From Pseudomonadota bacterium (lineage in GTDB: Bacteria > Pseudomonadota > Gammaproteobacteria > Burkholderiales > Burkholderiaceae_E), in the NCBI GenBank assembly GCA_029779435.1, contig JAKPAM010000262.1, positions 1 through 64,000 on the forward strand: a DNA stretch of 64,000 nt, read 5' to 3'. The notes beneath the pieces are model-generated. The model was not told the DNA's origin, ran no database searches, and was given only the letters and a program-made list of their open reading frames with translations. The position numbers and the translations under genes were made by a program. Of this stretch, positions 1-64,000 are shown piece by piece; position 1 is the first letter of the stretch; each line of letters begins with the position of its first letter.

Positions 1-2
1 CC

Positions 3-836
3 AGTCGGCACCTCGTGACGGCGGCGAAGATGCGCAAGGCGAAGGAGGAGGCCGAACTCGCGAGCGAAGCCAAGTCCGTGTTCCTTGCGAAGATGAACCA
101 CCAGTTGAGAACACCGCTGAACGCCGTCATCGGCTATAGCGAGATTCTTCTGGAGGACGCCGAGGCGAACGGCGATACATCGCAGATTCCCGACCTGGAA
201 AGGATCAATAGCGCGGGGCGCCACCTTCTTTCGCTGGTCACGGACGTACTGGACGTGGGCAAGATCGTATCGGAGGACATCGAGCTGGATATGCGTTCCC
301 TGGATCTGTCCAAGTTCATCGACGATGTCGAGTCGACCTGCCGGAACCTGATGACGATAAACAGCAACGAGTTCCGGGTCGAGAAGGGCGAGAATCTCGG
401 CAGCATCCGCGCCGACGAAACGCGCTTGCGGCAGATCGTCATCAACCTGCTCAGCAACGCGGGGAAGTTCACCAATCGGGGCGTCGTCACCCTTGGCGTG
501 AACCGCAGCACGGGTGACGGCTCCGATTCGATCATGATCTCGGTCAAGGACACGGGCATCGGAATCTCCCAGGCCGGCATCGAGAAGCTCTTCACGAACT
601 TCAGCCAGGCCGAAGTCTCGACGGCGGCGAAGTATGGCGGAACGGGGCTGGGTCTGGCGCTTAGCCGCAACCTGTGCCACTTGATGCATGGAGAGATCAC
701 CGTCGAAAGCGAGGTGGGACGAGGTTCGACGTTCGCGGTCCGGCTGCCGGTCGAGAACCGGCCGGATCCGATTGCCTCTCCCGTCTCGAATGATCCGGCC
801 ACTTCACCTGACGCAATGGGGGTTTCCGTTGCCTAG
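3..836 (+). CDS. Histidine kinase, C-terminal part (gene cut by window start)
   Basis: Cytoplasmic kinase core of a two-component sensor. An alanine/lysine/glutamate-rich helix leads into a HisKA domain with the H-box NHQLRTPLNAVIG, then a HATPase_c domain with N-box (LLSNAGKF), G1 box DTGIGIS and G2 box GGTGLGLALS. The frame is open to the left edge, so the GTG at 15 is probably internal and the sensor domain lies outside the window. The residue after the phospho-acceptor His is Gln, where HisKA kinases normally carry Glu or Asp that takes part in catalysis; reduced kinase or phosphatase activity is an inference. The next gene is a paralogous kinase that starts 8 bp before this stop, so the two are probably co-translated. 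No response regulator is visible nearby. Confidence 0.85.
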   Translation, partial: SRHLVTAAKMRKAKEEAELASEAKSVFLAKMNHQLRTPLNAVIGYSEILLEDAEANGDTSQIPDLERINSAGRHLLSLVTDVLDVGKIVSEDIELDMRSLDLSKFIDDVESTCRNLMTINSNEFRVEKGENLGSIRADETRLRQIVINLLSNAGKFTNRGVVTLGVNRSTGDGSDSIMISVKDTGIGISQAGIEKLFTNFSQAEVSTAAKYGGTGLGLALSRNLCHLMHGEITVESEVGRGSTFAVRLPVENRPDPIASPVSNDPATSPDAMGVSVA

Positions 837-2253
837 CCTTCTCCAAGCGGCTTCCGACCGGCTGTATGCGCTGGTCAACTGGTTCATTCCCCAGAAACTG
901 ACGGGGGATGCGGACGTCGTGCAAGGCGTACGCATGTTCCTGATCAGCCACTTCTTCGGCCCGTTCCTCGGCCATACGATCTCTCTGTACATTCTCTACA
1001 TCCAGGGTAAGCCCGACTGGGCATGGGTGGTGTTCTTCGTTGCGATCACGTTGTTCTGGCCGCTGTCATTCCTGTTGCGGCTCACCGGGTGGTACGTTCC
1101 ACTGGCCTTCATCTCGATTCAGAACCTGCTCTTCGTCATCCTGTGGGGCTGCTACCACTATGGCGGCATCAGTTCGCCGATCCTGCCGTGGCTCATCACC
1201 GTTCCCTTGCTGGCCTTCTTCTATCTCCCGAGCGCCAGAACGCGGATCATGATTTCGCTGCTGATCGCCGCGAACCTGATCGGTTTCTACATGATCTACA
1301 AGTGGTTCGGCTTCCCCAGTACGATCGCCCTGGGCGCTTTGTCTGGGCTGGGCTTCGTCTCGACTTTCTGCGCCGGCATGTATGTCTCGATGATGGCGCT
1401 CTACTACGCGAACATCGTCTCGTCGCAGTCCGAGCTGGAGCAGGAGGTCCAGAGGCATCAGCAAACCGCGCAGGAGCTGAGCGAGGCGACCGAGCAGGCG
1501 CAGCAGGCGATGCGCGCCAAGTCCGAGTTCCTCTCGAACATGAGTCACGAACTCAGGACGCCGCTCAACGCGATCATCGGCTACAGCGAGATCCTCATCG
1601 AGGAAACCGCGCCCGACGACCAGCAGCTCGCGGATCTGCAAGCCATCAATGGCGCCGGTCAGAGCCTTCTTCGCATGATCAATGAACTCCTCGATCTGTC
1701 GAAGCTCGAGGCCGGAAAGATGGAGCTTCATCTGGAGAGCTTCGCGTTGCGCGGGTTCGTCGACCAGATCGCCCGGGAGTGGCTCAAGCCCGTCGCCGAC
1801 AGCGGCAATGAGTTCCGCGTCGATTGCGCGGAGGATCTCGGCGAGGTCGTCGGCGATTCCGCGAAGCTGAGTCAGGCCGTCGGCAGCCTGCTGAGCAACG
1901 CCGCGAAATACACGAAGGGCGGCTGCGTCACGTTGAGCGCGTCGAACGAGGGCGGCTGGATCGCCGTTGCGATAAGCGATACGGGGCCTGGCATCGGTCC
2001 GGATCAGTTGGCCAATCTGTTCGAGACCTTCGGCAAGCAGGACGGCGAGACGTCGAGCATCTACCGGGAGACGGCGGGACTCGGGCTTCCGCTCAGCCAG
2101 AGGCTTTGCCGCCTGATGGCCGGCGATCTGACTGTCGACAGCGGGCTGGGCCGGGGCTCTCGCTTCACGATCCGGGTTCCCTCGAACCTTGCGAACAGCA
2201 ATGGTTCGCCCGCCGCGGAATCGGTCCTTTCAGTCTCGAGCGAATCCCTCTGA
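829..2253 (+). CDS. Membrane-bound sensor histidine kinase
   Basis: A 474-residue kinase with about six hydrophobic segments in the first ~210 residues, a short coiled coil (ELEQEVQRHQQTAQEL), a HisKA domain with the canonical H-box SHELRTPLNAIIG near residue 240, and a HATPase_c domain (LLSNAAKYT, DTGPGIG). The G2 region reads TAGLGLPLS, slightly off consensus. The TTG at 829 is chosen because it follows a G-rich stretch (atggggg) at a fitting distance and overlaps the preceding stop by 8 bp; the longer reading from 688 would begin inside the upstream kinase. The catalytic cores of the two kinases align closely (AKS-FL, RTPLNA-IGYSEIL), so they look like a tandem duplication in which only this copy kept the membrane sensor and the normal H-E pair. 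Signal and output are unknown. Confidence 0.85.
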   Translation: MPSLLQAASDRLYALVNWFIPQKLTGDADVVQGVRMFLISHFFGPFLGHTISLYILYIQGKPDWAWVVFFVAITLFWPLSFLLRLTGWYVPLAFISIQNLLFVILWGCYHYGGISSPILPWLITVPLLAFFYLPSARTRIMISLLIAANLIGFYMIYKWFGFPSTIALGALSGLGFVSTFCAGMYVSMMALYYANIVSSQSELEQEVQRHQQTAQELSEATEQAQQAMRAKSEFLSNMSHELRTPLNAIIGYSEILIEETAPDDQQLADLQAINGAGQSLLRMINELLDLSKLEAGKMELHLESFALRGFVDQIAREWLKPVADSGNEFRVDCAEDLGEVVGDSAKLSQAVGSLLSNAAKYTKGGCVTLSASNEGGWIAVAISDTGPGIGPDQLANLFETFGKQDGETSSIYRETAGLGLPLSQRLCRLMAGDLTVDSGLGRGSRFTIRVPSNLANSNGSPAAESVLSVSSESL

Positions 2254-2293
2254 GGGTATCGTCGGCTCGCGCGTGCCGCGTGCCGCGGCGCCC

Positions 2294-2314
2294 GGCCGGC
2301 GTTCGATGCCGGCC
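2294..2314. terminator. Hairpin between converging genes
   Basis: Perfect 7-bp stem GGCCGGC / GCCGGCC with a 7-nt loop, in the short gap between the converging kinase and outer-membrane protein genes. There is no U-tract, so a terminator role is inferred only from position and stem stability. Confidence 0.4.
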
Positions 2315-2326
2315 TGGTGATCGGCG

Positions 2327-3103
2327 TCAGAACTTGACGTTGACTCCGAGGCGCGAAATAAGCAGGTCGTTGGCGAACCGGTAGCTGATCATCTCGCCGG
2401 CAAACGCTGTCGGATCGGTTCCGCGAACGATGCGGTTGGCGAGGTTGACGTACAGCGCCTCGAACTTGAGGCTCACATTGCTCGTCACCCGGTGCTCGAG
2501 GCCGATCCCGATGGCATAGCCGAGGCGCGTCCCCGAACCGGACCAGTCCGGAGACGTGTACCCGATCTCGGGCAGCGAGAGCTCGAAGCGGTTGCGGACG
2601 TGTCCCGCGGCCAATCCTATGGAGCCGAAGACCAGCGTATCGCCGAAAGCGTAGCCGCCGCGCGCGCGCAATGTGGCCAGAATGCCGAAGTCGGTCGAGT
2701 AGCTGGTATTCGTGCTGACCCCCGGAAAGGGCGAGCTGGGAACGTTGTCGATACGGGAATAGCTCTGGTGCGACGATGTTCCTACGTACCCGATGTCAGC
2801 TTCGATACCGTGGACGAAGGACCCCGACTGAAAGTTGTAGCCGACTCCGATGCCGGCTACGCCCCCCGTCGAACTCCGATCGATACGGCGCGGAAAAAGG
2901 CCGTATTCGACGTCGAGCGGGATGAGGTTTCCCGAATGCTCATCCAGGACCGCCCGGCCGGAGCTGGTTCCCAATCCGCCGAAGGCGCCGATGTAGGCGC
3001 CCGACCAATCGGACTTGGGTTGCGCTCCGAAGTTCGGTGGCTTCTCGTCGGCCGAGGCGGATTGAGCGAACATTGCCGCCACTAAGACTACGGCGAGCCG
3101 CAT
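2327..3103 (-). CDS. Outer-membrane beta-barrel protein (Omp25/OmpA-like)
   Basis: About 258 residues with a cleavable signal peptide (MRLAVVLVAAMFAQSASA) and a mature part of alternating amphipathic strands rich in Gly and aromatic residues. It opens with the SDWSGAYIGAFGG pattern common in small porin-like barrels of the Omp25/Hbp/opacity type and ends in KF, the terminal Phe expected for BAM-assembled barrels. The ATG at 3103 is preferred over the upstream one because it starts the signal peptide exactly and has a GGAG box 7 nt upstream. It stands alone and converges on the kinase pair. Specific function is unknown; such proteins usually have structural or adhesion roles. Confidence 0.75.
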   Translation of the reverse strand: MRLAVVLVAAMFAQSASADEKPPNFGAQPKSDWSGAYIGAFGGLGTSSGRAVLDEHSGNLIPLDVEYGLFPRRIDRSSTGGVAGIGVGYNFQSGSFVHGIEADIGYVGTSSHQSYSRIDNVPSSPFPGVSTNTSYSTDFGILATLRARGGYAFGDTLVFGSIGLAAGHVRNRFELSLPEIGYTSPDWSGSGTRLGYAIGIGLEHRVTSNVSLKFEALYVNLANRIVRGTDPTAFAGEMISYRFANDLLISRLGVNVKF

Positions 3104-3445
3104 GTCGGAGCTCCGTGACTGAAGGGTTGAAAGCGGGCTCCGCAACATCCCTGGGGTTTCCCCGCTTCAACTGGCCGTTTTCTTTTGTTTTCCGTCCGCT
3201 TTCATGCAGCAAGACTTAGCGAACCGGCAATTGCAGCGGGTGACATCCCTTCATGATGACGAATCATCGATGAGAAGAGGCGGATCCGATCCCTTCCAAG
3301 CGTCCGCTCCTGTCGTTCCATGGTCAATCGCATGCCCGTCGAACGGTCGGCTTTGGCGGCAAAGCGGTAAAGGCGGAGCAGAACGACGCTCGTTCCGTCG
3401 ACTCCGTGGACCTGGTTTCGGACCTCGTGGGGACACGACTCGCAG
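3104..3445. other. Intergenic region without a convincing gene
   Basis: About 340 bases between the outer-membrane protein start and the metE stop. The stretch around 3160-3200 is AT-richer (ttttcttttgttttcc) and probably carries the outer-membrane protein promoter, with a small GGGG-aaa-CCCC stem near 3151-3162. Short open frames here lack coding character and a ribosome-binding site. No repeat or RNA gene was recognised. Confidence 0.5.
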
Positions 3446-5737
3446 TCAGGTGCTGGCGCGCAGCGTCTTGGCGGCGCAGACCATGTTGGTCAGCGCCGGA
3501 ATGACCTCGGCCCACTGGCGGGTCTTCAGACCGCAGTCGGGGTTGACCCACAGGCGCTCGGCCGGCACGCGTTCGGCGGCCTTGCGCATCAGTTGCACGA
3601 TGTGCTCCTGCGTCGGGATGTTCGGCGAGTGGATGTCGTACACGCCGGGGCCGATCTCGTTCGGGTACTGGAAGTTCTCGAACGCATCGAGCAGTTCCAT
3701 GTCCGAGCGCGATGTCTCGATCGTGATGACGTCGGCGTCCATGCCGGCGATCGACGCGATGATGTCGTTGAACTCCGAATAGCACATGTGGGTGTGGATC
3801 TGCGTTTCGTCGCGTACGCCGTTGGCCGTGATGCGGAAGCTCTCCACCGCCCAGTCCAGGTACTCCTTCCATTGCGACTTGCGCAGCGGCAGGCCCTCGC
3901 GCAGCGCCGCTTCGTCGATCTGGATCACGTGCACGCCGGCCTTTTCTAGGTCCAGCACTTCGTCACGGATGGCGAGCGCGAGCTGCTTGCACGTTACCGA
4001 GCGCGGCTGGTCGTCGCGCACGAACGACCAGTTCAGGATCGTGACCGGGCCGGTGAGCATGCCCTTCATCGGCTTGCTGGTCAGCGACTGCGCATAAGTG
4101 ATCCATTCGACGGTCATGGCCTTGGGGCGGCTGATGTCGCCGAACAGGATCGGCGGCTTGACGCAGCGCGAACCATAGGACTGTACCCAGCCGAACTGGC
4201 TGAACGCATAGCCGTCGAGCTGTTCGCCGAAGTACTCGACCATGTCGTTGCGCTCGGCTTCGCCGTGCACCAGCACGTCCAGCCCCAGCTTTTCCTGCTC
4301 GCGTACGCTGCGTTCGATCTCGGCGCGCATCGCGGCCTGGTAGCCGGGGGAGTCCAGGCGGCCGGCCTTGAACTCGCTGCGCGCGTGGCGGATCTCGGCG
4401 GTCTGCGGAAACGAACCGATGGTGGTCGTCGGGTAAGCGGGCAGCTTCAGATGCGCCGCCTGCTTCGTCGCGCGTTCGGCATAAGCGCTCGCGCGTGCGC
4501 CCAGGTCGGCACTGAGACCGGCCACCGCGGCCTGTACCGCCGGATCGTTCACGCGGGGCGATGCGCGGCGCGCGGCCAGCGCGGCCCGGTTGGCGGCCAA
4601 TGCCTGCTGCACCGAGGCACGCCCGTCGCGCAGGGCTTTTCCGAGCACGCGCAGTTCTTCGAGCTTCTGCAGCGCGAAGGCCAGCCAGGACTTCACGTCG
4701 GCATCGAGCTTCTGCTCGCTCGCCAGATCCACCGGCACGTGCAGCAGCGAGCACGACGGCGCGATCCAGAGGCGATCGCCCAGGCGTTCGGCCAGCGGCT
4801 CGATCCAGTCGAGGACGGCCGTCAGGTCGGTCTTCCAGATATTGCGACCGTTGATGACGCCCAGCGACAGCACCTTGTGCGACGGCAGCAGGTTGATCAG
4901 CGGTTGCACGCCCGCACGGTCGTTGATGGCGTCGACATGCAGGCCGGCGACCGGGAGATTGGCCGCCAGGTAGGCGTTCTCCTGCAATTGCCCGAAGTAG
5001 GTCGCGACGAGCAGCTTGACCTTGGCGCCCTTGAGCTGGTGGTAGGCGATGTTGAACGCGTGCTGCCAATCGGTATCGAGCTCGGTCACGAGCAGGGGTT
5101 CATCGACCTGCACCCATTCCACACCTCGCGCGGCCAGCGTATCCAGCAGCTCTCCGTACACGGGCAGCAGGCGTTCCAGCAGGGCGAGCTTGTCCGAGTC
5201 GTCCTTGGCCTTGCCGATCGCCAGGTAAGTGACCGGACCGACGATGACGGGCTTGGCTTTGACCCCCTGGGCCTTGGCCTCGGCCAGTTGCTCCAGCAGC
5301 CGCGACGCATCGAGCTCGAACTGCGTGGAGGCGGTGAACTCGGGAACGATGTAGTGGTAGTTGGTGTCGAACCACTTGGTCATTTCACCGGCGGCCACGC
5401 CACCGCAGCAGGCTGCATGGTCCTCGGCACCCTTGGCCGAGCGGCCGCGCGCCACGCGGAAGTAGTTGTCCAGCGGATCGCCGTGGAAGCCCTGCACGCG
5501 TTCCGGCAGGTTGCCCAGCGTGAAGCTCATGTCGAGCACCTGGTCGTAGAAGGCGAAGTCGCCGACCGGCGCCAGATCCAGGCCCGCCTGGTTCTCCCAG
5601 TGACGCTTGCGCAGTCGCGCGCCCAACGACTTCAGCTCGTCGCGCGATGACTCGCCCTTCCAATAGGATTCGAGCGCGAACTTCAGTTCGCGCTTGGCCC
5701 CGATGCGGGGAAAGCCGAGGTTGTGGATCGTGGTCAT
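3446..5737 (-). CDS. metE: Cobalamin-independent methionine synthase
   Basis: 5-methyltetrahydropteroyltriglutamate-homocysteine methyltransferase: transfers the methyl group of 5-methyl-THF directly to homocysteine, the last step of methionine synthesis, in the cytosol. The 763 residues match the family length, with an N-terminal barrel starting [18 protein letters not shown] and a C-terminal catalytic barrel. The zinc ligands are visible as [15 protein letters not shown], the HTHMCYSEF motif and NPDCGLKTR near the C-terminus. The start has a good Shine-Dalgarno (gaaggcgg). It is divergent from metR, the usual arrangement for MetR activation with homocysteine as co-activator. The protein looks intact. 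Confidence 0.97.
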
Positions 5738-5824
5738 GGTCCGCCTTCTGAAAACAAAACAGGAATGGCCACGATCGTAGGAAAACGGTTCGATGAAGTA
5801 AAATGGTCTTATCTCACGTAATCA

Positions 5825-5837
5825 TGAATATTATTCA
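5825..5837. promoter_or_regulatory. MetR binding box in the metE-metR intergenic region
   Basis: TGAATATTATTCA matches the enterobacterial MetR consensus TGAA-N5-TTCA exactly. It lies 6 bp upstream of the metR ATG and 88 bp upstream of metE. From MetR biology this fits autorepression of metR and possibly activation of metE. Only one clear box was found. The metR start has no obvious Shine-Dalgarno, and the box occupies that position. Confidence 0.75.
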
Positions 5838-5843
5838 CTGAAT

Positions 5844-6749
5844 ATGCTGGAACGCATCCATCTGGCCGTCGTGCAGGAGGTCGAGAAACGGGGCTCGCTG
5901 ACCGCGGCGGCCGAGGTGCTGCACGTCACGCAGTCAGCGCTCAGCCACAGCATGAAGAAGCTGGAGCAGCAACTGGGCACCGACATCTGGCTGCGCGAGG
6001 GACGCAGCTTGCGGCTCACGCAGGCGGGCCAGTACCTGCTGGCCGTGGCCAACCGGGTGCTGCCGCAACTGAACCTCGCCGAGGAGCAGTTGCGCCAGTT
6101 CGCTCAGGGCGAGCGCGGCACGCTGCGCATCGGCATGGAGTGCCACCCTTGCTACCAATGGCTGCTGAAGGTCGTGTCGCCGTATCTGGCGGCCTGGCCC
6201 GACGTCGACGTCGACGTGAAACAGAAATTCCAGTTCGGCGGTATCGGTGCGCTGTTCGGGTACGAGATCGACTTGCTGGTCACGCCGGATCCACTGTTCA
6301 AGCCGGGGCTGAAGTTCGAGCCCGTCTTCGACTTCGAGCAGGTGCTGGTCGTCGCCAAAGGTCATCCGCTGGCCAGCGCCACGCACGTGAAACCGCAGCA
6401 GGTCGCGAAGGAGGTGCTGATCACTTATCCGGTCGACATCGAGCGGCTGGACGTCTACAACCAGTTCCTGCTGCCCGCGGGCATCACGCCCAGGCGCCAC
6501 AAGACGATCGAGACCACGGACATCATGTTGCAGATGGTGGCCAGCGGCCGCGGCGTGGCGGCGCTGCCGCGCTGGCTGGTCGAAGAGTACGCGGACAAGC
6601 TCGATATCGTGCCGGTGCGGCTCGGACCGCGCGGCATCGCCAAGCAGATCTTCCTGGGGGCGAGAGAGGCCGATGCGGCCATCGACTACATACGGGCCTT
6701 CGCCGAGCTTGCCCGCCATACCGCAGGGATCCGTTCGGCGACCGCTTGA
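5844..6749 (+). CDS. metR: LysR-family regulator of methionine synthesis
   Basis: A 301-residue LysR-type regulator. It has an N-terminal winged helix-turn-helix (SLTAAAEVLHVTQSALSHSM, residues ~17-36) and a C-terminal periplasmic-binding-like effector domain expected to bind homocysteine. Identity as MetR rests on position divergent from metE, the MERIHL/MLERIHL-type start, and a perfect MetR box in the shared promoter. The ATG at 5844 is used; no better upstream start exists in frame. The gene is followed by an unrelated GGDEF-EAL gene behind its own regulatory region. Confidence 0.93.
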   Translation: MLERIHLAVVQEVEKRGSLTAAAEVLHVTQSALSHSMKKLEQQLGTDIWLREGRSLRLTQAGQYLLAVANRVLPQLNLAEEQLRQFAQGERGTLRIGMECHPCYQWLLKVVSPYLAAWPDVDVDVKQKFQFGGIGALFGYEIDLLVTPDPLFKPGLKFEPVFDFEQVLVVAKGHPLASATHVKPQQVAKEVLITYPVDIERLDVYNQFLLPAGITPRRHKTIETTDIMLQMVASGRGVAALPRWLVEEYADKLDIVPVRLGPRGIAKQIFLGAREADAAIDYIRAFAELARHTAGIRSATA

Positions 6750-6787
6750 CGCATGCCGGTGGCGACCGGTTCCGCAAGATGCGGAGA

Positions 6788-6825
6788 ATGGTTCAGCGAC
6801 CATGAGGTAATGGTCCACCGACCAT
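6788..6825. promoter_or_regulatory. Two tandem palindromes upstream of the GGDEF-EAL gene
   Basis: Two 16-bp palindromes, ATGGTTCAGCGACCAT (6788-6803) and ATGGTCCACCGACCAT (6810-6825), repeat with a 22-bp period, about two helical turns. The second has perfect 6-bp arms around a 4-bp spacer; the first has one mismatch. The period and symmetry suggest a paired operator for a dimeric regulator. The regulator is unknown. Confidence 0.45.
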
Positions 6826-6902
6826 AAGGGGTAAGGCGGCTCGTGCACAGGCGAAGTCGCTCGGCGACCTCGAAACGGCGGATCAACGACTGTCCAGGGG
6901 CC

Positions 6903-8846
6903 ATGGCGAAAGCGTCTCTATTTTCGATCGATACGAGCGACATCAATCTGGTCCGGGCCCAGCTCGCGGCCTTCAGCAAACAGGTTCCGTTGCTCTATTC
7001 GGTGCTCAGCATCAACGCATTGCTGAGCATCGTCAGCTTCAAGCAGTACGCGCCGGCCTGGCTGGGGATGTACCTGCCGCTCCTGGTGATGACGGTCAGC
7101 ATCGTGCGCTCGATCGTCTGGTTGCGCGGCCGTCACAATATCCTGTCCGATGAGCAGGCCAGGCGTCGCCTGCGCGGCGTGGTCGGCATCGGCGGCTCGC
7201 TGACCGCCATCGTGCTGGTCTGGTTCCTCGGCCTGTTCCTGGTCGTGGACACGCCCTTGCTGAAAATCCACGTCGCCTATTCGCTGGTGGCGACGATCAT
7301 CTCGTGCATGATCTGCCTGATGCATCTGCGGCCGGCGATGATCATGGTCGGAGCGGCCACCGTGCCGCTATGCGCGGTGCTGCTTCTCTCGGGCGACAGC
7401 CGGCTCGCGATCATCGGCGTCAATCAATTGCTGGTGCTGGTCGCGGCGATCTACATCCTGGCGGTGGCATCGCGCGACTTCGATCGGATGATCAGGCTGG
7501 CCAGCGAGAACGCGCGGTTCGCCAACCTGGACAGCCTGACGGAGTTGCCGAACCGGCGCGCCTTCTTCGAGCACGTCGGCGACGCGCTGCGCGCGACGCA
7601 GGCGAACCGGCGTCCGTTCGCCGTGGCCGTGCTCGATATCGACGGCTTCAAGGCCATCAATGACCTGCATGGCCATGTCACCGGCGACCGGTTGCTGATC
7701 GAGGCCGGGCGCCGGTTGCAAACGGTATGCGGCGAGGGCGCGCGGATCCATCGCCTCGGTGGCGATGAGTTCGCCCTCACCGTGTCCGAGGCCCGCGATC
7801 CGGCGGCGATCCTGAAGTTCGGCGAACGGATATGCGCGTCGATCGCCCAGCCGTTCAAGCTGCCGGGCGCCACGGCCAATGTCTCCGCATCGGTCGGTTT
7901 CGCGATCTTCCCGATCGCGGGCGAATCCGCCGAATTGCTCTACGAGCGCGCCGACTATGCGCTGTACTTCGCCAAGAGCCACAAGCGCGGCCAGCCGGTG
8001 ATCTTTTCCGAGGCGCACGAGTCGGACATCCGCAACCAGAGCACCGTCGAGCAGGCCTTGCGCAATGCCGACCTGGACCAGGAACTGAGCCTGAACTTCC
8101 AGCCGCTGTTCGACGTCGACAAGGGCGAGCCGACCGCCTTCGAAGCGCTGGCCCGCTGGAGGAATCCGACGCTGGGCTGGGTGGCGCCGAACGTGTTCAT
8201 CCCGGTCGCCGAACGCACGGACCTGATCTTCCGTATCACGCATACCTTGCTGCGCAAGGCGCTGGCCGCCGCGCGCACCTGGCCGGACCCGATCCGGATC
8301 TCGTTCAACCTGTCGATGCGCGACATCGCGTCGGCCGACTCGATCGCCGAGATCCGGCGCATCGTCCGGTCCAGCGGACTGGATCCCCGGCGCATCGAGT
8401 TCGAGATCACCGAGTCATCGCTGATGGCCGACTTCACGCAGGCGCTGGCTTCGGTGCGGACGCTGCGCGAACTGGGCGCACGGATCTCGCTGGACGACTT
8501 CGGCACCGGCTATTCGAGTCTCAGCCATGTCCACCGGCTGCCGTTGGACAAGATCAAGGTCGACCGCAGCTTCATCGTCGACATCGAATCCCGTTCGTCG
8601 AGCCGCGACATCCTGAAGACGGTCATCGACCTGTGCTCGAACCTGAACATCGCCTGCGTCGTCGAGGGTACCGAAACCGCTCGCCAGACCGAGATCGTTC
8701 GCGGCCTCGGCTGCCGCTCGATGCAGGGGTACTTCTTCGCGCGGCCGATGCCGCTCGGTGACATCCCGGGCTTTCTCGCGACGAAGCGTCCGGCCCGGAT
8801 TGCCGAAAGCGCGCCGGAGCCGGTCAGCGCCGGCGCGCCTGGATAG
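6903..8846 (+). CDS. Membrane GGDEF-EAL cyclic-di-GMP protein
   Basis: Bifunctional c-di-GMP enzyme. About six membrane segments fill the first ~190 residues, followed by a GGDEF domain with intact LGGDEF near residue 285 and an EAL domain with FEALARW near 412 and DDFGTGYSS near 530. Both catalytic signatures are intact, so diguanylate cyclase, phosphodiesterase, or signal-switched activity are all possible. The start is ambiguous: ATG at 6903 gives a clean membrane-protein N-terminus (MAKASLFSID), whereas GTG at 6843 has a better Shine-Dalgarno but adds 20 Arg/Ser-rich residues. The promoter region holds the tandem palindromes described separately. Confidence 0.9.
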   Translation: MAKASLFSIDTSDINLVRAQLAAFSKQVPLLYSVLSINALLSIVSFKQYAPAWLGMYLPLLVMTVSIVRSIVWLRGRHNILSDEQARRRLRGVVGIGGSLTAIVLVWFLGLFLVVDTPLLKIHVAYSLVATIISCMICLMHLRPAMIMVGAATVPLCAVLLLSGDSRLAIIGVNQLLVLVAAIYILAVASRDFDRMIRLASENARFANLDSLTELPNRRAFFEHVGDALRATQANRRPFAVAVLDIDGFKAINDLHGHVTGDRLLIEAGRRLQTVCGEGARIHRLGGDEFALTVSEARDPAAILKFGERICASIAQPFKLPGATANVSASVGFAIFPIAGESAELLYERADYALYFAKSHKRGQPVIFSEAHESDIRNQSTVEQALRNADLDQELSLNFQPLFDVDKGEPTAFEALARWRNPTLGWVAPNVFIPVAERTDLIFRITHTLLRKALAAARTWPDPIRISFNLSMRDIASADSIAEIRRIVRSSGLDPRRIEFEITESSLMADFTQALASVRTLRELGARISLDDFGTGYSSLSHVHRLPLDKIKVDRSFIVDIESRSSSRDILKTVIDLCSNLNIACVVEGTETARQTEIVRGLGCRSMQGYFFARPMPLGDIPGFLATKRPARIAESAPEPVSAGAPG

Positions 8847-8894
8847 TCCGCTTCGCCAAGGCTTGCAGCGCGCCGGCCGTTGATCCGCGCTGCA

Positions 8895-9842
8895 TCAATC
8901 GAGGCGATCGAAACGAAGCATGGGCTTCGCCGTCCCGGCGCGGGACGTCTGCTCCACCGCACTGCGCCAATCGTCAAGGGCAAAAACCTGGACTGGCGGC
9001 ACGTCGAGCCGGAGCAGGGCGGGCCACAGGCGCTGAAACCGTCTTTGCCACGTGTCGGGCGACAGGGTCGCCAGGCTGTCCCGAAGATGGAACCGTTCGT
9101 AGCGGGCGCGAGGGGTTCCGGAAGGCCGGATGCCTTGCCCCGACAGCAGGCCATAGGCGATGAAAACCGTACGCTCCCGCATGGCGTCGAGCACGATGGA
9201 GCCGACCGGGCCGCCGAGCGCATCGAAGACGAGATCCGCGTCGCCCGCGGCCGCTGTCACGGTCCGGATGTCGTCGATCGAGATCGGTTCGATGCCGCAG
9301 GCAATCAGACGGTGCATGCGAAGTTCGGAACGGTGGATGCCTCGAACGCAGGCCGCGCCTCGTTCCAGCGCCCAGCGTCCCAGCAGTTCGGCGCAAGCCG
9401 ACCCCGCGCCGCTGAGAAGTACTCGCTTGCCGGCGACCGGCCAGGCGTCCAGCATCGTCGAAGCCGCGAGCGGGTTGATGTAGGCCCGCGCGGCGACGAG
9501 ATCGTTGATCGTGTCCGGTACCGGGACGGCCAGGGCGGGATCGCAATCGACATGCGTCTGCCAGGTGCCATCGCCTCGAAGCGGCAGCACACGCTGGCCG
9601 ACGAGTGCGGCGTGGGTGTCGGGCGCGTGGACCACCCGGCCCACGCCTTCGTAGCCCGCGACGGCCGGAAGCCGGATGCGGTGCGCGTACGCGCCCGTGA
9701 TCGGAATCAGATCGGACGGATTGACGGGCGCGAAGGTCATCGCGACGCGCATCCGCGTCGGGCTTGGCGGCGGCGAGGCGGCGGTTTCGAGCCGAAGCCG
9801 TTCAATCGGCGAGCCGAACGAGCGATAGATAAGCGCCTTCAA
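8895..9842 (-). CDS. Zinc-free MDR oxidoreductase (quinone/enoyl reductase-like)
   Basis: A 315-residue medium-chain dehydrogenase/reductase. The N-terminal GroES-like fold carries APVNPSDL and GYEGVGRVV, followed by a Rossmann domain with GAGSACAELLG as nucleotide-binding loop. The Cys/His/Glu zinc ligands of alcohol dehydrogenases are absent, placing it with quinone oxidoreductase or 2-enoyl thioester reductase branches, normally NADPH-dependent. It converges on the GGDEF-EAL gene and has no obvious partner gene; the substrate cannot be inferred. Confidence 0.8.
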   Translation of the reverse strand: MKALIYRSFGSPIERLRLETAASPPPSPTRMRVAMTFAPVNPSDLIPITGAYAHRIRLPAVAGYEGVGRVVHAPDTHAALVGQRVLPLRGDGTWQTHVDCDPALAVPVPDTINDLVAARAYINPLAASTMLDAWPVAGKRVLLSGAGSACAELLGRWALERGAACVRGIHRSELRMHRLIACGIEPISIDDIRTVTAAAGDADLVFDALGGPVGSIVLDAMRERTVFIAYGLLSGQGIRPSGTPRARYERFHLRDSLATLSPDTWQRRFQRLWPALLRLDVPPVQVFALDDWRSAVEQTSRAGTAKPMLRFDRLD

Positions 9843-10168
9843 GAATCAACCCTCCGGATATCTGCGGTGTGCGGTCGGGTGCCCGGCTCGAGGCTGGAGG
9901 TGTACGGCAGCGCCCTGGTCGGCAGGAGGGGGCGCAATAAGCGCAGGTCGTTCATCGGGATTGTTTCCGCGGCGGATCGCGCCAGGTCTGCGGCTGTCCG
10001 CCATAGGGGTGAGCCGGTCGGGGTGATCCCCGAGTCGCCATGTTAGGGCCTGTTAACGCTAAGATCGCCCCTGCGTGAAGCCCTGTTCGAGCCTGCCAAC
10101 GAACTCGCGGAACGGAACACCCGTGTTCGCGCTTCGTTGCAGCGGCTGAGGCGCGCCGCACGGGCCGT
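9843..10168. other. Intergenic region, possibly with a decayed mobile-element end
   Basis: About 325 bases between the MDR gene start and the TetR stop. No gene is supported. The stretch around 10040-10150, starting with ttagggcctgttaacgc, resembles insertion-sequence termini of the GGCCTGTTAACGCTA kind, but no partner end or transposase was found, so this is a weak impression. The MDR promoter must lie in its left part. Confidence 0.3.
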
Positions 10169-10879
10169 TCACAGGCGGGGGGCGCCGGCTTTGCGCCGCT
10201 TCACGGGCGATTCGCGCGCCTTCGCCTTGTTCGCCGCGTGTTCGCGGCCGATCGCTTCCAGCCCGGCGATCGCGAACTGGAGCAGGTGCGACGTCAGATC
10301 CCGCCGAGGCATCCGCAGAACCTGCTGCGCGGGGCCGGGCAGGTTGCCGGCGCTGGCGACCAGCAGCATCAGGCAGGGCGCCGCGATGCTGATCATGCAA
10401 CGCAGCAGCGCGGGATCGTCTTCGGGAATGCCGCTGACTTCGCCCAGGATGCGCCGGATCAGCACGAATTTTGGTTCCAGATCCTCGTCCAACAGGGCTC
10501 GCAGGTTCGACGACGGGGCCAGCAACTCACGCGCGAACAGGCGTGCATGCCAGCCGTCATTGCCTATCGCGGCTTCGGTCAGCCTGTCGATGCACCAACT
10601 CAGCTTCTCGCGCGGGGGAAGCGCGCTTTCGACAGTCCGATGCAAATCGTCGAGGCTGATGATTCGCCGATGGGCTTCGATGAGCACCGCCTGATAGAGG
10701 CCGCGGCGGCTGCCGAAGTGGTAATTGATCGAAGCGAGATCCACGCCGGCTTCCGCTGCGATGGCCTTGCTGGTGGTTTCCGCGTAGCCGGTCGCCGCGA
10801 ACAAGGGTCCGGCGACTTCCAGGATGCGGGTACGGGTCAGCTCGCCATCGGTACGGGTACTCCGGCGCGGTGAGGTCAT
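10169..10879 (-). CDS. TetR-family repressor, CecR (YbiH)-like
   Basis: About 236 residues: N-terminal TetR helix-turn-helix (RTRILEVAGPLFAATGYAET, then AGVDLASINYHFGSRRGLYQ) and a C-terminal ligand domain of the DUF1956 type found in CecR/YbiH. In E. coli CecR controls ybhGFSR, and here the gene is divergent from a ybhGFS-R-like efflux operon, so it is very probably the local repressor. The ATG at 10879 (MTSPRRSTRTDGE) is preferred; the much longer open frame upstream runs through the divergent promoter and into the fusion-protein gene. The Shine-Dalgarno is weak. Confidence 0.85.
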   Translation of the reverse strand: MTSPRRSTRTDGELTRTRILEVAGPLFAATGYAETTSKAIAAEAGVDLASINYHFGSRRGLYQAVLIEAHRRIISLDDLHRTVESALPPREKLSWCIDRLTEAAIGNDGWHARLFARELLAPSSNLRALLDEDLEPKFVLIRRILGEVSGIPEDDPALLRCMISIAAPCLMLLVASAGNLPGPAQQVLRMPRRDLTSHLLQFAIAGLEAIGREHAANKAKARESPVKRRKAGAPRL

Positions 10880-10935
10880 GAATGATTCGGCTATCCGAGG
10901 TCCACGGGCGGGGTTGATTGTCTCCCGGCAATAGA

Positions 10936-10956
10936 TTAAATTCAATTTAGATTTAA
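10936..10956. promoter_or_regulatory. Candidate TetR operator in the divergent promoter
   Basis: AT-rich palindromic DNA in a GC-rich setting: TAAATTCAATTTA (10937-10949, perfect 6-bp arms) lies inside the wider repeat TTAAAT-N9-ATTTAA (10936-10956). It sits between the divergent repressor (start 10879) and the fusion-protein gene (start 11013), where an operator would control both. Assignment to the adjacent regulator is inferred from position and symmetry. Confidence 0.55.
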
Positions 10957-11012
10957 GACGAATAAAGCAAAGCATCGACCTGCGTTCGCACTGATTCTCC
11001 AGGCACTCCCTC

Positions 11013-12017
11013 ATGACGAAGAAGCTGCTCATCATTGGCGTCCTGGCCATCGCGCTGCTCATCGGCGGCCTGCTCTGGTGGACGAACCGCGACACCGATG
11101 TCGCCACCGGATTGACCCTGTACGGCAACGTCGACATCCGGCAGGTATCGCTGGCTTTCGACGGCAGCGGGCGGGTCGCCGAATTGCGCGCCGAGGAAGG
11201 CGACAAAGTGCAGGCCGGAGCGGTGCTGGCCCTGCTGGATACCCGCACGTTGGCGCTGCAGGCGGAACAGGTCCGCTACCAGATCGGCGTGCAGCAGCAG
11301 GCCTTATTGCGTCTGCGCAACGGCTCGCGTCCGCAGGAGGTCGCGCAGGCCCGCAGCCGCGTGGTCGCGGCACAGGCCGACGCGTCGCAGGCCGAGGACG
11401 ACCTCGAACGTCTGCAAGGCATCGCGGCCAATACCCAGGGGCGCGGCGTCAGCGCACAGGATGTGAGCCGCGCCCGAACACGCCTGAGCGTCGCCCGTGC
11501 GAAGGTCGCGGAGCAGCGAGAGGCATGGCGACTCGCGCAATTGGGGCCGCGCGCCGAAGACGTGGCGGGGGCCGAGGCGCAACTCGACGCCGCGCAGGCG
11601 CAACTGGCCCTGCTGCGGCATCAGATCGCGCAAGGCGAACTCAAGGCGCCCGCCGATGCGATCGTGCGTTCGCGTCTGCTGGAACCGGGCGACATGGCGA
11701 CGCCCCAGCGGCCGGTCTTCGCATTGGCGTTGACGCAACCCAAGTGGGTACGCGTCTATGTCGGCGAACCCGAACTCGGCAAGGTGAGACCCGGCATGGC
11801 GGCCACCGTCGTCACCGACAGCCGCCCCGGCCAGCCCATCGCGGGCAAGGTCGGCGCGATCTCGTCGGTCGCGGAGTTCACGCCCAAGTCGGTCCAGACC
11901 GAGGAATTGCGCACCAGCCTGGTCTACGAGGTACGCGTGCTGGTCGACGATCCGCAAGACGTGCTACGCCTGGGGCAGCCGGCAACGGTCCACCTGGCGA
12001 TCGATGTCCGGCAATGA
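11013..12017 (+). CDS. ybhG: HlyD-family membrane fusion protein (YbhG-like)
   Basis: Periplasmic adaptor of a tripartite ABC efflux pump. The 334 residues begin with a single membrane anchor (LLIIGVLAIALLIGGLLWW), then a first lipoyl half (YGNVDIRQVSLAF), a long alpha-helical hairpin (about residues 90-200, Gln/Ala/Arg-rich), a second lipoyl half (GELKAPADAIVRSRLLEPG) and a beta-barrel. It is the first gene of an operon whose cistrons overlap or lie close together; the stop overlaps the ATPase start by 4 bp (ATGA). Named by family and by the gene order shared with E. coli ybhGFSR; substrates are likely amphipathic drugs. Confidence 0.88.
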   Translation: MTKKLLIIGVLAIALLIGGLLWWTNRDTDVATGLTLYGNVDIRQVSLAFDGSGRVAELRAEEGDKVQAGAVLALLDTRTLALQAEQVRYQIGVQQQALLRLRNGSRPQEVAQARSRVVAAQADASQAEDDLERLQGIAANTQGRGVSAQDVSRARTRLSVARAKVAEQREAWRLAQLGPRAEDVAGAEAQLDAAQAQLALLRHQIAQGELKAPADAIVRSRLLEPGDMATPQRPVFALALTQPKWVRVYVGEPELGKVRPGMAATVVTDSRPGQPIAGKVGAISSVAEFTPKSVQTEELRTSLVYEVRVLVDDPQDVLRLGQPATVHLAIDVRQ

Positions 12018-13792
12018 ACGCGAGCGAGACGACGGTCATCGCCGAGGGCCTGCGCAAGACGTTCGAGGCGCCGGGCGGCGGCCCGCTGCATGCGGTGAAC
12101 GACGTATCGATGACGATACGCGCCGGCGAACTGACCGCGATCGTCGGGCCGGATGGCGCGGGCAAGACGACGTTGCTGCGCATGATGGCCGGGCTGCTCG
12201 CGCCCGACGCCGGGCGCCTGCAAGTGCTGGGCAGCGATGTGGCAGTGCAGCCGCAAGCGGTGCAGGACCGCCTCGGCTACATGCCGCAGCGTTTCGGGTT
12301 GTACGAAGACCTGAGCGTGCAGGAGAACCTGGATCTGTACGCCGACCTGCATGGGGTGCCGGCCGCCGAGCGCGGCCGGCGCTTCGCCCGGATGCTCGAC
12401 ATGACCGACCTCGCGCGTTTCACCGCGCGTCCGGCGGGAAAGCTGTCCGGCGGCATGAAGCAGAAGCTGGGTCTGGCCTGCACGCTGGTGCGTTCTCCGG
12501 ACCTGCTGCTGCTCGACGAGCCCAGCGTCGGCGTCGATCCGCTGTCGCGGCGCGACTTGTGGGAGATCGTGCGGCAGTTGGTCGATGACGAGAACCTGAG
12601 CGTGGTCATCAGCACCGCCTACATGGACGAGGCCGAGCGTTGCGCGCAGGTCTTCGTGATGAGCGCGGGCCGATTGCTGGACGCGGGCACGCCGGCGGCA
12701 TTGCGCGAACGCGCGCGCGGATTGACCTTCATCGCGTCGCCTCCGGCAGGCATGCCTGCCCGCGATCTCCAGGCGCGGCTGATCGATGCCGACGAGTCGA
12801 TCATCGATGCGGTTCCCCAGGGGGGGGCCGTTCACTTCATCCGGGAACCGCGGGCGACTGCCGGCGACGTGGCGCGGTTGCTGGGCGATATCGGCTGCGC
12901 ACCCCGTCCGGAAGCACTCGAAGACGCTTTCATGATGATGCTGCACCAGCAGCGGCGGCAGGAGGCGGCTCGGGCGCCGGCACCGCGGGCGGCCTCGCCC
13001 GCGCGGATCGTGAACGACGCTGCCGGCGGGCCGGTGATCGTGGTCCGCGACCTGGTGCGCAAGTTCGGCGATTTCACCGCGGTCGCGTGCACGTCGTTCG
13101 ACGTCGATCGCGGCGAGATATTCGGCTTGCTGGGCCCTAATGGCGCGGGCAAGACGACGACGTTCCGCATGTTGTGCGGCTTGCTGCCGGCCACCAGCGG
13201 CCGCCTGGAGGTGGCGGGCTTCAATCTGCGCACGGCACGCGCGCAGGCGCGCGGACACATCGGCTATGTATCGCAGAAGTTCGCGCTGTACGGCAATCTG
13301 ACCGTGCGCGAGAACCTGGAATTCTTCGGCGGTGCCTACGGACTGCGCGGCCAGGTGCTGCGCGAGCGCGTGACCGGGAGCATCGAAGCGTTCGGGCTGG
13401 AGCCCCGGGCGGTCAGCGGCCTGCTCCCCGGCGGCTACAAGCAACGCCTGGCCATGGCCGCCGGCCTGCTGCACCAGCCGGACATCCTGTTCCTGGACGA
13501 ACCGACCAGCGGCATCGACCCGCTGGCGCGGCGCGCCTTCTGGCGGACGATCACCGCGCTGGCCCAGGGCGGCGTCACGGTCATCGTCACCACGCACTTC
13601 ATGGAGGAAGCCGAATACTGCGACCGCATCGCGATCCAGGATGCCGGGAAGATGCTGGCGCTGGGTACGCCGCAGCAGGTTCGCGAGCAGGCCGGAGGCG
13701 GCCGTGACACCGATATGAACCAGGCGTTCATCGCCATCGTCGAGCAGGCCCGCACCGAAGGCCGACGCGCGACGGCGGGAGCCGGCACATGA
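12014..13792 (+). CDS. ybhF: Double-domain ABC transporter ATPase (YbhF-like)
   Basis: A 592-residue fusion of two nucleotide-binding domains that energises the two ABC-2 permeases downstream. Domain 1 has Walker A GPDGAGKTT, signature LSGGMKQK and Walker B LLLLDEPSVGVDP. Domain 2, after a basic linker near residue 330, has GPNGAGKTTT, a degenerate signature LPGGYKQRL and ILFLDEPTSGIDP. The odd second signature is also found in YbhF proteins, so it is probably a family trait. The ATG at 12014 overlaps the fusion-protein stop, and its own stop overlaps the permease start, both as ATGA. Confidence 0.92.
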   Translation: MNASETTVIAEGLRKTFEAPGGGPLHAVNDVSMTIRAGELTAIVGPDGAGKTTLLRMMAGLLAPDAGRLQVLGSDVAVQPQAVQDRLGYMPQRFGLYEDLSVQENLDLYADLHGVPAAERGRRFARMLDMTDLARFTARPAGKLSGGMKQKLGLACTLVRSPDLLLLDEPSVGVDPLSRRDLWEIVRQLVDDENLSVVISTAYMDEAERCAQVFVMSAGRLLDAGTPAALRERARGLTFIASPPAGMPARDLQARLIDADESIIDAVPQGGAVHFIREPRATAGDVARLLGDIGCAPRPEALEDAFMMMLHQQRRQEAARAPAPRAASPARIVNDAAGGPVIVVRDLVRKFGDFTAVACTSFDVDRGEIFGLLGPNGAGKTTTFRMLCGLLPATSGRLEVAGFNLRTARAQARGHIGYVSQKFALYGNLTVRENLEFFGGAYGLRGQVLRERVTGSIEAFGLEPRAVSGLLPGGYKQRLAMAAGLLHQPDILFLDEPTSGIDPLARRAFWRTITALAQGGVTVIVTTHFMEEAEYCDRIAIQDAGKMLALGTPQQVREQAGGGRDTDMNQAFIAIVEQARTEGRRATAGAGT

Positions 13793-14916
13793 AGCCTTCG
13801 GGATTCACCAGGCGATTCATCGCTCTGCTGCGCAAGGAGGTCCGCCAGATGCTGCGCGACACGAGCACGCTGGCGGTCGGCCTGATGCTGCCGGCCGTGT
13901 TGATCCTGCTGTTCGGCTATGGGCTGTCGTTCGACGTCAAGAACGCGCCGGTGGCCGTGGTGCTGGAGGATGGTTCGCCGACGGCGCGCGATGTGCTCGC
14001 CGGCCTGGCGGGATCGCCGTTCCTGGCGCCCGTGTGGACGAGCAGCATGCCGGATGCCGAGCGCAGGATGCGCGATGGAGAAGTGCGCGCGATCGTACGC
14101 GTGCCCGCGGATTTCTCCCGACGATTGGCGGCCGGACAGGCGCAGGTCCAGTTGCTGCTCAACGGCGTCGATTCCAATACCGCCGCCGCCGTCGAAAGCT
14201 ACGTGGGAGGCGCCATTGCCGCCTGGGCGCAGCGCAACGCCGACCGTGCCGGCGGCAAGGCCGGTGCCGGCGGCGTGGAACTGGTGCAGCGCGTGTGGTT
14301 CAACGAAGCCTCGACCAGCACGTGGTATCTGGTGCCGGGGCTGATCGCGCTGGTGATGACGCTGATCGGCGCCTTCCTGACTTCGCTGCTGATCGCGCGC
14401 GAATGGGAGCGCGGCACGCTGGAATCGCTGTTCGTCACGCCGGTGCGGCCGCTGGAGATCGTGCTGGCCAAGCTCGCGCCCTACCTGTTGGTCGGCGCCG
14501 TGGATCTGGCGCTGTGCCTGCTCGCAGCCCGGTTCCTGTTCGACGTACCGATGCGCGGTTCGCTGTCGGTGATCGTGTTCGCCTCGCTGCTGTACCTGGC
14601 GGTATCGCTGCTGCTGGGCTTGTTCATCTCAGGCAAGACGCGCAACCAGTTCCAGGCCAGCCAGGTGGCGCTGCTGGCCAGTTTCATGCCGGCCATGATG
14701 CTGTCGGGTTTCATCTTCGATCTGCGCAACGTCCCTCTCGTCGTCCGGGGAGTCAGCCAGTTATTGCCGGCGACGCACTTCATGGGACTGATCAAGACGG
14801 AGTTCCTGGCCGGCGACGACTGGCCGATGATCCTGCGCGATTGCACGATCCTCATCGTCTACGCGATCGTGCTGACCGTCGCGGTGAGCCGCACGCTGCG
14901 CAAGACGCTGGATTGA
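13789..14916 (+). CDS. ybhS: ABC-2 type permease (YbhS-like)
   Basis: A 375-residue inner-membrane permease: one N-terminal membrane helix (STLAVGLMLPAVLILLFGYG), a ~150-residue periplasmic domain, then five C-terminal helices, the ABC2_membrane layout. It contains the cytosolic signature EWERGTLESLFVTPVRPLEI typical of the family. The start overlaps the ATPase stop. It should pair with the next permease as a heterodimer. Confidence 0.9.
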   Translation: MKPSGFTRRFIALLRKEVRQMLRDTSTLAVGLMLPAVLILLFGYGLSFDVKNAPVAVVLEDGSPTARDVLAGLAGSPFLAPVWTSSMPDAERRMRDGEVRAIVRVPADFSRRLAAGQAQVQLLLNGVDSNTAAAVESYVGGAIAAWAQRNADRAGGKAGAGGVELVQRVWFNEASTSTWYLVPGLIALVMTLIGAFLTSLLIAREWERGTLESLFVTPVRPLEIVLAKLAPYLLVGAVDLALCLLAARFLFDVPMRGSLSVIVFASLLYLAVSLLLGLFISGKTRNQFQASQVALLASFMPAMMLSGFIFDLRNVPLVVRGVSQLLPATHFMGLIKTEFLAGDDWPMILRDCTILIVYAIVLTVAVSRTLRKTLD

Positions 14917-14937
14917 GGACGGGAGCGTCGATCAGCC

Positions 14938-16050
14938 ATGTCCGTCATCCTCGCGTTCCTGTCGTCGATCGGCTTCCTGTGCCGAAAGGAACTGCTGGCG
15001 CTGTTCAAGGAACCCTCGAGCCGCGTGATCCTGTTCGCGCCCGCTCTGGTGCAGGCACTGCTGTACGGTTATGGCGCGACCTACGATCTGACTCATGCGC
15101 CTTATGCCGTGCTGGACCTGAGCCGGGGCGCCGCCTCGACCGAACTGCTGGCGCGTGTGGATGGCACGGGCGTATTCAAGCGCGAGGCCACTTTGACCGT
15201 GCCGGGGCAGATCGCGCGGGCAGTCGATCGCGACGGCGTGCTGCTGGTGCTGAACTTCCCCGCGGATTTCGACGCCCGGTTGGCCGGCGGCCAGCCGGCG
15301 CCCATGCAGATGATCCTGGACGGTCGCAACTCGACGACCGCCGCTGCGGCGGCGGCCCAGGTCAGCGCCATCGTCGCCGCTTATAACCGGCAGCATGCGG
15401 GCACCCCGGCAGTCAGCGTGGAGCGGCGCGCCTGGTACAACCCGAACCTCGAATCGCGCTGGAACCTGATGCCGGCGCTGATCGCCGCGCTAAGCCTGAT
15501 CCAGACCTTGCTGCTGGCCTCGCTGTCGGTCGCACGCGAGCGAGAGCAGGGCACGTTCGACCAACTGCTGGTGACGCCGCTGACGCCGATTCAGATCCTG
15601 ATCGGCAAGGCGTTGCCGTCGATGCTGGTCGGTCTGGCGCAGGCGACGGTGATCCTGCTGATCATCCGCTTCTGGTTCCACATACCGATGGCCGGCTCCC
15701 CGTGGCTGCTCTATCCGGGATTGCTGGTCTTCACCGGCGCCGTCGTGGGACTCGGCCTGTCGATTTCCGCGCTGTCGCTGAACATGCAGCAGGCCATGCT
15801 CTATACGTTCCTGCTGATCATGCCGATGATGCTGCTGTCGGGCCTGCTCACGCCGGTGAGCAACATGCCCGAACTCCTGCAACTGGTTACCTACGCCAAT
15901 CCGCTGCGCTTCGGCATGGACCTCGTGCGCCGCGTCTATCTCGAAGGGGCGGGGCTGCGCGAAGTGGCGTTCGATTTCGTTCCGATGTTGGCGATGGCCG
16001 CCGTCACGCTGCCGCTGGCAGCCTGGCTGTTTCGCAACCGCCTCTCCTGA
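14938..16050 (+). CDS. ybhR: ABC-2 type permease (YbhR-like)
   Basis: Second ABC-2 permease, 370 residues, with the same topology as its neighbour: N-terminal helix, periplasmic domain, five C-terminal helices, and the loop REREQGTFDQLLVTPLTPIQ. It lies 21 bp after the first permease with a Shine-Dalgarno upstream (gaggacggg). The two permeases are clearly paralogous but diverged, as expected for a heterodimer. The last helices carry PMMLLSGLLTPVSNMP, a family hallmark. Confidence 0.9.
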   Translation: MSVILAFLSSIGFLCRKELLALFKEPSSRVILFAPALVQALLYGYGATYDLTHAPYAVLDLSRGAASTELLARVDGTGVFKREATLTVPGQIARAVDRDGVLLVLNFPADFDARLAGGQPAPMQMILDGRNSTTAAAAAAQVSAIVAAYNRQHAGTPAVSVERRAWYNPNLESRWNLMPALIAALSLIQTLLLASLSVAREREQGTFDQLLVTPLTPIQILIGKALPSMLVGLAQATVILLIIRFWFHIPMAGSPWLLYPGLLVFTGAVVGLGLSISALSLNMQQAMLYTFLLIMPMMLLSGLLTPVSNMPELLQLVTYANPLRFGMDLVRRVYLEGAGLREVAFDFVPMLAMAAVTLPLAAWLFRNRLS

Positions 16051-16065
16051 TAACGGGTATCGGCC

Positions 16066-17625
16066 ATGCACTATCCTCGTATCTTTCCTGGTCGGTCGCG
16101 GCGGCGCGTGGCGCGGCTGCCGACAGGCCCGTCGGCGCGCTTGTCCGCCTGCTCGCTGGCATGCGGGCTCGCCCTGGCGTTGGCCGGCTGCGCGACAGGC
16201 CCCTCGTTCAACAAGCCCTCGCCGGCGGCGCCCGATGACTGGACGAGCTGGCGCAGCGCCGACGATGCGTTGCGCACCACCGTCGGCAATGCACGGGCGC
16301 TGCCGCCGGACTGGTGGCGGGCGTTCGGCGATCCGACGCTGGACCGTCTCGTCCAACGTGCGTTCCTGGCCAGCCCGGACTTGCGGACGGCCATGCTGCA
16401 CTTCGCCCAGGCCCGCGCGCAGCGCGCTACTGTCGAGGCCCAGCGCGGGCCTCTCGTCGACGCCACCGGCGGCGCGGTCCGTCAGCGACAGAGCGAGCAT
16501 GGCGCCGGCACACGCATGATCGACGTGATCGGCGGCGACAGATCGACGCTGGCGCAGGCGCTGAGCGCCCCGTTCACGCTGTACCAGATGGGCTTCGATG
16601 CGTCCTGGGAGCCGGACCTGTGGGGCCGCGTGCGCCGTGCGGTCGAGGCCGCCGACGCCGACGTGTCCGGCCAGGCGGCGCTGCTGGACCTCGCCCGGCT
16701 CAGCCTGGTCAGCGATGTGGCGCGCAGCTATTTCGAGCTGCGAACCACCCAGCGCCAGATCCGGCTGGCTCGCGAAGACATCGCCGCCCTGGAGGATCGC
16801 GAGGGCCTGCTGCAAGCACGCGTGAACGGTGGTGTCGCCGATCACCTGGATCTGGAGCGTCAGCGTGCCGAACTGACGGCGGTGAAGGCGCGACTACCGG
16901 AACTGCTGGCCCAGGCAGGCGTCAGTGCCAATCAGATCGCGCTGCTGCTGGGGGAGCGGCCCGGCGCGTTGCGTGATGAGCTGGCCGCCGCTCCGGATGG
17001 CCCGACCGTGCTGCCGGATCTGGCGCTCGGGCTGCCGTCGGAAGTGGCCTTGCGCCGGCCCGACATCCGCGCCGCCGAGGCCCGGCTGCATCGCGCTACG
17101 GCCAGCATCGGCGTTGCGCGAGCCGAGTTGTATCCCAGCATCCGCCTGGGGGCACGGTTCGGCTACGAGTCGTACTTGAACGGCGAATTCTCCGCCTGGG
17201 GCAGTCGTGCATGGTCGATCGGGCCGACGCTGGCCCTGCCGCTGTTCGATCGTGGCCGGCGCAAGAGCGTGGTGCAGTTGCGCGAGCTGGAACAGCAGGA
17301 AGCGGCGGTGGATTACCAGAAGACCGTGCTCAAGGCGTGGCAGGAAATCGACGATGCGCTTAGCGGCTTCACCGCCGAGCAGCAGCAGGAGCGTGCGCTG
17401 CAAGCGAGGATGCACAGCGCCGGCCAGGCCTACGAACTGGCGCGGGCCCGCTACGACGCGGGCGTGGCCGATTTCCTTTCGGTGCTCGATGGTCAGCGCG
17501 GCTATCTGCAGGCGCGCCGCGACCTGGCTGCCAGCGAAGGGCGCCTGGGCACGCGCTACGTGATGGTCAACAAGGCGATCGGCAATGTGCCGTTGCCGGC
17601 GACAGAGGAGAGGACGGATCGCTGA
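16066..17625 (+). CDS. Outer-membrane efflux lipoprotein (NodT family)
   Basis: TolC-like outer-membrane factor, 519 residues. An Arg-rich leader is followed by a hydrophobic stretch ending in the lipobox LAGC (Cys near residue 42), then two repeated OEP domains with long coiled-coil helices. Its position as last cistron completes an inner membrane-periplasm-outer membrane exporter; E. coli ybhGFSR lacks such a gene and must borrow TolC. The first 40 residues contain many arginines, so the true start could be an internal codon nearer the hydrophobic core. Confidence 0.92.
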   Translation: MHYPRIFPGRSRRRVARLPTGPSARLSACSLACGLALALAGCATGPSFNKPSPAAPDDWTSWRSADDALRTTVGNARALPPDWWRAFGDPTLDRLVQRAFLASPDLRTAMLHFAQARAQRATVEAQRGPLVDATGGAVRQRQSEHGAGTRMIDVIGGDRSTLAQALSAPFTLYQMGFDASWEPDLWGRVRRAVEAADADVSGQAALLDLARLSLVSDVARSYFELRTTQRQIRLAREDIAALEDREGLLQARVNGGVADHLDLERQRAELTAVKARLPELLAQAGVSANQIALLLGERPGALRDELAAAPDGPTVLPDLALGLPSEVALRRPDIRAAEARLHRATASIGVARAELYPSIRLGARFGYESYLNGEFSAWGSRAWSIGPTLALPLFDRGRRKSVVQLRELEQQEAAVDYQKTVLKAWQEIDDALSGFTAEQQQERALQARMHSAGQAYELARARYDAGVADFLSVLDGQRGYLQARRDLAASEGRLGTRYVMVNKAIGNVPLPATEERTDR

Positions 17626-17669
17626 CGCTGCGAACGCGTGCCGTGCTCGGAGCAGCGCGGCAGCGATCC
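17616..17669. terminator. Inverted repeat between converging genes
   Basis: GGATCGCTG (17616-17624) and CAGCGATCC (17661-17669) form a perfect 9-bp inverted repeat around the efflux-lipoprotein stop and just past the dodecin stop. The intervening 36 nt can form inner stems. Without U-tracts it is only a candidate two-way terminator. Confidence 0.35.
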
Positions 17670-17679
17670 GGCTCGACGC

Positions 17680-17892
17680 TCAATCGTCGTCCAGCGTGAA
17701 GCCGACCTTCACCGTCACCTGCCAGTGCGCGACCTTGCCATTGGCGATGTGGCCGCGTGTCTCGATGACTTCGAACCACTGCAGGTTGTGAAGCGAGCGA
17801 CTCGCCTTCTCGATGGCTTTCTGGACGGCGTCCTCGACGCCGGTCTCGGATGATCCGGTGAGTTCCACGGATTTGTAGACGTGGTTGGACAT
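17680..17892 (-). CDS. Dodecin (flavin-binding small protein)
   Basis: A 70-residue protein of the dodecin family, which assembles into hollow dodecamers that store or buffer riboflavin/FMN. Recognised from the pattern [12 protein letters not shown], the Trp-containing [12 protein letters not shown] and the terminal strand [12 protein letters not shown]. The start MSNHVYK at 17892 is chosen because AGGAGG lies 8 nt upstream and family members begin here. It is a single-gene unit converging on the efflux operon. Confidence 0.9.
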
Positions 17893-18034
17893 CGCGCGCC
17901 TCCTCATGGGGTTCAGGAGTACTCATTGTGCGCTCGGCAAGGCTCCGTGCCCATCGGCATCGGCCCAGGACAACGTCGGACAAGCATCCGCGACGCCAGT
18001 CGATGCTTGACTCTCGCCGCCTGCTTCGACACTA

Positions 18035-18055
18035 TATGTGTACATAGTCCACATA
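18035..18055. promoter_or_regulatory. Palindromic AT-rich site upstream of the PhnB-like gene
   Basis: TATGTG (18035-18040) and CACATA (18050-18055) flank a 9-bp spacer; a nested ATGTGTACAT overlaps the left arm. It lies about 30 bp before the gene start, where an operator or promoter is expected, and is much AT-richer than its surroundings. No regulator can be named. Confidence 0.35.
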
Positions 18056-18083
18056 TGATTGCCCTGATAGAGGAGATGACGTC

Positions 18084-18563
18084 ATGACGGCCAAGAACAC
18101 CGTGTGCCTGTGGTTCGACAAGGACGCCGAGGAGGCGGCGCGCTTCTATGCGGCCACCTTTCCGGACAGCGCGGTGCACGCGGTCCATCGTGCGCCCGCC
18201 GACTACCCGTCGGGCAAGCGGGGAGACGTGCTGACCGTCGATTTCACGGTCGCCGGCATTCATTGCATCGGTCTGAACGGCGGACCGGCGTTCAAGCATA
18301 GCGAAGCCTTCTCGTTCCAGATCGCGACCGACGATCAGGCCGAGACCGATCGCTATTGGAATGCGATCGTGGGCAACGGCGGCGAGGAGAGCGCCTGCGG
18401 CTGGTGCCGGGATCGATGGGGCCTGTCCTGGCAGATCACGCCGCGCGTGCTGACCGAAGCGATGGCGATCGGCGGCGAGGAAGCCCGGCGGGCATTCGAG
18501 GCGATGATGACGATGACCCGGATCGACGTCGCCGCCATCGAAGCGGCTCGACGGGGTGAGTGA
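18084..18563 (+). CDS. PhnB-like VOC-fold protein
   Basis: A 159-residue protein of the PhnB / '3-demethylubiquinone-9 3-methyltransferase' VOC superfamily branch. It has the characteristic LWFDKDAEEAARFYAATFPD start, GIHCIGLNGGP and the CGWCRDRWGLSWQITP block near residues 112-127. The Glu/His metal ligands of glyoxalases are not fully conserved in this branch and biochemical function is generally unknown. A gaggag Shine-Dalgarno supports the ATG at 18084. It stands alone downstream of a palindromic promoter site. Confidence 0.85.
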   Translation: MTAKNTVCLWFDKDAEEAARFYAATFPDSAVHAVHRAPADYPSGKRGDVLTVDFTVAGIHCIGLNGGPAFKHSEAFSFQIATDDQAETDRYWNAIVGNGGEESACGWCRDRWGLSWQITPRVLTEAMAIGGEEARRAFEAMMTMTRIDVAAIEAARRGE

Positions 18564-18658
18564 CGAGCGGCTCGGCGCCGAGGATGATCCTCATGGAGGA
18601 CGACGGGTGGGGCGGGCCACGGTAAAGTCCTTCGTTCGCAGCCTTCGAGGAGAGAACG

Positions 18659-19048
18659 ATGAGACAAGCCCTGACCGCGATGCTGGTCGCGGCGGCCGCC
18701 CTGGTCGCCGGTTGCTCCACCACCTCGTCATCGACGCCCGCCAGTACCCAGCAGATACCCGCGTGGACGGGACGCGTCTTCGTTTCTGAATCCCGCCTGC
18801 CCGAGTCCGCGAAATTCAAGGTGCTCGGTTCCGTCGAAGCGAATGCGCGGGCCGGTTACGACAGCGGGACCGCGCTGTATCCGCTGCTCGCCGAGGAAGC
18901 GCGCAAGCTGGGCGCGAATGCCGTGATCGGCGTCACCGGCGGCCGCCGAGTGACGGCGTTCTCATGGGCGGCCGCTTACGTCAATGGCGTCGCGATCCGG
19001 ATCGACGATGCGGAGGCGCTGAAGAAGCTCCCCGGCTCCTATCACTAA
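18659..19048 (+). CDS. Small lipoprotein of unknown function
   Basis: A 129-residue protein with a lipoprotein signal peptide (AMLVAAAALVAGC, Cys at 19). The mature part resembles a YbjQ-like fold (VLGSVEANARAGYDSGTALY, LLAEEARKLGANAVIGV), in which small alpha/beta domains may form oligomers. Without a lysine or charged residue at +2 it should be sorted to the outer membrane. A strong Shine-Dalgarno (gaggagag) supports the start, and a Rho-independent terminator follows. Confidence 0.75.
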   Translation: MRQALTAMLVAAAALVAGCSTTSSSTPASTQQIPAWTGRVFVSESRLPESAKFKVLGSVEANARAGYDSGTALYPLLAEEARKLGANAVIGVTGGRRVTAFSWAAAYVNGVAIRIDDAEALKKLPGSYH

Positions 19049-19083
19049 GAAGCTTCTGCGCTACAATGCCGGCGCGCTGCCGC

Positions 19084-19111
19084 AAGCCGTCTTTCGACGG
19101 CTTTTGTTTTT
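19084..19111 (+). terminator. Rho-independent terminator
   Basis: AAGCCGTC-TTTC-GACGGCTT followed by TTGTTTTT, an 8-bp stem with a U-rich tail, 35 bp after the lipoprotein stop. It is the clearest intrinsic terminator in the window and argues against a methyltransferase start at 19104. Confidence 0.85.
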
Positions 19112-19196
19112 CCGCAGCCCTCCCACCCGCCCCAGCCAGCCCCGATCGATGAACAGGTCCGTCGGTGCCGTGTGGCCGCAACGAGCGAGGACGACG

Positions 19197-19838
19197 ATGG
19201 ACATCATTCAAACCCCGTTGTTCGGCCAGCGCGAGCAGCGCACGCAGTGGCTGTTCGAGCGTTTCGCGCCGCTGTTCGCGTCCGGCAAGGTGCTGGACGT
19301 CGGGTGCTACCAGGCACCGATGCGGCGCTTCATCGGCCCCGAGCGGTATACGGGCGTCGATTTCGTCGGCGACCCCGATATCCGGTTGAACCTCGAGCAG
19401 ATCGATCGCCTGCCGTTCGACGACGGCGCGTTCGATACGGTGATCTGCATCGAGGTGCTGGAGCATCTGAACAACCTGTACACGCTCGCGCCGGACCTGT
19501 TCCGCGTGTCGTCGTCGCACGTGCTGATCTCCCTGCCCAACGCATGGCGCGACGCGCGGATGAAGATCGCGCGAGGCGTGGGATCGATCGCGCACTATGG
19601 GCTGCCGCTGAAGCCTCCCTTCGATCGCCATAAGTGGTTCTTCAACATCGAGGAGGCGCGCCAGTTCCTCCAGCACCTGGCGCCACCCGGTTGGGAGTGC
19701 CGGATCACGGTCACCGAGCCTCGACGGGGCGCGTTGGTGCGCGGTCTGCGCCGGTTGCGGTATTCCGGCGCCGCATATGGCAACCGCTATGGACAGACGG
19801 TGTGGGCGGCCTATTCGCGCGCCGCGGCGCCTCGCTGA
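19197..19838 (+). CDS. SAM-dependent methyltransferase, class I
   Basis: A 213-residue methyltransferase with motif I KVLDVGCYQAPM, an acidic residue ending strand 2 (YTGVDF) and motif IV FDTVICIEVLEHL, the Methyltransf_11 pattern. The C-terminal part (RHKWFFNIEEARQFLQHL) is typical of small sugar- or lipid-modifying methyltransferases, but no substrate is evident. The start at 19197 (MDIIQTPLFG) is supported by GAGG about 6 nt upstream; an earlier in-frame ATG lies inside the preceding terminator. Confidence 0.8.
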   Translation: MDIIQTPLFGQREQRTQWLFERFAPLFASGKVLDVGCYQAPMRRFIGPERYTGVDFVGDPDIRLNLEQIDRLPFDDGAFDTVICIEVLEHLNNLYTLAPDLFRVSSSHVLISLPNAWRDARMKIARGVGSIAHYGLPLKPPFDRHKWFFNIEEARQFLQHLAPPGWECRITVTEPRRGALVRGLRRLRYSGAAYGNRYGQTVWAAYSRAAAPR

Positions 19839-19891
19839 ACAAGGGCGGATCCGGTGGCTCGCGACGAGGGTGTATCGATGAGGATCGAGCG

Positions 19892-20608
19892 ATGAAGCGC
19901 AGAGGGTTCGCGGCGGGCGTGGCGGTGCTGCTGGTGATGATGGCGGCACCCCCGGAAGCGGCGGCGCACACGGTGTGGCTGGAACCGGTGGGCACGGCGG
20001 GGGAATACCGCGTGCTGTTCGGTGGCCACGAGGGCAAGACCGAGGGCTACGCCGCGGCGAAGGTCGGGGCGGTCCAGGCCTGGGACGCGGATGGGCGCGC
20101 GGTGGACGTGCGCAAGACCGAATTGCCCGGGGCGCAGGGCGTGCGGGTATCGGCCGCCGGTGCCGTGCTGCTGGCCGCCAGTTTCGACAACGGCTATTGG
20201 AGCAAGGGCAGCGACGGCAAGAGCCGCAACGTGCCGATGACCGAACTGCCAGGGGCGGTCAGCGGCGTGCAGGCCCTCAAGTACCACAAGTTCATCGCCG
20301 GCTGGGCCGCCCGGGTCGCGCAGCCGGTCGGGCAAGCGTTCGAGGTGACGCCGGTCCAGGCGCGCCAGCCGCGCGCCGGCGAGCCGATGGCCGTGCGCGT
20401 GACGATCGGCGGCGAGCCGGCGGCGGGCATCGCGCTGGCGTTCGGCGAGGAAGGACGCGACGCCGTCACCGGTCCGGACGGTATCGCGACCGTGAAGCCG
20501 CGTCCGGGGCGAAACCGCCTGTGGGCCGGGCAGCGCGTCGCCGTCAGCGACGATCCGAAGACGACCCAGCGCAGCGTCGAATACAGCCTGGTGTTCGACG
20601 CTCGCTGA
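19892..20608 (+). CDS. nikK: Nickel/cobalt ECF transporter accessory protein NikK-like (DUF4198)
   Basis: A 238-residue secreted protein: signal peptide (GFAAGVAVLLVMMAAPPEAAAHT) followed by a DUF4198 domain beginning HTVWLEP. DUF4198 proteins lie next to nickel and cobalt ECF importers and are thought to help deliver the metal in the periplasm; several His and acidic residues (GGHEGKTEGY, LKYHKF) could bind it. The four next genes encode the remaining importer parts in the order L-M-Q-O, which supports the name. It ends 66 bp before nikL. Confidence 0.8.
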   Translation: MKRRGFAAGVAVLLVMMAAPPEAAAHTVWLEPVGTAGEYRVLFGGHEGKTEGYAAAKVGAVQAWDADGRAVDVRKTELPGAQGVRVSAAGAVLLAASFDNGYWSKGSDGKSRNVPMTELPGAVSGVQALKYHKFIAGWAARVAQPVGQAFEVTPVQARQPRAGEPMAVRVTIGGEPAAGIALAFGEEGRDAVTGPDGIATVKPRPGRNRLWAGQRVAVSDDPKTTQRSVEYSLVFDAR

Positions 20609-20650
20609 GCGGCCCGCCCAAGGGCGGTTCTGCCGGTGATCTTAAGTTTT

Positions 20651-20672
20651 CGACAATCGTAATAAAATGTCG
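20651..20672. promoter_or_regulatory. Inverted repeat upstream of nikL
   Basis: CGACA-N12-TGTCG lies directly before the nikL start in an AT-rich patch (gtaataaaatg). It could be a metal-responsive operator, but it does not match the NikR consensus (GTATGA-N16-TCATAC), so the regulator is open. Confidence 0.35.
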
Positions 20673-20674
20673 GC

Positions 20675-21298
20675 ATGTCCCGGTATCACTGCTCGTTTGC
20701 CATGCGTGTACCTGCTCGCGCGGGGATCGTGCTGGCGCTCGCGTTGGGCGGTGGGGGCGGCTTGGCGCGCGCGCACGGCCTGGACGTCGTCGCGCAGCGC
20801 GCCGGCGCCGAAGTGACGGGGCTGGCGCGGTACAGCGACCAGACGCCGGCCGCCAACGTGGCGGTCGAGGTCTTCGGCACGCGAGCGTCGAGCGCGGTGC
20901 CGCTGGCGACGGGAATGACGGATGGCGAAGGCCGCTTTCGGTTGGCGGTGACTACCGACGACCCTGCATTGCGCGTGGTCGTCGAAGGCGAGGAGGGGCA
21001 TCGCGCCGAAGCGCCCGCGGTCGCCGTGCCGTCGTTCGCCGCGCCCACGGCACCCGCCGCGCCCGCCCCGACGGGCGCGATGGAAGACCGGAATAAAGAG
21101 GCCGTGGTGGCATCGCCGATCCCGTCCGCATCCACGGCAACCGATGCCGACGCCGCGCGCCAGATGCTGAGCCTGGTGCGCGAGGATATCGCCCGGCTGG
21201 ATCGCCAGATCCGGTTTCGCGACATTCTCGGAGGCATCGGCTACCTGGTGGGTGTGGCCGGCGCCGCGGCGTGGTGGCTGGCCAGGCGCGGACGCTGA
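20675..21298 (+). CDS. nikL: Nickel/cobalt ECF transporter accessory protein NikL-like
   Basis: A 207-residue membrane-anchored protein: N-terminal signal segment (AGIVLALALGGGGGLARAHG), a carboxypeptidase-regulatory-like beta domain (VAVEVFGTRA, GEGRFRLAV), a Pro/Ala-rich linker, a coiled-coil stretch (SLVREDIARLDRQIRFRD) and one C-terminal helix (GIGYLVGVAGAAAWWLA). This is the layout of NikL, which works with NikK and NikM. The start could instead be the ATG at 20702; neither has a clear Shine-Dalgarno. nikM starts 1 bp after its stop. Confidence 0.75.
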   Translation: MSRYHCSFAMRVPARAGIVLALALGGGGGLARAHGLDVVAQRAGAEVTGLARYSDQTPAANVAVEVFGTRASSAVPLATGMTDGEGRFRLAVTTDDPALRVVVEGEEGHRAEAPAVAVPSFAAPTAPAAPAPTGAMEDRNKEAVVASPIPSASTATDADAARQMLSLVREDIARLDRQIRFRDILGGIGYLVGVAGAAAWWLARRGR

Positions 21299-21299
21299 C

Positions 21300-21932
21300 A
21301 TGCATCTGGCCGAAGGCGTATTGAGCGCGCCCGTGCTGGCGACGACGTCGGTGCTGGCGGCCGGCGGACTGATCATCGGGCTGCGGCGCCTGACCGAGGC
21401 GCAATTGCCGCTGGCGGCGCTGCTCGGCGCCGCCTTCTTCGTCGCCAGCACGATCCATGTGCCGGTCGGGCTCGGCAGCGTGCACCTGGTGCTCAACGGG
21501 TTGGCCGGGCTGCTGCTCGGATGGTCGGTATTTCCGGTGTTCTTCGTCGCATTGCTGTTGCAGGCGGCGCTGTTCGCGTTCGGCGGGTTCACGGTGCTCG
21601 GTGCCAACCTGCTGATCATGGCGGTGCCGGCGTTGGCGGCGCATTGGCTGCTGCGTCCGCTGGTGGTGGGCGAGGATGACGGTCTGCCCGCCCCGCGCGG
21701 GCGCTTGATTGCCGCCGGGGCCGGGTGCGGGTTGATCGGTGTCGGTGGCGCGGCGCTGCTGGCCAGCGCGGTGTTGGCCGCGAGCGGTGGCAGCCTGTTC
21801 CTGCGGCTCGTACAGGTATTCGTCGTCGCTCACGTGCCGGTTTTCATCGTCGACGCCGTGATCAGCGCATTGACGCTGTCGCTGCTGGCCAGGATGGCGC
21901 CTCAGGCGCTGGCGCCGGCCGTGCACGGATGA
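21300..21932 (+). CDS. nikM: ECF transporter substrate-binding membrane protein NikM/CbiM
   Basis: A 210-residue S-component for Ni2+ or Co2+ uptake, with about six membrane helices. It begins exactly MHLAEGVLS: in CbiM/NikM the extreme N-terminal Met-His pair binds the metal, so the start at 21300 is fixed by function, and the upstream in-frame ATG (21252) would hide it. A second conserved His occurs in STIHVPVGLGSVHLVLNGL. The stop overlaps the nikQ start by 4 bp. Nickel is favoured over cobalt because NikK and NikL partners are present. Confidence 0.9.
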   Translation: MHLAEGVLSAPVLATTSVLAAGGLIIGLRRLTEAQLPLAALLGAAFFVASTIHVPVGLGSVHLVLNGLAGLLLGWSVFPVFFVALLLQAALFAFGGFTVLGANLLIMAVPALAAHWLLRPLVVGEDDGLPAPRGRLIAAGAGCGLIGVGGAALLASAVLAASGGSLFLRLVQVFVVAHVPVFIVDAVISALTLSLLARMAPQALAPAVHG

Positions 21933-22639
21933 CGGTCGAACCCCGCTGGCGGCTCGCGCTGGCCATCGGGGCGAGCGTGCTGATCGCGCGGATCGATTCT
22001 TTGCCCGCATTGTCGGTGCTGCTTGGAATCGGCGTGATGCTGCTGGTCGGCCGGCTGGCCGTCGAGCGGAGCGGGGTGCTCGCGGCGTTTCGCAAGCTCC
22101 TCGGCGTCAATGCCTTCGTGCTGATGATCTGGGTGGTCCTGCCCTGGTCCTGGCACGCGGGCGGCCTGCAGTGGGACGACGCCGGTATCGCGCAAGCGGT
22201 GCGGCTGAGCCTGCGGATCAACGCGATCGCGGTCCTCTGCACGGCGTTGTTGTCGGGGCTCGATGCGTTCGGGATCGCGCACGCGGCGTCGGGATTGGGG
22301 CTTCCCTCGCGGCTGTCGCGACTGCTGATGCTGACCGTGCGCTACCTGGGCGTGCTCGACGACACGCGCAGGCGGATCGACCGCGCGATGCGGGCACGCG
22401 GTTTTCGGGCGACGGCGAACGCCCGGACATTCGTCGTCATCGCGCATCAGGTCGCGCTGGTGCTGGTCCATGCGATCGTTCGCGCCGAGCGCGTCGGGAT
22501 GGCCCTCAAGGCCCGGGGCTGGTCGATGCCTGCCGAAGGCGCCCGATCACGAGACTCGCGCAGGCCTGCCGAGAGCGGCCCGGGTCCGGATTGGCCGATG
22601 CCTGCCGCCCGGGCCGATGGGCGAGCCACCGGTGACTGA
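21929..22639 (+). CDS. nikQ: ECF transporter transmembrane T-component NikQ/CbiQ
   Basis: A 236-residue CbiQ-family protein that couples the ATPase to NikM. It has several membrane helices, and the two coupling-helix motifs appear as RRRIDRAMRARGF and VGMALKARGWS, each with the Ala-Arg-Gly core. The start at 21929 overlaps the nikM stop (ATGA). The last ~25 residues are Pro/Arg/Gly-rich and run into the nikO start region. Confidence 0.9.
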   Translation: MTVEPRWRLALAIGASVLIARIDSLPALSVLLGIGVMLLVGRLAVERSGVLAAFRKLLGVNAFVLMIWVVLPWSWHAGGLQWDDAGIAQAVRLSLRINAIAVLCTALLSGLDAFGIAHAASGLGLPSRLSRLLMLTVRYLGVLDDTRRRIDRAMRARGFRATANARTFVVIAHQVALVLVHAIVRAERVGMALKARGWSMPAEGARSRDSRRPAESGPGPDWPMPAARADGRATGD

Positions 22640-23261
22640 CCCGTTGATCGAGGCGATAGGGCTGCGCATCGTGCGTGCCGGACGTGTCGTGCTGGATGGC
22701 GTCGACCTGGCGCTCGCGCCGGGTGAACGCTTGTTCGTCACCGGGGCCAGCGGCGCGGGCAAGACCACGCTGCTGCACGCGCTGCTCGGCTTCGTGCCGT
22801 GCCAGGCCGGTACGTTGACGATCCTCGCGCAGCCTTGCCGCGGCGAAGCGGATTTCGCACGCCTGCGCGGACCGCTGGGATTGCTGTTCCAGGATCCGGC
22901 CGACCAGTTGTTCGGCCCGACGGTGGCGGAGGACGTGGCCTTCGGTCCATTGAATCTCGGTGCATCGAAGGCGTCGGCCCGGCAGACGGCGATCGAGCAG
23001 CTTCGCCGTCTGGATCTCGAGCATCTGGCGGGGCGCCCGGTCCACCAGCTATCCGGGGGCGAGCAGCGGCGGGTGGCGCTGGCGGGCGTACTGGCGATGG
23101 CGCCACGCGTCCTGCTGTTGGACGAGCCGACGACAGGGTTGGACGAGGCGGCGCGCGACGGTCTGATCGAATTGCTGGATCGGACCGGCCTGCCGATGAT
23201 CGTCGCGACGCACGATGCGGCGTGCATTCAGGCGCTGGCGACACGCTGCCAGTCGCTGTAA
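22617..23261 (+). CDS. nikO: ECF transporter ATPase NikO/CbiO
   Basis: A 214-residue ATPase that drives nickel/cobalt uptake. Walker A GASGAGKTT, the CbiO Q-loop block LLFQDPADQLFGPTVAEDVA, signature LSGGEQRRVA, Walker B VLLLDEPTTGLD and H-loop VATHDA are all intact. The start overlaps nikQ: ATG at 22617 is used, and GTG at 22632 is an equally possible alternative. It is short for the family (~270) because it lacks the usual C-terminal extension. Only one ATPase gene is present, so it probably acts as a homodimer. Confidence 0.92.
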   Translation: MGEPPVTDPLIEAIGLRIVRAGRVVLDGVDLALAPGERLFVTGASGAGKTTLLHALLGFVPCQAGTLTILAQPCRGEADFARLRGPLGLLFQDPADQLFGPTVAEDVAFGPLNLGASKASARQTAIEQLRRLDLEHLAGRPVHQLSGGEQRRVALAGVLAMAPRVLLLDEPTTGLDEAARDGLIELLDRTGLPMIVATHDAACIQALATRCQSL

Positions 23262-23359
23262 GAACGCTCGCTCGAAGGCGGCACGGCGGCCGCTCGCGCA
23301 AGGATCGGAGCCGCGCCGACGGCGAGCGGCCCACCCCTTGCGAGGTGACCGCCGCACGA

Positions 23360-24352
23360 TCACTGCTGCGCGGTCAGTCCCTTTTCCTTGATGATCTTGC
23401 CCCAGAACGTCAGGTCGTGGTCGATCTGTTGCTGCAGCCTGGCCGGTTCGCTGTAGGCCGCCGTCGAGCCGGCCGCGATCAGTTTGTTCTTGATCGTTTC
23501 ATCCGCGAGCACCTCCTTCATCTCGCTGTTCAACCGGTCGACGATCGGCTTGGGCAGGTTCGGCGGGCCGACCAGGCCGCCCCAGCTGAACGCCACCAGG
23601 TCGATACCTTGTTCCTTCAGCGTCGGCACGTCCGGCGTGAACACCGTGCGAGTCGGTGATGCGACGGCCAGCGCGCGCAGCTTGCCGCCCTTGATCTGCG
23701 GCAATGCCGCGATCATGTCGGACACCATGACCGGCACGTGGCCCGCGACGACGTCGGCGATGGCCGGGGAGCTGCCCTTGTACGAGATGTGGTCGAACGG
23801 CGCGCCGGTCGTGCTCTGGATCGACTCGGTGATCAGGTGCGAGAAGCTGCCGACGGCCGGCGTCGCGTAGCTGATCGGCTTGGGCGCGGCCTTGGCTGCG
23901 GCGATCAGCTCCTTCATATTGGTGACGCCCGGCAGGGCTTTTTCATTCACCATCACGACGACGGGGATCTCGTAGAGCATGCCGATCGGGGTGGTCCCGG
24001 TCTTGATATCGAAGCTCTGCTTCATGCCGAGCAGCACGCTGCTGACCGTCGGATTGGCCAGCACGCCGACCGTGTAGCCATCCGGAGCGCTGCGCACGAC
24101 CTGTTCGATGCCGATCGCGCCCGATGCGCCCGGCTTGTTGTCGACGATGACGGTCTGCTTGATGCGCGCGGACAGCGCCTGACCGATGATGCGGGCCGCG
24201 GTATCGGTCGGGCCGCCGGGCGGGTACGGGACGACCAGCCGGATCGCCTTGGACGGGTAGGCGTCGGCGGCCAGGGCGGCGCCCAGCGGTGCGGTGCCGA
24301 GCAATGTCGCGGCGGTCAGGACGATCAGTCTTCTTGGTGCATGCATCTTCAT
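23360..24352 (-). CDS. Bug/TctC-family periplasmic solute-binding protein
   Basis: A 330-residue tripartite tricarboxylate transporter receptor. It has a signal peptide ending ALAADAYPSKAIRLVVPYPPG, then the Bug hallmarks GGPTDTAARI, VDNKPGASGAIG, APDGYTVGV and YKGSSPAIADVVAGHV. These receptors bind carboxylates or other small polar ligands; the ligand cannot be predicted. No TctA/TctB membrane genes are nearby, so it is an orphan receptor, as is common in Burkholderiales, where the family is greatly expanded. Confidence 0.92.
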   Translation of the reverse strand: MKMHAPRRLIVLTAATLLGTAPLGAALAADAYPSKAIRLVVPYPPGGPTDTAARIIGQALSARIKQTVIVDNKPGASGAIGIEQVVRSAPDGYTVGVLANPTVSSVLLGMKQSFDIKTGTTPIGMLYEIPVVVMVNEKALPGVTNMKELIAAAKAAPKPISYATPAVGSFSHLITESIQSTTGAPFDHISYKGSSPAIADVVAGHVPVMVSDMIAALPQIKGGKLRALAVASPTRTVFTPDVPTLKEQGIDLVAFSWGGLVGPPNLPKPIVDRLNSEMKEVLADETIKNKLIAAGSTAAYSEPARLQQQIDHDLTFWGKIIKEKGLTAQQ

Positions 24353-24431
24353 GTCCGATGGAGTGGTGGTACGGGGTAAAGTCAGGTCGACGGTACGCTT
24401 CGCCCATGTCGGCGACTACACCGGCAACGGT

Positions 24432-24794
24432 ATGAAAGAGGGGAAAGTGGAAGGCAGTGATCCGATTTTCGAGTCTTTTGAACGATTCATGCGGCGCGAA
24501 TGCGGGCTGGCGGAATCGGATCCCTTGCCCTATGACCACCCGTACGTGTCCGCGTCCTGGCCGGTGTGGGAAGCCGCCTGGCGATGCGCGGGTGCGCAGG
24601 CAGGTGGCCTGGAGGCACGCTATCGCCATCGCGAGACCGGCGCCGTGGTCGAACTGCTGTCGCGCGGGCTGAACGATGCGGACCGGATGCCGGTCGTCGT
24701 CGTTCGGGACGTGGCCAGCGGACAGGTGTGGGTGCGGTCCGCGGCCGAGTTCGACGACGGGTGTTTCGTACCGCTGGATCCGGTGATGCCGTGA
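24432..24794 (+). CDS. DUF1653-like small protein
   Basis: A 120-residue soluble protein. The C-terminal half (YRHRETGAVVELLSRG, VVVVRDVASGQVWVRSAAEF) matches the DUF1653 pattern, a small beta domain of unknown function. The N-terminal half is helical and acidic/aromatic (FESFERFMRRECGLAESD). The start at 24432 is tentative: it has only a weak Shine-Dalgarno, but earlier in-frame starts lie inside the divergent receptor gene or its promoter. Confidence 0.6.
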   Translation: MKEGKVEGSDPIFESFERFMRRECGLAESDPLPYDHPYVSASWPVWEAAWRCAGAQAGGLEARYRHRETGAVVELLSRGLNDADRMPVVVVRDVASGQVWVRSAAEFDDGCFVPLDPVMP

Positions 24795-24815
24795 CGGCCG
24801 GTGGGGCCGCGTCGA

Positions 24816-26066
24816 TCATCCCGCTGCCAGGGCCTGATCGAAGTCGGCGATCAGGTCGTCGACGTTTTCGAGCCCGACGGACACCCTGACCAGTCCGTCG
24901 CCGATCCCCATCATCGCGCGCGCTTCGGGGCCGGCTTCCCAGAAGATCGTCGGCGCCACAGGAATGACCAGCGTCCGGTTGTCGCCCAGGCCGGTGGCCT
25001 TGATCGGCAGGCGCAGACGGTTGAGCACCGGCAGCGTCGTGGCGGCATCGCGCAGTTCGAACGACAGCAGCCATGAGCCGGCGCTGAAGTGGCGTTTGGC
25101 GATCTCGTACTGCGGATGTTCCGGCAGCATCGGGTACATGACCTGGGAGACCGCCGGATGCCGCTGCAGGAAGCGGGCGAGCGCGTCCGCGGTCGCGCTG
25201 GTGTGCGCGACCCGCAGCGGCAGCGTTTCGAGCCCCAGGCTGATGCGGTGGGCCGGCTCCGGGGCCAGCGCCGCACCCATGTCGCGCAGCGCCTTCTTGC
25301 GGATCTGTGTCAGGCCCCGCTCGCGCGCGGGGCTGCTCAGGTAGCTGGGCGAGATGTTCGGGAACCGGTCCCAGTCGAACTGGCCGGTGTCGGTGACGGA
25401 TCCGCCCAGTGCCGCGCCATGGCCGCCGATGGTCTTGGTCAGCGAATTGATGACGAGTCCGGCGCCTACCGTCCCCGGCCGGAAGATCTGGGGCGACGTG
25501 ATCGTGTTGTCGACGACGAACAGCAGGCCGCGCTCGCGGCACAACCGGCCGATGGCGTCGAAGTCGGGGACCTGTGTCGCCGGGTTGGCGATCGTCTCGG
25601 CGAAGACGATGCGCGTGTTCGGGCGCAGCGCCGCTTCGACATTGGCCGCCGACGTGACGTCGACCTTGGTGACGTCGACGTCGAAGTTCGCGAGCGTGCC
25701 GAAGAAGCTGTTGGTGTTGCCGAAGATGAACTGGCTGGTGACGACGTGGTCGCCCGCGCGCAGCAGCGTCCAGAAGATCGCCGTCAGCGCGGCCATGCCG
25801 CTCGAGAACGCGATCGTGCCGACGCCTTGCTCGAGCAGCGTGATCTGCCGCTCGAGCGCCGCCGACGTCGGCGTGCCCTGGCGGGCGTAGTTGAAGCCGC
25901 CCTTGAGCGTGCCCTGGAAGACGCCGATCAGATCCTCGACGCGTTCGAAGCCGAACTGCACCGACGTGTGAATCGGTTTATGGATGCCGCCATGCTCGAC
26001 GCCGGCGAGGCGATCGGCGTGAAGCGTACGTGTGCTGAGCTGAAACTGCTGCTCGTCCGAGGCCAT
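24816..26066 (-). CDS. Cys/Met-metabolism PLP enzyme (trans-sulfuration family)
   Basis: A 416-residue cystathionine gamma-synthase / O-acetylhomoserine sulfhydrylase-type enzyme. It shows YARQGTPTSAALE, the SSGMAAL phosphate-binding segment, FAETIANPATQVPDFDAI, FVVDNTITSP and the PLP lysine in SLTKTIGGHG. Members catalyse gamma-replacement or gamma-elimination on activated homoserine, cystathionine or methionine. It does not sit with other sulfur genes, so the exact reaction is open. It closes 149 bp from the ArsB-like gene on the same strand. Confidence 0.88.
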   Translation of the reverse strand: MASDEQQFQLSTRTLHADRLAGVEHGGIHKPIHTSVQFGFERVEDLIGVFQGTLKGGFNYARQGTPTSAALERQITLLEQGVGTIAFSSGMAALTAIFWTLLRAGDHVVTSQFIFGNTNSFFGTLANFDVDVTKVDVTSAANVEAALRPNTRIVFAETIANPATQVPDFDAIGRLCRERGLLFVVDNTITSPQIFRPGTVGAGLVINSLTKTIGGHGAALGGSVTDTGQFDWDRFPNISPSYLSSPARERGLTQIRKKALRDMGAALAPEPAHRISLGLETLPLRVAHTSATADALARFLQRHPAVSQVMYPMLPEHPQYEIAKRHFSAGSWLLSFELRDAATTLPVLNRLRLPIKATGLGDNRTLVIPVAPTIFWEAGPEARAMMGIGDGLVRVSVGLENVDDLIADFDQALAAG

Positions 26067-26228
26067 GTTCCGATTCCGTCAAGCTCTGTAAAACCCCTGA
26101 TGATAACGGGCCAGGGAAGCTCCGCACAATTCGCTCGATCCGATGCGCCCGCCATCGGACTGGGATGCGACGCGGCAGGCCGCCCGGGAGCGGGATGCAG
26201 TGGACGCGGAATCGTGCGGGCGGGGCGG

Positions 26229-27599
26229 TCATGGAGATGTCGCGATCAGCGTCGCGAGGGCGGCGGCCAGCGTGACGGGCATCATGACGAGGCCCAGTTT
26301 CAGGAACGCGCCGAATCCGATCCGCAGCCCCTCGCGGCGCAGCGCGATCAGCCACAGGATCGTGGCCAGCGAGCCGGTGATCGACAGGTTCGGCCCGAGG
26401 TCGATCGCGATCATGACGGCGGACCGCGTCAACTCCGCGGCGTGGGCCTGCTGCAGCGTCTGGCTCGCGAGCAGGCCGGCTGGCAGGTTGTTCGTCAGGT
26501 TGCAGACCAGGGCGGAGACGACGCCGGCCAGCCAGGCGGCGTTGTGCGGCGACTGCGCTTCGATTCCGCCGAGCGCGTTGGCGAGCGTGTCGACGACGCC
26601 GGTGGCGCGCAGCGCCTCGACGACGACGAACAGGCCCGCGAGCAGCGGAATCACCGACCATGAGATGTGCGCGAGCAGCATCCGGGGCGATTGGCGCCGG
26701 GCCGCGAGCACGACGGCCGCGGTGAGCGCGCCGGATAGCAGCGTCGGTGGCCCCAGCGGCACTTGCAGCGCGGAAGCGCCGATGATGATGACGGCCGTGA
26801 GCGTCAGCATCGCGATCGCCACGGACAGCCCGGGCGGGGACGAACCGGGGGATGTGCCGACCCGAGGCGTGTCCGAAGGAGAAGCGTCGGGCGACAGTGC
26901 GAGGGGGCTGGCGCAGGGCGTCGACACGGAGGAAGACGCAGGCGCCGGCGTCGTCCGCGGCAGTGCGGCCGGAACGAGCTCGCGCCGCTGCGTGAACCAC
27001 AGCAGCCCCAGCGTCGCACCGATGCTGACGATCGACGGCAGCGTGAAGACGCGCAGCCAGTCCATCAGGTCCGGCAGGCCGCGGCCGTACACGACGAGAT
27101 TCGCCGGATTCGAGATCGGCAGCACGAAACTGGCGGCGTTGGCGACGAATGCGCAGATCAGCAGATAAGGCATCGGCGCGACACCGGCCACGCGCGCGGC
27201 AGCGTAGACTGCCGGAGGCATGACGACGGCGGTCGCGTCGTTCGACAGCAGCGCGGTGACGAGCGTGGCCATCGCGTACAGCAGCACGAACAGCCGGGTC
27301 GGGCTGCCGCGCGCGCGGCGCACGGCCCATGCCGCCAGCGCGTCGAAGACCCCGGCGATCCGGGCGATCTCGGCCAACGCCATCATGCCGATCAGAAACA
27401 GATAGACGTTCCAGCCTTCGCGTGCCCCGTTCCAGGCGGCCGCCCAAGGCAGCAGGCCCAGCAGCGGCAGCGCGAGCCCGCCGGCGGCGGCCCAGACGGC
27501 TTCGGGCCACTGGAAAGGGCGCACGACGATGCCGGCGAGGACCAGGGCCGTAATGATCCATACGGATAGATCGGCTAAGGGCGGTGCGGTCACTGGCAT
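26229..27599 (-). CDS. ArsB/SLC13-like inner-membrane permease
   Basis: A ~456-residue anion permease of the ArsB/NhaD/SLC13 (ion transporter) superfamily with about 11 membrane helices. The family pattern is seen in LLSNDATAVVMPPAVY, FVLPISNPANLVVYG and the second half VCNLTNNLPAGLLA with DLGPNLSITGSLATI. A Pro/Ser/Thr-rich loop of ~45 residues separates the two halves. Without arsR or arsC nearby, arsenite export is not supported over other anions. The start at 27599 is chosen as the first one giving a membrane-protein N-terminus; GTG at 27593 is possible. Confidence 0.78.
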   Translation of the reverse strand: MPVTAPPLADLSVWIITALVLAGIVVRPFQWPEAVWAAAGGLALPLLGLLPWAAAWNGAREGWNVYLFLIGMMALAEIARIAGVFDALAAWAVRRARGSPTRLFVLLYAMATLVTALLSNDATAVVMPPAVYAAARVAGVAPMPYLLICAFVANAASFVLPISNPANLVVYGRGLPDLMDWLRVFTLPSIVSIGATLGLLWFTQRRELVPAALPRTTPAPASSSVSTPCASPLALSPDASPSDTPRVGTSPGSSPPGLSVAIAMLTLTAVIIIGASALQVPLGPPTLLSGALTAAVVLAARRQSPRMLLAHISWSVIPLLAGLFVVVEALRATGVVDTLANALGGIEAQSPHNAAWLAGVVSALVCNLTNNLPAGLLASQTLQQAHAAELTRSAVMIAIDLGPNLSITGSLATILWLIALRREGLRIGFGAFLKLGLVMMPVTLAAALATLIATSP

Positions 27600-27765
27600 C
27601 GGGTGGAGAGGGAAGCCCCGGTTCGCGGGCGATGCCGGCCGGCGCGAGGCGGACGCAGCGGGGCACGTGTATGCGCGGGCGGGTGTCGGCGGATCGACCG
27701 ATCGCGAGGGCCGCGCGCCGACCTCGGCGGTATATTTTGTTTGAGCAGACCTTGGGGGGCAGCAA

Positions 27766-28323
27766 GTGTCACACGAAACCATCCGCCGCGCATGGGCGCG
27801 CGGCCATCCGTGGGCGGGATTCGCCATGCCCCTGGCGGTAGCGCTCGCGTGGACCGCGACGCCGGCCCGCGCCGCCGAGCCGCCGCCCGAATACAAGCCC
27901 ATCATCGGCAAGCAGATCTGGTTCGCGCCGCACGCCGGCTGCCTCGATCGCCTGCGAGTGCGCGAAGGCGAGGGCAAGGCCGCGCACTGGGCACGCCGAT
28001 ACCCCGATCGCGAGACGGCGCTGAAGATCCGCGACCTCGTCAACATCGACGGGCGCTGGACTTATCGCTTCGATTGGAATGATGGCGGCGGCGGATCGCT
28101 CGGCTATACGCCGGCGGACCGCGTCGTGGCCGATACGCGCTTCGAGGCGCTGCCGACGACGTTCTACCGGACGTGCTTCTTTCTGGAGCGGCCCCAGGCG
28201 CTGGCCGGCTATCTGCGAGCCGAGCATCCGCAGGCGCTGCAGCGCTACGGCGGGCCGACGGCGGCCGAGCGCCAGCGCGAGATCATGACGATCGAATCGC
28301 GGGATCGCCGGACGTCGCACTGA
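27766..28323 (+). CDS. Secreted protein of unknown function
   Basis: A 185-residue protein starting at GTG 27766, with a signal peptide (AGFAMPLAVALAWTATPARA) cut before AEPPPEY. The mature part is basic and contains two Cys (CLDRL, RTCFFLERP) that could form a disulfide, plus a Trp/Tyr-rich core (GRWTYRFDWNDGG). No family was recognised. It is divergent from the ArsB-like permease and converges on another small secreted protein. Confidence 0.6.
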   Translation: MSHETIRRAWARGHPWAGFAMPLAVALAWTATPARAAEPPPEYKPIIGKQIWFAPHAGCLDRLRVREGEGKAAHWARRYPDRETALKIRDLVNIDGRWTYRFDWNDGGGGSLGYTPADRVVADTRFEALPTTFYRTCFFLERPQALAGYLRAEHPQALQRYGGPTAAERQREIMTIESRDRRTSH

Positions 28324-28351
28324 ATCGATCGGACCGGGCTTCGCCAAAGGC

Positions 28352-28747
28352 TTACTGGGCCGGCAGCCGGGTCTTCACGAACTGGTTGAATTCGGCGATC
28401 GCGTCGTTGGCCGCCTTGTTGTGACGCTCGGCCAGCGCCTGCTGCGCATTCGCGAAATCCTGGATGCATTGCTTGTACGCATCCACCTGTCCGCGCACGT
28501 GGTCGGCGATGACCTGGTTGGCGATCTGGGGCGGGATCATCGGCGCCTCGCAATGGTGAGCCGGTGCCGTGGCCGGTGACGGCGCCTGCGCCGGCGTCGG
28601 CGCATGCGAAGCGGCCAAGGGCGACAGGATCGTGCAAACGGCCAGCAGCGCGCGGGCCAGCGTGGCTCGGGCGGATACCGGGTGCGTCGGGGATGGCATC
28701 AGGACCATGGCGGGCGTGCGCTCGGCGCGTTCGGTGGAGCGGGGCAT
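28352..28747 (-). CDS. Small secreted protein of unknown function
   Basis: A 131-residue protein with a hydrophobic export segment (ATLARALLAVCTILSPLAAS), an Ala/Pro linker and a mature helical domain of ~65 residues rich in Gln, Asn and Lys (VDAYKQCIQDFANAQQALAE). Two Cys flank the start of the helix. The real start may be internal (VLMPSP region), giving a shorter n-region. It resembles the many small periplasmic helical proteins of Burkholderiales; function unknown. Confidence 0.55.
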   Translation of the reverse strand: MPRSTERAERTPAMVLMPSPTHPVSARATLARALLAVCTILSPLAASHAPTPAQAPSPATAPAHHCEAPMIPPQIANQVIADHVRGQVDAYKQCIQDFANAQQALAERHNKAANDAIAEFNQFVKTRLPAQ

Positions 28748-28807
28748 GGCGGACTCCGGGGCGTGTTATCGACGATGGAATGGCGACGATTCCGGACGGG
28801 GATCGCC

Positions 28808-29182
28808 TCAAGGATGGCTGCGGGCGATCAGCGTGACGCCCGCGCAGATCAGGCCCATGCCGAGCCAGCCGCTGGCGCTCAGCGTCTCGCCGAGCCAGAC
28901 GCGGGCGATCAGGGCATTGACGATATAGCCGATCGACAGCATCGGGTAGGCGATCGTCACCGGCACGCGGGTCAGCGCGATGATCCAGACCACCAGGCTG
29001 ATCGCATAGCAGGCAAAGCCCAGCAGATAAGGCCATTGCGTGAGGATGCGGATCGCGATGTCGATCGGCGAGCCGGCGAAAGGTTCGGCACCCAGGCGCG
29101 TGCCGCCGAGCCTGAGCATGACCTGGGCGATCGCGTTCAGGAGCACGCCGGTGATCACCAGCAGGAAACTGAGGAAGGACAT
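28808..29182 (-). CDS. SMR/ArnE-like four-helix membrane protein
   Basis: A 124-residue protein with four membrane helices in the drug/metabolite transporter superfamily. The segment VPVTIAYPMLSIGYIVNALIARVWLGE resembles SMR and ArnE/ArnF proteins; written in parts, VPVTIAYPMLS and LIARVWLGE are the informative pieces. The Glu14 of EmrE has no clear counterpart in helix 1 (ITGVLLNAIAQVMLRLGG), which favours an ArnE-like undecaprenyl-lipid flippase over multidrug export. No arn genes are nearby. The start at 29182 gives a precise first helix (MSFLSFLLVITG); the gene lies 20 bp after the dehydratase stop and may be co-transcribed with it. Confidence 0.75.
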   Translation of the reverse strand: MSFLSFLLVITGVLLNAIAQVMLRLGGTRLGAEPFAGSPIDIAIRILTQWPYLLGFACYAISLVVWIIALTRVPVTIAYPMLSIGYIVNALIARVWLGETLSASGWLGMGLICAGVTLIARSHP

Positions 29183-29202
29183 TGGAAGCGGGCGGGTCGG
29201 GT

Positions 29203-30207
29203 TCAGGCCGGTTCGGCAGGCGTGTCGAGCAGCACCCGCGCGAACAGGTCGTGATCGACGTTTCCGCCGGACAGCGTCAGGCCGACGACCTGGCCGGCGA
29301 TCCGGTCGCGTTGGCGGATCGCGGCGGCCAACGCCGCGGCTCCGGCGCCTTCGGCGACGTTGTGGGTATCGATGTACAGCATTTTCATCGCGGCCGCGAT
29401 CTCCTCGTCGTCGACCTGCACGACGTCGGCCAGCGCGCTGCCGAGGATCTGCACGACGTCCGGATCGGGCTTGCGGCATGCCAATCCGTCGGCCAGCGTG
29501 GTGGTGACCGGTGCCTCGACCGGCTTGCCCGACGAGACCGACAACGCGAACGCCGGCGCTTGGGCCGAGACGACACCGATGATGTCGAAGCGCCGGCGCA
29601 GCGCGCCGCGCGCGGCCACCGCGGCGACCGCGCCCGAACCCATGCCGATCGGCACGTAGACGCGCTGCAGGCCGGGCACCGACTCGAAGAACTCCAGCCA
29701 GCAGGAAGCCACGCCGGCGACCAGATCGGGATGGTACGAAGGGACCATGTGCAGGCCTTGCGCGTCGGCCACCGCGGCGGCATGTTCGCGCGCGGCCTGG
29801 AAATCATCGCCGTGTTCGATCAGCTTCGCGCCGAGCGCGCGCATCGCGGCGTTCTTCTCGCGGCTGTTGCCATGGGGAACGACGATCGTGGCCGGCAGGC
29901 CCGCTTCGCGCGCGGCGAACGCCACCGACTGGCCATGGTTGCCGCGCGTGGCGGTGATGACGCCGGCCGGCCGGCCGCCGCCGCTGTTGCTGCTACCGAG
30001 ATGGCCCTGCATCAGCGAGTCGAAGTAGACGAGTCCGCCGCGCAGCTTGAACGCGCCGATGGGCGTGTGGTTCTCGTGCTTGACCCATGCCTCGGTGCCC
30101 AGGCGCCGGGCCAGCAGCGGCCATGCGTATTGCGGCGTGGGCGCCAACGAGCGATAGACGTGCGAACGGGCGATGGCCAGGCGTGATGCGGACGGAAGTC
30201 GAAGCAT
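29203..30207 (-). CDS. Threonine/serine dehydratase-like PLP enzyme
   Basis: A 334-residue fold-type II PLP enzyme. The PLP lysine is in HTPIGAFKLRGG, the substrate loop is TRGNHGQSVA, and the phosphate-binding glycines are GMGSGAV. It lacks the C-terminal ACT regulatory domain of biosynthetic IlvA, so it resembles catabolic threonine/serine ammonia-lyases. The ATG at 30207 (MLRLPSASRLAIARSHVYRS) is used; longer frames run into the parE promoter. It is divergent from parE. Confidence 0.85.
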   Translation of the reverse strand: MLRLPSASRLAIARSHVYRSLAPTPQYAWPLLARRLGTEAWVKHENHTPIGAFKLRGGLVYFDSLMQGHLGSSNSGGGRPAGVITATRGNHGQSVAFAAREAGLPATIVVPHGNSREKNAAMRALGAKLIEHGDDFQAAREHAAAVADAQGLHMVPSYHPDLVAGVASCWLEFFESVPGLQRVYVPIGMGSGAVAAVAARGALRRRFDIIGVVSAQAPAFALSVSSGKPVEAPVTTTLADGLACRKPDPDVVQILGSALADVVQVDDEEIAAAMKMLYIDTHNVAEGAGAAALAAAIRQRDRIAGQVVGLTLSGGNVDHDLFARVLLDTPAEPA

Positions 30208-30326
30208 GGGCGGGCGTGGACGGAGCGGTCGGCGGCGGAGGCTGTATCGGATTCGCGACGGCCGGTGGCGGCGGCCGGGCCGTAAAGGAGCGCGACGTAC
30301 AATTGCGCCCTCGAATCTTCTCACAG

Positions 30327-30348
30327 CCCGGCCGACGGATCGGCCGGG
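30327..30348 (+). promoter_or_regulatory. Stable hairpin in the parE leader
   Basis: CCCGGCCGA-CGGA-TCGGCCGGG is a perfect 9-bp GC-rich stem with a tetraloop, ending 7 nt before the parE ATG and covering the place where a Shine-Dalgarno would be. A TACAAT hexamer at 30298-30303 is a possible -10 box for this leader. Control of parE translation by the stem is an inference. Confidence 0.5.
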
Positions 30349-30355
30349 TCTCGAT

Positions 30356-32347
30356 ATGGCGACTCGCAAGGCAGAGTACAGCGAATCCTCGATCCAGGTC
30401 CTCAAGGGACTCGAACCCGTCAAGCAGCGGCCCGGCATGTACACCCGGACCGAGAGTCCGCTGCACATCATCCAGGAAGTCATCGACAACGCGGCCGACG
30501 AAGCCCTGGCCGGCTATTGCCGCGAGATCATCGTCACGCTGCACGCCGACGGCAGCGTCGCCGTCGAGGACGACGGCCGCGGCATCCCGGTCGGCCTGCA
30601 CCCGCACGAACAGGTGCCGGTCGTGGAGATCGTGTTCACACGGCTGCACGCGGGCGGCAAGTTCGACAAGCAGGGCGCGGGCGCGTACAGCTTCTCGGGC
30701 GGCCTGCACGGGGTCGGCGTGTCGGTGACCAACGCATTGTCCCGGCGGCTGGAGGTGACCGTCTGGCGCGAAGGGGCCACCCACCAGATCGCGTTCGCGC
30801 AGGGCGACGTCGTCGAGCCGCTGCGCAGCGAACCCCTGGTGCGCGGCGACCGCAAGGCCGACAAACGCAGCGGCACGAAGGTGCGCGCATGGCCCGAGGC
30901 CCGCTACTTCGACAGCCAGCAGATCGGCGCCAACGAGCTGGTGCACCTGCTGCGTTCGAAGGCCGTGCTGCTGCCGGGCGTGCGCGTGTCGCTGCTCGAC
31001 GAGAAGACCGGCCGCGCGCAGACCTGGCACTACGCCGACGGCCTGCGCGGCTACCTGACCGAAGCGCTGGCCGCCGGCAGCGGCAGCGAGCCGCTGATCC
31101 CGCTGTTCGAGGGCGAGCAGTACGTCGGCGCCCAGCACGACACCTTCGCCGAGGGCGAGGGCGCGCAATGGGCGGTGGTCTGGACCGAGGAAGGGCCGCT
31201 GGTGCGCGAGTCCTACGTGAACCTGATTCCGACGCCGGCCGGCGGCACGCACGAATCCGGCCTGCGCGAAGGCCTGTTCGGCGCGGTCAAGGGCTTCGTC
31301 GAACTGCACGGGCTGCTGCCCAAGGGCGTCAAGCTGCTGCCCGAGGACGTGTTCGCGCGCGCCAGTTTCGTGTTGTCGGCCAAGGTGCTCGATCCGCAGT
31401 TCCAGGGCCAGATCAAGGAGCGGTTGAACTCGCGCGACGCGGTGCGGCTGGTCGGATCGATGGCGCGCCCGCAGCTCGAGCTGTGGCTGAACCAGCACGT
31501 CGACCACGGCCGCAAGCTGGCCGAGTTGGTCGTGCGCCAGGCGCAGGCCCGCACCCGCGCCGCGCAGAAGGTCGAGAAGCGCAAGAGTTCGGGCGTGGCG
31601 GTGCTGCCCGGCAAGCTGACCGACTGCGAATCGACCGACGTCGCGCGCAACGAGCTGTTCCTGGTCGAAGGGGATTCGGCGGGCGGCTCGGCCAAGATGG
31701 GACGCGACAAGGAATTCCAGGCGATCCTGCCGCTGCGCGGCAAGGTGCTCAACACCTGGGAGACCGAGCGCGATCGCCTGTTCGCCAACAACGAGGTGCA
31801 CGACATCGCAGTGGCCATCGGCGTCGATCCGCATCAGGCCGGGGCCGCGGTCGACCTGTCGAGCCTGCGCTACGGCAAGATCTGCGTGCTGTCGGACGCG
31901 GATGTCGACGGCTCGCACATCCAGGTGCTGCTGCTGACGCTGTTCTTCAAGCACTTCCCGACGCTGGTCGAGCGCGGCCACGTCCACATCGCGCGCCCGC
32001 CGCTGTTCCGCGTCGACGTTCCGGCGCAGGGTAAGCGGCCGCTGCGCAAGCTGTACTGCCTGGACGAGGCCGAGCTGCGCCACGTCGAGGACAAGCTGCG
32101 CAAGGAGGGGGTGCGCGAAGGCGCGTGGGACATCTCCCGCTTCAAGGGACTGGGCGAGATGAACGCCGAGCAGTTGTGGGAAACGACGATGAATCCGGAC
32201 ACGCGGCGCCTGCTGCCGGTGACGCTGGGGGCGGCCGGGACATTGCCGACGACGCAGCGCTTCACGATGCTGATGGGTAAGGGCGAGGCCGCGGCGCGGC
32301 GCGCGTGGCTGGAAGAGCGCGGCAACGAAGCGGAAGTGGATATCTGA
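30356..32347 (+). CDS. parE: DNA topoisomerase IV subunit B
   Basis: ATPase subunit of topoisomerase IV, which decatenates daughter chromosomes. The 663 residues fit the family. The GHKL ATPase motifs are [17 protein letters not shown] and [15 protein letters not shown]; the Toprim acidic residues are in [11 protein letters not shown] and DADVDGSHI. Two features mark it as ParE rather than GyrB: it is followed one base later by parC, and the length is short of GyrB's ~800. It starts just after a strong leader hairpin. Confidence 0.96.
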
Positions 32348-32348
32348 G

Positions 32349-34709
32349 ATGACCGACGATCTGTTCTCCAATCTGCCCGGGGATGCCGCTGGCGGCGACG
32401 GCAGGAACGGCGGTGAGGGAGGCGAGGCGCTGACGCTGGCCGACTATGCCGAACGCGCTTACCTCGACTACGCCGTGTCGGTCGTCAAGGGCCGCGCGCT
32501 GCCGGACGTGTGCGACGGGCAGAAGCCCGTGCAGCGGCGCATCCTGTATGCGATGAACGAGATGGGCCTGGGGCCGACGGCCAAGCCCGTCAAGTCGGCC
32601 CGCGTCGTCGGCGACGTGCTAGGCAAGTACCACCCGCACGGCGACGTCGCCGCTTATGAAGCGCTGGTGCGGATGGCGCAGGACTTCGCGATGCGCTATC
32701 CGTTGATCGACGGGCAGGGCAACTTCGGCTCGCGCGATGGCGATGGCGCTGCGGCGATGCGCTACACCGAGGCGCGGCTGACGCCGTACTCGCGGTTGCT
32801 GCTGGACGAGATCGACATGGGGACCGTCGATTTCCTGCCGAACTACGACGGCTCGTCGAACGAGCCCCGACAGTTGCCGGCGCGGTTGCCGATGGCGCTG
32901 CTCAACGGCGCGTCGGGCATCGCGGTCGGCATGGCGACCGAGATCCCGTCGCACAACCTGCGCGAGGTCGCGGCGGCCGCGATCGCGGTCATCAAGGATC
33001 CGTCCGCCAGCATCGAGACGATCTGCACCCTGATACCGGGACCGGATTTCCCGGGCGGCGGCCAGATCATCACGCCGGCCGACGAGATTCGCGACATCTA
33101 CGCGAACGGGCGCGGCTCGATCAAGGTCCGTGCGCGGCATGCGATCGAGGATCGCGCGCGCGGACAATGGCAACTGGTGATCAACGAGCTGCCGCACGGC
33201 GTGTCGGCGCAGAAGGTCCTCGAAGAAGTCGAGGAGCTGACGAACCCGAAGGTGCGCACCGGCAAGAAGTCGCTGACGCCCGAGCAGTTACAGCTCAAGC
33301 AGACGATGCTGGGCGTGCTCGACGCGGTGCGCGACGAGTCCGGCCGGGACGCGCCGGTCCGGCTGGTGTTCGAACCGAAGTCGTCGCGCATCGACCAGCA
33401 GGAGATGCTGACGATCCTGCTGGCCAACACCAGCCTCGAGACCAGCGTGTCGATGAACCTGGTGATGATCGGCATCGACGGCCGGCCGCGCCAGAAGGCG
33501 CTGCCCGAGATCCTCGGCGAGTGGGCACGGTTCCGCATCGATACGGTCACCCGGCGCACCCGCTTCCGGCTCGGCAAGGTCGACGACCGGATCCATATCC
33601 TCGAAGGGCGGCAGCTCGTGCTGCTGAACATCGACGAGGTGATCCGCATCATCCGCCAGTCCGACGAGCCCAAGTCCGCGCTGATCGAAGCGTTCCGGCT
33701 GAGCGACCGGCAGGCCGAGGACATCCTGGAGATCCGGCTGCGGCAACTGGCCCGGCTCGAAGCCATCAAGATCGAGCAGGAGCTCGCGTCGCTGCGCGAC
33801 GAGAAGGCCGGCCTCGAAGCGCTGCTCGGTGACCCGGGCGCGATGCGGCGCCAGGTCGTCAAGGAGATCCAGCAGGATGCCAAGCAATACGGCGATGACC
33901 GGCGCACGCTGATCGAGGCGGCCGAACGCGCGGTCGCCGAGGTCAAGGTCGTCGAGGAGCCGGTGACGGTCGTCGTTTCCGAGCGCGGCTGGGTGCGTGC
34001 GCGGCAGGGCCACGGTCATGACTGGACGCAGTTCGGCTTCAAGACCGGTGATGCGTTCTATGGCGCGTTCGAGGTCCGTACGACCGATCAGTTGCTGGCG
34101 CTGGCCACCAACGGCAAGGCGTACTCGATCCCGGTCAGCCAGTTGCCGTCCGCGCGCGGGGACGGCAGCCCGGTCACCAGTTTCATCGAGCTGGAGCCTG
34201 GCGCCCGCATCGAGCACGTGCTGGCCGGCCCGGCCGATACCGGCGTGCTGCTGAGCACGGCCAACGGCTACGGCCTGCTCTGCCAGGCGGGCGACCTGAT
34301 CGGGCGGACCCGGTCGGGCAAGAGCTTCGTGTCGCTCGAGGAAGGCGATCGGCTGCTGCGCCCGGCGCTGTTCCGGCCCGGCATGGATCGCGTGCTGTGC
34401 GTGTCCGCGCAAGGCAAGGCGCTGTCGTTTCCGGTCGGCGACGTCAAGGTGCTCAAGAACGGCGGCCGCGGCGTCATCCTGATGAGCCTCGACGACAAGG
34501 ATCCGCTGCGGCAGGCGATCGTCCACGGCGCGGCCGGCGTCCAGATCGACGGCATGGGTCGCGGCGGCAAGCCTGTCGAACGGCGTTTCACGGCCGGGGC
34601 GCTGAGCGACTACGATGGCACCCGGGCGCGCAAGGGCCGGTTCCTCGAGCCCCGCATCAAGGATGCCCGCCTGAGCTTGCCCCGCGACCCCGTGCCCGAC
34701 GGTCGATGA
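32349..34709 (+). CDS. parC: DNA topoisomerase IV subunit A
   Basis: DNA-cleaving subunit of topoisomerase IV. The 786 residues contain the active-site Tyr in [15 protein letters not shown], the quinolone-resistance segment [18 protein letters not shown] and a C-terminal beta-pinwheel of shorter repeats than GyrA. It lies 1 bp downstream of parE in an evident operon and should be translationally coupled to it. The protein looks intact. Confidence 0.96.
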
Positions 34710-34756
34710 CGGGGCGCCGGCCTCTCTTTCGTTCATTTGCAACAGGAATACGCATC

Positions 34757-35869
34757 GTGACTTCCGTGACTTCCCCCGCCACCGAGGCAGCTTCTCCGAT
34801 GATCTTCGAAGAGCGTGCGACCGCCTCCGGCCACCGGATCGGCTTCGCCACGCTCAACCGGCCGCGCCAGTTGAACGCGCTGAACCTGCAGATGTGCCAG
34901 TTGATGCTGGACCAGTTTCGTGCGTGGCAGTCGGACGAAGGCATCGTGGCCGTTGTGTTGCAGGGCGCCGGTGACAAGGGCTTCTGCGCGGGGGGCGATG
35001 TCGCCGACGTGATCCGCCGGGTTCGAGACGGCGGTCCGCAGCGTTTCGTCTACGGCGATGCGTTCTTCGACGTCGAGTATCAGCTCGACTACCTGATCCA
35101 TACGTTCCGCAAGCCGTTCATCGCGTATTCGCACGGTGTATGCATGGGCGGGGGCGTCGGCCTGTTCGCGGGCGCCAGCCATCGCGTGCTGTCCGAGGGG
35201 ACGAAGATGGCGATGCCCGAGATCCACATCGGCCTGTTTCCCGACGTGGGCGGCGGCTTCTTCCTGAATCGCGTGCCGGCCGGCATCGGCCGCGTCCTCG
35301 CGTTGACGGGCCTGATCATCAACGAAGCCGATGCGCTGTTCGTCGGACTGGCCGATGGGTTCGTACCGCAGGCGGCACGCGATGGGCTGTGGACGGACCT
35401 GCTGGCGCAGCCGTTCACCGGCAAGGGCGACCTCGATCGCCAGCTCGTGTCCGCGCGACTGCTGGCCGCGACCCGCGAGGCCGCACCCGGCCTGCCGGCA
35501 TCGAACCTGCGAAGCCGCTTCGACGTGCTGCGCGAGATCGGCACGATGCCGACGGTCGTGGCCGTGCGCGATGCGCTGCTGGCCGCCGCGCAGCAGGATC
35601 CGTGGTTCAAGACGCCGGCGGGCAGCCTGGCCAACGGTTCGCCGACCGCGGCGTTCGTGACGTTCGAGTACCTGGAACGCTGCCGGCACTTGTCGCTGCG
35701 CGAGGTCCTGTCGCTGGATCTGGTGCTGGCGACGAATTTCCAGCGGCGGCCGGATTTCGTCGAAGGGGTCCGCGCATTGCTGATCGACAAGGACAAGTCC
35801 CCCAAATGGTCACCCGCGCGGTTCGATGACGTCGATCGCGCCGATGTCCTCGCACATTTCACGCTTTGA
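34757..35869 (+). CDS. Enoyl-CoA hydratase/isomerase family, 3-hydroxyisobutyryl-CoA hydrolase-like
   Basis: A 370-residue crotonase-fold protein. The oxyanion-hole segments are KGFCAGGDVADV and CMGGGVGLFAGA, followed by MPEIHIGLFPDVGGGFFLNR with the catalytic Glu/Asp. Length and the C-terminal block (SLREVLSLDLVLATNFQRRP, FVEGVRALLIDKDKSPKW) match 3-hydroxyisobutyryl-CoA hydrolases of valine breakdown. The GTG at 34757 has AGGA about 9 nt upstream; the ATG at 34799 is an alternative. It follows parC by 47 bp without an obvious metabolic partner. Confidence 0.85.
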   Translation: MTSVTSPATEAASPMIFEERATASGHRIGFATLNRPRQLNALNLQMCQLMLDQFRAWQSDEGIVAVVLQGAGDKGFCAGGDVADVIRRVRDGGPQRFVYGDAFFDVEYQLDYLIHTFRKPFIAYSHGVCMGGGVGLFAGASHRVLSEGTKMAMPEIHIGLFPDVGGGFFLNRVPAGIGRVLALTGLIINEADALFVGLADGFVPQAARDGLWTDLLAQPFTGKGDLDRQLVSARLLAATREAAPGLPASNLRSRFDVLREIGTMPTVVAVRDALLAAAQQDPWFKTPAGSLANGSPTAAFVTFEYLERCRHLSLREVLSLDLVLATNFQRRPDFVEGVRALLIDKDKSPKWSPARFDDVDRADVLAHFTL

Positions 35870-36023
35870 CGAGATTGGCTGGAAAGGGTTACCCCCTTCC
35901 TGTACACAATGAACCCAAAGGTAGTGTTTTTGTCCAGGAAGGCGCTGAGCGATGGGGCTCGGCGTCTGCCTGACGGAGTGGACTGATCGGTAACCTCTCT
36001 CGGAAGTCCTGAGCCACGGGTAT

Positions 36024-38153
36024 ATGAATTCTCTCGATTTGCTCGATCTTGTCAGACAGTCGTCGGCACCTGCCGTCGTACTGTGGTCCGAGGAAGGCCT
36101 GGTTCATTGGCAAGCCAATCCCGCTTGCGAGAACTGGACGCAGGTCGCCGGCTGGGCGCCGTCGCAATGGCGGCGCTTCGCCGAACACGTCCGGGCGGCG
36201 ATCGCCGGAGGCGTGCTGGATGGCCGGCTCGCATCGACGCCGGTGCGCTGGCAGGCGGCAGCCGCTTCGGCGGCCCTGTCCGTCGCCGCGGCGCCCTCCG
36301 GCCGTTCGACTTTGGGAAACTCGCTGGTCTGGCTGTCGACCGACGTCGACAGCCATCTGGCCGGGGGCGTCGAATCGCGTTTCCTGGTCCGCATGAGCCA
36401 TGAGATCCGCACGCCGGTGAACGCCATCATCGGCATGGCGAACCTGGCGCTCGAGACGCGGCTGGATGCGCGCCAGCAGGATCTCGTCATCGAGATGCTG
36501 CGCGTCGCGCAGTCGCTGCAGGAACTGCTCGACGACGTTCTCGAATCCACGCGGGTGGCGTCCGGCGGAGTCGAGGACGGGCGCGTGGTCTTCACGCTCG
36601 ACGACCTCATGCAGCGATTGAGCGACCGGATCGCCACCCAGGTGGACGAGAAGGGGCTCGAGCTGTTGTTCGAGACCTCGCCCGGCCTGCCGCTGCACAT
36701 CATCGGCGATCCGATGCGCCTGCTGCGCGTGCTGGCGGCGCTGTGTACCAACTTGGTGAAGTTCTCCGATCGCGGCGAGGTGTTCGTCAAGATCCGGCAG
36801 GTCGAGCGCGATCGCGAACGGCGCAGCGTACGCCTGCGCTTCGATGTCCGAGACGGCGACGTCGGCATCGACGAGGAGAACAGGCAGCGGCTGGCTGGAC
36901 CTTTCGAGCAGGAAGGCATGTTGGCGCCGAGCCCCTTCGGCGGCATGGGCCTGGCGATCGCCGGGCAACTGGTCGAACGGATGGGCGGCGAGCTGTCCGC
37001 ATACGGCGCCGCCGGGCAGGGCAGCGCCTTCCTGTTCGACCTCGAATTTCCGTTGTCGCCCGACGAACCGGTGGAAGAGGACGGGGAAACGCTGCCCGGC
37101 AGCCTCCGCGTGCTCGTCGTCGACGACAACGCGCCCGCACGCCAGGTGCTGGTCGACATGGCGCGGAGCATCGGGCTGGTCGCGGACTCGGCGAGCAGTG
37201 GGGCCGCGGCGCTCGAAGCGGTGCGCCAAGCGACGGATGGCGGTCGTCCGTACCGAGCGGTCATCGTCGATTGGCGGATGCCCGCCATGGACGGCGTCGA
37301 GGTCGCGCACCGTGTGCTCGCGTTGGGCCTGGTACCGCGTCCGGTGGTCCTGGTGATGACCGGCACCGGCCAGCAGCGGCTCGCCGCCGCATTGAGCGGC
37401 GCGGGCATCGGCACCACAGCTATCTTGCGGAAACCATTGACGCAGTCAGCGTTGTACGACGCGCTCAGCGAGGCACTGGACGAAGGGCTCGCCGAACCGT
37501 TCGCCGACAGGCTCGCTCCAGGGCCCACCTCAAGGCCCACCTCAAGGCCCACCTCAAGGCCCACCTCAGGGGGCGCGGAAGAGTTCGCGTCGCCACGGCC
37601 TCCGGTCGTCGACGTCCGCCGACCTGCGCCGTCGTCACAGGGCGAGGCTGGGCCTATCCTCGGGCACTCGGCTGGAGTCTCCTCGGACGGCGGGCGAACC
37701 TTTGGCGCGGACGGCGGCTCCGAAGCGCAGCCTGGCGCGTCATCGCCGCACGGCAACGGGGCTGGTGACGACAGCAGCGCAGCGTTCCGATACGGGCCGA
37801 ACGATTTGCCGGGCATCGATGCCCGGGCGGGGCGGCGGTCGGCGATGGACGACGATCGCCTGTATTCGCGTCTGTTGCAGCTATTTTTGCGGCAAAATCA
37901 GGATTTCGCCGCCGCGTTCCGCGCATCGTTGACGATCGGCGATATCGCGACGGCACGCCGGCTCGCGCATGACCTGAGTTCCGGGGCCGGCGCGATCGGT
38001 GCGGTCGACGTGCAGCGCGCGGCGTCGGAACTCGAGGCCGCCTGCGCGTCCGGGGCCGAGATGCACCGGCTGCGAGAGCTGTTGCAGGCGGCGGTGCGCG
38101 CGCTGTCGCCGGTGATGGACGGGCTGCGCGGCCTCCTGCCGGACAACGGCTGA
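36024..38153 (+). CDS. Hybrid histidine kinase (PAS-HisKA-HATPase-REC-Hpt)
   Basis: A 709-residue cytoplasmic phosphorelay protein without membrane helices. Domain order: PAS-like N-terminus (VVLWSEEGLVHWQANPACEN), HisKA with MSHEIRTPVNAIIG near 125, HATPase_c, receiver with VVDDNAPARQ, phospho-acceptor Asp in VDWRMPAMDG near 414 and Lys in LRKPLTQS, a ~140-residue low-complexity linker, and an Hpt domain with RRLAHDLSSGAGAIGA near 648. The ATPase G1 box reads DGDVGI instead of DTGIGI, so ATP binding may be weakened. The linker starts with four 12-bp repeats. No separate response regulator is adjacent; the following gene is a MocR regulator. Confidence 0.9.
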   Translation: MNSLDLLDLVRQSSAPAVVLWSEEGLVHWQANPACENWTQVAGWAPSQWRRFAEHVRAAIAGGVLDGRLASTPVRWQAAAASAALSVAAAPSGRSTLGNSLVWLSTDVDSHLAGGVESRFLVRMSHEIRTPVNAIIGMANLALETRLDARQQDLVIEMLRVAQSLQELLDDVLESTRVASGGVEDGRVVFTLDDLMQRLSDRIATQVDEKGLELLFETSPGLPLHIIGDPMRLLRVLAALCTNLVKFSDRGEVFVKIRQVERDRERRSVRLRFDVRDGDVGIDEENRQRLAGPFEQEGMLAPSPFGGMGLAIAGQLVERMGGELSAYGAAGQGSAFLFDLEFPLSPDEPVEEDGETLPGSLRVLVVDDNAPARQVLVDMARSIGLVADSASSGAAALEAVRQATDGGRPYRAVIVDWRMPAMDGVEVAHRVLALGLVPRPVVLVMTGTGQQRLAAALSGAGIGTTAILRKPLTQSALYDALSEALDEGLAEPFADRLAPGPTSRPTSRPTSRPTSGGAEEFASPRPPVVDVRRPAPSSQGEAGPILGHSAGVSSDGGRTFGADGGSEAQPGASSPHGNGAGDDSSAAFRYGPNDLPGIDARAGRRSAMDDDRLYSRLLQLFLRQNQDFAAAFRASLTIGDIATARRLAHDLSSGAGAIGAVDVQRAASELEAACASGAEMHRLRELLQAAVRALSPVMDGLRGLLPDNG
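37522..37569 (+). repeat. 12-bp in-frame tandem repeat (x4)
   Basis: Four direct copies of GGCCCACCTCAA, the last ending in G, encode repeats of Pro-Thr-Ser-Arg in the linker between the receiver and Hpt domains of the hybrid kinase. Identical copies are prone to slipped-strand change, and because the unit is a multiple of three, variants keep the frame and only change linker length. Confidence 0.9.
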
Positions 38154-38176
38154 TCGCGAGGAATGCCGGGGCGGAC

Positions 38177-39622
38177 ATGGCGGCGGGCTTTCTGGTGGCG
38201 GGGGACGACAGGACGCTCGTCGAGCGGATCGTCGCGCATTTCGACGAACGCATCGCCCACGGCACGCTGCGTGCGGGGGCGCGGCTGCCATCGATCCGCC
38301 GCCTCGCGCAAGAGTTGGGCGTTTCCAAGTTCACCGTCGTCGAGGCGTATGAACGGCTGATCGCCGCCGGCCACATCGCGTCGCGGCGCGGGACCGGATT
38401 CTTCGTCTGCGAGCGCGCCGGCCGCACGCCCGGCACGGCCCCGCTCGCCGCATCCGCCGTCCGCGGCGCCTCCTGGGCCGACGCGCCCCGCTCGTCGATC
38501 GACCTCGTCTGGCTGCTGCGCAACATGTTCCGCGAGCTGCCGGCCGCCGACATGCCGGGCAGCGGTGTCCTGCCGCCCGCGTTCCTCGACGAGTCGCTGC
38601 TGACGTCGGCCGTGCGGACGCTGGCGCGGCGCAACGCCCGGGCCTTGCTCGACTACGGCGAGCCGCAAGGCTACCTGCCGCTGCGCCAGCAGCTGCAGAT
38701 CAAGCTCGATGAGCAGGGCATCGGGGCCGCGCCCGGGCAGATCGTGACGACCGCAGGCGTCACGCAGGCGCTGGATCTGGTCGCGCAGTGCCTGCTGCGG
38801 CCCGGTGATACGGTTCTCGTCGACGATCCGAGCTGGTTCCTGATGTTCGGGCGGTTCAGCCTGCTGGGCGCGCAGGTGATCGGCGTGCCGCGCCTGCCCG
38901 ACGGCCCGGACGTCGAGGCGCTGCGTACGTTGTGCGAGCGCCACCGACCCAAGATGTTCGTGACCGTCTCGGTCGTGCACAACCCCACCTGTACGTCGAT
39001 GTCGGCGGCGCGCGCGTTCCAGGTGTTGCAACTGGCGCAGGCGTACGACATGACGATCGTCGAGGACGACCTGCTCGGCGACCTGCATCCCGGCGGCTTC
39101 GGGCATTCCTGCATTCGGCTGGCCGCTCTCGACCAGCTCGACCGGGTCATCTATCTGGGGGGTTTTTCGAAGACGCTGGCGGCGAACCTGCGGGTCGGAT
39201 TCATCGCGGCGTCAGCCGACCGGGTGCGCGAACTGACCGACCTGAAGATGCTGGTGACGTTGACGAGCCCGGAGTTCGGCGAGCGGCTGGCTCATCAGGT
39301 GCTGTCCGAGGGCCACTATCGCCGCCATCTGGAGCGGCTGCGAAGCCGCCTGGACAGTACGCGCGATGAGACAATACGGGCGTTGGAGGGGCTGGGCCTG
39401 CGCTTGTTCGCCCAGCCCGTGGCGGGCATGTATCTGTGGGCCGACGCCGGCGTCGACACGGCGGCTCTCGCCGCGCGGATGCTCGACCAGGGCTATCTGC
39501 TGGCTCCCGGCAGCCTGTTCCTGCCGGACCAGCGGCCGAGTTCGTGGTTGCGCTTCAACGTCGCGACCAGCCGGCAACCAGCGATGCACCGGGCGCTCGC
39601 CGAGGCGCTCGCGCACACTTGA
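38177..39622 (+). CDS. MocR-family (GntR plus aminotransferase) regulator
   Basis: A 481-residue fusion of an N-terminal GntR winged helix ([20 protein letters not shown], residues ~35-55) and a fold-type I PLP domain with the internal aldimine Lys in [15 protein letters not shown]. MocR proteins sense PLP or amino-acid derivatives rather than acting as transaminases. PdxR or GabR types cannot be distinguished, and no pdxST or gabTD genes are adjacent. The stop codon is part of the sigma-32-like promoter of htpG. Confidence 0.9.
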
Positions 39623-39646
39623 AATCGACCGGAACCGCCCCGATTA
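39618..39646 (+). promoter_or_regulatory. Heat-shock (sigma-32-like) promoter of htpG
   Basis: CTTGAA (39618-39623), 14-bp spacer, then CCCCGATTA (39638-39646), against the sigma-32 consensus CTTGAAA / CCCCATNTA. It lies about 115 bp before the htpG start, and htpG is a classical heat-shock gene. The -35 box contains the TGA stop of the upstream MocR gene. Confidence 0.75.
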
Positions 39647-39761
39647 CCAGATCGCCGTATTCAATCATTCGCATTCATCGATACGCGTCAAGCAACCGTA
39701 TTCACTGAACTCCATTTACCAACCGGATGTCGAATCCGTTCGACCCGATCAACGGACAACC

Positions 39762-41717
39762 ATGGGCACGATGAAGGAAACACTGGGCTTTCAGACCGAG
39801 GTCAAGCAACTGCTGCAGTTGATGATCCATTCGCTGTACAGCAATCGCGAAATCTTCCTGCGCGAATTGATCTCCAATGCGTCGGATGCCTGCGACAAGC
39901 TGCGCTTCGAAGCGATCGACAAACCCGAATTGTTCGAAGGCGACGCCGAATTGAAGATCCGCGTCGATTTCGACAAGGCGGCCCGCACGATCAGCATCAG
40001 CGACAACGGCATCGGCATGTCGCGCGACGAGGCGATCGCCAACCTGGGGACGATCGCGCGCTCGGGTACGCGCGAGTTCTTCACTCAGCTTTCCGGCGAC
40101 CGTAGCCGTGATTCGCAATTGATCGGCCAGTTCGGCGTCGGCTTCTATTCGTCGTTCATCGTGGCCGACCGCGTCACCGTCCTGACGCGCCGGGCGGGGC
40201 TGCCCGCCGACCAGGGCGTGCGCTGGGAGTCCGACGGCAGCGGCGAGTTCTCGATCGAGACGATCGAGCGCCCGGAACGCGGCACGACGGTGGTGCTGCA
40301 TCTGCGCGCCGCCGGCGCGGACGGCGACGATGCCGACTCGCCCGACGATCTGTTGTCGGCGTGGAAGCTGCGCCAGATCATCCGCACGTATTCGGACCAC
40401 ATCTCGCTGCCGATCGAGATGCGCAAGGAGGAATGGGACAAGGACAAGGGCGAGCAGGTGCTGCTCGACGAAGTCGAGACCGTCAACCAGGCCAGCGCGT
40501 TGTGGACGCGGCCGCGCAACGAGATCACCGACGAGCAGGACAAGGAGTTCTACAAGCACGTCGCGCACGATTTCACCGACCCGCTCGCCTATACGCACAA
40601 CCGGGTCGAGGGGCGCACCGAGTACACGCAGCTGCTGTTCGTGCCGGCCAAGGCGCCGCACGATATCTGGGATCGCCAGAACCGCAAGGGCATCAAGCTG
40701 TACGTGCGCCGCGTCTTCATCATGGACGACGCCGAGCAGTTGATGCCGGTGTACCTGCGCTTCGTACGCGGCATCGTCGACTCCAACGACCTGCCGCTGA
40801 ACGTCTCGCGAGAGATCCTCCAGGAATCGCGCGACGTCAAGGCGATTCGCGAAGGGTGCACCAAGCGCGTGCTGACGATGCTCGAAGACCTCGCCGAGAA
40901 CCGCAAGGACGACTACGCGACGTTCTGGAAGGAATTCGGCCAGGTGCTCAAGGAAGGCGTGGGCGAAGACTTCGCCAACCAGGAGCGGATCGCCAAGCTG
41001 CTGCGCTTCGCGAGCACGAACGGCGACTCGGCCGAACAGACCGTCTCGCTGGCCGACTACGTGGGCCGGATGAAGGACGGCCAGGACAAGATCTACTACG
41101 TGACCGGCGAGACCGACGCATCGGCGCGCAACAGTCCGCACCTGGAGGTGTTCCGCAAGAAGGGCATCGAAGTGCTGCTAATGACGGACCGCGTCGACGA
41201 GTGGGCGCTGTCGTTCCTGACGCAGTTCGACGGCAAGGAACTGGTGTCGGTCGCGCGCGGCGGCCTGGATCTGGGCAAGCTCGAGGACGAGGCCGACAAG
41301 CAGGAGACCGAGAAGGTCGCCGAGGAATTCAAGGACCTGGTCGAACGGATCGGCAAGAGCCTGGGCGAGCAGGTCAAGTCCGTGCGCGTGACCACGCGGC
41401 TGACCGAGTCGCCGTCCTGCCTCGTGTCCGACGAAGGCGACATCAGCGGCAACCTCGAACGTCTGCTCAAGCAGGCCGGCCAGAAGGCGCCCGATCGCAA
41501 GCCGATCCTCGAGATCAACCCCGGGCATCCGCTGGTGCAGCGGCTCCAGGCCGGGGTGGCGGCCGGTGCAGGGACCGATGGCGAGTCCGCGCAGTTCGAC
41601 GACTGGTCGCAACTGCTGTTCGATCAGGCGCATCTGGCCGAGGGCGGCCAGTTGAAGGACCCGGCCTCGTTCGTGCGGCGGATGAACGGCATGCTGCTGG
41701 CGCTGGCGCGTGGCTGA
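39762..41717 (+). CDS. htpG: Chaperone HtpG (Hsp90)
   Basis: Cytosolic Hsp90-family chaperone, 651 residues. The N-terminal GHKL ATPase carries [31 protein letters not shown] and [15 protein letters not shown], followed by middle and C-terminal dimerisation domains. The start at 39762 ([18 protein letters not shown]) fits the family; ATG at 39771 is a near alternative. A sigma-32-like promoter lies upstream. Its last 8 bp overlap the next gene, a DNA glycosylase. Confidence 0.96.
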
Positions 41718-42294
41718 GGCACCCGGGGCGCGTCCCGGATCATCGCCGGGGCCCGTCCGGGCGCCGAGACGGAGCGCGCCCGTGCCGGATGACGTGCGGC
41801 TGACGGGCTTCGCGCCGGTCGTCGCACCCGATGCCCGGCTGCTGCTGCTGGGCAGCTTTCCCGGGCACGCTTCGCTGGCGGCCGCGCAGTACTATGCGCA
41901 CCCGCGCAACCAGTTCTGGCCGTTGCTGGCCGCGCTGACCGGCCTGCCGTTGACGTCGCTCGCTTATGACGAGCGTCTGGACGCCGTCAAGCGCGCATGC
42001 ATCGCGATCTGGGACGTCAACCAGAGCTGCACCCGGGTCGGCAGCCTCGACAGCGCGATCCGGTCCGCGGCCGTCAATCCGTTCACGGACCTGCTGGCGC
42101 GGGCGCCGGGCATCGCGGCGGTCGGTTTCAACGGCCAGGCCGCGGCCCGGCACCAGGACTGGTTCCATGCCGCGGGCATGCGTACTTATCGCCTGCCGTC
42201 GACCAGTCCCGCCCATGCTTCGCTGAGCTTTACCCAGAAGCTCGAGCGCTGGTCGGTGCTGCGCGACGATGGCTGGATCGTGCCGGCGGCATAA
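41710..42294 (+). CDS. DNA-deoxyinosine (hypoxanthine-DNA) glycosylase
   Basis: A 194-residue family-6 uracil-DNA-glycosylase superfamily enzyme that removes hypoxanthine arising from adenine deamination. Recognised by [39 protein letters not shown] and the C-terminal [10 protein letters not shown] loop. The first ~30 residues are Pro/Arg-rich and may not be translated; an internal GTG at 41782 ([10 protein letters not shown]) is an alternative. The start overlaps the htpG stop, so heat-shock co-expression is plausible. Confidence 0.9.
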
Positions 42295-42306
42295 AAAAGG
42301 CTTCGG

Positions 42307-43083
42307 ATGGCAACAAATAACGACGACGACGCGGATCGACTGCCCGACAGCGAGATCACGCTGTCCGAAGAAGAGGGGGTGCGCTACCTGCACTTCGGCA
42401 GCCCATGGGTGCAAGGCGCGATGCGGCTGTCGCGGCCGTTCGCGCTCGAACTCGACTACGTCCGGCAGATGATGGCGTGGCTGCTGCTGCTGTCGCCTCC
42501 CGAGGAGATCCTGCAGCTCGGCCTGGGCGCCGGCTCGCTGACCAAGTTCTGCCATCGCTACTGCCCGGACTCGCGCATAACCTGCGTCGAACGCGATCCG
42601 GCGGTCATCCACGTGGCCCGGAGCGCGTTCGGCGTCCCGGCCGACGATGCGCGCTTGCGCATCGAATTGGCCGACGCCGCCGAATACGTGCGCCGGCCCG
42701 AGGCGCGCGGACGCTACGGCGTGATCCAGGTCGATCTGTACGACCGGGATGCCGCGGGCCCGGTCATCGATTCGCTGGCTTTCTATCGCCACTGCCGGGA
42801 GGCGCTGGCGCCGGTCGGGGTGCTCGTGGTCAACCTGTTCGGCCACCGTGGCGTGCTGCGACCGTCGCTGACCCGCCTGTCCGAGGTCTTCGACGGACGC
42901 CTGCTCGTGTTGCCGAGCGTGCCGGCGGGCAACACGATCGTGCTGGCGCTGTCGGGCCCGCCGCTGAGCGTACCGGTGCGGGCCGTGCGCGATCGCGCCC
43001 GTCAGATCCGGCGCCGCTACAAGCTCGATGCCGCGTCCTGGCTGCGAGGCTGGCTGCCGCTGGACGGGGCTTTCGAGCGCTGA
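42307..43083 (+). CDS. Spermidine synthase-like methyltransferase-fold protein
   Basis: A 258-residue protein of the polyamine aminopropyltransferase superfamily, with the Rossmann core EEILQLGLGAGSLTKFCHRY, the acidic ITCVERDPAVIHVAR and the aspartate-bearing GVIQVDLYDRDAAGP. The catalytic Asp/Asp pair of true spermidine synthases (D-G-x-x-Q context) is changed, and the N-terminal beta domain is shortened, so it may not make spermidine. It lies 12 bp after the glycosylase and is probably in the same transcript. Confidence 0.8.
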   Translation: MATNNDDDADRLPDSEITLSEEEGVRYLHFGSPWVQGAMRLSRPFALELDYVRQMMAWLLLLSPPEEILQLGLGAGSLTKFCHRYCPDSRITCVERDPAVIHVARSAFGVPADDARLRIELADAAEYVRRPEARGRYGVIQVDLYDRDAAGPVIDSLAFYRHCREALAPVGVLVVNLFGHRGVLRPSLTRLSEVFDGRLLVLPSVPAGNTIVLALSGPPLSVPVRAVRDRARQIRRRYKLDAASWLRGWLPLDGAFER

Positions 43084-43162
43084 CGGTCGACCGTCCATCC
43101 GGCGGTCCGTGCCGCCCCGGGGGGGCGCTGCTAAGGTGGGGCGATCATTCGACCCAGCCAGC

Positions 43163-45136
43163 ATGAACGCCCGCCTCGATCCCCGCCAGACCGGCCCGGC
43201 CCGGACGTCCAGCTCGCGCGCCGATAAGGAGACTGGCGCCGGGCACGACAAGGAGATCGACCGGGTTACCGGCGGTGGCACGAACGAGGGCTCGAACGGG
43301 AGCACGAACGAGGGCAGGGGGGCGCCTCCCGGCTCGTCCGCCGGTGCCTGCCCCGATGCGCCCGCCGGCCCGGCGATCGGCAAGCCGGGACAGCCGCTGC
43401 GGGTCGTGGACCTGGTGCCGGCGCTGGTCGCCGACGGTCTGCTGTCCGACGAGGATGCGCGGCCGATCCTGCAGTACGCGGGCCTGTCCACCGCCAACGT
43501 CCATGCGATCGATGCGCTCGCGCAGCGCCGGCTCAAGTCACTGCGCACCGGCAAGCTGCTGGACGTCGACACGCTGGGCCGTTGGGTCGCCGAGCGGGTC
43601 GCGCTGCCCTATGTCCACGTCGATCCGCTGAAGGTCGACTTCGCGCGCGTCGCCGACGTGATGTCCAGCCAGTACGCGACGCGGTTCAAGCTGCTGCCGC
43701 TGGACGTACGGCCGGCCGAGGTCGTCATCGCGAGCGCCGAACCGTTCATCATCGACTGGGTCGACGAGTTGCGCCACACGCTGCGCAAGGAAATCCGCCG
43801 TGTCGTCACGGCGCCGCAGGACATCACGCGCTACATCGCCGAGTTCTTCAGCCTGGCCAAGTCCGTCAAAGGGGCGCAGCGCAGCGGCGGGCAGGGCGTG
43901 CAGGCCAACTTCGAGCAACTGGTCGAGCTGGGCAAGGCCGGCAAGAGCTTCGATGCCAACGATCAGCACATCGTCACGATCGTCGACTGGCTGTGGGAAT
44001 ACGCGTTCGACCAGCGCGCCAGCGACATCCATATGGAGCCGCGCCGCGACATGGGGGCGGTGCGATTCCGCATCGACGGCGTGCTGCACAACGTCTATCA
44101 GGTACCACCGTCGGTAATGACCGCGATGGTCAGCCGCATCAAGCTGCTGGGCCGGATGGACGTCGTCGAGAAGCGCCGGCCGCAGGACGGGCGCATCAAG
44201 ACCCGTACCGCGGACGGCAAGGAGATCGAGCTGCGGCTGGCGACGCTGCCGACCGCGTTCGGCGAGAAACTGGTCATGCGGATCTTCGACCCGCAGGTAC
44301 TGCTGCGCGATTTCGCCGAGCTGGGCTTCGGCGGCGAGGATCTGGCGACCTGGAATGTGATGACCACGCGGCCCAACGGGATCGTGCTGGTCACCGGCCC
44401 GACCGGCTCGGGCAAGACCACGACGCTGTACACGACGCTCAAGCAACTGGCGTCGGAAGAGGTCAACGTCTGCACGGTCGAGGATCCGATCGAGATGGTC
44501 GAGCCTTCGTTCAACCAGATGCAGGTCCAGGCATCGATCGACTTGAACTTCGCCGACGGCGTGCGAGCGTTGATGCGCCAGGACCCGGACATCATCATGA
44601 TCGGCGAGATCCGCGATCTCGAAACCGCGCAGATGGCGATCCAGGCGGCGCTGACCGGGCATCTGGTGCTGTCGACGCTGCACACGAACGACGCACCGTC
44701 GGCGGTCACGCGGCTGCTGGACCTGGGCGTGCCGCCGTATCTGCTGACAGCGACGCTCAACGGCATCATGGCGCAGCGCCTGGTGCGCACGCTGTGCCCG
44801 GCCTGCAAGCAGCCGAGCGACGATGTGGACGATGAATCATGGAACGTGCTGATCCGGCCGTTCAAGGCCGCCAAGCCGCGGCGCCTGTACCGCCCGGTCG
44901 GCTGCCTCGAGTGCCGGATGACCGGCTACAAGGGCCGTGCCGGCTTGTACGAGCTGCTGGTGATGGATGCGCCGCTGCGAGCGCTGCTCGACCATGCGCC
45001 GGACCTGAAGAAGATCCGGGGGCAGGCGATGCGCGGCGGCATGAAGCCGCTGCGGTTGTCGGGCGCGATGAAGATCGCCGCCGGCCAGACCACGTTCGAG
45101 GAAGTGATCAAGGTGGCGCCGGCGATCGACGCCTGA
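43163..45136 (+). CDS. GspE/PilB-family secretion or pilus assembly ATPase
   Basis: A 657-residue hexameric traffic ATPase. A ~75-residue low-complexity N-terminus precedes the T2SSE_N domain (RLKSLRTGKLLDVDTLGRWV), then the catalytic domain with Walker A VTGPTGSGKTTTLY near 413, the Asp box TVEDPIE, Walker B DPDIIMIGEIRDLETA and the His box STLHTNDAPSAV. Two Cys pairs, CPACK near 548 and CLECRMTGYKGR near 582, form the zinc domain of GspE/PilB. No gspD, gspF, pilC or pilin gene is adjacent, so it is an isolated ATPase; the true partners must be elsewhere. The ATG at 43163 is the first plausible start. Confidence 0.92.
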   Translation: MNARLDPRQTGPARTSSSRADKETGAGHDKEIDRVTGGGTNEGSNGSTNEGRGAPPGSSAGACPDAPAGPAIGKPGQPLRVVDLVPALVADGLLSDEDARPILQYAGLSTANVHAIDALAQRRLKSLRTGKLLDVDTLGRWVAERVALPYVHVDPLKVDFARVADVMSSQYATRFKLLPLDVRPAEVVIASAEPFIIDWVDELRHTLRKEIRRVVTAPQDITRYIAEFFSLAKSVKGAQRSGGQGVQANFEQLVELGKAGKSFDANDQHIVTIVDWLWEYAFDQRASDIHMEPRRDMGAVRFRIDGVLHNVYQVPPSVMTAMVSRIKLLGRMDVVEKRRPQDGRIKTRTADGKEIELRLATLPTAFGEKLVMRIFDPQVLLRDFAELGFGGEDLATWNVMTTRPNGIVLVTGPTGSGKTTTLYTTLKQLASEEVNVCTVEDPIEMVEPSFNQMQVQASIDLNFADGVRALMRQDPDIIMIGEIRDLETAQMAIQAALTGHLVLSTLHTNDAPSAVTRLLDLGVPPYLLTATLNGIMAQRLVRTLCPACKQPSDDVDDESWNVLIRPFKAAKPRRLYRPVGCLECRMTGYKGRAGLYELLVMDAPLRALLDHAPDLKKIRGQAMRGGMKPLRLSGAMKIAAGQTTFEEVIKVAPAIDA

Positions 45137-45225
45137 AAATCCGGGAACTCGAATACCCGGGAATGGACCGCAGCCGCCCAGCCGCCCCGGCATGAGCCGA
45201 TGCGGCGGCCGCCTTCTCCCTCTGC

Positions 45226-46401
45226 TTACTTGACCAGTGCCCGCATCGCGCGTTCGAGGCCGCTGATCGTGACCGGGAACATCCGGTTCTCGAGGATCTG
45301 CTTGACCACGGCGATCGATTGCCGGTACTCCCAGACGCCTTCGGGCTCGGGATTGAGCCAGACGAACTTCGGGAAGCGATCGATCAGTCGCCGCAGCCAG
45401 ACGGCGCCGGCCTCTTCGTTGTTGTACTCGACCGAGCCGCCGGGCTGCAGGATCTCATAAGGGCTCATCGTCGCGTCGCCGACGAAGATCAGCCGGTAGT
45501 CGTTGTTGTACTTGCGGACGATGTCCCAGGTCGGGAAACGCTCGGAATGCCGCCGGCGGTTGTTCTTCCACACGTAGTCGTAGACGCAGTTGTGGAAGTA
45601 ATAGAACTCCAGGTGCTTGAACTCGGACTTGGTGGCCGAGAACAGTTCCTCGGTCTGCTTGATGTGGTCGTCCATCGTGCCGCCGACGTCCAGCAGCATC
45701 AGCACCTTGACCGTGTTGTGCCGCTCCGGAACCATCTTGATGTCGAGATAGCCGGCATTGCGCGCGGTCGACGCGATCGTGTCGTCCAGGTCGAGTTCTT
45801 CCTCGGCGCCTTCACGCGCGAACTTGCGCAGGCGGCGCAGCGCGACCTTGATGTTGCGCGTGCCCAGCTCGACCTGATCGTCGTAGTCGCGGTAAGTGCG
45901 CTGCTCCCAGACCTTGACCGCGGTCCGGTTGCCGGCCGACGGGCCGCCGATGCGTACGCCCTCGGGGTTGAAGCCGCCGTTGCCGAACGGAGAAGTGCCG
46001 TTGGTGCCGATCCACTTGTTGCCGCCTTCGTGGCGCTTCTTCTGCTCTTCGAGCAGTTCCTTGAGCCGGGCCATCAGCTTGTCCAGCCCGCCCATGGCTT
46101 CGATCGCGGCTTTTTCCTCGGCCGTGAACTCGCGCTGCATCATGCGCTTGAGCCAGTCGGGCGGCACGTCGATGTCCAGCGCCGAAACGGCCGTCACGCC
46201 CTTGAAGTACGCGCCGAACGCCTTGTCGAACTTGTCGAAGTTGCGTTCGTCCTTGACCAGCGCGGAGCGCGAAAGGTAGTAGAACTCGTCGATCGATGGC
46301 CCGATCACATGCTTCTGCATGCCTTCGAGCAGCATCAGGTATTCCTTGATCGACACCGGCAACTTGGCTTGCTTGAGGGCCAGAAAAAAATCGATCAGCA
46401 T
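45226..46401 (-). CDS. VWA-domain protein (CoxE-like) partner of MoxR
   Basis: A 391-residue cytosolic protein. The N-terminal helical half begins MLIDFFLALKQAKLPVSIKE; the C-terminal von Willebrand A domain has the MIDAS motif LLDVGGTMDDHI near 236 and VGDATMSPYEI. The MIDAS reads D-x-G-x-T, a variant of D-x-S-x-S that can still bind metal. VWA proteins of this CoxE/YehP type act with MoxR AAA+ ATPases in assembling or activating target enzymes. The start at 46401 is preferred over 46440, which would add an atypical 13-residue leader. Confidence 0.88.
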   Translation of the reverse strand: MLIDFFLALKQAKLPVSIKEYLMLLEGMQKHVIGPSIDEFYYLSRSALVKDERNFDKFDKAFGAYFKGVTAVSALDIDVPPDWLKRMMQREFTAEEKAAIEAMGGLDKLMARLKELLEEQKKRHEGGNKWIGTNGTSPFGNGGFNPEGVRIGGPSAGNRTAVKVWEQRTYRDYDDQVELGTRNIKVALRRLRKFAREGAEEELDLDDTIASTARNAGYLDIKMVPERHNTVKVLMLLDVGGTMDDHIKQTEELFSATKSEFKHLEFYYFHNCVYDYVWKNNRRRHSERFPTWDIVRKYNNDYRLIFVGDATMSPYEILQPGGSVEYNNEEAGAVWLRRLIDRFPKFVWLNPEPEGVWEYRQSIAVVKQILENRMFPVTISGLERAMRALVK

Positions 46402-46464
46402 CGTGCTGTCTCCTGAATGGGGGCTCGATTCATATGGCAACAGACCCTAGTACGCGCCCATGCA

Positions 46465-47103
46465 CTAGTCTGCGCCGTTCGCCGCGGCGCGCAACCGGGC
46501 GAGGCGAAAGTGCAGGTGCCGGCGTACGGTCGGCCATTCGTGGTCGAGAATGCTGAAGACGACGGTGTCGCGCCGCGAGCCGTCGGGCAGCACCCGATGC
46601 TGGCGCAGGATGCCGTCCTGCTTGGCACCCAGCTTGGCGATCGCTTCTCGTGACCGTTGGTTCATGAAATGCGTGCGGAACTCGACCGCCACGCAGCCGA
46701 GCCGCTCGAACGCATGCGTGAGCAGCAGCAGCTTGGCTTCGGTGTTCAGCGGGCCGCGCTGCGCGCCGGCCGCGTAGAAAGTCGTGCCGATCTCGAGTCG
46801 CCGCAGCTCGGTCTCGATGTTCATGTAGCGCGTCGAACCGACGATCCGGCCGCTGGCGCGGTCGACGACGGCGAACGGCAACGCGGCGCCCCGGGCCTGC
46901 AGTTCGAGCGACTTGGCGATCCAGCCCGGCACCTCGTCCGGCGACGGGACGCTCGTGTACCACAGCTCCCAGAGCCTGCCGTCCTCGACCGCCCGGGCCA
47001 GGCCCGGCGCATCCTCGGCGGCGAGCGGACGCAGCGCGACGACTTCGCCCGCCAGCGTGACCGGTTCGGGAGGGTAGGGCAACAGCGTGTCGACAGCGGT
47101 CAT
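46465..47103 (-). CDS. GNAT N-acetyltransferase (RimJ/RimL-like)
   Basis: A 212-residue GNAT protein (Acetyltransf_3 type). It shows VALRPLAAEDAPGLARAVED, FAVVDRASGRIVGSTRYMN and the acetyl-CoA/fold core IGTTFYAAGAQRGPLNTEAK, followed by AVEFRTHFMNQRSREAIAKL, typical of protein or small-molecule acetyltransferases. It lies between moxR and the VWA gene on the same strand, with gaps of 78 and 63 bp. Whether its target is the MoxR/VWA pair is unknown. Confidence 0.85.
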   Translation of the reverse strand: MTAVDTLLPYPPEPVTLAGEVVALRPLAAEDAPGLARAVEDGRLWELWYTSVPSPDEVPGWIAKSLELQARGAALPFAVVDRASGRIVGSTRYMNIETELRRLEIGTTFYAAGAQRGPLNTEAKLLLLTHAFERLGCVAVEFRTHFMNQRSREAIAKLGAKQDGILRQHRVLPDGSRRDTVVFSILDHEWPTVRRHLHFRLARLRAAANGAD

Positions 47104-47181
47104 CGCAGATGGGGTGAGACAGGGTGCTTCGGGCGCCGGATCGTGCCGCCGGACCGCGGCGCGGCCCGGCGCGGGCACCGG

Positions 47182-48024
47182 TCAGCGATTGTGCTTGGCC
47201 ATGAAGATCAGGCGTTCGAACAGGTGCACGTCCTGCTCGTTCTTGAGCAGCGCGCCGTGCAGCGGCGGGATCACGGTCTTGTTGTCCTGCGAGCGCAGCG
47301 CCTCGGGCGGAATGTCCTCGGCCATCAGCAGCTTGAGCCAGTCGAGCAGCTCGGATGTCGACGGCTTCTTCTTCAGGCCCGGCAGGTCGCGGATCTGGAA
47401 GAAGATGTCCATCGCTTCCTTCAGCAGCGTCTTCTTCAGGCCCGGGTAATGGACGTCGACGATCGCCTGCATCGTGTCGCGATCGGGGAACTTGATGTAG
47501 TGGAAGAAGCAGCGGCGCAGGAACGCGTCGGGCAGTTCCTTCTCGTTGTTCGACGTGATGATGACGACCGGGCGATGAACCGCCTTGACCAGTTCGCGCG
47601 TCTCGTAGACGTAGAACTCCATCCGGTCGAGTTCGCGCAGCAGATCGTTGGGGAATTCGATGTCGGCCTTGTCGATCTCGTCGATCAGCAGCACGACCGG
47701 GCGCTCGGACGTGAACGCCTGCCACAGCACACCCTTGACGATGTAGTTGTGGATGTCCTTGACGCGCTCGTCGCCCAGTTGCGAATCGCGCAGGCGCGAC
47801 ACCGCATCGTATTCATACAGGCCCTGCTGGGCCTTGGTCGTCGACTTGATGTGCCATTGCAGCAACGGCATGTCCATCGCGCGGGCGACTTCCTCGGCCA
47901 GCATCGTCTTGCCGGTGCCGGGCTCACCCTTGATCAGCAGCGGACGCTGCAACGTGACGGCGGCATTGACCGCCAGTCTCAGGTCGTCTGTAGTGACGTA
48001 AGTGTCCGATCCTTGAAAGCGCAT
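47182..48024 (-). CDS. MoxR-family AAA+ ATPase
   Basis: A 280-residue MoxR ATPase. It has Walker A KGEPGTGKTMLAEE near residue 32, Walker B VVLLIDEIDKADIEFP near 110, sensor-1 VVIITSNNEKELPDAF and the arginine pair FLRRCFF. MoxR proteins act as metal-insertion or complex-assembly chaperones with VWA partners; the partner here is the downstream CoxE-like protein, with a GNAT gene in between. It is divergent from a cytochrome c operon. Confidence 0.92.
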   Translation of the reverse strand: MRFQGSDTYVTTDDLRLAVNAAVTLQRPLLIKGEPGTGKTMLAEEVARAMDMPLLQWHIKSTTKAQQGLYEYDAVSRLRDSQLGDERVKDIHNYIVKGVLWQAFTSERPVVLLIDEIDKADIEFPNDLLRELDRMEFYVYETRELVKAVHRPVVIITSNNEKELPDAFLRRCFFHYIKFPDRDTMQAIVDVHYPGLKKTLLKEAMDIFFQIRDLPGLKKKPSTSELLDWLKLLMAEDIPPEALRSQDNKTVIPPLHGALLKNEQDVHLFERLIFMAKHNR

Positions 48025-48398
48025 GGGTGTGTATTCGGGTTTATAAGTATTTGAAAAGGCTTGTCGCAGTATACGGGAAGCATGTCGGCTTTGCGCGACG
48101 ACTGGACTGTTCGAAGCGCTCTCGGCTAGAATTGAAGATTCATTTCTAAAACAAGTACTTCTGGGGCGCGTACAAGGTTCCCTGGATGAAATCGTCCGCG
48201 ATGCGTGCGCCGGCCAGGCGTCGCACGTGACGAGTCGGTTTGGCCGGGCGGGCTCGCTTGCGGGCAGCCCTACCGTGTCGACGCATGGGCGGACGCAGTG
48301 GAGACAACCGCGATAGTCTGCGACAATGGCGCGACGCCGGACGTGACAGATCGTCCACGCGCGGTGATGCTTGGGATGCTCAGTTGGGTAATGAATCC
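48025..48398. other. Divergent promoter region of moxR and the cytochromes
   Basis: About 374 bases without a credible gene. An AT-richer stretch at 48120-48165 (tagaattgaagattcatttc) contains TAGAAT at 48127, which could be a -10 box for the cytochromes, but no -35 at proper spacing was found. The rest is GC-rich with no recognised RNA motif, so the long cytochrome leader remains unexplained. Confidence 0.4.
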
Positions 48399-48749
48399 GT
48401 GAACGAAAAAAACAAGCCCTTGATTCGCGGCCTGGCCGCGGCCATGGCGCTCGGGGCCGCCGGCCTCGTGCAGTTGCCGGCGCATGCGCAGGAGGTCACC
48501 GGCAACGCCGACGATGCCAAGACCAAGATCTCGATGTGCATCGGCTGCCACGAGATCCCCGGTTATCGGGCCTCGTTCCCATCGGTCTACCAGGTGCCGA
48601 TGCTGTACGGGCAATCGTCGAAATACATCGAAGCCGCGCTGCAGGCCTATCGCAAGGGCGATCGCTCGCACCCCACGATGCGCGCGGTCGCCGGGTCGCT
48701 CAGCGACAAGGACATCGCCGATCTGGCGGCCTACTACGGCACCAAGTGA
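48399..48749 (+). CDS. Small class I cytochrome c
   Basis: A 116-residue periplasmic monoheme cytochrome c. Signal peptide AAAMALGAAGLVQLPAHAQE, heme motif CIGCHE near residue 46 and the distal region SHPTMRAVAGSLSDKDIADL. A GTG start at 48399 gives the full signal peptide; an ATG start in frame would be much farther back and would not. It is followed 11 bp later by a second cytochrome. Confidence 0.88.
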   Translation: MNEKNKPLIRGLAAAMALGAAGLVQLPAHAQEVTGNADDAKTKISMCIGCHEIPGYRASFPSVYQVPMLYGQSSKYIEAALQAYRKGDRSHPTMRAVAGSLSDKDIADLAAYYGTK

Positions 48750-48760
48750 GGCACGTCGCG

Positions 48761-49153
48761 ATGTTCCGATTCCGTACCGGCTCCAACATGAAATTCGATA
48801 AATCCGCAGCGGCGATCGCCGGCTCCTTCGGTCTGGCGTTGGCCGGATTGCTTCAACACGGCACCGTCGCGGCGGCCGATCTGGAGCAGGGGCGCGCCAA
48901 GGCCGAACAGATCTGCGCGGCCTGCCACGGCAAGGACGGCAATACACCGATCGACCCGACGTACCCGCGTCTGGCCGGGCAGCACGCCGATTACCTGGCG
49001 CAGTCGCTGATGGAATACAAGCGTGAAGATCGCAAGAACGCGATCATGGGCGCGCAGGCCAAGCTGCTGTCGCGCCAGGACATCGAGAACCTGGCCGCGT
49101 ACTACGCGTCGCTGCCGGGCACGCTGGCGCACAAGCACAAGCAAGCCCGCTGA
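48761..49153 (+). CDS. Small class I cytochrome c (cytochrome c4-like half)
   Basis: A 130-residue protein with an export signal (AAAIAGSFGLALAGLLQHG) and heme motif CAACHGKDGN, followed by PRLAGQHADYLAQSLMEYK, the pattern of cytochrome c4/c5-type domains; the axial Met is in NAIMGAQAK. The ATG at 48761 is used because GTGAGG lies 8 nt upstream; ATG at 48788 would give a cleaner signal peptide but has no Shine-Dalgarno. The pair with the upstream cytochrome probably shuttles electrons to a terminal oxidase. Confidence 0.88.
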   Translation: MFRFRTGSNMKFDKSAAAIAGSFGLALAGLLQHGTVAAADLEQGRAKAEQICAACHGKDGNTPIDPTYPRLAGQHADYLAQSLMEYKREDRKNAIMGAQAKLLSRQDIENLAAYYASLPGTLAHKHKQAR

Positions 49154-49198
49154 AGCCCCGGGCGGGCGGCCGGGTGCCGTCCGCAAGTTCACCGGTTC

Positions 49199-50488
49199 TC
49201 AGAGCAGGCCATCGAACGGCAGGATATCGACCGGTTCGCCGGTCGCGACGGGGCCGCGTCCGTGCTCGAGCACGATGATGCAATTGGCTTCCGACATCGA
49301 GCGCAGCATCGCCGAGCCCTGGTTCCCGGTGCTGCGCACATGCAGGCCGCCGTCGCCGGCACGCGTGAAGACGCCGCGTTGGAACTCGGTGCGGCCTGCG
49401 CGCTTGGCCAGCGGCTCGATCGCGCGCGCGGCATAACTGGGCGGCACGCCGACGGCGGCCCCCATCATCCGGTACAGCGCCGGACGGACGAGAAAATAGA
49501 AGCTCGCCATCGCCGCGACCGGATTGCCGGGCAAGCCGAAATAGACGGCGTCGCCGACCCGTCCGAATGCCAGCGGTTTGCCGGGCCGCATCGCGATCCG
49601 CCAGAACAACACCTCGCCCAGCCGCTCCATCACCTCGCGCGTGAAATCGGCCTCACCGACCGACACGCCACCGGAAGACAGGATGGCATCGGCCCGTTCC
49701 GACGCGCTGCGGAGCGTGGCTTCCAGCGCGATCGGATCATCGGGCACGATGCCCATGTCGATCAGATCGACGCCCAACCGCTGCAGCATGCCGAACAGGC
49801 TGTAGCGATTGCTGTCGTAGATCTGCCCGATATCCAGTTGGGTGCCGAGCGGTCGTAGTTCGTCGCCGGTCGAGAAATACGCGACGCGCAACGGCGGATG
49901 GACGGGGATGTCGCCAATGCCTATCGAGGCCAGCAGACCCAGGTCCGCGGGCTTGAGCACGCGCCCGGCGCGCAGCACGGCCATCCCGCGCGCCAGGTCA
50001 TCGCCCGCGCGGCGACAGTGCTGGCCGGCGGGAGGCGCTTCGTCGGCCGGTACCGTGAGCTGGTTGCCTCGCAGGCGAGCATCCTCGACCAGCACGATCG
50101 CATCGAGTCCTGCCGGCATCAACGCGCCGGTGCTGACGCGTACCGCCTGTCCGGGGGCGATGGGCGCGACGTAGGGGCGGCCCGCGAGCGCGCTGCCGAC
50201 GACGGTCAGCACGGCGGGCACGGAGGCCGAACCGGGGGCTGCGTCGGCGGCCCGGATCGCGTATCCGTCCATCGCCGCGCAGTCCGCCGGCGGTACGTCG
50301 ATCGGCGAGACTTGATCGAGCGCCAGCACGCGATGCAAGGCCGATCGCAAATCGACTCGTTGCACGGCGGCACTGGGCGATACGGCGGCGAGGATCAGAC
50401 GGCGGGCTTCATCGACCCGCAACAGGCTGCTGCCGGCAGAAGCCTCGCGCAGGCCGGTATCTCGATCGTCAGGGACGGCCATGGTCAC
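49199..50488 (-). CDS. moeA: Molybdopterin molybdotransferase
   Basis: MoeA inserts molybdate into adenylylated molybdopterin, completing the molybdenum cofactor. The 429 residues carry the family blocks VPPADCAAMDGYAIRA, VSTGALMPAGLDAIVLVED, STGDELRPLG, DSNRYSLFGML and the MPT-binding SSGGVSVGEADFTREVM. The start overlaps the mobA stop by 20 bp, so the two are translationally coupled; ATG at 50482 is an alternative start. It is last in the moaA-mobA-moeA operon. Confidence 0.94.
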   Translation of the reverse strand: MTMAVPDDRDTGLREASAGSSLLRVDEARRLILAAVSPSAAVQRVDLRSALHRVLALDQVSPIDVPPADCAAMDGYAIRAADAAPGSASVPAVLTVVGSALAGRPYVAPIAPGQAVRVSTGALMPAGLDAIVLVEDARLRGNQLTVPADEAPPAGQHCRRAGDDLARGMAVLRAGRVLKPADLGLLASIGIGDIPVHPPLRVAYFSTGDELRPLGTQLDIGQIYDSNRYSLFGMLQRLGVDLIDMGIVPDDPIALEATLRSASERADAILSSGGVSVGEADFTREVMERLGEVLFWRIAMRPGKPLAFGRVGDAVYFGLPGNPVAAMASFYFLVRPALYRMMGAAVGVPPSYAARAIEPLAKRAGRTEFQRGVFTRAGDGGLHVRSTGNQGSAMLRSMSEANCIIVLEHGRGPVATGEPVDILPFDGLL

Positions 50489-51068
50489 TCAGGTCGGAAG
50501 GGGTATTGATGTTGGTGAACGCGTGCTCGTCGTCGAACGTCACCCAGACGGCTCGCGAGCGGTCGGCCCAGCCTTCGACCGAGCGGCCCCCTTCCTCGAG
50601 GTAGGCGAGCAGTGCAGGCAACACCTGCTGGTGGATGAGCATGCACAACGGATGTCGCCGCTGCGCGGTACGCGCCAGCACGACGTCGATGCCTGGCCGG
50701 GCTTCGGCCGCGTCGGCCAATCGCAGGACCAGGTCGCGCGGCAGGAACGGGGTGTCGCAGGGCGCGGTCGCCAGCCATCGCGTGTCCATGCCGGCGAGCG
50801 CCGCGTGCACGCCGGCGAGGGGGCCCAGATGTCCTTGCAGGCGATCGACGATCAGTGGCAGGCCCAGGCGTCGATAGTCGCCGCGGGCCGGGTCGACGTT
50901 CAACAGGACATGGCCGACCTGCGGTGCGAACCGCGACAGCACATGATCGAGCAGCGTCGCGTCACGGAACGGGGCCAGGCCCTTGGCGGTACCCGTACCG
51001 TCCGGGCTGAGCCGTCTGCCGAGTCCGCCGGCCAGGATGACGCCGGTAATGCTCTCGCGCGTGATCAT
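50469..51068 (-). CDS. mobA: Molybdenum cofactor guanylyltransferase
   Basis: MobA attaches GMP to the molybdenum cofactor to give the MGD cofactor of DMSO-reductase-family enzymes. The 199 residues begin with the nucleotide-binding signature [16 protein letters not shown], followed by [32 protein letters not shown] and the C-terminal [11 protein letters not shown]. The ATG at 51068 overlaps the moaA stop by 4 bp. MGD demand implies bis-MGD enzymes elsewhere in the genome. Confidence 0.94.
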
Positions 51069-52180
51069 CCGCCGATGTACGACATTTCGATCTTCTGGCC
51101 GGCTTGCGAGCGCGAAACGGACGCCTCGCTGCGGATCTCCGAGTAGCGGTCCTGGCGACGTTGCCAGACCAGGCCGATCGCGTTGGCGATCATCAGGTCC
51201 GACGCGCCGGTGCGAAGCAATGCCCGCAGGTCGTGTCCTTCGCTGGCGAACAGGCACGTGTACAGCCGTCCTTCGGTCGACAGCCGCGCTCGCGAACAAT
51301 CCTGGCAGAAAGGTTGGGTCACCGAAGTGATCACGCCGATCTCGCCTTCACCATCGATGTAGCGCCAGCGTTCGGCTACCTCGCCGACGTAGCGCCGGTC
51401 CACCGGCTCGACCGGAAAGTGCGCGCCGATGCGCGCGATGACTTCGCGCCCCGGCACGACATCGTCCAGGCGCCAGCCGTTGGATGAGCCGACGTCCATG
51501 TACTCGATGAAGCGCAGGATGATGCCGGTGCCGCGAAAGTGCCGGGCCATCGGCAGGATCTGGTCGTCGTTGATGCCGCGGCGGATCACCATGTTGACCT
51601 TGATCGGCCCCAATCCTGCCGCTTGCGCGGCCTCGATGCCTTCCAGGACGTCCGACACCGGGAATTCCGCGTCGTTCATGCGCCGGAAGATCGCGTCGTC
51701 CAGCGCGTCCAGGCTGATGGTGACGCGATGCAGGCCGGCGTCGCGCAGGGCCCGCGCCTTGCGCGCCAGCAGCGAGGCGTTGGTCGTCAGCGTCAGTTCG
51801 AGCGGCTCGCCGTCCGGCGCGCGCAGCCGGGCCAGCATCGCGATCAGGTCTTCGACGTGTTTGCGCAGCAGCGGCTCGCCACCGGTGAGGCGGATCTTGC
51901 GGGTTCCATGCGCCACGAAGACGCGTGCCAGCCGCTCGATCTCCTCGAACGTCAGCAGCGATGAGTGCGGCAGGAACTTGTAGGCGGTGTCGAAGATCTC
52001 GCGCGGCATGCAATAGCCGCAGCGGAAATTGCAACGATCCGTCACCGAGATGCGCAGATCGTGCAGCCGCCGCCCCAAGCGATCGACCAGCCTGCCATCG
52101 GGCGGTTCGAGCGATTCGGGAATCGTCGGCGCCGACGTGCGATAGCGCGCCTCGGCGATCGGAATGAAGCGGTCAGTCAT
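51065..52180 (-). CDS. moaA: GTP 3',8-cyclase
   Basis: Radical-SAM enzyme for the first step of molybdenum cofactor synthesis, converting GTP to 3',8-cyclo-GTP. The SAM cluster is CNFRCGYC near residue 49; the second 4Fe-4S cluster is formed by [19 protein letters not shown] near 290-307. The C-terminus ends in Gly-Gly (MSYIGG), which is required for activity. The ATG at 52180 ([16 protein letters not shown]) is chosen over an upstream frame that adds a poor leader. It is first in the operon and shares the region downstream of rne. Confidence 0.95.
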
Positions 52181-52330
52181 CAGCAGCCAAGCCCAATCAA
52201 GCCATTGACGGGCGGGATCGACCCCCGTCATCGCCATCTTAGCAACCGGCCGATGACCTTGCGGCGAGAACCGCTGACGCGCAGGGGGGATTCCCGTCGC
52301 GCGCCCGGGGACGGCACCCCGGTTCCGGTT

Positions 52331-52452
52331 GCGAGTCGCTCCCGCTTCAAGGGGGGAGCTTCCTCGCTACCGGATGGGGCGCCTTCGGTGCCAGAACAGG
52401 CCTCGCCCCGCTTCACCTCCCCTGGCGGGAATGGCTCCGGCTTCGGCCCGTG
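52331..52452 (-). mobile_element. Non-coding IS200/IS605-like element, copy A (no tnpA/tnpB)
   Basis: A 122-bp structured element read on the minus strand, directly following TTGAC whose TGA is the rne stop. It begins CACGGGCCGAAGC and ends GCGGGAGCGACTCGC. Internal hairpins include GGCACC-GAA-GGCGCC (about 52376-52391) and a terminal stem around CTCCC / GGGAG (52338-52357). It aligns end to end with copy B at 61974-62109. The terminal block GAGGAAGCTCCC...AAGCGGGAG is the pattern seen at right ends and omega-RNAs of IS200/IS605 elements carrying TnpB. No transposase remains. It is read as a non-autonomous or relic element; an orphan guide-RNA-like transcript is the alternative. Confidence 0.5.
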
Positions 52453-52453
52453 G

Positions 52454-55400
52454 TCAAGACTGCGGCGGCGCGGTCTCGACCTGCTGCAGCGGCTCGTCGG
52501 CCACGACAGCGCGCGGCTTGCGCCGGCGGACCGGACGCGGTGCGGGCGCGACTTCGGGCTCGGGCACGAATGCCGAGGCTTTGGTCTCGACCCAGGTCAG
52601 GCCCGCCTCGGACACGATGTCCTGCAGGCGTCCCGCCTCCGGGGCGGCGGCGTCGGTCGCCGCCTGGGCGGCCGACGCGACAGCGGCCGCCTGGGCTGGT
52701 GCCGGGCGGGCTGGCTGCTCCGCGGAGCCGGGTAGCGCCGTCGCGTCGAGCGAAGCCGTCGACGATCGTGCGGCGTCGGGCGTGGACGACACCGATGCCG
52801 GCGCGGAAGCGGCGACAGCAGGTGCCGGAGCTGCTGCAACGGCGGCGACCGGCGGCGTCTCGACGATCGGCGCAGGCGCCGGCGAGGAAACGGGCGCGAC
52901 GGGCCTCTCGGTCTCGACGCCGACGGCCGGGGAGGCCGGCTCGATCGCCGCGACACGTTGCGCCGGCCGTCGGGCTGGCGCCGGAGTGGCCTGTGCCGGC
53001 TCGACGTCCGATCCGGCGCTCGGCGCCAGCGGCTCGACTTCGGCGGCCTGGGTCACCACATCGACCTGGGCACTGACTGCCTGCTCCACGGCGACGGGCG
53101 CGAGGTCCGGCGACTTGGGGAACGGCCACGGAGGCAGGTCGGTGCTGAACGGCGACTCGATGTCCCGGTCGCGACGCCCGCCACGGCGACGGCGATTGCG
53201 GGGACGCCGCTGTTCGTCCGGTCCGGCGCCTTCGCCATGGAGCGGAGCCGATGCCTCGACACCGGTCTCGACGGTCTCGACGGTCTCGGTTATGGTCTCG
53301 GCGAGCGCCGCGGCGACGCCGGCCTCGGCATCGACCGGACGTTGGCGGTTATCGTCGCGTCGGCCGCGGTCTCCACGCGGGGGACGGCCCTCGCCACGGT
53401 CCTGGCCCTCGCGCGGCTCGCGTCCTTCGCGTGCCTCCCCGCGCCCTTCGCCGCGGGAGTCGGTCCGGCCCTCGGATCGGTTGTCGCGCCGGCTCTCTCT
53501 GCCTTCGCGGCCTTCGGTCCGGGCTTCTCTCGGCTCGCGGCCTTCGGCGCGCGGCTCTTTCGGTTCGCGGCCTTCGCCCCGGGGTTCGCGCGGCTCGCGC
53601 ACCGGCCGCTCCGCGGCCGCTTCGTTGCGCGGTGCACGCGGCGCGCGCGGTTCGCCTTGGCTTGCCTGTCCGTCACGGGCTTCACGCACCGTGCTCGCCC
53701 CATCACGGGCTTGCCCGTCGCGAGACGGTCGTCCGTCACGCTGGCGATCCGAACGTTGACGATCGGCGCGTTCCCCCCGTTCTCCCCTGTCCGAGCGGTC
53801 ACCGCGTTCGCCCCGGCCACGGCCCTGAGCGTCGCGCGCGCCTTCCCGAGGCGTACGGCCTTCGCGGGAGCGATCGTCACGCGCCCGGCGCGGCTCGCCT
53901 TCGGGCGACGTGGGCGCGGCCGGCACCTGGCGCGACGGCGTAGGTACGTCGGCACCGGTCACGCTGGCCTCGTTGGCGGCCTTCGGACGGAACCAGTTCA
54001 GGATGCGGCCGAGCAAGCCCTGGTCGCCGGAGTGCGGATCCATCGAATGGGCACTGGCAGCGCGAACGGGCACCGAAGTCTGGACCGGCGCAGCGGCGAC
54101 CGGCGCGGGCGCGGGGGCCGGTGCTGCCGGCATCGGCGCCGGCTGCGGCGGCGTCACACCCTTGACGACGGCTTCCTGCCGGGTCTTGGCCGGCTCGAGC
54201 TTGCGGTCGAGGTAGTCGTTGTCGTCGGTCGGGCCGTCGGCCAGCGAATAGCTGGCGCGGTACGACGCCAGGCGCTCGTCATCGTGGCGCAGGCGCTCGA
54301 GGCGGTAGTGCGGCGTCTCGAGGTACTTGTTGGGCACCATGACGACTTCGATCTTCGAGCGTGCCTCGATCTTGGCGATCTCGCCGCGCTTCTCGTTCAG
54401 CAGAAACGTCGCGACGTCGACCGGCACCTGGGCGTGGACGACGGCGGTGTTCTCCTTCATCGCCTCTTCCTGGATCACGCGCAGGCAATGCAGCGCCGAC
54501 GATTCGACGTCGCGGATCACGCCGGTGCCGTTGCAGCGCGGGCACGTGATGTGCGTGCCCTCGTTGAGCGCGGGACGCAGCCGCTGGCGCGACATCTCCA
54601 TCAGGCCGAAGCGCGAGATCTTGCCCGCCTGGACCCGTGCGCGGTCGTAGTGCAGGGCATCCTTGATCCGTTGCTCGACCTCGCGCTGGTTCTTGCTGCT
54701 CTCCATGTCGATGAAGTCGATGACGATCAGGCCGCCCAGATCGCGCAGCCGCATCTGGCGCGCGACCTCGTCTGCCGCTTCGAGGTTCGTGCGCAGCGCC
54801 GTCTCCTCGATGTCGGCGCCCCGCGTCGAACGGGCCGAGTTGACGTCGATCGCGACCAGCGCCTCGGTATGGTCGATGACGACGGCGCCGCCGGAGGGCA
54901 GCGGGACGATCCGCGAGTACGCGGTCTCGATCTGATGTTCGATCTGGAAGCGCGAGAACAGCGGAATGTCATCGCTGTAACGCTTGACGCGCTGGACGTT
55001 GTCCGGCATCACGTGCGCCATGAACTGGCGCGCCTGCTCGAAGATGTCGGCCGTATCGATCAGGATCTCGCCGATGTCGGCGGTGAAGTAGTCGCGGATC
55101 GCGCGGATCACCAGGCTGGATTCCTGGTAGATCAGGAACGGGCCGCCCGTGGTGCCGGCGGCCGAATCGATCGCGCGCCACAGTTGCAGCAGGTAGTTCA
55201 GGTCCCACTGCAGTTCTTCGACGCTGCGGCCGATGCCGGCGGTGCGCGCGATCAGGCTCATGCCCTGCGGGATCTGGAGCTGATCCATCGTGTCGCGCAG
55301 TTCCTGCCGGTCCTCGCCCTCGACGCGGCGCGAGACGCCGCCGCCGCGCGGGTTGTTCGGCATCAGCACGGTGTAGCGGCCGGCCAGCGAGATGAACGTG

Positions 55401-55750
55401 GTCAGCGCCGCGCCCTTGTTGCCGCGCTCTTCCTTGTCGACCTGGACGATCAGTTCCTGGCCTTCGCTGATCGCATCCTGGACGCGGGCCTTGCCGCCGT
55501 CGCCATTGCCGCCCTTCAGGTAGGCCTTGGAGATTTCCTTGAACGGCAGGAAGCCGTGGCGTTCCTCACCGTAATTGACGAAGCAGGCCTCGAGGCTGGG
55601 CTCGACGCGGGTGACGACGCCCTTGTAGATGTTGCTCTTGCGGGACTCGTGGCTGGCCGACTCGATGTCGATGTCGATCAGCTTCTGCCCATCGACGATG
55701 GCGACGCGCAACTCTTCCGAGTGCGTCGCATTGAAAAGCATGCGCTTCAT
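52454..55750 (-). CDS. rne: Ribonuclease E
   Basis: Main endoribonuclease and scaffold of the RNA degradosome. The 1098 residues start [20 protein letters not shown], followed by the S1 domain. The DNase-I-like catalytic domain has Asp in [12 protein letters not shown] near 302 and [11 protein letters not shown] near 345, and the zinc-link CPRCNGTG near 403 joins the dimers. The C-terminal ~550 residues are disordered: an Arg/Gly/Glu/Asp-rich block of repeats ([19 protein letters not shown]) and then Ala/Pro/Val-rich sequence, ending in a basic patch. Such tails bind RNA and partner enzymes but vary freely. The start at 55750 fits E. coli Rne; an upstream in-frame ATG at 55771 is unlikely. 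The stop lies inside the TTGAC flank of element copy A. Confidence 0.96.
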
Positions 55751-56292
55751 TTGGAATACGTTCTCCGGCACAGAGTGCGCGATCTGTGCGCATCGTCGGG
55801 AGCCCGAGGAGTCGAACGAGCGTCGAGTTCAGACCCGCCCGGAAAGGGCGGGCGGCAACGCATGGCGCCGTGAGCTCTGGCACGCGCCACGTCGACCCTG
55901 GCGGCGCGCGTCTGGACGAGCGACGGCAGCGCAGCGAGGCAGGGCGGAGGTGGGAGTCAAGGCACGCATGAACCGCGGTTTCTTGTCGACACCAGCGATC
56001 GGCGACGGGCGCCGATGGCGGTCTTGTTCGTTCCGGCTCGGAATTCGGGTATCCCGCGTTCCCGGTCGATCGAGCGAAGGCCGATGCGACGCGGGAACCG
56101 CGTTACAAAATTGTTCTTGCGGTCCGTTCGAGCGCAGGGGGCCGGTAGAATGGCTAATCCCGACCCACCAGCACATCGATCGCCGGCACACCGGTGTCGG
56201 CGTGCGCTTTTGGCGACACCGATCGGCGACGGATCGCCAGTGGCTTGCGACGCATCCTGCATTTGTGCGGACAGCCGGCAAAGTATAGCAAG
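55751..56292. other. Divergent rne/rluC region with a long rne leader
   Basis: About 540 bases, the largest gene-free stretch of the window, between divergent rne and rluC. On the rne side a 7-bp stem CCCGCCC-N5-GGGCGGG lies at 55834-55852, some 85-100 nt before the rne ATG. RNase E genes are known for long 5' leaders with hairpins that tune their own decay, so an autoregulatory leader is likely here. Around 56100-56155 an AT-rich patch (gttacaaaattgttcttg) could hold promoters. No open reading frame here has coding character. Confidence 0.5.
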
Positions 56293-57396
56293 ATGAAAGT
56301 CTTACGCCCAGAAGCTCATAATTCGCCCGCAAGTGCGCCGACAAACGGTCGATCCGGCGGCCAAACGGCATCAAGTCCGCCGGAATCGGCCGACGGGCAG
56401 GCCCACGCGCGGACCGATGCGCAGGTCGCCTACGTCGATATCGACGAGAGCGCGGCCGGCCAGCGCCTGGACAATCTGCTGATCCGGCTGTGCAAGGGGG
56501 TTCCCAAAAGCCACCTGTATCGGCTGATCCGCAGCGGGCAGGTCCGCCTGAACGGCAAGCGCTGCACGGCCGATGCCCGCCTGGCGGAGGGCGATCGCGT
56601 GCGCCTGCCGCCGATGCGCCGGGCCGAGCCCAGCGCGGCGGCGTCGGCGCCTCCGGTCGAATTCCCGGTCATCTTCGAGAACGACGGGCTGATCGTCATC
56701 GACAAACCCGCCGGCGTGGCCGTGCACGGCGGCAGCGGCGTCTCCAGCGGCGTGATCGAGCAATTGCGCGCCGCCAGGCCGCAGGCCCGGTTCCTCGAAC
56801 TCGTGCACCGGCTCGACCGCGACACGTCCGGCGTGATGATGATCGCCAAGAAGCGATCGGCCCTGGTCGAGCTGCAGCGGCAGTTGCGTGAGCGCCTGTC
56901 GGACAAGCGCTACCTGGCGATCGTGCTGGGCCGCTGGCCGCTGCGCAGCAAGCGCCTGACCGATCCGCTGTACAAATTCGTGACGCCGGAAGGCGAACGC
57001 CGCGTGATGGTACGTGCCGACGGCCAGTCCGCCGCGACGACGGTGACCGGCCTGCGCCATGCATCGCTTCCGGGCGTCGGTATCTGTACGCTGGTCGAAT
57101 GCCGGATCGAGACCGGCCGGACCCACCAGATTCGCGTCCATCTGAGCCACGCCGGTTTTCCGTTGCTCGGCGATGAGAAATACGGTGTCTTCGATTTGAA
57201 TAAATCACTTGATAAAATGGGTCATAAACGTATGTTTTTGCATGCTTTCTCTTTGACGATAAGAGAGCCTCTGAGCGGCAGTACGCAGCGATTCGTCTCG
57301 CCGATGCCCGATGCGTTCGAGGGGTTCCTGGATGCAGGCGCGGCCGCTGCGCCCGGCGAAGCTCAGCGAGTCGCCGGCGGCCGGGGGCATCGATGA
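56293..57396 (+). CDS. rluC: 23S rRNA pseudouridine synthase
   Basis: RluC makes pseudouridines at 955, 2504 and 2580 of 23S rRNA in E. coli numbering. The 367 residues contain an N-terminal disordered stretch of ~45, an S4 RNA-binding domain (RLDNLLIRLCKGVPKSHLYR) and the synthase domain with the catalytic Asp in LVHRLDRDTSGVMM near 178 and the RTHQIRVHLSHAG motif. Codons from about 57178 to 57270 are AT-rich and rare for this genome (AAA, TCA, CTT, ATA, AGA) though the protein stays conserved (YGVFDLNKSL). The divergent rne neighbour is the usual arrangement. The stop overlaps the next gene by 4 bp. Confidence 0.94.
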   Translation: MKVLRPEAHNSPASAPTNGRSGGQTASSPPESADGQAHARTDAQVAYVDIDESAAGQRLDNLLIRLCKGVPKSHLYRLIRSGQVRLNGKRCTADARLAEGDRVRLPPMRRAEPSAAASAPPVEFPVIFENDGLIVIDKPAGVAVHGGSGVSSGVIEQLRAARPQARFLELVHRLDRDTSGVMMIAKKRSALVELQRQLRERLSDKRYLAIVLGRWPLRSKRLTDPLYKFVTPEGERRVMVRADGQSAATTVTGLRHASLPGVGICTLVECRIETGRTHQIRVHLSHAGFPLLGDEKYGVFDLNKSLDKMGHKRMFLHAFSLTIREPLSGSTQRFVSPMPDAFEGFLDAGAAAAPGEAQRVAGGRGHR

Positions 57397-58139
57397 CGGC
57401 TGCCTTCCCCGAAACGGACCGCGCCAGCGAAGAAGCCGGTCGCCTCGCCGAGGCCTTTTCGGCCGCCTTCGATCTGGTCGTCTTCGATTGGGACGGGACG
57501 CTCGTCGACTCGACCGGCGCGATCACCGAATCGATCCGCGGGGCCGCCGCCGATCTCGGCCTGGCGATCCCCACGCGCGAACAGGCGAGCCACGTCATCG
57601 GCCTGGGGCTGCACGACGCGTTGCGCCTGGCCGTGCCCGACTTGTCGGTCGAGCGCTTGCCCGCCTTCGTCGAACGATATCGGTTCCACTTCCTGAAGCG
57701 CGATCAGAATTTCCTGCCGTTCGAGGGCGTCAGCGACCTGCTGGCCGAGCTGAACGGATCGCGCCAATGGGTCGCGATCGCCACGGGCAAGTCGCGCGTG
57801 GGCTTGAACCGGGGTCTCGAACAGATGGGGTGGCAGCGCCGGTTCATCACCACCCGTTGTGCCGACGAGGGTCGCCCCAAGCCGGATCCGTGGATGCTGC
57901 TCGACATCTGCGAAGAACTGGGCGTGTCCCCGGCCCGCGCGGTGATGATCGGCGATACCACGCACGACCTGGGCATGGCCCGCGATGCGGGCGCGGCGTC
58001 GGTCGCGGTCACCTACGGGGCGCACCCCCATGCCGAACTGGATGCGTTCGGTGCGACCGCGATCGTGCATTCGGTGACGCAGTTGCGCGATTGGCTCGTT
58101 CCCCGTCTTCGCGTGTCAGGCGAGGGCGTCGCGGAGTGA
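57393..58139 (+). CDS. HAD-family hydrolase (phosphoglycolate phosphatase-like)
   Basis: A 248-residue HAD subfamily IA phosphatase. Motif I is VVFDWDGTLVDST, motif II IATGKSRVG, motif III the Lys in EGRPKPDPWM and motif IV VMIGDTTHDLGMARDAG. The cap is the small helical type of Gph-like enzymes. In many betaproteobacteria a HAD gene sits exactly here between rluC and sppA, but its substrate is not established. The start overlaps the rluC stop (ATGA). Confidence 0.9.
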   Translation: MTAAFPETDRASEEAGRLAEAFSAAFDLVVFDWDGTLVDSTGAITESIRGAAADLGLAIPTREQASHVIGLGLHDALRLAVPDLSVERLPAFVERYRFHFLKRDQNFLPFEGVSDLLAELNGSRQWVAIATGKSRVGLNRGLEQMGWQRRFITTRCADEGRPKPDPWMLLDICEELGVSPARAVMIGDTTHDLGMARDAGAASVAVTYGAHPHAELDAFGATAIVHSVTQLRDWLVPRLRVSGEGVAE

Positions 58140-58546
58140 CCGGCGATGAGGGCGTGCCGCCGCCGCCGGCCGGCAGTGTTCCGCCCGGATGGGGATGGCG
58201 GTCGGTGTGCGCGTCGACGGCACTCGTCGAACGCGGGGCCGGTGTGCGCTTCGCGTGGCCGGGGCAAGGGCGCTCCGAATGGCCCGCGTTCGTCGTGCGG
58301 GCCGATGGGCGCCCGAGCGCGTTCCTGAATCGATGCGCGCACGTACCGGTCGAACTGGACGGCGAACCCGGGCGGTTCTTCGACGATGCCGGCCTATACT
58401 TGGTTTGTGCGACGCATGGTGCGTGCTATGACGCGGCGAGCGGATTGTGCGTCGCGGGCCCTTGCCGGGGTAAGCGCTTGAGCGCGTTGGACGCGATCGA
58501 GCATGACGGCCGGGTCTGGATCCTGATGAACCTCGAGATACGATGA
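58136..58546 (+). CDS. Rieske [2Fe-2S] ferredoxin-like protein
   Basis: A 136-residue soluble Rieske protein with the cluster motifs CAH near residue 67 and CATHGACYD near 92, giving the two Cys and two His ligands. The disulfide cysteines of the bc1 Rieske protein are not both in place, so it fits the ferredoxin-type group. The GTG start at 58136 overlaps the HAD gene stop, and its own stop overlaps sppA. Its electron partner is unknown, and its conservation in this operon is unexplained. Confidence 0.88.
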   Translation: MTGDEGVPPPPAGSVPPGWGWRSVCASTALVERGAGVRFAWPGQGRSEWPAFVVRADGRPSAFLNRCAHVPVELDGEPGRFFDDAGLYLVCATHGACYDAASGLCVAGPCRGKRLSALDAIEHDGRVWILMNLEIR

Positions 58547-59616
58547 TGGAAGACGATTACCAGCCTATCCGCGCAGGCACCCGCGACACGCCCCGCGACA
58601 ACCCCTCGATCCGCGAGGTTCCCGGCGATACCCCGCCCCGGCCGCCGCACGGCGCGGGCAATGGCGAAGCGCCGGGCTGGGAGCGCGGCGTGATCGAAAA
58701 GCTCGCGCTGGGCCTCGTGCAGGAAAAACGCCGAGCACGGCGCTGGGGCATCTTCTTTCGGCTCGTCTATCTGGTCCTGTTCGTCGGCGGCGCACTGCTG
58801 CTGCTGGGCCGCAGTTCGTTGACGGGCGGCGATGACATCGCCAAGGGCCGCCACACGGCTCTGGTCGAACTCAGTGGGGTGATCGCCTCGGAGGGCGAAG
58901 CCAGCGCCGACAACCTCAGCACCGCGCTGCAGAGCGCGTTCAAGGACCGCAATACCGCCGGCGTCGTGCTGCGCATCAACAGCCCCGGCGGCAGCCCGGT
59001 GCAGGCCGGCATCGTGCACGACGAGATCCTGCGCCTGCGCGCCAAGTACCCGAAGGTGCCGCTGTATGCGGTGGTCGAAGAAGTCTGCGCGTCGGGCGGC
59101 TACTACGTGGCCGCGGCCGCCGATCGGATCTTCGTCGACAAGGCGAGCCTGGTCGGGTCGATCGGCGTGCTGATGGATGGCTTCGGCCTCGTCGGCATGC
59201 TCGACAAGCTGGGCATCGAACGCCGGCTTTTGACCGCGGGCCGCAACAAGGGTTTCCTCGACAGCTTCTCGCCGATGGAGGAGCAGCAGCGGCAGTACGC
59301 GCAAAAGATGCTCGACGAGATCCACCAGCAGTTCATCGAGGTGGTCCGCAAGGGGCGCGGCGATCGGTTGAAGGAAACCCCCGATACGTTCAGCGGCCTG
59401 GTCTGGACGGGCTCGCAGAGCATTGGCATGGGGCTGGCCGACGACTATGGCACGGTCAACTCGGTGGCGCGCGACGTGATCAAGGCCGAATCCGTCGTCG
59501 ACTTCTCCACGCGAGAGAACGTCGCCGAGAAGCTCGCGCGGCGGTTGGGCGCGCGCACCGCGGACAGCTTGGCCAACGGCCTGCGCAACGCGGTCGAGGC
59601 ACCGCGTCTGCGCTGA
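58543..59616 (+). CDS. sppA: Signal peptide peptidase SppA (S49 family)
   Basis: Membrane-anchored peptidase degrading cleaved signal peptides. The 357 residues have one N-terminal helix (FFRLVYLVLFVGGALLLLG), the S49 core LRINSPGGSPVQAGIVHDEI, the nucleophile Ser in CASGGYYVAAAADRIF and the general-base Lys in AGRNKGFLDSFSP. The length is that of the half-size, tetramer/octamer-forming type and not of the 67-kDa E. coli enzyme. The first Met overlaps the Rieske stop. Confidence 0.93.
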   Translation: MMEDDYQPIRAGTRDTPRDNPSIREVPGDTPPRPPHGAGNGEAPGWERGVIEKLALGLVQEKRRARRWGIFFRLVYLVLFVGGALLLLGRSSLTGGDDIAKGRHTALVELSGVIASEGEASADNLSTALQSAFKDRNTAGVVLRINSPGGSPVQAGIVHDEILRLRAKYPKVPLYAVVEEVCASGGYYVAAAADRIFVDKASLVGSIGVLMDGFGLVGMLDKLGIERRLLTAGRNKGFLDSFSPMEEQQRQYAQKMLDEIHQQFIEVVRKGRGDRLKETPDTFSGLVWTGSQSIGMGLADDYGTVNSVARDVIKAESVVDFSTRENVAEKLARRLGARTADSLANGLRNAVEAPRLR

Positions 59617-59696
59617 GGGCCGGCGGGGAGGCGCGGAGCCGGCCCCCTGAATCGCTCGCACGGAACGACAAGGACGCCTACCCGCCCGATGGCGGG
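59617..59696. terminator. Two GC hairpins between converging genes
   Basis: GGGCCGGC (59617-59624) with GCCGGCCC (59638-59645), and CCCGCC-CGAT-GGCGGG (59681-59696), in the gap between sppA and the converging methyltransferase. Both are stable stems without U-tracts. A two-way termination role is inferred from position. Confidence 0.4.
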
Positions 59697-59725
59697 CGGC
59701 GTCGGAGCGCGCGGATCGATCGGCG

Positions 59726-60520
59726 CTAACGCCGGTCGCGGCGCGGCGGCGGTGCCCGCCGATCGGCGGGTCGGCGCGGCGCGGTGCTGGCGCGTGGCCG
59801 GGGCTCGGCGAGCAGGCCGAAGACGGCCGGCACCTTTCCCAGCACGGCGGGAGCCTGGCGCCAGTCGGCAATCGTGGCGGTGCGAATCGATTCATCGGCC
59901 AGCGTGAGCGCCGACGCCACGGTCAGCCGCGTGCCGGGCGACAGGCAGGCCAGCAAACCGTCGAACAAGGCCTGCGACCGATAGGGCGTCTCGATCATCA
60001 GGATCGATTCCTCGTTGTGGGCGGATCGCTGCTCGAGCGCCTGCAATCGCCGCTGCCGCTCGTCGGCTTGCGCCGGGACGTAGCCGACGAACGCGAAACG
60101 CTGCCCATCCAGTCCGCTGGCCATCAACGCCAGCAGCAGCGAACTGGGTCCGACCAACGGCACGACGCGGATGCCGGATCGATGAGCCAGCGCGACCAGG
60201 TTGGCCCCGGGATCGGCGACACCCGGACAGCCGGCCTCGGACATCAGGCCGACGTCGCGGCCTTGCTTCAGCGGTGCGAGCAGGGCATCCAGATCCTTTG
60301 CCGGCGTGTGCTCGTTCAGTTCATGGATCTCGATCTGCTGCAACACGTGCGCGGTGGGCACGCGCTTGAGGAACGCCCGGGCGGTCCGGGCATTTTCCGC
60401 GATGAAGCAGTCCAGCCGGGCGGCGACCGCCAGCGTCGGGGCGGGCAAGCACTCCGCGGGCGCCTGCTCGGGCCCCAGCGGAATCGGGATGCAATACAGC
60501 GTGCCGTTGCCGGTGCTCAT
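59726..60520 (-). CDS. RsmI-like SAM-dependent methyltransferase (tetrapyrrole methylase fold)
   Basis: A 264-residue tetrapyrrole-methylase-fold protein. It contains NARTARAFLKR, IHELNEHTPAKDL, the SAM-binding GLMSEAGCPGVADPGANLV and the pocket VPLVGPSSLLLALMASGLDG, followed by FVGYVPA, all as in RsmI, which 2'-O-methylates 16S rRNA C1402. The N-terminus (LYCIPIPLG) differs from canonical RsmI, and a second such paralog is common in Burkholderiales, so it may be a paralog and not RsmI itself. The last ~25 residues are Arg/Pro-rich. The start overlaps the maf stop by 4 bp. Confidence 0.85.
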   Translation of the reverse strand: MSTGNGTLYCIPIPLGPEQAPAECLPAPTLAVAARLDCFIAENARTARAFLKRVPTAHVLQQIEIHELNEHTPAKDLDALLAPLKQGRDVGLMSEAGCPGVADPGANLVALAHRSGIRVVPLVGPSSLLLALMASGLDGQRFAFVGYVPAQADERQRRLQALEQRSAHNEESILMIETPYRSQALFDGLLACLSPGTRLTVASALTLADESIRTATIADWRQAPAVLGKVPAVFGLLAEPRPRASTAPRRPADRRAPPPRRDRR

Positions 60521-61212
60521 ACGCCCAGCGGCGCGAGGCCGGCTTCGGTCAGCAGCGTCGTCAACGCGATCAACGGCAGTCCGACGATCGCCGTCGGGTC
60601 GTCGGACTGCAGCGATTCGATCAGTGCGATCCCCAGCGCCTCGGCCTTCGCCGATCCGGCGCAATCGTACGGCTGTTCGCGACGCAGGTAGGCGTCGATC
60701 TGCGCGGCGCTCAGCGAGCGGAATCGCACGCGCGTATCGACGACGACCGTGCGGTGATAGCTGCCGTCGGCGCGGCGCAGCGTCATGCCGCTGTGGAAGG
60801 TCAGCGTGCGTCCCGAGGCGGCAGTCAACTGCTCGACCGCGCGTGCGTGATCGCCTGGCTTGCCGATGCTCTGGTGCCCGTCGAGCGTTGCAGTCTGGTC
60901 CGAGCCGATGACCAGCGTCGCCGGTGCGGTGGCCGCCAGCGCGTCGGCGACGGCGATGGCCTTCGCCTCGGAGAGCCGGTGCGCGAGTTGCCGCGGTGTT
61001 TCGCCGGGCAATGCCTGCTCGTCGACACGGGGCGCCTGTACGGCGAACGGCAGCCCGAGCCGTTCGAGCAGTTCGCGACGATAGCGCGACGTCGAGGCCA
61101 GAACCAGCGAAGACGTGCGGAGCGGGCGGGAGTCGGGCGGTGCGGTTTCGGCTGGTGCCGTCGCACCGGCGGGGGTGGTGGGCGGCGAAGAAGGGGGAGG
61201 GGCTTGGGTCAC
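60517..61212 (-). CDS. Maf-family nucleoside triphosphate pyrophosphatase
   Basis: A 231-residue Maf protein. The family blocks are SLVLASTSRYRRELLERLG, PRVDEQALPGE, VIGSDQTATLDG and the basic/acidic tract YDCAGSAKAEALG. The YceF subgroup hydrolyses modified dNTPs/NTPs such as m7GTP. The first ~30 residues are Ala/Pro/Thr-rich and absent from homologues, so the real start may be near LRTSSLVLAS. It is divergent from yceD by 53 bp. Confidence 0.88.
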   Translation of the reverse strand: MTQAPPPSSPPTTPAGATAPAETAPPDSRPLRTSSLVLASTSRYRRELLERLGLPFAVQAPRVDEQALPGETPRQLAHRLSEAKAIAVADALAATAPATLVIGSDQTATLDGHQSIGKPGDHARAVEQLTAASGRTLTFHSGMTLRRADGSYHRTVVVDTRVRFRSLSAAQIDAYLRREQPYDCAGSAKAEALGIALIESLQSDDPTAIVGLPLIALTTLLTEAGLAPLGV

Positions 61213-61265
61213 GTTCTGGCGGGCGCGATGATCGGCGGCGATGGGTTGGACATCATAATAACGGC

Positions 61266-61952
61266 ATGACCAAGCACGCTCCTCCCAAAGGCCCGCGCGC
61301 GCGGGCAGACGGATCCGACGCGGATCCCGGCCACGCCGCCGCGAAGACCGCAGCCCGTCCCACGATCGATACGAACGAATTCTGCCGGCTCGCGCAGACG
61401 ATCGAGGACACCACGCCGGTCGCGCGACTGCCTCGGTTGGCGGCCGACCTGTTCGACGAAACCGGCCAGGTCGACTGGCGCCTGCGCGGGTGGCAGACGC
61501 CGGGTGATGACGGGGGTGTCCAGCGGCGGATGCACCTGCACCTGGCCGTGCAGTGCGCCGTGCATTGCGACCGCTGCCTGCAGCGTCTGCCGATCGCCTA
61601 CGAGATCGAACGGGACTACCTGCTGATGCGGACCGAGAAGCAGGCGGCCGAAGTCGATGCCGACATCGACGACTATGACGTGCTGGTCGCCAGCCCGCGC
61701 TTCGACGTGCTCGAACTGGTCGAGGACGAGGCGATCATGGCGCAGCCGCAGCAGGCCGAACACGAGGATTGCGCGCTGCCGGTCGAACTCGATGCCGATG
61801 AGCCGTACGAGCGGCCGAACCCGTTCGCGGCGTTGGCGGCGCTACGCGAGCCGGGGGGTGGCGGGAATGAAGCGGGCGGCCTCCGGAGCGAAGAAGGGGG
61901 CGACGACGGGGGCGACGAGAAGACGGGTGGCGAGGAAGACGCCCCGCGTTGA
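61266..61952 (+). CDS. yceD: DUF177 / YceD large-subunit accumulation protein
   Basis: A 228-residue YceD family protein, which in plants and bacteria promotes 23S rRNA accumulation and in E. coli is co-transcribed with rpmF. The central Cys pair CDRCLQRL near 102 and the surrounding HLHLAVQCAVHCDRC are the DUF177 hallmark. The C-terminal ~35 residues are a Gly/Glu/Asp tail beyond the domain. It ends 22 bp before element copy B, which separates it from rpmF. Confidence 0.9.
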   Translation: MTKHAPPKGPRARADGSDADPGHAAAKTAARPTIDTNEFCRLAQTIEDTTPVARLPRLAADLFDETGQVDWRLRGWQTPGDDGGVQRRMHLHLAVQCAVHCDRCLQRLPIAYEIERDYLLMRTEKQAAEVDADIDDYDVLVASPRFDVLELVEDEAIMAQPQQAEHEDCALPVELDADEPYERPNPFAALAALREPGGGGNEAGGLRSEEGGDDGGDEKTGGEEDAPR

Positions 61953-61973
61953 ACGCGCTCGACGCCGCGGCTC

Positions 61974-62109
61974 GTGAGTCACTCCCGCCTGAAGGCAGGC
62001 GCTTCCTCGCCACCAGCCTGGGGGCGCCTGGCAGGGCACTTTCGGCGCCAGAACGGGCTTGCCTCGCTTGACCTCGTCCTAGAGGGCGAGGTTTGCGCTT
62101 TGGCCCGTG
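61974..62109 (-). mobile_element. Non-coding IS200/IS605-like element, copy B (no tnpA/tnpB)
   Basis: A 136-bp structured element on the minus strand, directly after TTGAC (62110-62114) and ending GCGGGAGTGACTCAC. It aligns along its length with copy A and shares the blocks CACGGGCC, GTTCTGGC-CCGAA, GCGAGGAAGC and GCGGGAG-GACTC. Stems are CGCCTG-AAGG-CAGGCG (61987-62002) at the right end and ACCTCG / CGAGGT (62071-62092) near the left end. It lies between the yceD stop and the rpmF promoter, a place usually occupied by a short operon spacer. No protein is encoded. Confidence 0.5.
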
Positions 62110-62131
62110 GTCAACGTTCACGTGTAAGCCA

Positions 62132-62161
62132 TTGAAATCCCAATCAATTGCTTGCTATAAT
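62132..62161 (+). promoter_or_regulatory. Sigma-70 promoter of rpmF-plsX-fabH
   Basis: TTGAAA (62132-62137), an 18-bp spacer and TATAAT (62156-62161): near-consensus boxes, the best housekeeping promoter seen in the window, in an AT-rich patch. Transcription would start near 62168, leaving a leader of about 127 nt before rpmF that contains a GCCGGC / GCCGGC stem near 62181-62198. Confidence 0.85.
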
Positions 62162-62294
62162 CGCTGATTGACCTTGTGCCGGGCCGGCTCGATCGCCGGC
62201 GCGCTGGCACAGCGTCAGCACTTTTCCCTCAAGATCAACAGGTTGGGCGTCGCCTCATGGGCGCCCGCCATCGATGTGAACAACGGAACTCGAC

Positions 62295-62477
62295 ATGGCC
62301 GTTCAGCAGAACAAGAAATCCCCGTCCAAGCGTGGCATGCATCGCGCGCACGACTTTTTGGCCGCCCCGGCGACCGCGATCGAGCCGACGACCGGCGAGG
62401 TCCACCTGCGCCACCACGTCAGCCCCAACGGCTACTATCGCGGCAAGAAGGTCGTCAAGACCAAGTCGGACGAATAA
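62295..62477 (+). CDS. rpmF: 50S ribosomal protein L32
   Basis: L32, a structural protein of the large ribosomal subunit. The 60 residues begin [20 protein letters not shown], with the helix and [19 protein letters not shown] typical of the family. The four zinc Cys of some L32 proteins are absent, as in other betaproteobacteria. GGAA lies 6 nt before the ATG. It opens the rpmF-plsX-fabH operon; a small GGCCCG / CGGGCC hairpin follows at 62504-62519. Confidence 0.97.
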
Positions 62478-62605
62478 GCCCTTCACGCGGGCAGATAACA
62501 ACAGGCCCGGCAACGGGCCGTCGCGATCGGGGTCTTCGAGGGCATCAAAAGACGTCGACGTTGAGTTGCACGAGACAATTTGATGCTTGACTTGGCGATC
62601 CGTCG

Positions 62606-63628
62606 ATGAGCGTTCGTCTTGCGGTCGACTGCATGGGCGGCGACCATGGCCTGTCCGTCACCGTTCCGGCCGCACTGTCATTCCTGCAGTCCCATCCTGG
62701 CCACCGCTTGCTGCTGGTGGGTCGCGAGCCGGAAGTCGCCGCAGCGCTGACGCAGCACGGTCAACGCCACCCTTACGACAAGGCGGCGGTCGAGATCCGC
62801 CACGCGGCCGAAGTCGTCGGCATGGACGAAGGGCCCGCGCAGGCGCTGCGCAGCAAGCGCCAGTCGTCGATGCGGATCGCGATCGAACTGGTCAAGTCCG
62901 GCGAGGCCGATGCCGCGATCAGCGCCGGCAACACCGGTGCGTTGATGGCGATCTCGCGGTTCGTCCTCAAGATGCTCGAGGGCATCGAACGGCCGGCGAT
63001 CGCGTTCCAGGTGCCGAACCAGAAGGGCGGCACGACCACCGTGCTGGACCTCGGCGCCAACGTCGATTGCGAGCCGCAGCATTTCCTGCAGTTCGCGATC
63101 ATGGGCGCCGCGCTCGTTACCGCGCTCGACGGCAAGGCGTCGCCGTCGATCGGTCTGCTGAACATCGGCGAAGAGGCGATCAAGGGCAACGAGACCGTCA
63201 AGCAGGCAGCCGAACTGCTGCGCGCCAGCGGCTTGAACTTCCACGGCAACGTCGAAGGCAACGATATCTACGGCGGCGTGTCGGACGTCGTCGTCTGCGA
63301 CGGTTTCGTCGGCAACGTGATGCTCAAGACCTCCGAAGGCGTGGCCAAGATGCTGGGCGCGTTCATCCGCGAGGAATTCGAGCGCAACTGGCTCACCCGG
63401 CTGATGGCAGTGGTCGCCTATCCCGTCCTTCGCCGATTCAAGGATCGCGTCGACCCGGGTCGCTATAATGGCGGCGGTCTCGTCGGATTGCGCGGCGTGG
63501 TCATCAAGAGCCACGGGTCCGCGACGGCGGCGGCTTTCGAAGCCGCGATGCGACGGGCCAGCGACGCTGCCCGCAATCAATTGGTCCAGCGCATCGCCGA
63601 CGCGTTGCCATTGATCAAGACTCCATAG
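62606..63628 (+). CDS. plsX: Phosphate acyltransferase PlsX
   Basis: PlsX converts acyl-ACP to acyl-phosphate, the donor for the first step of phospholipid synthesis. The 340 residues have the family start [19 protein letters not shown], the substrate region [15 protein letters not shown] and the Asn-rich block [15 protein letters not shown]. It lies between rpmF and fabH as in most proteobacteria. Confidence 0.96.
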
Positions 63629-63646
63629 AAAGGCTGACACGACCGC

Positions 63647-64000
63647 ATGTCCCGTTCTACGCGCATCCTCGGAACCGGAAGCGGCCTGCCGCCCCGGATT
63701 GTGACCAATGCAGATCTGGCGACGGAACTGGGCGCCCGCGGCCTGGAAACGTCGGACGACTGGATCGTCGGGCGTACCGGTATCCGCCAGCGGCATCTGG
63801 CCGCCCCCGACGTGACCAGCAGCCAGCTCGCGACCGAAGCCGCCGGCAACGCGCTGCAGGCCGCCGGCCTGGGTCCGGCGGACATCGACCTGATCATCGT
63901 CGCCACGTCCACGCCCGACTACGTGTTTCCGAGTACCGCGTGCCTCGTGCAGAAGGCGCTGGGCGTCGAGCAGGGCGCGGCCTTCGACGTGCAGGCGGTC
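63647..64000 (+). CDS. fabH: 3-oxoacyl-ACP synthase III (5' part; window ends)
   Basis: FabH condenses acetyl-CoA with malonyl-ACP to start fatty-acid synthesis. Only 118 codons are present. They show [32 protein letters not shown], the CoA-binding [17 protein letters not shown] and AFDVQAV, after which the catalytic Cys would come next, just past the window edge. The gap to plsX is 18 bp with AGGCTGA upstream as ribosome-binding site. Confidence 0.95.

Follow-up and report, generated by a model that had tools for sequence, protein, structure and literature searches.

Sigma-70 promoters that serve part of an operon can lie inside coding sequence, near the 3' end of the upstream gene; prs of E. 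coli, for example, is read from inside ispE. Clusters of rare codons are thought to slow translation. 'Promoter islands' rich in AT, and spurious promoters in genes acquired horizontally, are described in the accessible parts of two reports (PMC7054387, PMC7229825).

The element considered here is an AT-rich patch inside rluC, found in the window, by which the whole 64,000-nucleotide stretch of DNA that was analysed is meant. Like promoters of the prs/ispE type, the patch has AT-rich, promoter-like hexamers in coding DNA and lies about 160 bp before the next co-directional gene. Unlike them it is unusually AT-rich, shifts the amino acids of the protein and has been kept in five genera, its hexamers being imperfect. 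It resembles a rare-codon cluster in being a run of codons rare in its gene, and differs in also shifting codon positions 1 and 2 and amino acids. With promoter islands, as far as they are set out in the accessible text, it shares AT-rich DNA with promoter-like sites; the difference is that its host is a core gene and not a foreign one, and that its core, about 57 bp long, keeps the same codon position from genus to genus. No mention of an element inside rluC was found in the accessible part of the open literature, where many matches to 'rluc' concern the luciferase reporter.

Gene context and composition of the patch

The locus and the patch have the following features.

56293-57396, + strand: rluC, RluA-family 23S rRNA pseudouridine synthase, host of the patch (TIGR00005, 241.6 bits; cut-off 192.7)
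57178-57270, + strand: AT-rich codon patch (GC3 0.35 vs 0.86; same codons in 21 of 66 family loci)
57193-57249, no strand assigned: element core, third bases mostly A/T in carriers (per-site A/T fraction, 21 carriers)
57393-58139, + strand: HAD-family phosphatase (gph-like), proposed first target (HAD_2, 112.7 bits)
58136-58546, + strand: Rieske [2Fe-2S] protein, proposed co-target (PF00355, 34.8 bits)
58543-59616, + strand: SppA-like signal peptide peptidase, proposed co-target (Peptidase_S49, 122.5 bits)
52454-55771, - strand: rne (RNase E/G family), divergent neighbour, context only (RNase_E_G, 329.4 bits)

The open frame of rluC is intact. The encoded protein has an S4 domain and a PseudoU_synth_2 domain (residues 133-286), and the patch encodes residues 296-326, directly C-terminal to the latter. 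Its best match is the RluC model NF008249, yet the score of 298.7 bits is below the cut-off of 378. The names gph and sppA likewise denote family resemblance with equivalog scores under the cut-offs: the gph-like protein scores under the cut-off of the phosphoglycolate phosphatase model, and the SppA-like protein reaches 141.1 bits against TIGR00706 (cut-off 155.45). Elsewhere in the window, ARAGORN called a tRNA-Val (gac) at 11387-11485 on the - strand, which at 99 bases is unusually long for tRNA-Val and possibly a false call.

Read in the rluC frame, the codons from 57178 to 57270 have a GC3 of 0.35 and a GC content of 0.34, compared with 0.86 and 0.70 in the remainder of the gene. The 80-bp GC minimum of the whole window starts at 57173 (0.325; runner-up 0.35 at 5778). 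The AT-rich, rare-codon patch described in the first-pass annotation is thus borne out. At window sizes of 50, 100 and 120 bp dips near 5.7 kb are equally low, as is one at about 10.9 kb for the 50-bp size; these two other AT-rich places of the window (5746-5845 and 10930-11029) look like intergenic promoter regions. Internal 75-bp dips were compared over 132 ORFs, mechanically called in the window and in 10 contigs of at least 3 kb out of 20 fetched from the same genome. The patch was lowest (0.31), followed by 0.37 at window position 10911, where the ORF call is not trusted, and then 0.43.

The patch had originally been delimited as 57177-57270. The constrained core is narrower (57195-57249). 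Over the 21 carriers defined below, third bases are mostly A/T from 57193-57195 to about 57249 by per-site A/T fraction, and just upstream of the core TAC at 57181 and TTC at 57190 remain C-ending.

Distribution among relatives

rluC loci were collected by protein searches of 61 genomes and of the window's family (67 of 74 genomes matched at 1e-60, seven did not) and completed with fetched stretches. G080 and G007 (partial rluC) were left out and G021 contributed two loci, so that 66 family loci represent 65 genomes. Of the 61 new loci outside the family, from order-level genomes, 21 came from the search itself and 40 were fetched. The cut defining carriers was chosen after the values were seen; the weakest carrier is L071 (z -3.1), and L054 (z -3.0, patch GC 0.67) was not counted.

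By this cut the patch is present at the same codons in 21 of 145 rluC loci, all within the family (21/66 family loci, five genera; 0/79 loci outside). The carrier genera are g1, to which this genome belongs, g5 and g13 (one genome each), g2 (9/9) and g15 (9/9 examined, out of 12 genomes, three others being without a usable rluC). GC3 at the patch codons drops by 0.22-0.53 in the 21 carriers (84 loci compared: 66 family, 18 outside). Over the full set of 145 loci, GC falls by 0.22-0.37 in carriers and by no more than 0.165 in any of the 124 others. Of all 25-codon windows of the gene, the one lowest in GC begins at the patch in 21/21 carriers and in 9/124 others. Among the 61 further loci from other families of the order, none had a z below -3 (lowest -2.8).

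Its occurrence in independent genomes from other genera means that the patch is no artefact of assembly, and the concern that it might be confined to this assembly does not hold. Normal GC3 in relatives had been named as a sign of a one-off neutral recombination. It was seen in 45 of the 66 family loci, but the other 21 carry the patch.

The most GC-rich carriers have weaker patches (L025, L044, L055 and L058; GC3 0.55-0.61). In carrier genome G016 (L074), the lowest 57-bp GC of the patch (0.44) falls within the ordinary lower tail of 255 genes from a 400-kb sample that did not include its own rluC (5% quantile 0.42, 25% quantile 0.49). This result counts against exceptional AT-richness as a general claim; in the window's own genome the patch is extreme. 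G021 has two rluC loci on separate contigs (L012, L082), neither with the patch, which may reflect mixed strains or a duplicate.

Level of constraint

GC of the patch at codon positions 1, 2 and 3 is 0.51, 0.24 and 0.42 in carriers, compared with 0.65, 0.43 and 0.79 in the 45 family non-carriers, and the rest of the gene has nearly the same GC in both groups. Lys replaces Arg in the patch, Lys/(Lys+Arg) being 0.69 in carriers vs 0.21 in family non-carriers. The RluC protein pattern, which had been taken as kept, is retained in outline, but carriers also shift to amino acids with AT-rich codons. That codon positions 1 and 2 and the choice between Lys and Arg shift as well points to the nucleotides.

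The exact sequence is mostly not conserved. Compared between genera, the patch has a codon identity of 0.50 and the remainder of the gene one of 0.51, with two codons near-fixed in carriers as exceptions (CTT at 57208, 20/21; TTT at 57235, 18/21). Patch sequences are genus-specific, with ACT-TTA in 8/9 g2 and CTT-AAY in 9/9 g15 loci. Outside the patch, the synonymous similarity of the gene is close to random (codon identity 0.514 vs 0.454 in random draws), which makes neutral survival of the patch, or one recent import, unlikely. In a very GC-rich gene, the patch is AT-rich at a fixed place in five genera; thus the DNA itself, and not only the protein, seems to be preserved, and we infer selection as the cause. 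Selection on the nucleic acid, as first proposed, is well supported by this same-codon occurrence within one family.

The element is real, conserved and nucleotide-level, and lies inside coding sequence; if it is an intragenic promoter, it is of a known kind. It is a clear case of a signal in the nucleotides that seems to take precedence over codon usage in a core gene, and even over the choice of amino acids.

Phylogenetic history

A quick tree was built from four genes (rne, rluC without the patch, gph and sppA; 1118 columns) and replaced a single-gene tree that was poorly supported at depth. Carriers fall on several early branches of the family, requiring at least 4 changes, of which 3 are forced by well-supported branches. 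Carriers as one clade were rejected (p-AU 0.009; simple model, quick tree). We read this as one old gain followed by several losses, with repeated gains as the alternative. On this reading the 3' part of rluC would contain an old cis-acting element that purifying selection has held in several early-branching genera and that others have lost. Because one family contains natural carriers and non-carriers, gain, loss and function can be compared directly.

A candidate intragenic promoter

The core is interpreted here in terms of sigma-factor consensus sequences and UP elements. Three putative parts were distinguished.

57193-57208, + strand: AT-rich part upstream of the -35-like hexamer, possibly UP-element-like (by composition and place only)
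57209-57214, + strand: -35-like hexamer TTGATA (CTT codon at 57208 kept in 20/21 carriers)
57231-57236, + strand: -10-like hexamer TATGTT (largely forced by Arg-Met-Phe codons)

With a 16-bp spacer between the hexamers, these parts would make up a promoter from which transcripts start inside rluC for the downstream HAD phosphatase, Rieske and sppA genes. We tentatively regard an old, conserved cis-acting element of this kind, a sigma-70-like promoter feeding these three genes, as the most likely reading; function, direction and targets are all putative. Among the options of the first-pass annotation, an internal promoter for gph fares best, on sequence resemblance.

TTGATA-N16-TATGTT (57209-57236) matches the consensus at 9 of 12 positions; 4 kb hold two sigma-70-like sites including this one, where 0.3 are expected. 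An upstream part followed by -35 to -10 fits the span of the core. Over about 1 kb, the top-ranking + strand site is the best one of the patch in 12/21 carriers and 3/63 non-carriers. CTT before GA is kept in 20/21 carriers, and the Leu codon at 57238 varies (TTA, CTT, TTG). Letters of both hexamers (CTT-GA, CGT-ATG-TT) are retained in the weak-patch carriers L025, L055 and L058 and lost in L044. Co-directional genes follow the patch in most carriers (gph match in 20/21, sppA match in 19/21).

The scores by position are less clear. The best site is at a shared position in 11/21 carriers, and the same holds for 23/63 non-carriers. Promoter scores at this position average 7.07, compared with 6.30 +/- 0.53 in composition-matched codon draws (32/500 as high), which is suggestive and not proof; that the matched draws are only modestly exceeded counts against a promoter. 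Also against it, the protein largely dictates the -10 half, L044 offers no convincing site (score 0.3), and in several g2 carriers the score is below 5.2. Non-carriers whose genes follow in the same order manage without the patch, L060 (g2) keeps it without a gph match, and g2 genomes have further AT-rich DNA before gph. Finally, the patch is AT-richer than the rne-rluC divergent region in 19/19 carriers measured, and its AT-richness seems to go beyond the need of an ordinary promoter.

If the patch is a promoter, it is wrong to treat rluC, gph and sppA as one transcription unit in the carrier genera; if it is not, the patch is an unexplained conserved DNA element.

By eye, a stretch of the form ATGCAAnAATGnC recurs between rluC and gph in g2 loci L070, L072, L074 and L076, where it is possibly a gph promoter of its own. 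In L060 the sppA match starts about 110 bp past rluC. Two other promoter types were considered and rejected. A minus-strand promoter scored lower and inconsistently (58/500 draws as high), and a sigma-32-like reading, made by eye, does not fit the five g15 carriers with CTTCA.

Alternative explanations

A less probable reading is that AT-richness itself is functional, as a binding site for some regulator or nucleoid protein that would act on the region of rne, rluC and gph. AT composition and not exact sequence is conserved, as the codon identities above indicate, the patch exceeds the local promoter region in AT content in all 19 carriers measured, and A and T are balanced over all patch bases (601 T, 593 A). 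In its fuller form, for which we also see only a minor chance, an element of about 57 bp would have stayed at one codon position since early family history, with AT content selected strongly enough to alter amino acids, and would be no ordinary promoter but a DNA-binding or genome-organising site near rne and rluC. Against such a site, no second copy was found in the window's own draft genome (84% completeness; other matches at most 19 bases, E at least 1.05). H-NS is an unlikely partner and is not required, because only 15/21 carrier genomes have an H-NS-family protein over the family cut-off; G000, G004, G012, G075, G081 and G082 do not, an absence that is uncertain in draft genomes, and most non-carriers have one. 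Helical phasing of A/T tracts is not convincing. An autocorrelation looked promising, but its main peak lies at 11.5-12 bp, and for plain AT power 195 of 400 codon draws were as high at 10 bp and 320 at 10.5 bp. In favour of phasing are plain AT power at 11 bp (20/400 draws as high) and the power of A/T tracts, which 1, 2 and 10 of 400 draws reached at 10, 10.5 and 11 bp respectively.

Improbable, in our estimate, is slow translation, in which a conserved rare-codon cluster would give the RluC domain time to fold ahead of synthesis of the C-terminal part. The position of the patch directly after the PseudoU_synth_2 domain would suit this, and codons that these genes otherwise seldom use are frequent in it: TTA occurs 21 times in the patches, whereas none of the 657 Leu codons elsewhere is TTA. 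A/T-ending codons are rarer than expected (z -10.9; -4.9 without Leu), values that ignore relatedness and are mixed with AT preference, because TTA is also the most AT-rich Leu codon. A pause, however, needs no shift of amino acids or of codon positions 1 and 2, both of which are seen, and conserved Arg is most often CGT (12/21), which is not a rare Arg codon.

We give marginally less credence to a tract without function, which would have come from an AT-rich donor, or been passed repeatedly between lineages, and not yet have drifted back. Repeated imports would also give carriers that are not one clade in the four-gene tree, and the weaker patches of the most GC-rich carriers are in keeping with drift. 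The patches are, however, genus-specific and between genera no more alike than the rest of the gene, and they occur in every g2 and every examined g15 locus. By arithmetic, about one third of synonymous memory is left per lineage, so that even an ancestral patch with GC3 of 0 would now be near 0.55; carriers average 0.42. The one-off recombination that had been offered as an explanation does not agree with the spread over genera, the genus-specific sequences and the near-random synonymous similarity elsewhere.

Least probable is an AU-rich, weakly structured mRNA stretch at which RNase E would cleave, or some other processing occur, between rluC and gph: rne is a neighbour and mean folding energy over the patch columns is -20.3 kcal/mol in carriers vs -31.1 in non-carriers, but for its composition the patch is no less folded than shuffles (mean z -1.10, singles -4.3 to 0.9; if anything slightly more folded), sits in translated RNA and shows no third-position T:A shift towards A. 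Nothing found points to the RNA-processing site that had been suggested, with no Rfam match at gathering threshold in the 64-kb window and no conserved RNA structure over the patch (consensus fold energy -0.65 for one strand, 0.0 for the other).

No overlapping ORF is open through the patch in all 21 carriers; the shortest open stretch is 3-13 codons in each of the five other frames. Out-of-frame stops in frame +2 number 3.10 per carrier vs 2.60 in draws (21/1000 as high), a marginal difference uncorrected for relatedness. In carrier genome G016, an AT dip was also observed at L123:14844-14918 in the 3' part of an ispE-like gene, just before a tRNA-Gln at 14968, and is possibly another intragenic promoter.
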